DNA from: a virus
DNA: 30,155 bases
Strand: one strand, 5' to 3'
Virus record (IMG/VR): IMGVR_UViG_3300033146_000757
Location: 1-30,155 of that record
Shown: positions 1 through 30,155 of the stretch, one piece after another
Layout: each line of letters opens with the position of its first letter
How positions within the stretch are numbered: the stretch's first letter is position 1
Notes under the pieces: generated by a model
Told to the model about the DNA's origin: nothing
Seen by the model: only the letters and a program-made list of their open reading frames with translations
The model's database searches: none
Translations under genes and position numbers: made by a program

Positions 1-1
1 C

Positions 2-1699
2 ACTGTATTGCCGAAGTATTATGATAATGATGGTGATCTTGCCCCATTGACGGGTGGAGAAGCAGTCATTCATTATGTGTTCTGGTCTGCGGCTGGATTT
101 TCAATTCAGCTTGGTCAACACAATTACCGAGATTTTGCAACAGCATATAAGAATGCTGTCTATGATATGACTCATTTTGAGTTTGCTCCCGGTGCTGATG
201 TTGCTGGAAGAAGTATTCTTATCGCTCAAATTGTAATATCAAAACATGCAGATGATTTTTATGATAAGTCTCTTGCTGATATTATCTCCATTATCAATGA
301 AGAAAGTGGTAATACAGTCAATCCAGTTGATCTCACATTAGTTCCTCAATATCTTCTCAGAGCACATGCCGCAGAAGATTTGACTGCCGGTGATGAACTC
401 TCTATGGATGTAAACGGAAACCTGCAACGGTATCCGGCCACAGGCGGAGAAGGATCATCTGAATACACTACAGACAATGTAATTATTCATGGCGCAATAT
501 TCCTTGATGCCGCAAGCAACCAAGGTGTTATTGGATGGGTGCCAGATGGATCATCAGAGATACATTTCAGAACTGCTCAAGGCAACCCGGATGGAAGCAT
601 CACATATTCTCCAATTTCTATATTATCAACTACCGGAGTACCAATCGACTTCAAAGTATGCAAAATTGATTCTACCAGGGCTGGTTATATCTGGATAGAT
701 GATAATGGAACACATCTTGGTGTTGTTGGAAATAACGGTATTGATTCCGCCCCTACACTTGGAACAACACAAATTCTTGTTGACATTGGTGAAAGTGCCG
801 ATTGTGCATGGGATGCAGACACAAGTAATCTTATTGGAGTATATAGTGAAAATGGAACTGCTGTTCGGAATAGATATTGCCCGATCAGTGGTATCAATGT
901 TGAAGACCCACCACAAGCATCTATTTGGATGATGGATGGCACTGATGTTCGATGCACAACTGAAGGTGGTAATATCATCGCTGTAGCCACTCATAATGGA
1001 AGTTCTATATGGAGAGAAGCCGCATGGCGCAGACAAGTTTGGTGGCAAACTGGTAAATATGACGATCAGACAGACACAAAAACTGTCAATGATTGTGATA
1101 AGCATTGTGGTTTACAGGCGCAATCAGGGATCATTATGGCGCAATTTGAACATAATGGCATGATCCAGACATATCAGGCTCCGTATCAATCTGGTCGATC
1201 AATTGATGATCCATCCCCATATGATGATCCAATCGAAGGCAAACATGGTGATCTGATCAAGACAGAATCCGGTATTGGATATACTGCCATCCTGTCCAAT
1301 GATAACAAGATCATGATATATGAAGGAACACTGCAAGGAACATACGAATATACCTACACATCAGGTTTCCAAGTAGACCCGATCAATGAATATATCCAAG
1401 CACTCATGTTCGGTTCAACTTTCGCATTTGGTGTTGGTTTCGACTATGCTGATGCCCGAAAGGTATATCTTATTAATTCCAGCGAGACTCGAACTGATCA
1501 TTTTGTAGCTGTTGCCCCATATAATGCCGTTCAGGGACAGCGTGTATCTGTTGATATTGCATTACCTATCATCAGACTTCCAAGAGAGTATCCACCTGGA
1601 ACTTTCTATTACTATGGTCCTTATAAATATCAAGTGATTACCCCTACTCAAGCGGTACTTATCATTGAATCAACTATTATGCAAAACGCACAGGTATAA
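2..1699 (+). CDS. Large beta-rich phage virion-like protein, 5' end missing
   Basis: The frame is open from the first bases of the window to a TAA at 1697-1699, so at least 565 C-terminal codons are visible and the true start lies upstream. A TTG at 8 is not preceded by a ribosome site and is not taken as the start. I do not recognise a family. From about residue 150 the protein shows several loosely repeated units of roughly 45-60 residues with hydrophobic strands and Asn-Gly turns (for example GYIWIDDNGTHLGVVGNNG and SNLIGVYSENGT), which looks like a beta-propeller or other repeated beta-sheet fold. The end is Tyr-rich (FYYYGPYKY). It sits two bases upstream of a small gene and near other phage genes, so a virion surface or fibre-associated role is the best guess, by context only. 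Confidence 0.6.
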   Translation, partial: TVLPKYYDNDGDLAPLTGGEAVIHYVFWSAAGFSIQLGQHNYRDFATAYKNAVYDMTHFEFAPGADVAGRSILIAQIVISKHADDFYDKSLADIISIINEESGNTVNPVDLTLVPQYLLRAHAAEDLTAGDELSMDVNGNLQRYPATGGEGSSEYTTDNVIIHGAIFLDAASNQGVIGWVPDGSSEIHFRTAQGNPDGSITYSPISILSTTGVPIDFKVCKIDSTRAGYIWIDDNGTHLGVVGNNGIDSAPTLGTTQILVDIGESADCAWDADTSNLIGVYSENGTAVRNRYCPISGINVEDPPQASIWMMDGTDVRCTTEGGNIIAVATHNGSSIWREAAWRRQVWWQTGKYDDQTDTKTVNDCDKHCGLQAQSGIIMAQFEHNGMIQTYQAPYQSGRSIDDPSPYDDPIEGKHGDLIKTESGIGYTAILSNDNKIMIYEGTLQGTYEYTYTSGFQVDPINEYIQALMFGSTFAFGVGFDYADARKVYLINSSETRTDHFVAVAPYNAVQGQRVSVDIALPIIRLPREYPPGTFYYYGPYKYQVITPTQAVLIIESTIMQNAQV

Positions 1700-1701
1700 G
1701 A

Positions 1702-2034
1702 ATGAGCAAAAAAGTAACAAGTCCTGATATACTCGAAGACAGAATAGCCTTCATAAACTCAAAGACCATGTGGTTCTTTGTAGACATTATCAATGAAAGT
1801 TTGTTCACCAACAAGGTTGAATCTGATGGTCGGATTCTCGTTGAGATCAACTACAATATCAATGATAATCTTGTGGAACGTCTCATTGATCTTTATATTG
1901 CCGCAGGCTGGAAAGAGGTAAACGTGACTTTCACCGGGTCTGCATCTTCGTTATATGGCTCCACAATCTTTGAGTTTGTCCCACCGACAATTCTCATTGC
2001 TGACATCAAGAGAAGGCTCCGTCAATATATGTAA
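1702..2034 (+). CDS. Small conserved-looking phage protein of unknown function
   Basis: This encodes 110 residues. The ATG lies two bases after the stop of the preceding gene, so the two are probably co-transcribed and translationally coupled. The sequence is a compact soluble alpha/beta type: a helical N-terminus (DILEDRIAFINSK), a strand region (RILVEINYNI), a helix followed by AAGWKEVNVTF, and a basic end (IKRRLRQYM). The 'helix, AGW, strand' pattern recurs in many small phage proteins of unknown role. No signal peptide, membrane segment or metal site is visible. It ends just before a hairpin and a promoter, so it is the last gene of its transcription unit. Confidence 0.7.
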   Translation: MSKKVTSPDILEDRIAFINSKTMWFFVDIINESLFTNKVESDGRILVEINYNINDNLVERLIDLYIAAGWKEVNVTFTGSASSLYGSTIFEFVPPTILIADIKRRLRQYM

Positions 2035-2037
2035 TCC

Positions 2038-2066
2038 TTGACAATATGGGTCCGATGTTTTATAGT
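2038..2066 (+). promoter_or_regulatory. Consensus sigma70-type (early-like) promoter
   Basis: A perfect -35 box TTGACA at 2038-2043 is followed by exactly 17 bases and a -10 box TATAGT at 2061-2066 (five of six to TATAAT). The start point would be near 2073, giving a leader of about 38 bases to the hydrolase ATG at 2111. This is the best host-type promoter I noticed in the window. It stands ahead of the hydrolase, gp33, gp59 and gp32, genes expected before the late stage. It overlaps a hairpin that may end upstream transcription. Confidence 0.7.
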
Positions 2067-2099
2067 ATCTCTATTGAACATTGGACCTATTTTATTTTG
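2047..2099 (+). terminator. Putative hairpin terminator overlapping the promoter
   Basis: Bases 2049-2059 (GGTCCGATGTT) pair with 2077-2087 (AACATTGGACC) with one G-U pair, and the stem can be extended by a few weaker pairs. The loop is about 17 bases. The 3' arm is followed by a T-rich run (TATTTTATTTT, 2088-2098). This would suit a rho-independent terminator for transcripts from the upstream genes. The large loop and interrupted T run make it moderate in quality. The -10 box of the promoter lies in the loop. Confidence 0.45.
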
Positions 2100-2110
2100 G
2101 AGGATACATT

Positions 2111-2560
2111 ATGAAAAGTCTTATCGTTTCATGCATCATTGCGGTCTCAATCGTATTTGGTGGAATTGCCCACGCAGAGATGACCAAAACTGATCTGTAT
2201 TGGCTTTCCAAGAACATCTATTATGAGGCCAGAGGGGAATCATTTCTCGGTCAGGTAATGATCGGGTTCGTTACTCTTTGCCGTCTTGAGGATGGCCGAT
2301 GGGGAAACAGTATCAAGTCTGTTGTGACTGCTCCTCACCAATTCTCATGGTATGACAAGCACAAGAAAGCTATTCCCAGGAACAAGAAAGCATGGAACAT
2401 AGCGAAGAAGGCCGCATGGTGGGCAGTGTTTGCATTCAGTGCCGTTGACAAGCATGACATCCTGTATTATCATAATAATACGATAACTCCAAGATGGGCA
2501 AAACGATTAGAGAAGGTCGTTGTCCTTGAAAATCACATATTCTATGAGAAAAAGGGTTAA
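2111..2560 (+). CDS. Secreted SleB-type cell-wall hydrolase (probable endolysin)
   Basis: This encodes a 149-residue peptidoglycan hydrolase of the SleB/Hydrolase_2 type, most likely the lysis enzyme or a lysis helper. The ATG at 2111 is chosen over an in-frame ATG at 2081 because GGAGGA lies at 2099-2104 and because this start gives a clean signal peptide: MK, a hydrophobic stretch (residues 3-19), and an AHA site with likely cleavage after residue 22. The mature part carries the family landmarks: NIYYEARGE (residues 35-43, with the likely catalytic Glu39), an AP.QFSW box (74-80), ILYYHN (117-122), PRWA (127-130) and a closing NHIFY. A cleavable signal peptide suggests export by the host Sec system rather than release by a holin. 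It heads the gp33-gp59-gp32 unit and ends four bases before gp33. Confidence 0.85.
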   Translation: MKSLIVSCIIAVSIVFGGIAHAEMTKTDLYWLSKNIYYEARGESFLGQVMIGFVTLCRLEDGRWGNSIKSVVTAPHQFSWYDKHKKAIPRNKKAWNIAKKAAWWAVFAFSAVDKHDILYYHNNTITPRWAKRLEKVVVLENHIFYEKKG

Positions 2561-2563
2561 ATT

Positions 2564-2779
2564 ATGATAATTACACGGAAATCATTTTCACAACGAGTGG
2601 AAGATATACTGATTGAGTCAGACCTGAATGCTATTGATGCTGTACTGGAAGCATGTAATGAGTTCAATGTCGATCCTGATATGACCAGCGATCTGATAAA
2701 TGAACAGCTCAGGGAAAAACTCAAGAAAGCATTTACAGATTTACATTATCTCAAGAGAGATACGCACACGATTGTATGA
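2564..2779 (+). CDS. 33: Late-transcription co-activator, gp33-like
   Basis: This encodes a 71-residue protein resembling the short gp33 forms of marine T4-like phages. It is two or three helices with the pattern EACNEFNVDPDM, then a LINEQLREKLKKAF helix and a closing LHYLKRD. In T4, gp33 bridges host RNA polymerase, the late sigma factor gp55 and the sliding clamp gp45 at TATAAATA promoters, and such promoters occur in this window. The assignment rests on this pattern plus synteny: the next gene is gp59 and then gp32, as in the T4 33-59-32 cluster. Its stop overlaps the gp59 start (ATGA at 2776-2779). T4 gp33 is longer, about 112 residues. Similarity is weak enough that an HMM comparison would be the deciding test. 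Confidence 0.7.
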   Translation: MIITRKSFSQRVEDILIESDLNAIDAVLEACNEFNVDPDMTSDLINEQLREKLKKAFTDLHYLKRDTHTIV

Positions 2780-3351
2780 AAATCATATCCGGGTTTCGTG
2801 TCTACCGGTTCTATATTACCCTCAAGGCACATTTCCAGGGAAAGGCAGATATAACAGCATTCGATTATAACCCATTCCGGTTCACATATGCAACATATCT
2901 CGATAACAAAGGACTCAACTACTTTGAGTGGTTGGCCACCAAACTAAGAGATGATAGTACCACTATCAACTTTTTCATAACAGCGTTTCTTCTTGACAAT
3001 ACACACACCATATATAGTATTTGTGATGACTATGAGACAATCCGGGAGAAGATGGAAATCCGTCTTGGTAAGATCGAAAAGATGGCCTACCACTTCAAGA
3101 AGGATTGTAAATATCTCATAGATGCTGGATGGAAATTTGATAAGGATATGGGCAACTTTCTTCTCAATCAATTTCTGTCCTCAAATATAGAATTGGAGAC
3201 TTTCATAATTTTGAGAAAAATGTTCAATTTCTCCCTTGACGGATTACCAGACTATGAATATATTTACCGTGATATGTACGAGAGGTACGAACTTTTTTTC
3301 AGTATTGACATGGAGAAGTACAAAACAATTTTAGAGGAGGCTATCATGTAA
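2776..3351 (+). CDS. 59: Replicative helicase loader, gp59-like
   Basis: This encodes 191 residues (T4 gp59 has 217). It resembles T4 gp59 along most of its length: an N-terminal VYRFYITLKAHFQGK segment like VYKLYLMIKQHMNGK of T4, an ITAFDYN segment, a central region (residues about 50-95) beginning YFEWLATKL, and a C-terminal helical region with LSSNIELETFIILRKM matching T4 LQSNIISFETFILLDS. gp59 binds forked DNA and gp32 and loads the gp41 helicase at replication forks. It overlaps gp33 by four bases and lies directly before gp32, its known partner. It ends in GAG GAG GCT ATC ATG TAA, so a ribosome-binding-like sequence lies within its last codons. Confidence 0.85.
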   Translation: MKIISGFRVYRFYITLKAHFQGKADITAFDYNPFRFTYATYLDNKGLNYFEWLATKLRDDSTTINFFITAFLLDNTHTIYSICDDYETIREKMEIRLGKIEKMAYHFKKDCKYLIDAGWKFDKDMGNFLLNQFLSSNIELETFIILRKMFNFSLDGLPDYEYIYRDMYERYELFFSIDMEKYKTILEEAIM

Positions 3352-3352
3352 C

Positions 3353-3414
3353 ACGTAATAAACCACTATAAACACGCAATAACAACGCAATAACAACGCA
3401 ATAAAACGTAATAA
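3353..3414 (+). promoter_or_regulatory. Five-copy repeat leader before gene 32, candidate gp32 translational operator
   Basis: Between gp59 and gp32 the nonamer ACG(T/C)AATAA occurs five times, starting at 3353, 3374, 3385, 3396 and 3406, on a spacing of 21, 11, 11 and 10 bases. The segment is A/C-rich with little G, so its RNA should be unstructured. It lies 13 bases upstream of the gp32 ATG and just before its ribosome site AGAGGA (3418-3423). T4 gp32 represses its own mRNA by binding co-operatively to an unstructured A/U-rich leader. The same role is inferred here. A near-late box TATAAACA (3367-3374) is also present, one mismatch from TATAAATA. Confidence 0.5.
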
Positions 3415-3427
3415 CCAAGAGGAACAA

Positions 3428-4396
3428 ATGAGTTTAGACGAAATACGAAAGAGAAATACAGATGGAGCACTTGACCATCTTCTGAAAAGACTTGGCAGTA
3501 CATCATTGGGCAAGACAGGCAATGATGATCAGGAAGTAACCTATTACCCGGAAAGAGACAAGAACGGCAACGGATCATGTATCCTTCGCTTTCTCCCTGG
3601 CCTTGAGTCTGAGGGATTCCCCTACTTTGTGGAACGCTTTCAGCACGGCTTCCAGGAGAACGGTAAATGGTTTATTGAGTTCTGCCCGACCACACCATCC
3701 ATTGACGGCAACTGTCCAGTATGCGAGGACAACCGAGAGATCGTCAATTCCTATGGTGGATGGAAGAAATGCCCCGATGCGGTTCAGGCAATGATCCGCA
3801 GACGTGGCCGCATGAACGGCTTCCGTGCTGGTTTCTACTGTAATGTCCTGGTAATCACCGATCCAGCCAATCCCGAAAATGAAGGAAAGGTTCACCTTTT
3901 CAAATTCGGTAAAGGTATTATGGATATGATTATCGGCATGGCACAGCCAGAAGATGACGGCTTTGGCAACATCCCTGATCCGGTCAATGTCTTTGACCTG
4001 GAAAACGGTGCAAACTTCAAATTCATCATCAAGAAAAAGGATGGACGGGCAAACTATACCAAGAGTGAGTTTGAATCCCCATCTCCTTGCCCTGAGTTCG
4101 ATGAAAACGAGCAAGTTCCGCTTCTGCCATTGGTTGATCCTGGTCTGTTCAAGGACTATGATACCCTGAAGGCCAAGTACATGAATGTGTTGGGAACCAA
4201 GGGCTCTGCCCCTTCTTCAGAACCACGTCAAGAAACACCTTCTCTGTCAACTCCACGGAATGATGCTGGACCGGAGCCAGATAAGACTCCTGCCGCTGAA
4301 TCCGGTGCAGAGTTTGCTGAGAAAGTATCAGACGCAGGTGATGCAGAAGATAACCTTGCATACTTCCAAAACCTTGCCAATTCTGTTGATGTATAG
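3428..4396 (+). CDS. 32: Single-stranded DNA-binding protein gp32
   Basis: This encodes 322 residues, slightly longer than T4 gp32 (301). The zinc site is diagnostic: His73, Cys86, Cys96 and Cys99 have the same intervals (13, 10, 3) as His64, Cys77, Cys87 and Cys90 of T4. The N-terminus is basic (DEIRKRN), as expected for the co-operativity domain. Residues about 38-250 form the OB-fold core, rich in aromatic and basic residues, with a basic RRRGR segment at 124-128. The C-terminal 70 residues are Pro/Ser-rich, then acidic (GDAEDN), as in the protein-docking tail of gp32. It coats ssDNA in replication, recombination and repair and works with gp59 encoded next to it. AGAGGA precedes the ATG by six bases. 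It is the last gene of its unit before a strong terminator. Confidence 0.95.
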   Translation: MSLDEIRKRNTDGALDHLLKRLGSTSLGKTGNDDQEVTYYPERDKNGNGSCILRFLPGLESEGFPYFVERFQHGFQENGKWFIEFCPTTPSIDGNCPVCEDNREIVNSYGGWKKCPDAVQAMIRRRGRMNGFRAGFYCNVLVITDPANPENEGKVHLFKFGKGIMDMIIGMAQPEDDGFGNIPDPVNVFDLENGANFKFIIKKKDGRANYTKSEFESPSPCPEFDENEQVPLLPLVDPGLFKDYDTLKAKYMNVLGTKGSAPSSEPRQETPSLSTPRNDAGPEPDKTPAAESGAEFAEKVSDAGDAEDNLAYFQNLANSVDV

Positions 4397-4433
4397 GAAT
4401 AGGTAGTCAGGTATACATTTCTGTATAAAATCG

Positions 4434-4473
4434 AAAATAGGGGCCATTTCAGAACGATTTGGCCCCTATTTTT
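4434..4473. terminator. Strong bidirectional rho-independent terminator
   Basis: AAAATAGGGGCCA (4434-4446) pairs perfectly with TGGCCCCTATTTT (4460-4472), leaving a 13-base loop. The A run on one arm and T run on the other let it work on both strands. It lies between the convergent ends of gp32 (rightward) and the tape-measure-like gene (leftward), and overlaps the latter's stop codon (4472-4474). Confidence 0.92.
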
Positions 4474-7285
4474 ATGCTCCGTAAGTTTCTACGAGTTGAT
4501 TTGTTGCTCTGTCCGTATCGAATGCCGGAACTGGCATGGTGATATTTGTTGTGCTTCCACCAACCACAGTATTGTTATTTGATACCGCATTGGTGATGGC
4601 ATTCACATTTGATGCCTGCTTCTCAACTTCAATTTCCTGTTTGGTATCAATAATATCCTGTGTCTTTTGGATATTCCTTACCTGTTCTGGATGGAATACA
4701 TCATAAAGCCATCCACCAAGAGATTGATTCTGGCCACCAGTAAGTTTCTGAACCATCTTGTCTATACCCTTATTGATGATGGTTCCAACACCATATCCAA
4801 CAGCACCAGCGGCACCAACAGCAAGAGCAGGAGCACCCAATGTTTCAGCACCAGCGGCAATTGCACCACCAGCTCCACGAAGAAGACCACCGGCTCCCCT
4901 AAGAAGGCCACCAGCACCCTTTCCGAGTTTAGGAAGGTTTTTTCCAAGAGACTTACCAAACAGGATATTACCCAGGATGCCGCCACCGGTAGCGGTAGCA
5001 CCACCGAGACCGGCAGGAAGCATTTTCAGAATATTTTGCATACCTTTTGGCATTACCTTCTCAAGAAGTCCAGCAATACCAGTCTCATCTGATTTGCCCA
5101 GGCAATCACATAATTTCTTGATAGAATCATCAGCAATTACTACACCATCCCTGGTGATAGTATCAACAATAGTGGTCATGCTATTCTGAAACATCTCTGC
5201 CCGGTATGCGGCATCACTTGCTTTCTCTTTATCATAGATAGCGAGGGCTTTAGAATCCAAGGAGGGCTTCGCTTTGGGAGGACTCAGGAGTTTGTCAAAG
5301 TCCTCTTTGCAAGGGAGACATTTTTGGATGTCTGTTCTAAGGTCTTCAATGGCAACATATTCTTCTGCATTGAACTCTACAATCTCACGAAGAAGACCGA
5401 TCTGTTCAATCTCTTTCGGTGTATATTTGCCAAAATTGAATGGAATGGTAGTGATTCCCTTCTCAACTCTCCGGTTCAATTCATCCATTCCATAAAGAAT
5501 CTCTTGATTGATTCTCAAGTTCAATTCATCCATTCCATAAAGAATCTCTTGATTGATTCTCAAAAGATTGAGATAGAAGTTACCATTCTCATCTTCAGCA
5601 AGCTGTTCAAAACATTTACAACTTCCACTCTCACGAATAGCCTTCACAAGTTCAATATGCTGATCATGAGACTTATCACGAAGAATTTCAGAGGCAGTCT
5701 TAACAAACCTGTTATCGGTAACTTTCTTGATACCTTTATACAAGAAACCACCAGTCTTGCGCAGGTATCCCTCAAACCGTGTTCCTCTAATCTGTTCTAA
5801 CTTGGAAATGGCAAACAATGGTTTAGCAACCATTCTGGCAAGGTCTGCCCGATTGGATGCAAGCCATTCCATAACCTTGATGATCTTCTTCCGTTCTTCA
5901 ATACTCAGAAGTTTCTCGGTTGCCTCTTTCTGCTTGTTTACCGCTTCTGTTGTTCTCTCAGTTCGTTTCTCTTCAAACTTCTGTTCTTTATCGAACATCT
6001 GTTCTTGACGTTGCGCCTCTTCTTTCTGGCGGAACTTCTCACGATCCTTCTCATACTTCTCTGATTTCTTAGAGAATCCACTGAAGATACCCTCATCAGC
6101 TAATCTTTTGATACTGTCATACACACCGGTATAGACAGAATCTTCCATAACATCAGCAACAGAGTCGAATAATTTCTGTGTATCAAATCGTTCAAAACCA
6201 GCCAGCATACCACTGGATACAGAATCCCGAATGATAGGTTCAAGAGAACCAAGAAAATCTTTGGTAATAACTCCGGTATCTTCCTTCTTCTCTTCTCCAG
6301 TTTTCTGAGTGTCTACTCGCTGTTCAATTCTTTTGATATTACGTGCCTGAACAGAAAGTTCTCTACCGGAAATGAGTTTGAGCCTATCATTGTTTTGCTG
6401 TGGTGCTTCAATAGCACGTCTACGGGTCCATTCTTCCGGGAGGTTGGTTAGTGCTTTACCAAGGACCATACCACCAACACTACGTCTTCTATCAAATAAT
6501 CCAGCAGGAGATTCTTTCAGTTTACCGGTATCAGATGTGAGAGTATACTTTCTCAACATACGTTCCCGGTCACTCATTTCCTCATCACGAGCAATTCGCT
6601 TCTCAAGAGATTTCTTTATGTTGTAATCTCTCTCGGCCCTGATCAGTTCCCTCTGTCTCTCCTTCTCCCGTTCAACTGCCTCTCTCTTCTGACGTTGATA
6701 ATCACCAATAACACCACCAATAAAGGCAGGCACCATGGAATTGCCAAAAACAGAAGTAATAATACCGGCAATATCAGGCAAGTTCTCTCTGACCGCATTT
6801 GCAAGAAACTTTGTATTGGTTACTTTGGAAGAACGAACCACCTTAGCCGCCTTGGTGGTCTCCTTGATGATATTTGACAGTTCTCTCTTCTCTTCCTTGG
6901 AGAGAGCATTTGTCTGTTTGACAATCTTTCGATACAGCTTGACTGTTCTCTGTATCTCCTTCACTTCAGCCTTTGTTCTGGCCTGATGTATATCTTCGGT
7001 GATACTTTGAATTTTGTCAAGGTAATTCTGATAGGACTCAGTAATGCCCTTGCCGGTTCTGGTAAGACGCACTTCTGCATTAGCTGTCATTTTCACTATA
7101 TTGGATTCAATATAGGACAGCTTTCTCTCGTAATTCCTGGTGAAGTGTTTAGCCAGAGTCTTGACTTGCTTTTCTACTTCCTGATTGACTTGACGAATCT
7201 CTTCCTCATCACGGAGAACACCAAGTATATTCTTGGTTGATCCTTGCGGTGCAGGTGTGTTTGATCCTCTTGGCGGCTTTGACAT
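4472..7285 (-). CDS. Tape-measure-like tail protein
   Basis: This encodes 937 residues. Long charged coiled-coil helices (about 25-165 and 195-260, and again around 400-460), short hydrophobic segments (about 168-193 and a glycine-rich stretch near 765-850) and low-complexity Gly/Ala repeats (GAGGLLRGAGGLLRGAGG) are typical of tail tape measures. It lies directly downstream of a gp26-type hub protein and a small partner, the place of the tape measure in many contractile-tailed phages. If each residue spans about 0.15-0.16 nm, as in T4 gp29, a tail tube near 140-150 nm is predicted (inference). The ATG at 7285 has AGAGGA seven bases upstream. A perfect 45-bp in-frame tandem duplication lies at 5474-5563. 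It could alternatively be another large tail-lumen or internal virion protein, since I see no direct gp29 sequence match. Confidence 0.65.
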   Translation of the reverse strand: MSKPPRGSNTPAPQGSTKNILGVLRDEEEIRQVNQEVEKQVKTLAKHFTRNYERKLSYIESNIVKMTANAEVRLTRTGKGITESYQNYLDKIQSITEDIHQARTKAEVKEIQRTVKLYRKIVKQTNALSKEEKRELSNIIKETTKAAKVVRSSKVTNTKFLANAVRENLPDIAGIITSVFGNSMVPAFIGGVIGDYQRQKREAVEREKERQRELIRAERDYNIKKSLEKRIARDEEMSDRERMLRKYTLTSDTGKLKESPAGLFDRRRSVGGMVLGKALTNLPEEWTRRRAIEAPQQNNDRLKLISGRELSVQARNIKRIEQRVDTQKTGEEKKEDTGVITKDFLGSLEPIIRDSVSSGMLAGFERFDTQKLFDSVADVMEDSVYTGVYDSIKRLADEGIFSGFSKKSEKYEKDREKFRQKEEAQRQEQMFDKEQKFEEKRTERTTEAVNKQKEATEKLLSIEERKKIIKVMEWLASNRADLARMVAKPLFAISKLEQIRGTRFEGYLRKTGGFLYKGIKKVTDNRFVKTASEILRDKSHDQHIELVKAIRESGSCKCFEQLAEDENGNFYLNLLRINQEILYGMDELNLRINQEILYGMDELNRRVEKGITTIPFNFGKYTPKEIEQIGLLREIVEFNAEEYVAIEDLRTDIQKCLPCKEDFDKLLSPPKAKPSLDSKALAIYDKEKASDAAYRAEMFQNSMTTIVDTITRDGVVIADDSIKKLCDCLGKSDETGIAGLLEKVMPKGMQNILKMLPAGLGGATATGGGILGNILFGKSLGKNLPKLGKGAGGLLRGAGGLLRGAGGAIAAGAETLGAPALAVGAAGAVGYGVGTIINKGIDKMVQKLTGGQNQSLGGWLYDVFHPEQVRNIQKTQDIIDTKQEIEVEKQASNVNAITNAVSNNNTVVGGSTTNITMPVPAFDTDRATNQLVETYGA
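5474..5563 (-). repeat. Perfect 45-bp in-frame tandem duplication in the tape-measure-like gene
   Basis: Bases 5474-5518 and 5519-5563 are identical over 45 bases. The repeat adds 15 codons, duplicating NLRINQEILYGMDEL in the protein. Exact identity at all codon positions indicates a recent event. Confidence 0.95.
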
Positions 7286-7312
7286 TTGTTATCCTCTTGC
7301 AGTCTTTCTCAT

Positions 7313-7495
7313 TTACATCTTGCGGCTTTTCAATCTCTGCTGTTCTTGTTTCAATCTTTTTTGAATGAGCGCAAGGTAAATCTCACGCTCATACGGTAGC
7401 ATATTCTCTATTTCAGTGAGAGAATAGTTATGATCTGAGATAAGAACCGAGTTTGTTTCATAATAATTGTAGATGCTATCATGAGAAAGACTCAT
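7313..7495 (-). CDS. Small hub/tape-measure assembly partner (possible frameshift extension)
   Basis: This encodes 60 residues. The core SLTEIENMLPYEREIYLALIQKRLKQE is like small proteins found after gp26-type genes in other T4-like phages (family recalled, not named). It is helical with a charged C-terminus. Its ATG overlaps the stop of the upstream gene (TAATG) and no well-placed ribosome site precedes it: the nearest GAGGG is about 18 bases away. It would therefore be made by re-initiation or as a -1 frameshift extension of the 246-residue protein. It lies 27 bases upstream of the tape-measure-like gene. This two-gene arrangement ahead of a tape measure recalls the G/GT tail-assembly chaperones of lambda-type phages, although that functional analogy is inferred. 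Confidence 0.75.
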   Translation of the reverse strand: MSLSHDSIYNYYETNSVLISDHNYSLTEIENMLPYEREIYLALIQKRLKQEQQRLKSRKM

Positions 7496-8235
7496 TAGAA
7501 AAAATCGACAATACCCTCAAAGGTGTAACTATCCTTATGGCCACACTTAGGGCATGTGTACTCGATTTTATGGGTTAAATTTGGCATCTTATCAAAGAAT
7601 TTCTCTTTGATTTCAAGATATACATTGTTTGGAATGGACTCAATGAACTCCACCAGCTCTTCACGGGGGGTTTCATCAGCATTCCATACGTTATCGTCAT
7701 CAAAAATAGTATCAACCAATCCTACCAGCAAATCTTTGTTGGTAAAATTCTCATCTTCAGAGACATCAAGAATCATGTCAATGGTTGGGAAACGAAGGGT
7801 GATGCCGATTTTCTTCTTCTCATCCACAACAAAAGTATTCTTAAATCCTTTATCAAACTCTACCTTGATCTTGCTGATGTCGATGGTTACTGGAATAAGA
7901 CCACCGCATCTCTTTGGTTCACCTTCGTCTACCGGTGGAATCTCATTCATACATCGCATTTCCAGTTCAACGATTTCCCCAACAGATTTTGATCTCAATT
8001 GCAGGAACAGGTATTCAATATCAAAGATAGCCAGAGCATCAGGATCAAGTTTTTCAAAAGAACAAACTCTGATGATGTCTTTCATGGCACCTGCGATTTC
8101 TCGTGGGTCTTTTGATTCCCGGATAAGCATAAGAATGGACTCTTCCTTGATACGGAAAGGGCGCATTTTTACAGGTTTCTTTGTAGAAGGAACCTTTGCT
8201 GTGAATGTTGGGGTACTGATTGTAGGTAATGACAT
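7495..8235 (-). CDS. 26: Baseplate hub assembly protein, gp26-type (T4_baseplate family)
   Basis: This encodes 246 residues. The pattern MRPFRIKEESILMLIRESKD, then IIRVCSF, and then DIEYLFLQLRSKSVGEIVELEM is that of the T4 gp26/gp51-type hub assembly proteins. Two cysteine pairs, Cys95 with Cys110 and Cys228 with Cys231 (TCPKCGHK), probably form one zinc ribbon joining the middle and the C-terminus. T4 gp26 is shorter (208 residues). The ATG has AAGGAGA upstream. It lies between a tube-fold gene and a small partner plus tape-measure-like gene, so it probably helps build the hub or load the tape measure. Its last codons hold a slippery heptamer. Whether it corresponds to gp26 or gp51 of T4 cannot be settled by reading alone. 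Confidence 0.75.
   Translation of the reverse strand: MSLPTISTPTFTAKVPSTKKPVKMRPFRIKEESILMLIRESKDPREIAGAMKDIIRVCSFEKLDPDALAIFDIEYLFLQLRSKSVGEIVELEMRCMNEIPPVDEGEPKRCGGLIPVTIDISKIKVEFDKGFKNTFVVDEKKKIGITLRFPTIDMILDVSEDENFTNKDLLVGLVDTIFDDDNVWNADETPREELVEFIESIPNNVYLEIKEKFFDKMPNLTHKIEYTCPKCGHKDSYTFEGIVDFF
7498..7504 (-). promoter_or_regulatory. Candidate -1 ribosomal frameshift site (T TTT TTC)
   Basis: On the minus strand the last codons of the 246-residue gene read GAT TTT TTC TAA. Grouped in the zero frame, this is the heptamer T TTT TTC (7504 to 7498), which fits the X XXY YYZ slippery rule. A -1 slip would read CTA and then ATG in the frame of the 60-residue gene, giving a fusion of about 307 residues. 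The stop codon directly after the heptamer could promote pausing. I did not find a clear downstream pseudoknot by eye. Confidence 0.5.
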
Positions 8236-8249
8236 AATATTCTCCTTTT

Positions 8250-8765
8250 TTACCTTGATGATTTTATTTCATAGCTGTGATATGACCAATTTATAGTGAC
8301 CTCAATGGGTTCTTGTGTGTCATACCCAAATTCTATATCAGACATTCCGTTGGGATATGCCTCATAGAATACTACATTTGCAGTCAATTTGTCAGTGAGA
8401 TCATATATATTCAACTGTACCTGTCCTACAATATCATTGTAATAGGCCATCCTGAATGATGAATCACCACCAACCATACGAATCCATCTATGGAAGATGT
8501 TCGCTTCTTCGATATATTTATTCAGATAGAATGACATTGTAAGGTCATCAAACAATTCTTCATTCGGTATCTTTCTCTTAGGACCAATGACAGAATGCTC
8601 AAATGATCCTGTGGTATGCCCCGGAATATTGCATCGGTTACAGTTCATCAAAATGTTTTGCTTGATGTCTACTGGTCCAGTAATGATCACTTCATACCTA
8701 TTCGGATGAAGTAATGGATTGTCTGCAACATGAGATGCTATCTTTTGTACACTGAATCTGCTCAT
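8250..8765 (-). CDS. Tail-tube-fold protein (gp19/gp54 type)
   Basis: This encodes 171 residues. The layout matches phage tail-tube proteins: an N-terminal NPLLHPNRYEVIITGP strand, a CNRCNIPGHTTGSFEH segment like the 'ATALPAG' region of T4 gp19, a FDDLTMSFYL strand, a middle helix (EEANIFHRWIRMVGG), and a C-terminal strand pair ending in PIEVTINWSYHSYEI, as in gp19 (ETFEVTLALDYWE). It could be the main tube subunit or a tube-like initiator that docks on the baseplate. In T4 the main tube gene sits beside the sheath gene, but here it sits in an operon with hub and tape-measure genes, which tilts toward an initiator or a second tube paralogue. The ATG at 8765 has AGAGGAG upstream and follows the previous stop directly (TAGATG). 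A CxxC (NRC region) is present. Confidence 0.7.
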   Translation of the reverse strand: MSRFSVQKIASHVADNPLLHPNRYEVIITGPVDIKQNILMNCNRCNIPGHTTGSFEHSVIGPKRKIPNEELFDDLTMSFYLNKYIEEANIFHRWIRMVGGDSSFRMAYYNDIVGQVQLNIYDLTDKLTANVVFYEAYPNGMSDIEFGYDTQEPIEVTINWSYHSYEIKSSR

Positions 8766-9545
8766 CTATACTCCTCTTGCGATTTTGAGACTATCTGCCC
8801 ATACCTGCGTGATTGGAGCCTTCTTGAACTTGGCAACCGGTAACATGATTGCTTTTGGCCAATCCGTGAAAGGTATAGGGCGTACTGCGGTTGTTGTATG
8901 CGTCATCAGGTATCGTTTGAAGCATGGTTTGAATAACCGGTATTTTGCCGCAGATGACAACATGGCATAATTCAACTTGATTCTTGATTTATCAGTCAAC
9001 CGGGTATCATTCATATTCTCCATCAGGCGAGTGATGAGAATTTCCCGGTGCTTTGGTGGAAGATAATGAAGGTTTAGTCCATGCCAACCATCATCAAGAC
9101 CCCGGACCATGAGGATCAACGGGAATACATCATAGTATGGTAGAGTGTCTTTCGTTTTGGGGTTGTATCCATAGAAGAACATCCGGCCTATATCCAGAGG
9201 CGCAGGAAGACGAATCGGCTTTTCTTTCCGTGAATACCATCTCAGTTTCAACCGGTCCGGGATCATGTTTGATATACTCCACGGATTTGCCATAATATCC
9301 TTTATCTGATCCTTGAACCATTTCTGTGATTGTCTTACGGCATCAGGGGTTCTTACTGTATCAGCTACGGAAGATGCATCAGCGGCCCCAAGATCACGTT
9401 CCAGCTCTTTGGCCAGCCGTTTCAGTTGGAGTGCATGTTTCTTAGGATCATCACTCCATTGAATCTTGTTTATATACCGTTGGATAAGCTCATCTTTCGT
9501 TTGAGCATTGAGTTCACCCTGGTATCTTCTTGGTTTGATAGACAT
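8766..9545 (-). CDS. Probable DNA end protector, gp2-like
   Basis: This encodes 259 residues. The core DIGRMFFYGYNPKTKDTLPYYDVFPLILM, a WHGLNLHYLPPKHR box, a RIKLNYAMLSSAAKYRLFKPCFKRYL helix pair and a closing W-A-D-S-LKIARG are, from memory, shared with proteins labelled DNA end protector (gp2) in T4-like phages. The N-terminal 95 residues are helical and charged. T4 gp2 (274 residues) attaches to packaged DNA ends and protects them from RecBCD, and its gene lies beside gene 4 in T4, just as here. The start ATG directly follows the gp4 stop (TAGATG). The family label is recalled rather than derived, so an alternative tail or head-joining role is possible. Confidence 0.5.
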   Translation of the reverse strand: MSIKPRRYQGELNAQTKDELIQRYINKIQWSDDPKKHALQLKRLAKELERDLGAADASSVADTVRTPDAVRQSQKWFKDQIKDIMANPWSISNMIPDRLKLRWYSRKEKPIRLPAPLDIGRMFFYGYNPKTKDTLPYYDVFPLILMVRGLDDGWHGLNLHYLPPKHREILITRLMENMNDTRLTDKSRIKLNYAMLSSAAKYRLFKPCFKRYLMTHTTTAVRPIPFTDWPKAIMLPVAKFKKAPITQVWADSLKIARGV

Positions 9546-10040
9546 CTATTTCTTCCGTCTCAGTTTCTTGGTTGATCTTCTCTTGCTTGGTGTCATTATC
9601 TTGATTCCCATTTCTTTTAGATTGTTCTCATTCATCACTCTAAATTTCCATCCCTTTTTATTACAAAATGTCTTAGCGGCTGACCATTTTGACCTATTTG
9701 TTGCATATGTCTGTTCTGCAAGAATGAAATTCTTTGTTCCTTTCTTTCCTTTAGGGGGTACACACTCAGTGCTCGGTTTTATCTCGATCAGATATTCCCG
9801 TCCATCAGCAAACTTCACAAAGAAGTCCGGGAAGTACCTGCGATTCTTTCGAGTACCAAGATCAAAATATGGTATCGAGATCGGTTCTATACCCCACATA
9901 ACCACGGCATTGTTATTATCACACCACCGGCAAAACAATCTTTCCCAGGATGACCGATAATGAACATTGTCGAGGTCTCCGATATATTTATCCGGGTTCT
10001 TTACTCTATAATTACCCGTATATGTCTTTCTTTTTTTCAA
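9546..10040 (-). CDS. 4: Head completion protein gp4 (PD-(D/E)XK nuclease fold)
   Basis: This encodes 164 residues beginning at a TTG codon (10040-10038). GGAGA lies six bases upstream on the minus strand, and no in-frame ATG before the conserved region fits. It matches T4 gp4 throughout: TYTGNYRVKNPDKYIGD, HYRSSWERLFCRWCD, a VMWGIEPISIPYFD strand and RYFPDFFVKFADGREYLIEIKP. The nuclease-fold residues are visible as Glu33, Pro71-Asp72 and Glu86-Ile-Lys88. gp4 acts in T4 head completion before tail joining. The C-terminus is very basic (SKRRSTKKLRRKK), suiting DNA binding. It is the first gene of the leftward late operon, 28 bases from the predicted start point of the minus-strand late promoter. 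Confidence 0.9.
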   Translation of the reverse strand: MKKRKTYTGNYRVKNPDKYIGDLDNVHYRSSWERLFCRWCDNNNAVVMWGIEPISIPYFDLGTRKNRRYFPDFFVKFADGREYLIEIKPSTECVPPKGKKGTKNFILAEQTYATNRSKWSAAKTFCNKKGWKFRVMNENNLKEMGIKIMTPSKRRSTKKLRRKK

Positions 10041-10053
10041 GGCAATCTCCTTG

Positions 10054-10061
10054 TATAAATA
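10054..10061 (+). promoter_or_regulatory. T4-type late promoter for the rightward baseplate operon
   Basis: This is an exact TATAAATA box in the only divergent intergenic gap of the window. With the T4 geometry (box at -13 to -6) the start would be near 10067, leaving a leader of about 33 bases with AAGGAGA before the ATG at 10100. It matches the presence of gp33 in this phage. Confidence 0.85.
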
Positions 10062-10073
10062 ATGATATAGTAA

Positions 10074-10081
10074 TATTTATA
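10074..10081 (-). promoter_or_regulatory. T4-type late promoter for the leftward gp4-tape measure operon
   Basis: TATTTATA on the plus strand is an exact TATAAATA on the minus strand. The start would be near 10068, about 28 bases before the TTG start of gp4. It faces the rightward late promoter across 12 bases, so both transcripts would begin at adjoining bases and run apart. Confidence 0.83.
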
Positions 10082-10099
10082 CCGATCAAGGAGATAGAA

Positions 10100-10885
10100 A
10101 TGACAGTAGCCGGACTAATGAATACACCAAAATACAGCCGTAATGTGATACGGGTTGGTGATGTACAAACAAATGCGCCATTTACTGTATTGAATAGTGA
10201 GCTTGGTACTGTTATTCAATTACCATTACCACTAAATCTCACGTCCAATATGAATGCCGATTGGCAGAATGAAGAAGTTGGATTAGTGCGCTATCATCTC
10301 ATGCACAACAAAGAAGCCATAAACAATGCAGAACTGCCATCAAGTTTCAAAGATATGATAGCATCTATGCGTTCTCTTGGTTCAACACTAATGGATAAAG
10401 CCAGCAGTATGGCTAAGAATGATGTTGCGGCAATCAGGGCAAGAACACGGTCCAGAAGTAAGATTGGTGGATTGAAAATAGCCAAAAATCCAAGAATTGA
10501 GATGATGTTCAACGGTATGCAGTTCAAGTCATATTCCTTTGATTTCATGCTGGTGCCAACATCACAACGAGATTCCGCTATGATAGAAGAAGCTATCAAG
10601 GAAATTCAAAAGGCATCGGTTCCTACTCTTCGTGGTGAAAAAATGTTCATGGAATACCCGGAGACCTGGAATATCAAATTCATGGCCGGAGAAAAAGACG
10701 GAAACCGATATATCATGAAGATCAATGAGTGCTGTTGCACCGGAGTAACTATCAATTATACCCCGACCACAGAATCATTTAATATGCATGAAGGTAATGC
10801 TCCTCTTTCTGTTGAATTGACCCTTGACTTTACCGAGATATTCATTCCAACAAAAGAGACAATCGAAGAAGGATTCAGCGGATAG
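10100..10885 (+). CDS. Baseplate tail-tube cap/initiator, gp48/gp54-like
   Basis: This encodes 261 residues from the ATG at 10100, chosen for its AAGGAGA and because an in-frame start at 9950 would lie inside gp4 and upstream of the late promoter. The C-terminal half has a tube-fold pattern: PETWNIKFMAGEKD, INECCCTGVTINYTPTTESFNMHEG, then LSVELTLDFTEIFIPTKETI, similar to the end of T4 gp48 (SIRFDKTPNG, then FTLEITMREI). The middle (about 85-150) is Ser/Ala-rich and basic, like the low-complexity part of gp48. In T4, gp48 and gp54 sit on the hub and start tube polymerisation. It is the first gene of the rightward late operon, followed nine bases later by gp53. Three consecutive cysteines (ECCCTG) are unusual. 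gp48 versus gp54 is not resolved. Confidence 0.7.
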   Translation: MTVAGLMNTPKYSRNVIRVGDVQTNAPFTVLNSELGTVIQLPLPLNLTSNMNADWQNEEVGLVRYHLMHNKEAINNAELPSSFKDMIASMRSLGSTLMDKASSMAKNDVAAIRARTRSRSKIGGLKIAKNPRIEMMFNGMQFKSYSFDFMLVPTSQRDSAMIEEAIKEIQKASVPTLRGEKMFMEYPETWNIKFMAGEKDGNRYIMKINECCCTGVTINYTPTTESFNMHEGNAPLSVELTLDFTEIFIPTKETIEEGFSG

Positions 10886-10894
10886 GAGATATAC

Positions 10895-11488
10895 ATGGCA
10901 ACATCAGATTTCTATAAATATGAAACCTTCGGTGAGAAGAGCAAATTCTTCTTCAATGGATTCCCATACATTGACTATGACATCCTTGGAAATGGTGAGA
11001 AACAGAAGATCAAGAACTTCTTCAAAAGGTTTGATTTCCGAGAAAAGATCAGGAAGATGGGGTCTATCTATACAAAATGGGTTGTCCGAGAGGATGATAC
11101 CCCGGAAGTTATTGCCCATAAACTGTATAATAGCACTCATTATTACTGGATAGTGCTCATGATCAATAAAATGCATGATCCATTCTTTGATTTTCCCCTC
11201 ACAGAAAGGGAATTAGCCGAATATGTAGAGAAGAAATACGGGTTGGAAAACAAATATGCTATCCATCACTACGAAACAATAGAAGATGCCGCAGTCGGAG
11301 CACTCCCACCAGGGATCATTGTTGATAAATACTATCCACACGCAAAACAGGAAATTGATAACTTCCAATATGAAGCAAAGAAGAATGACGAAAAACGTCA
11401 CATCCTTCTTCTGGAACCACAATATCTTGAGCAAGTCCTGGAAGAACTGAATACAATCCTAACATCCAATTTCACGAGAGTCAAATGA
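10895..11488 (+). CDS. 53: Baseplate wedge protein gp53
   Basis: This encodes 197 residues, the same size as T4 gp53 (196). Distinctive segments are WVVREDDTPEVIAHKLYNSTHYYWIVLMINKM and DPFFDFPLTERELAEYVEKKYG, the family's LysM-like core at about residues 55-110. An N-terminal FFNGFPYIDYDI strand region precedes it. gp53 joins wedges to each other and to the hub during baseplate assembly. GGAGA precedes the ATG by six bases. The stop overlaps the next start (ATGA, 11485-11488). The TATAAATA formed by its codons TAT AAA TA at 10913 is probably coincidental. Confidence 0.92.
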   Translation: MATSDFYKYETFGEKSKFFFNGFPYIDYDILGNGEKQKIKNFFKRFDFREKIRKMGSIYTKWVVREDDTPEVIAHKLYNSTHYYWIVLMINKMHDPFFDFPLTERELAEYVEKKYGLENKYAIHHYETIEDAAVGALPPGIIVDKYYPHAKQEIDNFQYEAKKNDEKRHILLLEPQYLEQVLEELNTILTSNFTRVK

Positions 11489-11790
11489 AAAAATTCAAAG
11501 AAGTAATTAATGAAGATCATGTTGATGTAAAAGACATGAGTGATGTTCAATTATGCCGAAAGGGTATGGTTGAAGAGATCAAAGCAATCAATCTGTATGA
11601 ACAAATGGCCGCACAGGCTACTGATGCACGAGTAAGAGAACTTTTACTTGACATTGCCGAAGAAGAAAAAGTCCATATGGTTGAGTTTGAGGAATTGATG
11701 GAAAGGCTTGATCCAAGTTGGGAAGAAGTAGAGGAAGAGGGAGAGCAGGAAAGCGAAGATATGTTCGGCCCTGAAAACGAGACTGAGTAA
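11485..11790 (+). CDS. Ferritin-like protein of the encapsulated-ferritin (half-ferritin) type
   Basis: This encodes 101 residues in two helices. The first carries KGMVEEIKAINLYEQMA (residues 27-42) and the second LLLDIAEEEKVHMVEFEELM (53-72), followed by RLDPSWEE. Glu31, Glu61 and His64 form an E-30-ExxH arrangement. From memory, the encapsulated ferritin of Rhodospirillum rubrum has Glu32, Glu62 and His65 at identical spacing, with a similar EEKEH and RDP context. Such half-ferritins dimerise to form a di-iron site. The protein ends in an acidic tail (residues 80-101). It overlaps gp53 by four bases and gp27 by one (TAATG), so it is made together with baseplate proteins. Iron binding is inferred. 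A simple helical assembly factor that has lost the metal site function is the alternative. Confidence 0.7.
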   Translation: MKKFKEVINEDHVDVKDMSDVQLCRKGMVEEIKAINLYEQMAAQATDARVRELLLDIAEEEKVHMVEFEELMERLDPSWEEVEEEGEQESEDMFGPENETE

Positions 11791-13187
11791 TGGCAACAAA
11801 GGACCATAGGGGATATTTTGCCCCTGGCACATACAACATAAAGAAATTATATCTCAGAGATCATGATGTTGATTTCCGGTTCAAATTCTTGGAAGTCAAT
11901 ATCTTTGAATCCATCTTTCAGCCTTGTATGACTGCAGATATAACCCTTCTTGATGCCGACAATATGGTAGCAAACCTGCCCATTGTCGAAGGCGATGTTG
12001 TGGAGATTCATTTCACCCTGAATGAAGATGATAAGATTCAACAGAATATCTATCAGGATGGTGGAGAAATCAAGTGTGTGATGGAGGTAATAAAGATTAC
12101 ATCCCGGATCAAGGTATCGAATCAGGATGTGCAGACATATAACCTTCGTCTTGCCTCTATCGGATGGTCCAACAATGTCAGAACAAGACTCTCTCGTGGA
12201 TACAAAAAGAAGAAATATTCCGATGTAGTAAGGGAGATATTTCAAGACAAATTTCAGATGCAAGGTGCTCTCGGTCTCAAAGGTAATGGGAGTGAGTTCA
12301 CTGAAAAAGACCTCAAGGATATTGAGATTGAAGAAACACATGGGTCTTATTCATTCGTTCTACCCCGATGGAAACCGATTCAGTGCTTCAACTGGTTGGC
12401 TGGCCGGTCTCAGTCAGGCAAAAATAAGAATGCAGTGAATTACTTCTTCTATGAGGATAAAGACAAGTTCAATTTCGTTACTCTGGACTCTCTCTTGCAG
12501 AAAGATGGTCCTACCTATTTTGTGAAACTTGAGAACATCAAGAAGGAAGACATCAGGAACTATTTCAATATCTATGACTATTCCTATGAGGATACCGGTG
12601 ATGTTCTCATAAATGCTTCTTCTGGTACATTCGGGTCACGTCTCATTGTACACAATATGGTGACAAAGGAAGTAGATGATCACTTTCCGCAGGGTATGTG
12701 GTCTCTTGAGTACAATATCCACGGATACCCGGCAAATCAGGATGAATTTGGGACAATAGGTGTTGACCGATTTGGATACAACTCAGAGTTTGGGAAAACA
12801 ACTCATACTGATCAAATTCCTCTTATCCCGGAAGATGTTGGTGATACCCTCTCTCAAAATCCAGGAAATACCCGGTTATTGGTCCATTCTACGCACCGGT
12901 ATAAGCATGATGGAGAAAAGACCAACCATCCAGAACAATGGATGAGACAAAGGATTATGCAAAAGCCACAATCAAAGTATATCCGCATGACCATAACAAC
13001 CATCGGAAACTTTGATCGAAAGGCCGGAGGTATTATCAATATTGATCTTCCATCACCAGAAGAAACAAAGGGAAAGAAAGACAAGAGACTCACAGGCAAA
13101 TATCTTGTCACATCAGTACGTCATATATTCAAGCCAACTAAGTATGAGACCGTAATGGAATGTATGAAAGACTCATTCGCAGGATAA
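11790..13187 (+). CDS. 27: Baseplate central hub protein gp27
   Basis: This encodes 465 residues (T4 gp27 has 391). It has the gp27 organisation: an N-terminal beta-barrel with FKFLEVNIFESIFQPCMTADITLLDADNM (about 30-60) and GDVVEIHFTL, a YNLRLASIGW strand (about 115), a helix pair, a central FVLPRWKPIQCFNWLAGRS motif (about 188-206), a second barrel, and a C-terminal KYLVTSVRHIFKPTKYETVMECMKD. gp27 forms the trimeric ring that carries the gp5 spike. The start overlaps the stop of the ferritin-like gene. In T4-like genomes gp5 is commonly near; here an endonuclease gene has been placed between the two. The insert is only four bases after the gp27 stop. Confidence 0.9.
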   Translation: MATKDHRGYFAPGTYNIKKLYLRDHDVDFRFKFLEVNIFESIFQPCMTADITLLDADNMVANLPIVEGDVVEIHFTLNEDDKIQQNIYQDGGEIKCVMEVIKITSRIKVSNQDVQTYNLRLASIGWSNNVRTRLSRGYKKKKYSDVVREIFQDKFQMQGALGLKGNGSEFTEKDLKDIEIEETHGSYSFVLPRWKPIQCFNWLAGRSQSGKNKNAVNYFFYEDKDKFNFVTLDSLLQKDGPTYFVKLENIKKEDIRNYFNIYDYSYEDTGDVLINASSGTFGSRLIVHNMVTKEVDDHFPQGMWSLEYNIHGYPANQDEFGTIGVDRFGYNSEFGKTTHTDQIPLIPEDVGDTLSQNPGNTRLLVHSTHRYKHDGEKTNHPEQWMRQRIMQKPQSKYIRMTITTIGNFDRKAGGIINIDLPSPEETKGKKDKRLTGKYLVTSVRHIFKPTKYETVMECMKDSFAG

Positions 13188-13190
13188 CAG

Positions 13191-13667
13191 ATGTTAGAAC
13201 GTCATCATATTACTCCAAAATGTTTACTAAAACATAAAAATAAGGAGTTTATAGAAGACCCTCGAAATATTGCATATATAGAACATAAATATCATGTAAG
13301 TGTGCATAAATGGCTATTTATACTTACAGGCGATAGAGGGTGTGAATGTGCATGGAATGGGATGAAAACTGGTAAATTTAGATATGATTGGACAGGAGTT
13401 ACAGGAAGAAAAGATACATTAGAGACAAGAATAAAAAAGTCTCGTGTACGAATTGGGATGAAATTTTCTAAATCTCATTGTGAAAACATTAGAAAATCAA
13501 AAATTGGTAAAAACAATAAAAGATCAAAACAATGGTTTATAAATGGTCATTTATTCTATTCAGCATACGAAGCTGCCAGATTCTTTTCTGTAAGTGATGC
13601 CACCATAAAACGCTGGTGCAATCCACAAAGTAAATATCACACACCTTTATGTTATAAGAGGGGGTGA
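13191..13667 (+). CDS. Free-standing HNH homing endonuclease with NUMOD-type DNA-binding modules
   Basis: This encodes 158 residues. The N-terminus has an HNH core: [10 protein letters not shown] (residues 3-12), [20 protein letters not shown] (23-42). Residues 84-112 ([20 protein letters not shown]) are a NUMOD3-like basic minor-groove module and 116-145 ([15 protein letters not shown], then SDATIKRWC) a NUMOD1/helix-turn-helix module. Composition is clearly more AT-rich than its neighbours, with many AAA, AAT and ATA codons, which indicates separate origin. It lies between gp27 and gp5 and overlaps gp5 by four bases (GTGA). Homing endonucleases of this type cut a related genome at the same junction and spread by repair. 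It has a full-length layout, so it may be active. Confidence 0.88.
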
Positions 13668-16036
13668 CTAAAATTTTTGATACAAAATCGACTCACAGAC
13701 TCGGTAATGATGGGTTCTATTGGTTCATCGGAGTCATAGAAGATATAAATGACCCGTTACAACTCGGAAGGGTACGAGTCCGTATTCTTGGCGACCACAC
13801 ACAATCAAAGACTCTCATTCCTACTGATACCCTTCCATGGGCATATCCTGTCAATGATATTCATTCTGCATCCATGCAAGGTATGGGCAAATCTCCTACC
13901 GGCTTATTCGTCAAAGGAGCATGGGTATTTGGTTTCTATATGGATGGAATGGACAAGCAACAGCCAGTTGTTATGGGGTCACTTGGTGGTATCCCTGAAT
14001 CTATTCCATGGAAGCCAAAGAAGGCTGATGAAGAAGGTGAAGGCAATCTTGAAGAAGATGATCAGGTAGAAGTCGGTTTCCAAGACCCGGATATGAAATT
14101 TCCTATGGGTCATGCCATCTTTGAACAAGACACTAACCGACTGGCCAGGAACACACCAAAAGATCATGCGGCAGAAATTCCAGAAGATTTAGTTCCTAAA
14201 CAGGAAGAGATGATAGAGGGTGGACTATGCCCGAAGAAACCTGTTTATGCCAAGAAGTATTATGACAAGTTTGATGAAGCCTTTGTCCGCAAGTTTGCTC
14301 AGGGAGAATCCTCTAAACTGGTCTGTGATGATTCTGTTGTCGGTAATACTCAATGCAAGAGTGGCACCAAAGACCTCAAGGTTCAGGACAAGAAGGATGA
14401 GAAATGTCAATACTTCTTATTGAACAATGATCATCCGTTCACTATCTACAAGTTCATAAACCGGGAACGATTTGTTCCTATGGCCAAGCCATTTGCTGAT
14501 CCGATGCATCAAGAGCATTGGCATGAACCAGATAATCCATGGGCGGCTCAATATCCATATAACATGGTATGGGAAGGATACCATGAGGAAGGGTCCACCA
14601 CAATACAGAATCCAGGCAACCCGGATGTATCAGAGGCGTATTGCTATAATAAGACCATCGAAGACTATGATGGTTCCGCCAAAGAAGGCATATTCAGAAA
14701 GCAGAAGTGTGGTATTGGATCATGGGGTCTTGGTGAGGAATGGGACAACACACCAGGAAATCAAAGGTATCATAGATTCCACCCGGCTGGCAATTATTTT
14801 GAGATTGACAAAAAAGGTAATGAAGTCAGAAAGATATATGGTGATGGGTTCGAGATAAATGTCCAAGACAAGAGCATCTATATCAAAGGTGATTGGAATA
14901 TCACAGTTCTTGGAGACAAGAACGAATTGATCATGGGTGATTATAACCTGCAGATCATGGGAGATCAGAACACAGATGTCCGTGGAGACATAAAGACCCA
15001 TACCGACCATAATCATTCTCTCCATGTCCGAGAAGATAGAAAACTTACCATAGATGGTAATGATACCAGACGAATAGCCGGTGATAGAAACACATCCATT
15101 CTCAAAAGAGATTATATTGAATCCGTTGATGCTGAAAGACGTGCAGATACCATTATCAGATATGGTGCAAAATCCATATATGATGAAGGGTTTATGGAGT
15201 ATAAACTCAAGGTAAATCAAGCACTTATTGAAATATGTGAGTTGAAGTCTCAAATTGACAAGTGGACAAGTGAAATTACTACCATGGATGAGACCGTGGT
15301 TGACTATACAGAAGAGATATTGAACCTCACTTCCACCATCGGAATATATGATGAAACTGTAACCACACATAATGAAACTACTGGTACTCTCACTATGAAT
15401 ACCAATACCCTGGATGAGACTACTGAGCACCATACAGAAACCAGTAAAGAATATTCAGAGTTCAGAGAGACATATTACGGTTGTGTTGAGGATTGGGAAC
15501 TTCATACAGATAAGTTCAAAGTTTACTATCAAACAGAGATGCAAATGGAACAACAGGCTTTTGCTTGTATGACCGGTATCACCGATCCAACTATACCAAT
15601 ACCAGAAGCACCAGTAGTAGAAGCAGTTGTCTTTGATGAGAAGGCACACTACCCGGAAACAGATGGATACCAGCAGTGCTTGAGAAAGTATAATGAATGT
15701 GTAGAGGCCACTAAAGCCGCCTGTATGACCACTCTTGTTGATCCACGAACATTGAAGGAGTACACCCGCATTGATTGGGAGAAATACCATGCATCTATCA
15801 AATCATGCCATGAATCATACATGCAATGCATAGAAGCAAATACAGGCAGTGAATGTGATATTTGCTCTCCTGAACCGGGAGTTCTTGAATGGGAATGCAT
15901 ACCATGTCACGATCCAAACTGTCCACAAGATGATAAGACATGGGAATTTTACAACTGTGAATGCCAATGCGAACACTCACCAAAGGAAGAAAAGAAAATT
16001 GATCCGTGGGAGAACTGCGAAAGAGAGGAACCATAA
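13664..16036 (+). CDS. 5: Baseplate hub spike protein gp5, with no recognisable lysozyme domain and a Cys-rich C-terminal extension
   Basis: This encodes 790 residues from a GTG that overlaps the endonuclease stop. Residues about 15-115 are the OB-fold domain ([26 protein letters not shown], like WFVGVVEDRMDPLKLGRVRVR of T4). Where T4 gp5 has its lysozyme (about 174-342) I see no Glu-Asp-Thr lysozyme signature. Residues about 255-385 hold a [14 protein letters not shown] segment and an [25 protein letters not shown] segment typical of spike proteins. Residues about 375-500 are the triple-stranded beta-helix with repeated GD turns ([28 protein letters not shown]). A coiled-coil follows (about 505-600). 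The last 185 residues hold 16 cysteines, including [13 protein letters not shown] and CECQCEH. The spike pierces the outer membrane. The unusual tail may bind metal or form disulphides. Confidence 0.88.
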
Positions 16037-16464
16037 TGTACGACTGGACCGAGAACTACTTCACCAAAGAGAAGAACTTAGCACGGAAAATTGTTGACTT
16101 GAATTATATCTTCCAACCACATCCAATATCAAAGGATATATCGGTCACAAAAGATGTAGAGGCAATTCGGCAATCTATCAAAACTCTTGTTCTCCTCAAC
16201 CATTATGAGAAGCCATTTCACCCGGATATAGGATGTGACATATACCGTTCTCTCTTTGAACTCTTTGAAGGAAGATTCACTTCTGATATGGTCACAGAGA
16301 ATATCTATAAGATCATCCGGGATTATGAACCACGGGCAGACCTGCAAGATGTAAAGATTCATATGGACAAAGATAATCATTCCTTCTATATAACCATTTA
16401 CTTTGTGCCTGTAGGAACTGTAAACACCGAGAAAGTTGATATTTTCTTGCAAATTTTGAGATAA
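16036..16464 (+). CDS. 25: Baseplate wedge protein gp25
   Basis: This encodes 142 residues (T4 gp25 has 132). The ATG at 16036 overlaps the gp5 stop (TAATG) and has AGAGAGG upstream; an in-frame ATG at 16006 inside gp5 is rejected. The core VTKDVEAIRQSIKTLVLLNHYEKPFHPDIGCDIYRSLFE is the gp25 family signature, equivalent to the EPR-type region of contractile-system sheath initiators, here HPDIGCDI. The C-terminus has a strand hairpin ending in VDIFLQILR. gp25 starts sheath polymerisation at the baseplate and contacts gp6 and gp53. It is followed after 30 bases by gp6. Confidence 0.93.
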   Translation: MYDWTENYFTKEKNLARKIVDLNYIFQPHPISKDISVTKDVEAIRQSIKTLVLLNHYEKPFHPDIGCDIYRSLFELFEGRFTSDMVTENIYKIIRDYEPRADLQDVKIHMDKDNHSFYITIYFVPVGTVNTEKVDIFLQILR

Positions 16465-16467
16465 ATA
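16460..16467 (+). promoter_or_regulatory. Weak candidate late promoter upstream of gp6
   Basis: GATAAATA, one mismatch from TATAAATA, lies at the gp25 stop and about 28 bases before the gp6 ATG in one of the few gaps of this operon. Similar one-mismatch boxes occur inside coding sequence elsewhere (for example near 11322), so this is only suggestive. Confidence 0.25.
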
Positions 16468-16494
16468 ATATAAAATCAACCATAAAAGAAACCA

Positions 16495-18312
16495 ATGAGT
16501 ACACAGAAATCAGCAACACCCGTAACTGAACTTGATTTTGATTACATCAAACAAGATATAATCAATTATCTGAAAGGCCAGGATGAGTTCAGTGATTATA
16601 ATTTTGAAGGCAGTGCTATGAATATCCTGGTGGATATTCTTGCCTATAATACTCACATGAATGCTTTCATGGCCAATATGATGGCGAATGAGATGTTTCT
16701 TGACTCTGCGAGTATCAGACAGTCCGTTGTCTCAAAAGCCAAGGAGATAGGCTATATTGGCCGCTCTTGTCGGTCATCAAAAGCGATAATCAATGTTATT
16801 GTAAGAAATGTTGCTGATGCTCCTCAAGAGATATTGCTAAAGGCCGGTACTGTATTTGATAGTAAGGGCGGGTATGTATTCTCTACCATGAGAGATTATC
16901 TTCTTTACCCAACAGCAGATGATAGTACAGTATATAGAATCAATGATGTCGAGATATATGATGGCAACTACATGGAATTTCACTATGAAGTTGATGATTC
17001 TGATCCAGAACAACAATTTATCATACCGGCAGAGACTGTAGACACAACCACATTACGAGTTTTCATACAACCAGATAAGACTTCATCCGAGATTGAAGAG
17101 TTTTATCTGAATGATGACCTCAACCGGTTGAAACCTGATAGTCCTGTATATTTTCTCCATGAACATCCAGAAGGATACTACATCGTTACATTTGGTGATG
17201 GTGTTATCGGCAAAAAGGTTATCAATGGTAACTATGTCACATTATCATACATCATTTCTGTTGGTCGAGAAGAAGCAAACTATAACGAAGTCTTTTACCC
17301 GGTAGAATCCATTGATGGATATAATGATTATTACGTGGAGACAGTTGAACCGGCATTTGGGGGCGGAGAGAAGGAAGATATTGAACACATCAAACTTTTG
17401 GCTCCCAGGATGTTTCAGTCCCAACGCAGAGCAGTCACCATTCAGGATTATGAAACATTTCTCCTTCATGACTATCCCTGGATTGACACAATCAATTCGT
17501 GGGGTGGTGAAGATAATGTTCCACCGATCTATGGAAAGGTATTCTTTGCTATCAAACCAAAGCATACTGAGTTTATATCAGATCGGCTGAAGGAAGAAAT
17601 CAAGAATGACTTGATCCAGAAGTATAACGTAGTTACAGTTGTTCCTGAAATTATTGATCCCGATTATTTGTATGTCATTGTAAATACAACAGTATATTAC
17701 AACAAGACCAGAACAGTTCTTGATGATAGTCAGTTGCAACAAAAAGCAATAAATACCATTTACGGATACTTTGATGCAACAACAGAGAAATTCAAGCTGG
17801 ATTTCAAATTTTCCCCATTAGTTACCCGGATTGACAATACTGATCCTTCCTTTGATAGTTCTCTCAGTGAAGTCTACATGGAAAAGAGAGTGTATCCATT
17901 GACAAATGCCCTGCAGACATTCGATATTCAATTCAATAATGCTATTGAAAAGGGGACCATAGAGACCACATTTTTCAATACAGAAGATGAAAATGTTGCT
18001 GGCATTATTTACCAATCAGTGATCAAGGATGATGGTAATGGAAAACTGTATCTCTACTGCCCAAAAGAAGATGTTGTTCTTGATTCAGATGTAGGCATGG
18101 TTGATTATACTTCCGGGGCTGTAAGCATAACCGTATTCCCATATGCATTACCCATTGATACCCGTGATATTCGCATCTATGCAAAACCAATGCACAAGAA
18201 TATCAAATCTGGATACAATCAAATCATTGTACCTGATGAATCACCGGAGAATCAAGCAGTAAACCGCAGACAGGGAGTAACCGTAACAATGGTTCCTACA
18301 GAGGAATACTAA
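16495..18312 (+). CDS. 6: Baseplate wedge protein gp6 (J-like)
   Basis: This encodes 605 residues (T4 gp6 has 660). The N-terminal half matches the gp6/J-like family: TELDFDYIKQDIINYLKGQDEFSDYNFEGSAMNILVDILAYNTHMNAFMANMMANEMFLDSA, then SVVSKAKEIGYI. A middle FGDGVIGKKVINGNYVTLSYIISVG segment (about 237-261) is typical of J-like wedge proteins, followed by RAVTIQDYETFLLHDYPWI (about 313-331). gp6 forms the inner iris of the baseplate and links wedges into a ring. The ribosome site is weak (AAAGAAACC before the ATG). The gene is followed directly by the next wedge gene, one base after its stop. Confidence 0.92.
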   Translation: MSTQKSATPVTELDFDYIKQDIINYLKGQDEFSDYNFEGSAMNILVDILAYNTHMNAFMANMMANEMFLDSASIRQSVVSKAKEIGYIGRSCRSSKAIINVIVRNVADAPQEILLKAGTVFDSKGGYVFSTMRDYLLYPTADDSTVYRINDVEIYDGNYMEFHYEVDDSDPEQQFIIPAETVDTTTLRVFIQPDKTSSEIEEFYLNDDLNRLKPDSPVYFLHEHPEGYYIVTFGDGVIGKKVINGNYVTLSYIISVGREEANYNEVFYPVESIDGYNDYYVETVEPAFGGGEKEDIEHIKLLAPRMFQSQRRAVTIQDYETFLLHDYPWIDTINSWGGEDNVPPIYGKVFFAIKPKHTEFISDRLKEEIKNDLIQKYNVVTVVPEIIDPDYLYVIVNTTVYYNKTRTVLDDSQLQQKAINTIYGYFDATTEKFKLDFKFSPLVTRIDNTDPSFDSSLSEVYMEKRVYPLTNALQTFDIQFNNAIEKGTIETTFFNTEDENVAGIIYQSVIKDDGNGKLYLYCPKEDVVLDSDVGMVDYTSGAVSITVFPYALPIDTRDIRIYAKPMHKNIKSGYNQIIVPDESPENQAVNRRQGVTVTMVPTEEY

Positions 18313-18313
18313 T

Positions 18314-20128
18314 ATGAGAGATTCGTCAAAATTCATCAGCACACAAATTGAGTCACAAATACCGCAATTTATTCGGTTATCATACCCGAATTTTGTGCTG
18401 TTCCTCAAGAAATATTTTGAATGGCTTGAACAAGAGGGTTATCCATATCACTATCTGGCCAATGCGCTTGATTTCAGTGATGTGGACCGAACTTCTCTTG
18501 AGTTTCTTGATAAGTTCGCCAAGAACTTTCTCGATCCAATGCCAGAGATCATCTATGACCAGAACAATATTGCTACTCTTGTAAAAAATATTGAGCAATA
18601 TTACTCTGCCAGGGGATCAGAAAAGGCATTCAAGTTCATGTTCAGGCTGTTTCACTTCAAAGATGATCCAGACCATGACCTTGAGTTCTACTATCCGTCC
18701 AGAGATATTCTTCGGGTATCTGATGGTAAATGGGTCAATGAACAGAGCTTGAAGATTATTGACCCACCAGAAGAAGCAAAGGAATGGAAATCTGGTCTCG
18801 CTATCGGCAAAACTTCCTCAGCAAAAGCAGTTATTGATTATGTAAAGATGTATGAATCTGATTCAGGAGTAAAGATTGCTGAAGTATTTCTTATGGAATT
18901 TGACATTTTACATCGGCCAAACAAATTTCTGATTGGCGAAGATGTTGAGATTACAACTCTTGATGGTATTGTATACACAGTCATCCCGGAAAGGGTGTTC
19001 CATGATATTGAAATAACCAATCCAGGCAAATGGAATGTAGAGAATCAACGAATCAAGATCGAAAACTCCGGTGCGGGTGAAAATGCCAGGGCAGTGATCA
19101 AAACAGTCTCTTATGGAGATGTGACCGGTTTCACCATTCTCAATCCAGGAGAAGGGTATGCCGTTGGAGAACGAGTTCATACACAGAGTTCTCATGATTT
19201 CGGTATGGGGGCATACGGCAATATATCAGAAGTGGATCAAAATGGGGGCATTTTGGCCATAAAGATGATGTCCTATGGGTATGGGTATAGACATGATCAA
19301 AAAGTCGTTATAGACACCCAAAATGGCCTCAAAGCCGATATTATAATAGAAGGAGAGGATATAGGAAAGGTAGTAGATACTGAAGTGAGAGATTTTGGTA
19401 TCAATTATCAAACCGATGAGACCACTCTCATATTCAATACCGTTCTCCGTGTCCATGATGTGTTTATCGGATGGGAGATTGGTGAGAAAATTTCCTCACT
19501 CAATGGAGAAGGTATTGTTGAATACTGGAACCCTGATAGCAGTGTTGTATCTGTTCGTATGCTCTCCGGTGAGTTCCAACAAGGAGACAATATCAATGGT
19601 GATCGAGACGGTGGTGAAGCCATTGTCTATGATGTGAACCGGGCAGAAGGAAGACTCATTGAAGGGTGTGTTTGCTCCTATGATGGGAAGTATCTCAATA
19701 TGGACGGTCAAATCTCCGCATTGAAATATATCCAGGACTCATATTTCTTTCAAATGTTCTCATACTTGGTTGAGACAAAGAAGGATAAAAGAACATGGGA
19801 AGAATACGTCAAAAATGTCCATCCTGCTGGTACAATCGGATTTGCCCTCAATGACATCATTATCAAGTATGAGAAAGACTTGACATCAGGAAGGATTGGA
19901 CCATACATCGACACAACAGAATACTTCAAATTCAGATGGGATGCTCAACCATTCCACGGTGGCTATATAAATAATACAGGAGCAACACAGATAAAGCAAT
20001 ACAAGGATGATACCATTGACGAAATTGCAAATATCAAAGAACCTCAACTTGACAAGAACTGGTTTTGCTTCGGTTCAGAAATAAAAATCACCAATAATCT
20101 TCAATCACCAGATGAGTGTATCAAATGA
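18314..20128 (+). CDS. Baseplate wedge protein in the gp7 position
   Basis: This encodes 604 residues. The N-terminal 150 residues (QIPQFIRLSYPNFVLFLKKYFEWLEQ, then YSARGSEKAFKFMFRLFHF) resemble a domain found at the start of a wedge or structural protein between gp6 and gp8 in marine T4-like phages. T4 gp7 is much longer (1032), so this is gp7 by position and role rather than by clear sequence match. The middle (about 235-345) has two GxGY-type beta repeats (NPGEGYAVGERVHTQ and MMSYGYGYRHDQKVVID). Residues about 382-440 hold two 'GE-I-G' beta modules also seen in the next two genes. The C-terminus has WEEYVKNVHPAGTIGFALND. It overlaps gp8 by four bases (ATGA). It likely bridges gp6 and gp8 in the wedge. 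Confidence 0.65.
   Translation: MRDSSKFISTQIESQIPQFIRLSYPNFVLFLKKYFEWLEQEGYPYHYLANALDFSDVDRTSLEFLDKFAKNFLDPMPEIIYDQNNIATLVKNIEQYYSARGSEKAFKFMFRLFHFKDDPDHDLEFYYPSRDILRVSDGKWVNEQSLKIIDPPEEAKEWKSGLAIGKTSSAKAVIDYVKMYESDSGVKIAEVFLMEFDILHRPNKFLIGEDVEITTLDGIVYTVIPERVFHDIEITNPGKWNVENQRIKIENSGAGENARAVIKTVSYGDVTGFTILNPGEGYAVGERVHTQSSHDFGMGAYGNISEVDQNGGILAIKMMSYGYGYRHDQKVVIDTQNGLKADIIIEGEDIGKVVDTEVRDFGINYQTDETTLIFNTVLRVHDVFIGWEIGEKISSLNGEGIVEYWNPDSSVVSVRMLSGEFQQGDNINGDRDGGEAIVYDVNRAEGRLIEGCVCSYDGKYLNMDGQISALKYIQDSYFFQMFSYLVETKKDKRTWEEYVKNVHPAGTIGFALNDIIIKYEKDLTSGRIGPYIDTTEYFKFRWDAQPFHGGYINNTGATQIKQYKDDTIDEIANIKEPQLDKNWFCFGSEIKITNNLQSPDECIK
19966..19973 (+). promoter_or_regulatory. Possible internal T4-type late promoter ahead of gp8
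   Basis: An exact TATAAATA occurs inside the 3' end of the gp7-position gene, about 150 bases before the gp8 start. The codons are GGC TAT ATA AAT AAT, so the box may be chance. It could give extra gp8 and downstream transcripts. Confidence 0.3.
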
Positions 20129-21477
20129 GTGCAACCATTACAATAGACAGTAGAATAGAATTTGCAAACAGATTCATTACCGATTATCTGGATAGTATTG
20201 ATCATCCTGCCCATTTTTATATTGGAAACACAATACCATGGGACGATGAATACAATCCTGATGTATCTGATAGCTCTGATAAGCAAATAGACGATCATCT
20301 TCTTTATCGTATCTTTATGAAGAAGCTGACAAAAGATAATGCTGTCTTGGCCATAAAACGGTTCAACTGGAAAAAATGGACCACATATACAGCCGCATAC
20401 TTTGATCTTGACTTCTATGATTATCGTAATTGGGTAAACCCGGAGAGTCCTTTTTACATCATGAACAGTGAAGGGAACATCTATAAGTGCATCTTCAACA
20501 ATAATGAACAACCATCCACTGTAGAACCCATGGGAAGACCAACAGATTATATCAAATTAACTGATGGATATATCTGGAAGTTCATGTTCAACATATCCGA
20601 TGGAACAACCCCAGGGAAGCCTTTTGATGTTGCCGATGTATTCTTGACTGATACATGGATACCGGTTCCTAATAGAGATGATTGGAAAACAACCGCACAT
20701 CTTGACGTAGAATCATCAGCAAAACCGGGAGAAATCCCATTCATTAGAATGGATAATCCTGGAAAGAATTACGAATCAAACACAAAGATCATTATCAAGG
20801 GTGACGGTCAAGGAGCAGAAGCAGTACCAATCATTGAGAGTGGTCAGATCAAAGAGATTCAAGTGACCGCTGGTGGTGTTGGATATACTACAGCAACAGT
20901 TCATATCTATGGTGTTGGCACAGAAGCAGAAGCATCCGCAATGATCTCTCCACCGGGAGGACATGGATCAGATGCAGTACGGGAACTTGGAGCATCTTCT
21001 GTGGAGATAAGCACCATCATTCTTGAGGATGAGGATGGAGTAGCCCCGGTAATGGGAACATACCGAAATTGTGGGATAGTTCGTGATACTTTGAATGTTA
21101 TTGGAGAGAAGGTATCTGATGAAAAAGTTAGCTTTCTTTCTACCCTAAATATAAATGATGCTTCGGGAACTTTCGAGATCGGTGAAACTATAATCGGTGA
21201 AGAATCAGAAGCACGGGGTCTTGTATATTATGATCCAGGTGGAGAAAACAAAGACATCTTTGCCTATGTCATCTTTGATGGGCCTACCGGAACATTCATT
21301 GATGGTGAAAGAATCCATGGACAAAAAACCGGTGAGGTCGGCCTGTATAACGAATTACAGAGCGATCTCTCTATCATTGACAACAATACCGGAATGATTG
21401 TTTACAAAGAAAATATCTTATTCATTACAAGGCGAAAAATTCAAACAGAGAAATTCGTTTTCACTATAGATTTCTAA
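20125..21477 (+). CDS. 8: Baseplate wedge protein gp8
   Basis: This encodes 450 residues from the ATG at 20125, which overlaps the preceding stop (ATGA); a GTG nine bases earlier is rejected. The N-terminal 185 residues match gp8: HFYIGNTIPWDDE, FMKKLTKDNAVLAIKRFNW, YFDLDFYDYRNW, FYIMNSEGNIYKCIFNNN, and then PTDYIKLTDGYIWKFMFNIS. The end, YKENILFITRRKIQTEKFVFTIDF, is the usual gp8 closing strand pair. It is longer than T4 gp8 (334) because of a middle beta region (about 210-415) with a GGVGYTTATVHIYG repeat and two GE-I-G modules (ASGTFEIGETIIGEESEA and GTFIDGERIHGQKTG). gp8 dimers sit on the wedge periphery between gp7 and gp10 in T4. AAGGA precedes the next gene after its stop. Confidence 0.88.
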   Translation: MSATITIDSRIEFANRFITDYLDSIDHPAHFYIGNTIPWDDEYNPDVSDSSDKQIDDHLLYRIFMKKLTKDNAVLAIKRFNWKKWTTYTAAYFDLDFYDYRNWVNPESPFYIMNSEGNIYKCIFNNNEQPSTVEPMGRPTDYIKLTDGYIWKFMFNISDGTTPGKPFDVADVFLTDTWIPVPNRDDWKTTAHLDVESSAKPGEIPFIRMDNPGKNYESNTKIIIKGDGQGAEAVPIIESGQIKEIQVTAGGVGYTTATVHIYGVGTEAEASAMISPPGGHGSDAVRELGASSVEISTIILEDEDGVAPVMGTYRNCGIVRDTLNVIGEKVSDEKVSFLSTLNINDASGTFEIGETIIGEESEARGLVYYDPGGENKDIFAYVIFDGPTGTFIDGERIHGQKTGEVGLYNELQSDLSIIDNNTGMIVYKENILFITRRKIQTEKFVFTIDF

Positions 21478-21486
21478 GGAACAAAT

Positions 21487-24400
21487 ATGTTTAATTTCAA
21501 TACAGCACCATACTTTGATGATTTTGATCCGAATAACAGATTCTACAGAATCTTATTCAGACCATCCTATGCCGTTCAAGGTAGAGAACTTACCCAGGCA
21601 CAGACAATTCTTCAACATCAGATAGAATTGTTTGGTGATCATATCTTCGAGCAAGGCGCAATGGTCATTCCTGGTCAGATTACATTTGACCAAGATGTTT
21701 CATATCAAAAGATGGTGGCCACATACGGCAATCCGCCAGATCAAACATTTATCAATCCAGAAGAATTTTTAGGACAAGAGATTGTTGGTGAATCTTCTGG
21801 TGTGACCGGTACAGTTGTTAATGTTGCTCCTTATGAAGATAATGATAATCCTTTGACCTTCTTTGTCAAGTTCAAAGATTCCGGTAAGGATATGAAGTCC
21901 ATCGGCTTTTGGGATGGTGAAGCTGTATATCGTAAGAACGAGCCTCAGATACGTGCAATAGTTGAAGGCGATCTTCACGAAGACAATCCAACATACGAAA
22001 GCGCAGGGAAAGCGGCAATCACTTCCATTGAAAAAGGTGTATACTACTTCAATGGCATCTTCTTCGAGAATGATGCACAAAGCATCGTTGTAAGCAAGTA
22101 TGATCCAAACCCTACCTGTAAAGTCGGACTCCGCATCTTTGAAGAAATCATTACTCCCGAAGATGATCTCTCTCTTACAGACAACGCAATGGGTGCTCCG
22201 AACTATGCGGCTCCTGGTGCTCATCGGTACAGAGTAACACCACGTCTTGAATGGATCGGCATTGATGATGACCCAGGCGATAATTTCATCATTCTGCAGA
22301 TCATCAAAGGCGGAACCCTGATCAAAGAAATTCGTACAACCGAATACTCAGAACTTGAAAAAACATTTGCAAGACGCACCTTTGATGAATCTGGCGATTA
22401 CACTGTAAATCCATTCTCTATCCTCATACGTGAGCATTACAAGGATAATGATGATGAGAGATACAAAGAAGGTGTAAACTATCCACCAGACGGTGACAAA
22501 ACAAAACTTGTCGCAGAGATGGGTATTGGTAAAGCATACGTTCAAGGTTACGAAATCAATATGATTGCTAAATCTCATGTTGATATGAGAAAGGCTCGTG
22601 ATTTTGAAGTTGCGAATAATGCTGTTACCAACTTCTCTCTTGGTAATTATGTCATTGTACAGAATGTACACAACGTACCACGAATTGATGAGTTTGGCAA
22701 GATTTATCTTTACGGTTCTGTATCCACTCCCGGCACCAATAATGGAGATAAGGTTGGCGAGTGTAAAGTTCGCTCAATCAAAATGGTAAGAAATACATTC
22801 TATCTGTATCTGTTTGATATAAAGATGGATGATGGTTTCTTCTTCGAGCAGAATGTAAAATGGTTCTATGACTCCAACGGTAATGGAATCAATAACTTCA
22901 CCTGTGAACCGGTACTTGAAGATGGTCTTTGTACACTCAAAGATACCTCTCATAATACCCTTCTGTTTGAACTGCCAAACAGGACAGTCAAAACACTGTC
23001 TGTTGGTGGAGCTGGTATTGATACCAACTACTTCTCAAACAGAGCATTCTTCAATACTGGTATCACCAGCAATACAGCAACCCTGGTAGCAAGAGACAAT
23101 GAAGTATTCCAGCAAAATATCACTGAATATTTGATTTGCTATACCTCAAGTGGCCAGGAAGTAACAGATGCCACTTTCAACTTCACTGGTATTCCTACCG
23201 GTAAAGTTCTTGAGATTGGAAACCTCAATGAACCAGTAAACATCATTGCTCCGGTTGTCAAGACCATTGCAACCCAAAAGACAAAAAACATCCAGACTGA
23301 TGGTAGCAAGAGTATTGCAAATCCAAATAAGATTCAGAATGGACGGGATTATCTTGGCAAAGCTGACATTATTCAGCTCAAGGGAATCTATATGTCTGGC
23401 AATATGACCACTCCGGCAACAGAGGATGATATTGACATTACTGCCAGATATGAACTTGATGGTGGTCAAAGAGACAACTATTATGGTATTGGTTCTATCA
23501 TCCTGAAAGCAGGCAATCCGGCCCCTACAGGCCAGTTGCTTGTTCTGTTTGATTACTACACTCATACTACTGGTGACTACTTCTCCGTTGATTCATATGT
23601 CGATAACGAATATGATGACAACCCAATATATATCTCACCAGAAACAGGAACAAAATACAATCTTTATGACTGCTTTGACTTCCGACCAAGAATGTCTGAT
23701 GATGGATCAGGTTTCATGGGTATTGGTGGTTCTATAGGTGAACTTCCACAACCATTCTCTGACATCACAGCAGACTACGAGTTCTATCTTGACCGTATTG
23801 ACTACCTGTATCTTGATTACCGTGGAGAGTTCAAGGTAGCTGAGGGGGTTCCGGCAATCTATCCGAAACCACCAGAAGTACCAGAAACAGGAATGGTCTT
23901 GTATGAGATCAGAATGCCTGCATACACATTCTATCCTTCTGATGTAAACCCAATCTATCGGGACAACAAAAGATATACCATGCATGATATTGGTGATCTG
24001 GATAGACGTATCAGCCATCTTGAATATTATACTGCATTGACCATGCTTGAACGTGAGACTGCATCTATGGAAATTCTTGATCAGAATGGTCTCAATCGGT
24101 TTAAGAACGGCTTCATTGTTGATCCATTTGACTCTCATGGTGTTGGTGATGCTCTGCATTCTGATTACCAATGTTCTGTTGATCCTCAAGAACGACTCAT
24201 GAGACCAAAATTTGATGATGAGAATGTTGGCCTTCTTTATGATGAAGGGAGTTCTTCTCATGTACAGAGAACCGGTAGTATCATCACTCTTCCATACACA
24301 GAAGTAGGAATCAATGGACAGCTTCAGGCATCCAAATATGAGAATATCAACCCATTTGCATTCCGTAATATCTTTGCGAAGCTGGTATTCAACCCGGATT

Positions 24401-27258
24401 CCGATGTATGGCATGACAAGAAAACACTTCCAAACTTGATTGTCAATAACTCTGCTAACTATGAAGCTCTCAAATTCATTGCAGATAATGATAAAAGTCT
24501 GAATGGTATTGAATGGGGTCGTTGGAATGATGTTGGTGGTAGAAAGAACGTCAAATCAAAAATTTCTTTCAAGACCAAGAAAACCAGAGAAAGCAGAAAG
24601 GGCAAAGTTCCTCATAGTCAGGGCTGGTTGAGAGATACTACAACCACAACTACAACGGCTCGGACAACATGGCAACAGGATCAGTCCAGGGCAGGAACAA
24701 AGATTACTCATCGTGATGGTGGTACTATCAAGCAAAATCTTGGTACTCGTATCACAGAAGTAAACTACATCCCATATATGAGAAGCATTCCGGTCCTTAT
24801 CAAGACTAATCAGATGAAGAAGAATACCAAGGTGTATCCGTTCTTCGATGGTGTGGCCATGAGCAAGGAATGTGAGCCACCAGCACCGAAAGATTACTGC
24901 ACACCAGCAAGTATTATCAAGTGCTCTTCTATCAATGGCAAGTTCCGTACCCAGGACTATAATGAAGAAGTCATTGTCGGCACACAATCTGGTGCAAGAG
25001 CTATTGTTGTATTCCAGACAAAATCAACATTGTCTGTGATCAATGTTAGAGGAACATTCGCACCAAATGAGGTTGTGAAAGGTTTCCGTTCTGGCGCACA
25101 AGCAACTGTAGAATCCTTTGAGTTGAAACATCTTGGTGATTCGTTATATACCGGTGAGAGTGGAGAAATTGCTCTTATCTGGAATATTCCAAACGATGCA
25201 AATATGAAATTCATGACCGGTGAACGTGAATTTGTTCTCAACGATCAAATCACAAATGCCGATCCTGTTCATACCAAAGCATCCGGTATGTTCAAATCCC
25301 ATGGTATGTCCAGTAAGCAACAGGACACTGTATTGTCTACCAAGACAATCACCTTCGGTAAAGAGACTGTTCGCCAGAACAAGACTGTAAACCGTAAGAA
25401 TGATGTCAAGCTGGTTACTACCAGAAGAGGCCAGTGGTTTGATCCATTGGCACAGTCTTTTATTGTTCAAGAATCTGGTGGATGTTTCCTTACAAAGATC
25501 AATGTATGGTTCCAGAATAAGGACGAAGAAGAACCGGTTGTTTGCCAGATCAGAAATATGGTAAATGGATACCCTTCTGAAATTTTCATGGCAACTACCA
25601 CAATTCAACCAGAAGATGTCAAAATCTCTGAACGCAAACCGGGAGAACCAACCGAAATTGTATTCCCGGAACCGGTTTATCTGAAAGAGGGTGAATCATA
25701 CTGTTTCGTACTTCTTCCTGCAGTTGAATCTTCAAATTACACTGTATGGGTAGCAGAAAACGGTAGAATTGATCTAAATAGTGGTGAAATCATCACTGGT
25801 AAAGAATCACTTGGTTCTTTGTTCAAATCTCAGAATGCGTCTACCTGGACACCTAATCAGAATGAAGACGTGATGTTCCAGTTGTACAAGGCGAAGTTTG
25901 ATGTTGGGACAACCGGATTGTGTAGTCTGGTAAACTCCAAGATCGAACCGGATATACTTGAAGAGAATCCTTTTGAGACTCAGCGTGGATCAGACCTTCT
26001 TCGTGTATACATTGATGACCATGGCCTTCCAGAAGGCTCTCTTGTCTACATTGAAGGACTTGAAGAAGCAAAAGATTATAATGGCTTCCTTGGGTCTCAG
26101 ATCAATGGCTTGCATGAAGTATATGACAACGAAGTAGGAAATATTGTCATCAAGATGAATGGTGTATATGCCACAGAAGATGGTATGACCGGTGGTAAAG
26201 AGATAAAACTTACCCGGAACTATCAGCTTGACTTGGCAAGACCTGTTGTAAATGAATTGATCCTTCAGGATACAAGCATTGAATGGCAGATTCAAACAAC
26301 AACCGGACAATCAATATCAGGTTCACAAACTCCATACATCATGCAACCAATGCTTGATTGTGTGAATAATGAGGACTTTGATCTGAGTAAACCGATGTTG
26401 GTTGCGTCTCAATACAATGAAGATAAGTTCCTCAAGGGCAAAAAGTCATTACGCATGAACGGTACACTGTTCAGTGATAATGAAAACGTATCTCCGGTAA
26501 TTGATGCCGCTTCTCTTGACCCGGATGCTGATGAAGATGCAAAGAGTACATCCACACTCATCACCATTGCTAATCGCATTGACTGGCCAGAAATAACACA
26601 AATAGCCGTCAATGATGACATCTTCTCTGTCGGCTCAGGTGAAGATGAACTCGTTGTTCATCATGTTGATCATGAGATGGGAACCGGTGCCATGATATAT
26701 ATTGATGGTTTCACAGACACCATTCCAGGAATTACTGAATTTGATCCGAATGGTCTACACGAAATCAGATATGTGGATAAGGACACATACCTCATTGATA
26801 TGGGACAGTCAACCTCAGCCGGTTATACTGGTGATGGCGGAGGAAATACTACATTATCATACTCAACATCACACTTCAAGTATGTGCCGGAATCAGAAAG
26901 TTTCCATTGCTCAACTGCGGCAAGGTACATTACCAAGCAGGTCACTCTGAAAGACCCTGCAGAGAACTTCAAAATTACTTTCGGTGCTGTTCGCCAGCAA
27001 GAAGCAGATATTGATGTTTACTACAAGGTTCGTGGACCGTATGAAGCAACTGCATGGAATGAACTGAAGTGGACCCGTATTGATGCTCCTGATGAGAATG
27101 TAACCATCTCTGAGACAAACTTTGATTTCAAGGATTACACCTACACAGTAGAAGATATTGAACCATTCAATGCAATAGCAGTGAAACTGGTAATGAAGAG
27201 CAAGGATTCCACTCAGGTTCCAATCTTTACCGATTTCCGCTTAGTATGTACCACATAA
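21487..27258 (+). CDS. Very large baseplate/fibre adaptor protein, DUF4815 type
   Basis: This encodes 1923 residues, the largest gene here. The N-terminus is the DUF4815 signature: FNTAPYFDDFDPNNRFYRILFRPSYAVQGRELTQAQTILQHQIELFGDHIFEQGAMVIPGQ. Residues about 820-850 hold YTMHDIGDLDRRISHLEYYTALTMLE. Near residue 1050 a basic stretch and a Thr run (TTTTTTTARTTW) precede TEVNYIPYMRSIPV (about 1090), a pattern common to this family. Residues about 1310-1480 (FDPLAQSFIVQESGGCFLTKINVWFQNKD, then YLKEGESYCFVLL) form a beta-sandwich module. Two GE/GT-I-G modules lie at about 92-115 and 1159-1215. Such proteins are large virion components at the baseplate rim in T4-like marine phages, probably serving where T4 uses gp10 or related adaptors (inferred). 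AAGGA precedes the ATG. Confidence 0.8.
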   Translation: MFNFNTAPYFDDFDPNNRFYRILFRPSYAVQGRELTQAQTILQHQIELFGDHIFEQGAMVIPGQITFDQDVSYQKMVATYGNPPDQTFINPEEFLGQEIVGESSGVTGTVVNVAPYEDNDNPLTFFVKFKDSGKDMKSIGFWDGEAVYRKNEPQIRAIVEGDLHEDNPTYESAGKAAITSIEKGVYYFNGIFFENDAQSIVVSKYDPNPTCKVGLRIFEEIITPEDDLSLTDNAMGAPNYAAPGAHRYRVTPRLEWIGIDDDPGDNFIILQIIKGGTLIKEIRTTEYSELEKTFARRTFDESGDYTVNPFSILIREHYKDNDDERYKEGVNYPPDGDKTKLVAEMGIGKAYVQGYEINMIAKSHVDMRKARDFEVANNAVTNFSLGNYVIVQNVHNVPRIDEFGKIYLYGSVSTPGTNNGDKVGECKVRSIKMVRNTFYLYLFDIKMDDGFFFEQNVKWFYDSNGNGINNFTCEPVLEDGLCTLKDTSHNTLLFELPNRTVKTLSVGGAGIDTNYFSNRAFFNTGITSNTATLVARDNEVFQQNITEYLICYTSSGQEVTDATFNFTGIPTGKVLEIGNLNEPVNIIAPVVKTIATQKTKNIQTDGSKSIANPNKIQNGRDYLGKADIIQLKGIYMSGNMTTPATEDDIDITARYELDGGQRDNYYGIGSIILKAGNPAPTGQLLVLFDYYTHTTGDYFSVDSYVDNEYDDNPIYISPETGTKYNLYDCFDFRPRMSDDGSGFMGIGGSIGELPQPFSDITADYEFYLDRIDYLYLDYRGEFKVAEGVPAIYPKPPEVPETGMVLYEIRMPAYTFYPSDVNPIYRDNKRYTMHDIGDLDRRISHLEYYTALTMLERETASMEILDQNGLNRFKNGFIVDPFDSHGVGDALHSDYQCSVDPQERLMRPKFDDENVGLLYDEGSSSHVQRTGSIITLPYTEVGINGQLQASKYENINPFAFRNIFAKLVFNPDSDVWHDKKTLPNLIVNNSANYEALKFIADNDKSLNGIEWGRWNDVGGRKNVKSKISFKTKKTRESRKGKVPHSQGWLRDTTTTTTTARTTWQQDQSRAGTKITHRDGGTIKQNLGTRITEVNYIPYMRSIPVLIKTNQMKKNTKVYPFFDGVAMSKECEPPAPKDYCTPASIIKCSSINGKFRTQDYNEEVIVGTQSGARAIVVFQTKSTLSVINVRGTFAPNEVVKGFRSGAQATVESFELKHLGDSLYTGESGEIALIWNIPNDANMKFMTGEREFVLNDQITNADPVHTKASGMFKSHGMSSKQQDTVLSTKTITFGKETVRQNKTVNRKNDVKLVTTRRGQWFDPLAQSFIVQESGGCFLTKINVWFQNKDEEEPVVCQIRNMVNGYPSEIFMATTTIQPEDVKISERKPGEPTEIVFPEPVYLKEGESYCFVLLPAVESSNYTVWVAENGRIDLNSGEIITGKESLGSLFKSQNASTWTPNQNEDVMFQLYKAKFDVGTTGLCSLVNSKIEPDILEENPFETQRGSDLLRVYIDDHGLPEGSLVYIEGLEEAKDYNGFLGSQINGLHEVYDNEVGNIVIKMNGVYATEDGMTGGKEIKLTRNYQLDLARPVVNELILQDTSIEWQIQTTTGQSISGSQTPYIMQPMLDCVNNEDFDLSKPMLVASQYNEDKFLKGKKSLRMNGTLFSDNENVSPVIDAASLDPDADEDAKSTSTLITIANRIDWPEITQIAVNDDIFSVGSGEDELVVHHVDHEMGTGAMIYIDGFTDTIPGITEFDPNGLHEIRYVDKDTYLIDMGQSTSAGYTGDGGGNTTLSYSTSHFKYVPESESFHCSTAARYITKQVTLKDPAENFKITFGAVRQQEADIDVYYKVRGPYEATAWNELKWTRIDAPDENVTISETNFDFKDYTYTVEDIEPFNAIAVKLVMKSKDSTQVPIFTDFRLVCTT

Positions 27259-27271
27259 GGAGATTCATTCA

Positions 27272-27517
27272 ATGAATAAAGTACAGGACTTCTATAAACG
27301 AGATGACGGGGTGGTGATCAATACGAACACCACCGAGTATCTTCGAGCAAAGAGAAGAAACTATATAAGAAAGAAGCAAGACGAAATGATTGATGCTCTT
27401 GATGATGTGAAAGAGTTGAAACATCAGGTCAAGAAACTTGGCAAGATGCAGAATGATGTGAAAGAAATCAAGAAAATGCTTGATGAGATCATCCATCATC
27501 AGCAAGAGAGGAAATAA
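27272..27517 (+). CDS. Small coiled-coil protein
   Basis: This encodes 81 residues. The ATG has AAGGAG upstream and follows the DUF4815 gene by 13 bases. After a short N-terminus (FYKRDDGVVINTNTTEYL) comes a basic helix (RAKRRNYIRKKQDEM) and a heptad-like coiled coil (ALDDVKELKHQVKKLGKMQNDVKEIKKMLDEIIHH). It may be an oligomerisation or linker piece for the adjacent virion proteins. The family is not recognised. A 83-residue open frame on the opposite strand is a shadow of it. Confidence 0.75.
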   Translation: MNKVQDFYKRDDGVVINTNTTEYLRAKRRNYIRKKQDEMIDALDDVKELKHQVKKLGKMQNDVKEIKKMLDEIIHHQQERK

Positions 27518-27520
27518 CAA

Positions 27521-28426
27521 ATGTCCGTTATCTTAGTAAATCTTACAGATACGTTTGACGAATGGCGAAAGAAAACAAATGATCTTTCTATCGGCATTGG
27601 TGACGTTACCCGTCTTGATTCTGATGAACCTTCCCTGGTACGAGCAATCAATGAGAACTATCGCCATATCGGCAATGTCGCAGTGCTCACCACAGACGAT
27701 AATGGCAATCTGGTAGGTGCAATCAATGAGGTTGATTACAATACCGACATAAACACTATAAACATTGGTGATCTCACTACCTTAGATACGGCTGATAAGT
27801 CAAATCTTGTTGGTGCTATCAATGAGAATGTATCTCATATTGGTAACTTGACTATCCTCAAGACTGCAGAGAAAACAAATCTTGTTGGGGCAATCAACGA
27901 AGTCTATGATGACATTCAGGATATACTAACAACCATAGGGGATATGACATCCCTCACTACCGACAACAAGACAACTCTTGTCGGTGCCATCAACGAACTG
28001 GATGCTCATACGGATGCCAACGCAAACAGTATCTATGACATTCGAGTTCTTATCGGTGATCTTACTCTGCTGGTAACAACAGATAAGAGCAGTGTAGTGA
28101 ATGCCATAAATGAGGTCAAAACACAGGCTGTTTCCAATTCTAATCACATTGGGGACATGAACCTCAATACCAATGCAAATAACCTCACAGATGCCATAAA
28201 TGAGCTTTATGGGGGTAATACGAACATTGGTGACTTGGCAGACCTCACAACAGACGAAAAAGGGTCCATTGTTGGTGCAATCAATGAGGTTGATAATCAT
28301 GCTGATGTGAATGCCGGTAATATTGGAGACCTGAATGATCTTGAAACAGACAATAAGGATAATCTCGTGAAGGCAATCAATGAAGCAATGGAAATGAGCA
28401 TGGCCTTTGCAATAACTCTCGGATAA
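27521..28426 (+). CDS. Tail-associated repeat protein with nine IGDL...AINE units
   Basis: This encodes 301 residues built almost wholly of nine repeats of about 24-39 residues with the consensus IGDLxxLxTxxKxxLVxAINEv (for example IGDLTTLDTADKSNLVGAINE and IGDLADLTTDEKGSIVGAINE). One copy (IGDMNLNTNANNLTDAINELY) is shortened. The same unit recurs in many phage tail-fibre and neck-associated proteins and is thought to make elongated trimeric stalks. It lies in a run of fibre-like genes after the baseplate adaptor, so it is a likely stalk or linker of a peripheral fibre. The ATG is three bases after the previous stop. Repeat number could vary between relatives by recombination. Confidence 0.75.
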   Translation: MSVILVNLTDTFDEWRKKTNDLSIGIGDVTRLDSDEPSLVRAINENYRHIGNVAVLTTDDNGNLVGAINEVDYNTDINTINIGDLTTLDTADKSNLVGAINENVSHIGNLTILKTAEKTNLVGAINEVYDDIQDILTTIGDMTSLTTDNKTTLVGAINELDAHTDANANSIYDIRVLIGDLTLLVTTDKSSVVNAINEVKTQAVSNSNHIGDMNLNTNANNLTDAINELYGGNTNIGDLADLTTDEKGSIVGAINEVDNHADVNAGNIGDLNDLETDNKDNLVKAINEAMEMSMAFAITLG

Positions 28427-28429
28427 CAG

Positions 28430-29209
28430 ATGACTGATTATTCCCTCACATTTGACTATGTAACATACTCTGATCTCACAAGAGTAATATGTGACTATAA
28501 TACCACACAATCTGACGAAGTTACGTTTGGTGATAGTTCCAGTGCATTCTATGTGTTTTCAGTAACAGCTATCCCGGATACCGCAGTATTTGGCGATATG
28601 GTAGAGGGATGTATTGATATTCATACCACAAAAGTTCTTGATGAGGTCTTTTCTGTCCATGATAGCTCATTCGCCATTGGGATATACAGACCAAATGCCA
28701 GAGATCAAGTTGATTTCTCTGACAGTGTGGTATCATATCTTCAAACATCTGGCAGATCAAGTGATCCTATTCGTATTAGAACAAAGACTGATGCATTCGT
28801 CACATACCCTACAGAGACAGAATCACAGGCAGACTTTTATGATTCTTGTATGTCCATTCTTGACATTCACAGTGCAAGAGACTTCAAGAATGCCGTGGGA
28901 AGTTTGGTAGGAACCTCTGAAGAGACATTATACACAGTATCTTCTCCGGCAAGGGAAGCTACGGTGATCAATATATCTCTCTGTAACCGGATAACATCAG
29001 ACATCACAGCAGATGTCATCCTCAATATAGGTGGGAATGATACATACTTACTTCAAGATATGCCGATTCCTGCGTCACAATCTTTCGTTATAAATAATAG
29101 TACAGAATCTTCTATTGAACTGAAACCCGGTGATTATCTGAAGGTTTGTGCGGACACGGATGGTTCATTGGATGTTTATGTGGCACTAATGGAAAAAACA
29201 ATAAGGTAA
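28430..29209 (+). CDS. Tail-fibre-like protein with Asp-Ser beta repeats and a C-terminal beta domain
   Basis: This encodes 259 residues. Residues about 28-145 hold about five units with a D-x-V-x-F-x-D-S type core (DEVTFGDSSSAF, DTAVFGDMVEG, DEVFSVHDSS, DQVDFSDSVVSYL, QADFYDSCMSIL), a pattern common in phage receptor-side and fibre proteins. Residues about 160-259 form a compact beta domain (LYTVSSPAREATVINISLCN, then DMPIPASQSFVINN and LKPGDYLKVCAD), which is repeated in the following gene. The ATG follows the preceding stop (ggataacagATG). It is likely part of a peripheral tail fibre. The receptor cannot be inferred. TATAAATA occurs within it near the next gene. Confidence 0.65.
   Translation: MTDYSLTFDYVTYSDLTRVICDYNTTQSDEVTFGDSSSAFYVFSVTAIPDTAVFGDMVEGCIDIHTTKVLDEVFSVHDSSFAIGIYRPNARDQVDFSDSVVSYLQTSGRSSDPIRIRTKTDAFVTYPTETESQADFYDSCMSILDIHSARDFKNAVGSLVGTSEETLYTVSSPAREATVINISLCNRITSDITADVILNIGGNDTYLLQDMPIPASQSFVINNSTESSIELKPGDYLKVCADTDGSLDVYVALMEKTIR
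29089..29096 (+). promoter_or_regulatory. Possible internal T4-type late promoter in the fibre cluster
   Basis: An exact TATAAATA lies inside the preceding gene about 119 bases upstream of the ATG at 29215. It is formed by the codons GTT ATA AAT AAT, so chance is a real alternative. It would raise expression of the fibre genes to its right. Confidence 0.3.
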
Positions 29210-29214
29210 CAACA

Positions 29215-29556
29215 ATGATAGAGTTCAAAAATAGTTCAGCAAGTGGTATCGGTACAGGATTCACCGATGTCTATACATGCCCAGGAACAGCCAAATCCGC
29301 AATAGTGTTTGGTATGTCTGTGGCAAATATGCTTAGTACAGGTAATGCAATCACAATAGAATCCCGTGTGGAAGATTTATCAGCAACAACATATGTTCAT
29401 ATCGTTGCACCCGGTACACCAATTGATCCAGGGTCTTCCCTGGTAATCGCAGGCGGAGTTCAAAAGATTGTCCTTGAACCCGGTGATAAGATTCAGGTAT
29501 CCAGCTCAGATAGTAGCAGTGCCGATGTAATGCTTTCAATTCTTGAAATATCATAA
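29215..29556 (+). CDS. Small beta-domain virion protein, paralogue of the preceding C-terminal domain
   Basis: This encodes 113 residues from the ATG at 29215, just after the preceding stop; an in-frame ATG at 29146 inside that gene is rejected. It begins MIEFKNSSASGIGTGFTDVYTCPGTAKSAIVFGMSVAN and continues through APGTPIDPGSSLVIAGGVQ, VLEPGDKIQVSSSD and VMLSILEIS. The order of elements (a YT-C/V-P start, VI-strand, PI-P-S-S-V strand, L-PGD-k-V box, closing V-L-E strand) is the same as residues about 168-259 of the gene before it. It looks like a single-domain decoration or fibre-tip protein. No signal peptide or metal motif is visible. Confidence 0.65.
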   Translation: MIEFKNSSASGIGTGFTDVYTCPGTAKSAIVFGMSVANMLSTGNAITIESRVEDLSATTYVHIVAPGTPIDPGSSLVIAGGVQKIVLEPGDKIQVSSSDSSSADVMLSILEIS

Positions 29557-29566
29557 GAGGTAAACA

Positions 29567-30155
29567 ATGCCGTATTTAGGAAATAGCCCTCAACTTCAGG
29601 GCGCATACGATAAAGCAGATGACTTTTCCAGCTCCTTTGATGGGACTGCAACAACATTTGCAATCACTGTAAATTCCGAAGCAAGAGCCATAGGAAAGGC
29701 GACAAATCTTGTTGTTGCTCTCAATAACAGTATCCAAGAACCAGATGTCGATTATACGGTATCAGGATCAAACATCACCTTTGCAACAGCTCCGGCCAGT
29801 GGTGTGAAATGCTTCATTACCATTCTTGGTGATGTGTTCAAGGCTCCGGCCACAGGCAATACTGACCTGAACAGCCTTACTGATGTTGCTGTAGGTTCAC
29901 CTGTAGACGATCAGGTACTTACTTATCAGGCAGGAAGTTGGATAAACAAAGCCGCAGGGACCAGCTTCATTAGCAATAATGATGATGTTGATACCACTTC
30001 CGCAGTTGCCAATGACAAACTCAAATTTGACGGCACTCAGTGGGGTCCAGAAGCGGATAATCTTGGTACTATCAATGATGTTGATATGTCCACATCACCT
30101 ACAGATTTGCAAATTCTCACATGGGATGATGCAAATAGTGCATGGATTCCCATGG
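29567..30155 (+). CDS. Tail-fibre-like protein, 3' end missing
   Basis: The ATG at 29567 follows AGAGG (29556-29560) and the frame stays open to the window end, giving 196 visible codons. The N-terminal 90 residues (DDFSSSFDGTATTFAIT, then NLVVALNNSIQEPDVDYTVSGSNITFATAPASG) are a module frequent in tail-fibre proteins of T4-like phages. From about residue 100 there are repeated units of the SLTDVAVGSPVDDQVLTYQ-GSWINKAAG type, then NNDDVDTTSAVANDKLKFDGTQW and NDVDMSTSPTDLQILTWDDA, each with a D-V core, an L-x-y/w strand and a Trp. These are fibre-shaft repeats. The distal, receptor-binding part lies outside the window. Confidence 0.75.
   Translation, partial: MPYLGNSPQLQGAYDKADDFSSSFDGTATTFAITVNSEARAIGKATNLVVALNNSIQEPDVDYTVSGSNITFATAPASGVKCFITILGDVFKAPATGNTDLNSLTDVAVGSPVDDQVLTYQAGSWINKAAGTSFISNNDDVDTTSAVANDKLKFDGTQWGPEADNLGTINDVDMSTSPTDLQILTWDDANSAWIPM

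Follow-up and report, generated by a model that had tools for sequence, protein, structure and literature searches.

A divergent gp26-type tail assembly chaperone locus of a T4-like phage very likely expressed by −1 programmed frameshifting

The tail assembly chaperones G and GT of phage lambda are produced via a frameshift, which is said to have been described by Xu et al. in 2004. The Escherichia coli dnaX cassette consists of an upstream Shine-Dalgarno-like (SD-like) element, an A-rich slippery heptamer and a downstream hairpin, and its internal SD-like element stimulates frameshifting by pairing with 16S rRNA. According to a 2016 review (PMC5009743), a short form and a −1-frameshifted long form of the lambda chaperone are encoded between the tail tube and tape measure genes, and the G-T frameshift is widespread, T4 excepted. 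A 2010 review of T4 (PMC3004832) counts gp26 and gp51 among the hub assembly chaperones, gp51 being essential and its function unknown. According to PMC10274946, Vladimirov, Gautam and Davidson (Virology 566:9-15, 2022) reported T4-like phages in which a short gene is accompanied by a fused long one, and PMC12846349 credits the same authors with poly-T slip signals in the TAC-N genes of T4-like phages. As far as these citing papers tell, the link between gp26 and the chaperones was published in 2022 and is not new. Systems of this kind are already known in T4-like phages, and the locus considered here is a divergent new member.

The studied window (the whole analysed stretch of DNA) is a virus contig of 30,155 bases from an uncultured T4-like phage. 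It contains a gp26-type gene of 246 aa (7495..8235) and, in the −1 frame relative to it, a 60-codon ORF (7313..7495). Both are located on the minus strand, which the initial annotation had left unstated. We consider it highly probable that these two ORFs form one gene for a G/GT-type tail assembly chaperone yielding two proteins via −1 frameshifting. The gp26-type gene would then encode the short, G-like form (TAC-N), and the 60-codon ORF, the T-like C-terminal extension. The order of genes is tube, gp26, small ORF: a tail tube-like gene (8250..8765, minus strand; 9.1e-27 with the phrog_45 tail tube) lies directly upstream of gp26, and DNA end protector-like and head closure-like genes are found further upstream. 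The gene directly downstream (4472..7285, minus strand, 937 aa) had no credible family match in profile searches, and hence it is called a putative tape measure gene only by its position and length. In phiM12 a tape-measure-like annotation is given to the second gene after the small ORF. The putative tape measure protein of the window carries two near-adjacent identical 14-residue repeats, RINQEILYGMDELN (5474-5560, minus strand).

The likeness to lambda G/GT is one of arrangement, whereas the slip sequence and the proteins differ. Vandenendeviridae and Andersonviridae also resemble the window by arrangement: PMC12846349 gives a −1 shift at a T-rich site at the TAC-N end, before the tape measure gene, with the motif GTTTTT as opposed to T TTT TTN in the window family.

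The minus-strand junction reads ...GAG GGT ATT GTC GAT TTT TTC TAA TG... The slippery heptamer T TTT TTC (7498..7504, read 7504-7498) is immediately followed by the zero-frame stop TAA of gp26 (7495..7497), which has one base in common with an ATG of the −1 frame (7493..7495; TAATG). The initial annotation had placed this heptamer directly at the gp26-type stop and had predicted that a −1 slip would continue in the frame of the 60-aa gene to give a fusion of about 307 residues. Both statements are confirmed: after the slip the sequence is read as TTT TTT CTA ATG AGT, and the fusion comprises 307 residues (246 + Leu + 60). The −1 frame is open from −22 through the end of the 60-codon ORF with no intervening stop. 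An SD-like GAGGG precedes the slip site by 10-14 nt (7514..7518), and a possible downstream hairpin (7440..7496, −8.9 kcal/mol, z −1.70), weak in the window phage, follows it; all of these features are on the minus strand. This layout is similar to that of E. coli dnaX, with an SD-like element upstream of the slippery heptamer and a hairpin downstream, although dnaX is a different gene and its heptamer is A-rich.

TTTTTTC occurs nine times in the window, given 9.45 copies expected, and thus the presence of the heptamer alone is unremarkable. In 20 window ORFs, in-frame X XXY YYZ sequences occupy 22 of 9058 codon positions, and in-frame T6N, two of 9058. In-frame A AAA AAG was noted at nucleotide 243 of a 158-aa ORF (13191-13667, plus strand). 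For the four final codons of a particular gene, the probability of a chance heptamer amounts to about 1% if any heptamer is counted and to about 0.1% if only T6N is. As far as sequence can tell, the decisive evidence is conservation in relatives rather than the mere presence of the heptamer.

A first scan with gp26 itself as the query found no relatives, and scans with the small ORF found them. With the window small protein as the query (scan 1), the best 80 of 105 viral contigs were retained; with the small protein of S-PM2 (scan 2), the best 80 of 591. T TTT TTN is present at the gp26 end in 79 of the 80 contigs of scan 1 (best 80 of 105) and in all 80 of scan 2 (best 80 of 591), and all 160 have the small ORF in the −1 frame relative to gp26. 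The heptamer is present in 112 of 116 representatives at 90% gp26 identity, including the window and 12 cultured loci. The window gp26 shares no more than 39% identity with any of the 50 90%-identity representatives used in the codon test described below. The initial annotation had suggested aligning related phages to see if the heptamer and the relative frame are kept while the flanking bases vary; in the relatives they are kept (159/160 and 160/160 contigs, best 80 of 105 plus best 80 of 591) and the flanks are variable. It had also named the case that would speak against a frameshift, namely relatives in which the heptamer is lost and the small gene has its own ribosome site. A single contig of these 160, L022, comes close to it, having no heptamer and an ATG for the small ORF at +5, whereas the other 159 keep the heptamer. 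At the junction L022 contains extra sequence (about 2957-3010) with the repeat TTTGAG on both sides.

For the codon test, four of the 50 representatives did not contain the heptamer and were left out. In all 46 remaining ones the first Phe codon at the slip site is TTT, given the background of 68% TTT among Phe codons, and the preceding codon ends in T, also in 46 of 46. It is therefore hardly conceivable that the heptamer arose by chance in a T-rich Phe-Phe end and has no function. The count of TTTTTTC in the window, equal to the expectation, would fit such an origin, but the heptamer persists in 159 of 160 contigs (best 80 of 105 plus best 80 of 591), and the codon constraint has a log10 probability of −19.8 if the sequences are taken as independent. 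We rejected the chance explanation on these two grounds.

Start codons of the small frame (ATG, GTG or TTG) were searched for in the interval that begins at the upstream −1-frame stop and extends 21 nt beyond the stop of the zero frame. Among the contigs of scan 1 (best 80 of 105), 65 have no start, 13 have only GTG or TTG, and two have ATG; for the Kyanoviridae-like contigs of scan 2 (best 80 of 591) these numbers are 24, 16 and 40. In total, 89 of the 160 contigs have no start near the junction, and therefore the small frame there cannot be a normally started gene. In four contigs (L009, L016, L021, L049) the −1 frame has a stop no more than 13 nt before that of the zero frame, and no start follows up to +40. 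The window ATG is not conserved in most close relatives, given that only two of the 80 scan 1 contigs (best 80 of 105) have ATG near the junction. Since the window keeps it, a ribosome that stopped at TAA might restart at the overlapping ATG of TAATG in the window phage, with the free 60-aa protein being the only product of the small frame. ATG near the junction in 40 of the 80 Kyanoviridae-like contigs (best 80 of 591) and in several cultured phages is consistent with such re-initiation, and so is L022 with its ATG and no heptamer. Nevertheless, we consider it improbable: the 89 of 160 contigs that have no start to +21 (best 80 of 105 plus best 80 of 591) still keep the heptamer and the frame, and T4 has the small domain as part of an in-frame fusion. 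Moreover, initiating SD elements differ from frameshift-stimulating ones by their spacing, and the SD-like element of the window ends 18 nt before the ATG, which is too far for initiation and fits a frameshift stimulator.

Base-level constraint upstream of the slip site was estimated on 67 of 71 representatives at 70% identity (four that did not contain the heptamer were left out). The potential pairing with the 16S rRNA 3'-end just upstream of the slip site is much stronger than in synonymous recodings with a z-score of −10.9, which, as all z-scores here, overstates independence because the compared sequences are related. The constraint is confined to that segment; four other segments have z-scores from −0.6 to 1.0. 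It is seen both in the 44 loci that have no ATG (z −6.4) and in the 23 loci with ATG (z −9.2). The strength of the signal in the latter class, along with the presence of ATG in 23 of the 67 representatives (window included), would agree with both modes operating in phages like that of the window, the frameshift yielding the fusion and the retained ATG yielding some free small protein. We regard this combination as unlikely, though not negligible, given that the Met may be merely a part of the extension and that we know of no role for the free small domain.

Downstream of the slip site the family shows an excess of folding in the region from +5 to +55 relative to shuffled sequences (mean z −1.80, s.e.m. 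0.25; from −0.62 to 0.34 in 25 other segments), and in the region from +9 to +54 relative to synonymous recodings (mean z −1.65). A single conserved downstream helix was considered and rejected, as judged by eye the folds pair in different registers between lineages; therefore only lineage-specific hairpins are claimed. Taken alone, neither the GAGGG of the window (P 0.26 against synonymous recodings) nor its hairpin (z only −0.39 against synonymous recodings) is significant, and their strength was not used as evidence.

The same constraints bear on slippage of the polymerase, in which an extra T in the mRNA would allow ribosomes to read the fusion normally. Many close relatives do carry runs of 7-8 T. 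On the other hand, the window and 77 of the 80 contigs of scan 2 (best 80 of 591) have only six T followed by C, a run of six T is short for polymerase slippage, and the codon-phase and SD-like constraints fit slipping of the ribosome. We find this explanation very improbable.

Thus, the family as a whole gives good support to a −1 programmed frameshift yielding the long form of the chaperone, and such a frameshift is very likely in the window too. From the sequence comparisons we infer the occurrence and frequency of the slip and the partner proteins as follows. Most ribosomes would stop at TAA and produce the 246-aa short form, and a minority would slip back by one base on T TTT TTC, tRNA-Phe re-pairing from TTT TTC to TTT TTT, and produce the 307-aa form with the extra C-terminal domain. 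The slip is probably stimulated by base pairing between 16S rRNA and the internal SD-like GAGGG that precedes the site by 10-14 nt, and a downstream hairpin probably adds to this effect in many relatives. If the system works like lambda G/GT, the tape measure protein would be held by numerous short-form molecules together with a few long-form ones, and the extension would recruit the tail tube protein.

The window gp26-type protein matches PF12322 with the E-value of 1.1e-59 (202.3 bits, the curated cut-off being 24.5) and phrog_150 with 6.1e-59. The 60-codon ORF matches phrog_634 (1.9e-20), the C-terminus of phrog_150 (3.3e-9) and residues 204-246 of T4 gp51 (BLASTP, 3e-9). The gp26 family PF12322 is thus common to the window and T4, and the window extension is homologous to the C-terminal part of T4 gp51. 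On the phrog_150 profile (282 positions) T4 gp26 covers positions 14-235, and T4 gp51, positions 13-280. We also built our own HMM (299 positions) from 109 in silico fusions, T4 being excluded; three of 112 fusions failed the length filter. Alignment A1 contains 61 of 100 eligible relatives and the window. T4 gp26 matches this HMM over positions 10-239 (9e-27) and T4 gp51, over 23-283 (2.5e-14), whereas T4 gp25, gp27 and gp28 yielded no match. Since the coverage of the profiles splits in this way, the short form has its T4 counterpart in gp26, and the long fused form, in gp51. A weak match of T4 gp26 to phrog_1140, the gp28-type hub distal subunit, was also noted (E-value 9e-4; L094 6349-6882 and P0004).

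The AlphaFold2 model of the window gp26 has the mean pLDDT of 94. In structural realignment its residues 1-85 match the HK97 tail assembly chaperone 2ob9 best, with Z 7.1, which is below the value of 8 under which a score can reflect a mere common arrangement (rmsd 4.2, 83 aligned residues; the next row has Z 2.9). The HK97 chaperone is set apart from other matches only by this realignment; the Foldseek search of the gp26 model against PDB gave no significant match and ranked it 13-14 (E 6.6-7.0). Search of the gp26 profile against the sequences of solved structures gave nothing credible (best E 0.067, unrelated helicases). For the model of the T4 gp51 homologue (six sequences, pLDDT 83) the HK97 chaperone ranks fourth with Z 3.7. 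The N-terminal part of the modelled window gp26 thus appears to resemble the HK97 chaperone, although the window protein is twice as long and has further beta-rich parts and a CPKCG motif. The initial annotation had tied the gp26 type to tail assembly chaperones and suggested that the G/GT device operates in the gp26/60-aa pair. The former is supported by the match of T4 gp26 and gp51 to the short and fused forms and by the HK97 score of 7.1; the latter agrees with the heptamer in 159 of 160 contigs, the frame in 160 of 160 and the missing start in 89 of 160 (best 80 of 105 plus best 80 of 591).

The proposal holds for most relatives, but not in its canonical form for L022 and for eight of 19 cultured loci besides T4. 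The canonical heptamer is present in 11 of these 19 (S-PM2, P-TIM68, P-SSM4, KVP40, Aswh_1, DLP_6, phiM12, ACP17, P10VF, BUCT608 and XG4). The other eight have xTT TTY instead; they include Vi01, VAP7, EspM4VN, RC-2014, phiEa2809 and Zahir from Ackermannviridae and, listed apart, K413 and VPALA. In the Kuttervirus Vi01 the junction reads GAA ATT TTC ATT TAA. ATG is present in four of the eight (VAP7, EspM4VN, RC-2014 and K413). Together with 18 further contigs there are 26 such loci, and all 26 keep xTT TTY and the open −1 frame; 17 have no start, two have only GTG or TTG, and seven have ATG. In our set they are labelled L084, L095-L112, L123-L125, L127, L128, L089 and L090 (Ackermannviridae, K413/VPALA). 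Most examined loci of Ackermannviridae have neither the canonical heptamer nor a start codon of the extension. In the deposited annotation of L084, L088, L092, L089 and L128 the small −1-frame ORF is absent, truncated or called hypothetical.

In T4 the two forms come from two separate divergent genes on opposite strands, whereas the window has one locus with a slip site. T4 gene 26 ends with GAG TTC TTT GAG TTA CTA TAA, having no heptamer, and the −1 frame closes at once. We propose, tentatively and with slightly less than even confidence, that T4-like tail chaperones were ancestrally expressed through the dnaX-like cassette formed by SD-like GAGGG, T TTT TTN and a lineage-specific hairpin. 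This device would then have been remodelled in various ways: T4 would have divided it between two genes, L022 would have exchanged it for a free-standing start, and in Ackermannviridae it would have become a frameshift at the non-canonical xTT TTY. We did not find the family-wide SD-like constraint and the start-less xTT TTY junctions of Ackermannviridae described in the searched literature, where Vladimirov et al. (2022) is represented through citing papers only.

In marine T4-like phages, the annotations "baseplate hub subunit gp26" and "hub assembly catalyst gp51" very probably denote two ends of one frameshifted chaperone gene, and therefore many records would have a wrong or missing gene model. 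The result supports the published view that T4 gp26 and gp51 are the short and long chaperone forms. Loci with a slip site, split genes and an odd slip site provide a natural series for studying frameshifting versus gene duplication in setting the protein ratio. In the T4 region itself (L094 3803-5229) the divergent genes 26 and 51 are related, and Phe-Phe near the end of gene 26 is kept, but as TTC TTT and with the −1 frame closed.

Follow-up and report, generated by a model that had tools for sequence, protein, structure and literature searches.

What is a ferritin-like gene doing among the baseplate genes of a T4-like phage? The question is raised by the window, the whole 30,155-bp IMG/VR fragment analysed here, whose genes encode a gp33-like late regulator, gp59, gp32, hub, tube, gp2, gp4, gp48/54, gp53, gp27, gp5, gp25, gp6, gp7, a gp8-like protein, and a 1923-aa protein. 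The ferritin ORF is overlapped on both sides, by the end of gp53 at 11488 (ATGA) and by the start of gp27 at 11790 (TAATG), as the initial annotation had described; T4 indeed has no gene at this place, gp5 coming directly after gp53. The features discussed below are as follows.

9950..10885, + strand: gp48/54-like baseplate tube cap; its homologue directly precedes the ferritin in L055 and L002
10895..11488, + strand: gp53 baseplate wedge, the upstream neighbour
11485..11790, + strand: EncFtn-like ferritin gene, 101 aa (profile, PDB sequence match, AlphaFold, Foldseek)
11485..11514, + strand: capsid-targeting-like peptide MKKFKEVINE, residues 1–10 (likeness to T4 IPIII and L055, motif rank)
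11506..11514, + strand: predicted prohead-protease site I-N-E|D, cut after Glu10 (gp21 motif L/I-X-E, PMC9026906; 31/36 enrichment)
11536..11724, + strand: EncFtn helical domain, residues 18–80 (domain match, predicted helices)
11575..11577, + strand: Glu31, predicted ferroxidase ligand, equivalent to Rru Glu32 (invariant in alignment)
11665..11667, + strand: Glu61, predicted bridging ferroxidase ligand, equivalent to Rru Glu62 (invariant in alignment)
11674..11676, + strand: His64, predicted ferroxidase ligand, equivalent to Rru His65 (invariant in alignment)
11719..11787, + strand: acidic C-terminal tail, residues 79–101, without an encapsulin targeting peptide (sequence, alignment)
11790..13187, + strand: gp27-like hub/tail protein, the downstream neighbour

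Protein family, fold and predicted iron site

The gene is real and encodes an EncFtn homologue, with a match far above chance. Its closest solved relative is the encapsulin-fused ferritin domain of Pyrococcus furiosus (phmmer against PDB; 5n5e, E 1.3e-13; 2e0z, 8.8e-13), followed by EncB/EncC and Rru_A0973. The Pfam EncFtn-like profile PF22277 is passed marginally (27.5 bits at a cut-off of 27), and Rubrerythrin PF02915 likewise scores above its own cut-off. Two NCBIfam profiles remain below their curated cut-offs, EncB_fam with 59.8 of the 90 bits needed, although at 2e-16, and ferrit_encaps with 51.7 of 125 bits; assignment to the NCBI EncB subfamily was dropped because of this score.

The AlphaFold model (33 phage sequences as input, pLDDT 89.5) predicts two long antiparallel helices and a short third one (residues 20–44, 48–75, and 78–94). 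The best Foldseek matches are EncFtn structures (5n5e, 7s5c, 5da5); R. rubrum EncFtn is among those returned, and M. xanthus EncB superimposes with an rmsd of ~1 Å across 60 residues. The two-helix architecture claimed earlier is borne out by this confident model of a single chain, which resembles EncFtn structures.

Glu31, Glu61, and His64 (ExxH) and the LDPSW segment, singled out in the initial annotation, are all found in the ferritin ORF, and the three ligand positions are kept in each of the 33 aligned phage relatives (33/33), so the earlier reading of these residues holds. The complete invariant set comprises Glu31, Tyr38, Glu60, Glu61, Lys62, His64, Glu67, and Phe68. In Rru-EncFtn, iron is held by Glu32, Glu62, and His65, the Glu62Ala substitution abolishes activity, and iron is required for decamer assembly (PMC11202242). 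The family and the predicted iron site of the window protein, an EncFtn-type half-ferritin with an intact ferroxidase set, are well supported by the PDB match, Pfam, AlphaFold/Foldseek, and the invariant ligands.

Gene position in sister phages

Baseplate genes are common to the window, four contigs, and one 157-kb sister (G055). In L055 and L002 (gp27 67% in both), the ferritin gene lies between gp48/54 and gp53, while L053 (gp27 77%, gp2 85%) and G055 (gp27 71%) have no ferritin at either site. A search of relatives for the same gene between gp53 and gp27 had been suggested; the sisters have it at the other site, or not at all. Across these phages the baseplate genes are constant, but the ferritin gene may be present or absent and changes its place. 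It is therefore a mobile passenger in this operon and no conserved baseplate part. Two further observations concern the operon itself. A 353-aa ORF preceding gp27 (L054:2-1063) shows marginal similarity to gp53 and may be a divergent or replaced gp53, and a homing-endonuclease-like gene lies between gp27 and gp5 both in the window (13191-13667) and in L055 (12200-12697).

This mobility bears on one of the roles initially proposed for the protein, iron loading into the tail or spike, considered here as a tail or baseplate component bringing iron to the cell surface by a Ferrojan-horse mechanism. The position among baseplate genes speaks for it, as does gp217 of Vi01-like phages, a protein found in virions by mass spectrometry and identified as ferritin-like through fold recognition, for which its authors suggested a link to the tail and to tail-mediated entry (PMC10892097). 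However, the window gene occupies two intergenic sites and is absent from sisters with the same baseplate genes; the neighbours of its relatives are the portal, gp4/gp2, or other tagged genes, not those of the baseplate; its N-terminus carries a capsid-type tag with a predicted protease site (see below); and the assignment of gp217 came from Phyre2 at 22% identity, no phage record matching the window protein. We consider a tail iron carrier very improbable and discarded it on gene mobility and the capsid tag.

The initial annotation also connected the ferritin with a cysteine-rich spike. The spike is real: 23 of the 790 residues of gp5 are Cys, and they cluster towards its C-terminal end. The last ~100 residues of this spike/lysozyme protein (window 13664-16036) contain CDIC, CIPC, and CECQC, and may form a metal-binding tip. 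The link to the ferritin falls, since the Cys-rich tail is conserved in L054, L055, and G055, with or without ferritin, and the ferritin-less G055 is equally Cys-rich.

The N-terminal peptide and links to the phage head

In T4, residues 1–10 of IPIII constitute a capsid-targeting sequence (CTS), with positions 4 and 7 important for targeting and positions 8 and 10 for processing, and gp21 cleaves after L/I-X-E (PMC9026906). Translation of the T4 record gives internal proteins that start with MKTYQEFIAE (IPII, IPIII) and MKTFKEFTST (IPI). The window ferritin starts with MKKFKEVINE|D, which follows the T4 CTS pattern at residues 4, 7, 8, and 10, with Val instead of Phe at position 7. Tags are likewise seen in the sister ferritins of L055 (MKTFKTLISE|D) and L003 (MKGFGNFIDE|V), so that three of the four family members match; in the close sister L002 the tag is degraded (MKTFKRIARE) and has no L/I-x-E. 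The window peptide, which resembles a T4-type capsid-targeting sequence and ends in a predicted prohead-protease site, argues for a place inside the capsid rather than in the tail or spike.

Head genes are absent from the window fragment, so the phage's own protease is not seen there; in G055, the sister without a ferritin, a T4-type portal, the Gp23 capsid protein, and an S77 (gp21-family) prohead protease are all encoded. Seven non-ferritin genes of G055 are tagged (MKSYKELLIE, MKKYNNFISE, MKYFNQFLIE, MKSYKKYLTE, MKSFIKYITE, MKHFKDYILE, and MKTYNDLIIE), the last of them directly behind the S77 protease; three are mutual paralogues, the others unrelated. When the 92 genes of eight other contigs are scored with a position matrix built from these seven tags only, the ferritins take ranks 1, 2, 3, and 5; the score is 11.7 for the window ferritin and about 1 or less for every other window gene. 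The training peptides were selected by a regular expression after the data had been seen, hence the evidence is in the ranks, with no formal p-value. One tagged gene (G055, L194:15064-15573) encodes a 169-aa protein with weak similarity to 2'-5' RNA ligase / Acb1, possibly a packaged counter-defence enzyme.

Alignment-guided scans yielded 47 distinct EncFtn domains in phages, of which 38 are stand-alone proteins and nine belong to longer ORFs. L/I-x-E precedes the domain in 31 of the 36 stand-alone phage ferritins with an N-terminal extension; the expected count, obtained by drawing N-termini from the remaining genes on these contigs, is 13.8, with a maximum of 26 in 20,000 draws. Glu is the sole clearly enriched residue of the 20 at the third position of the site, and the signal is retained in clusters at 65% identity (17.5/22 vs 8.0/22 expected). 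A stricter CTS-like pattern is found in 20/38 stand-alone phage ferritins vs 100/666 (Fisher p 2e-7), the regular expressions having been chosen after the data had been seen; no excess remains if Glu in this pattern is swapped for Gln, Asp, Lys, Ser, or Asn. Counting against a head cargo are the degraded tag of L002, the 18/38 ferritins without the strict CTS, and the 5/36 without L/I-x-E.

In cellular relatives of EncFtn (Ammonifex, Patescibacteria, Baldrarchaeota) the N-terminus is MLSKIP-like, and the predicted phage cut falls at about the cellular start, as in LSE|LLSKIP (L016) and INE|ILSKIP (L063); the phage form hence looks like a tag plus a cut site plus a cell-type EncFtn. In a tree of the short domain, 27 stand-alone phage proteins including that of the window form a clade (support 99/92), while the deeper order with P. 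furiosus and the portal fusions lacks support. Neither the window protein nor two of its relatives, used as queries, matched any phage record; the sole phage-record match, Eggerthella phage LE2-3, was obtained only with P. furiosus or portal-fused queries. No encapsulin partner was found in the records searched: the shell gene PF04454 is found in 0/21 records, the largest ferritin phages included, and in none of the window ORFs, and by inspection the acidic tail of the window ferritin has no C-terminal encapsulin targeting peptide.

The domain is also connected to head genes by fusion or by position. In phages of other types, EncFtn is fused to the portal C-terminus in L008, L012, and L013 (PF06381; the L013 portal match is just under the cut-off) and to DUF2213 in L018. 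The ferritin adjoins the portal in L021 and lies ~2.5 kb after a T4-type portal in L063; in LE2-3 a gene annotated as a ferritin-like protein lies between the portal and major capsid genes; and some relatives adjoin gp4/gp2. In several T4-like phages the neighbours have the tag as well, examples being MDKKTLNFDDFITE beside the ferritin N-terminus MKKTLNFDDFLNE in L005, and in L113 a run of MKLDKYLNE, MKNFINYMKE, the ferritin MSKFKDYITE, and MDKVNKYLNE. Among the ferritin-bearing records, many of them short fragments, an S77 protease scores above the cut-off in seven, and a T4-type portal is found in ten.

Portal fusions and nearness to head genes would also be consistent with a head-assembly or scaffold helper, in which the EncFtn fold acts as an organiser of a dimer or decamer core with no iron role. 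Such a helper appears highly improbable, as Glu31/Glu61/His64 and Tyr38 are invariant over very diverse phages, and ferritin-less sisters have the same tail genes, one of them with the full head gene set.

The remaining alternative is an iron-detoxifying accessory enzyme that acts free in the host cytoplasm, unpackaged, its tag resemblance being a coincidence or a relic. The ferroxidase residues are intact, the gene is mobile and dispensable among sisters, and gut phages are known to carry Dps and Mn-catalases as accessory genes (PMC8008677); the lost tag consensus of L002 and the several untagged phage ferritins also fit a cytoplasmic role. Such a role is, however, rather unlikely given the tag in most of the window's own family, the top places of ferritins in the motif ranking, the Glu-specific L/I-x-E enrichment, the tagged neighbours, and the portal fusions.

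Several side observations concern these contigs. Many genes in G016 (L016/L017), G013 (L014), L066, and L077 share an MRLxxYLxE / MKFKEYLNE N-terminus, apparently forming packaged cargo repertoires. Tagged neighbours (L077, L063, L066, and G013 paralogues) were considered as Alt-like ADP-ribosyltransferases by their LWRG/RS/E motifs, and this was rejected, with no support from Pfam or from AlphaFold and Foldseek; this family has no PDB fold match. DnaJ-like proteins with capsid-targeting-like N-termini (L098:6559-7587, L113:10286-10977; DnaJ domain confirmed by Pfam in L098 only) are possible packaged co-chaperones. Long ORFs combine EncFtn and NUDIX hydrolase domains (L073:4210-6279, L074:4867-7644), and a single ORF, L008:5980-8637, encodes a phage portal, then EncFtn, then a topoisomerase IB domain. 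In G019 (the L020 phage), the portal (36128-37420) and the prohead protease (34576-35064) contain one in-frame TGA each, suggesting TGA recoding.

Proposed role and comparison with known systems

Encapsulin shells have the phage capsid fold, with EncFtn as cargo. The window gene likely encodes an EncFtn-family ferroxidase, predicted to be a cargo of the phage head, and the phage probably packs a mini-ferritin in its capsid in the manner of bacterial encapsulin shells. The decapeptide MKKFKEVINE would bind the scaffold core, loading the ferritin into the prohead; the prohead protease would cut after Glu10; and the mature protein, residues 11–101, would stay with the DNA in the capsid, where subunit pairs could form di-iron sites oxidising Fe(II). 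More speculatively, this oxidation may keep free iron off the packaged genome, and/or small ferritin subunits may be ejected with the DNA, assemble in the host, and lower early Fe(II)/Fenton damage. Ejection as a decamer is argued against by the EncFtn ring of 7–8 nm, too large for the tail tube intact; the ejected form could be single subunits or dimers of ~10 kDa, passing through the tail like the T4 internal proteins, and as EncFtn decamer assembly is iron-dependent (PMC11202242), host Fe(II) may then trigger their assembly.

The occurrence of EncFtn in many lineages of tailed phages, as a probable cargo that is tagged or fused to the portal, would be a phage parallel to encapsulins, and suggests that selection acts on iron chemistry within the virion or during the first minutes of an infection. 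Going further, capsid-tagged and portal-fused phage EncFtns might be the viral counterpart of encapsulin cargo and an old phage habit, the encapsulin–ferritin partnership descending from a ferritin-carrying phage head; we regard this as doubtful. A virus origin of the partnership becomes testable. The capsid-targeting peptide also offers a means of predicting, from metagenomes, which phage proteins are injected. No earlier report of a capsid-tagged EncFtn was found in the open-access papers searched.

Among known systems, phage Dps and Mn-catalase genes are likewise phage-carried ferritin-superfamily enzymes, but belong to other families, with a proposed action in the host cell and no capsid tag reported (PMC8008677). 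The gp217 protein of Vi01-like phages is similar as a claimed virion-associated ferritin, but is a weak fold-recognition call only, and its authors proposed a tail location (PMC10892097). The T4 proteins IPI–IPIII and Alt share the N-terminal tag M-K-x-[FY]-x-x-[hydrophobic]-[IL]-x-E with its L/I-x-E site; the T4 internal proteins, whose tag is cut by a gp21-family protease, are small accessory cargo whose set differs from phage to phage (PMC3012670, PMC9026906). No iron protein is among them, whereas the body here is EncFtn. The EncFtn/EncB cargo proteins (Rru_A0973, Mx EncB) are also two-helix half-ferritins with E..ExxH, and would match as cargo of an HK97-fold shell if the tag works; theirs is a C-terminal targeting peptide, while here an N-terminal, predicted-cleavable tag is combined with a phage head. 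The Pyrococcus furiosus domain (5n5e, 2e0z) is closest in sequence and fold, with the same ligand residues at the same spacing; there it is fused to the HK97-fold shell, whereas here a phage gene of its own encodes the domain, with an N-terminal tag of the T4 type.
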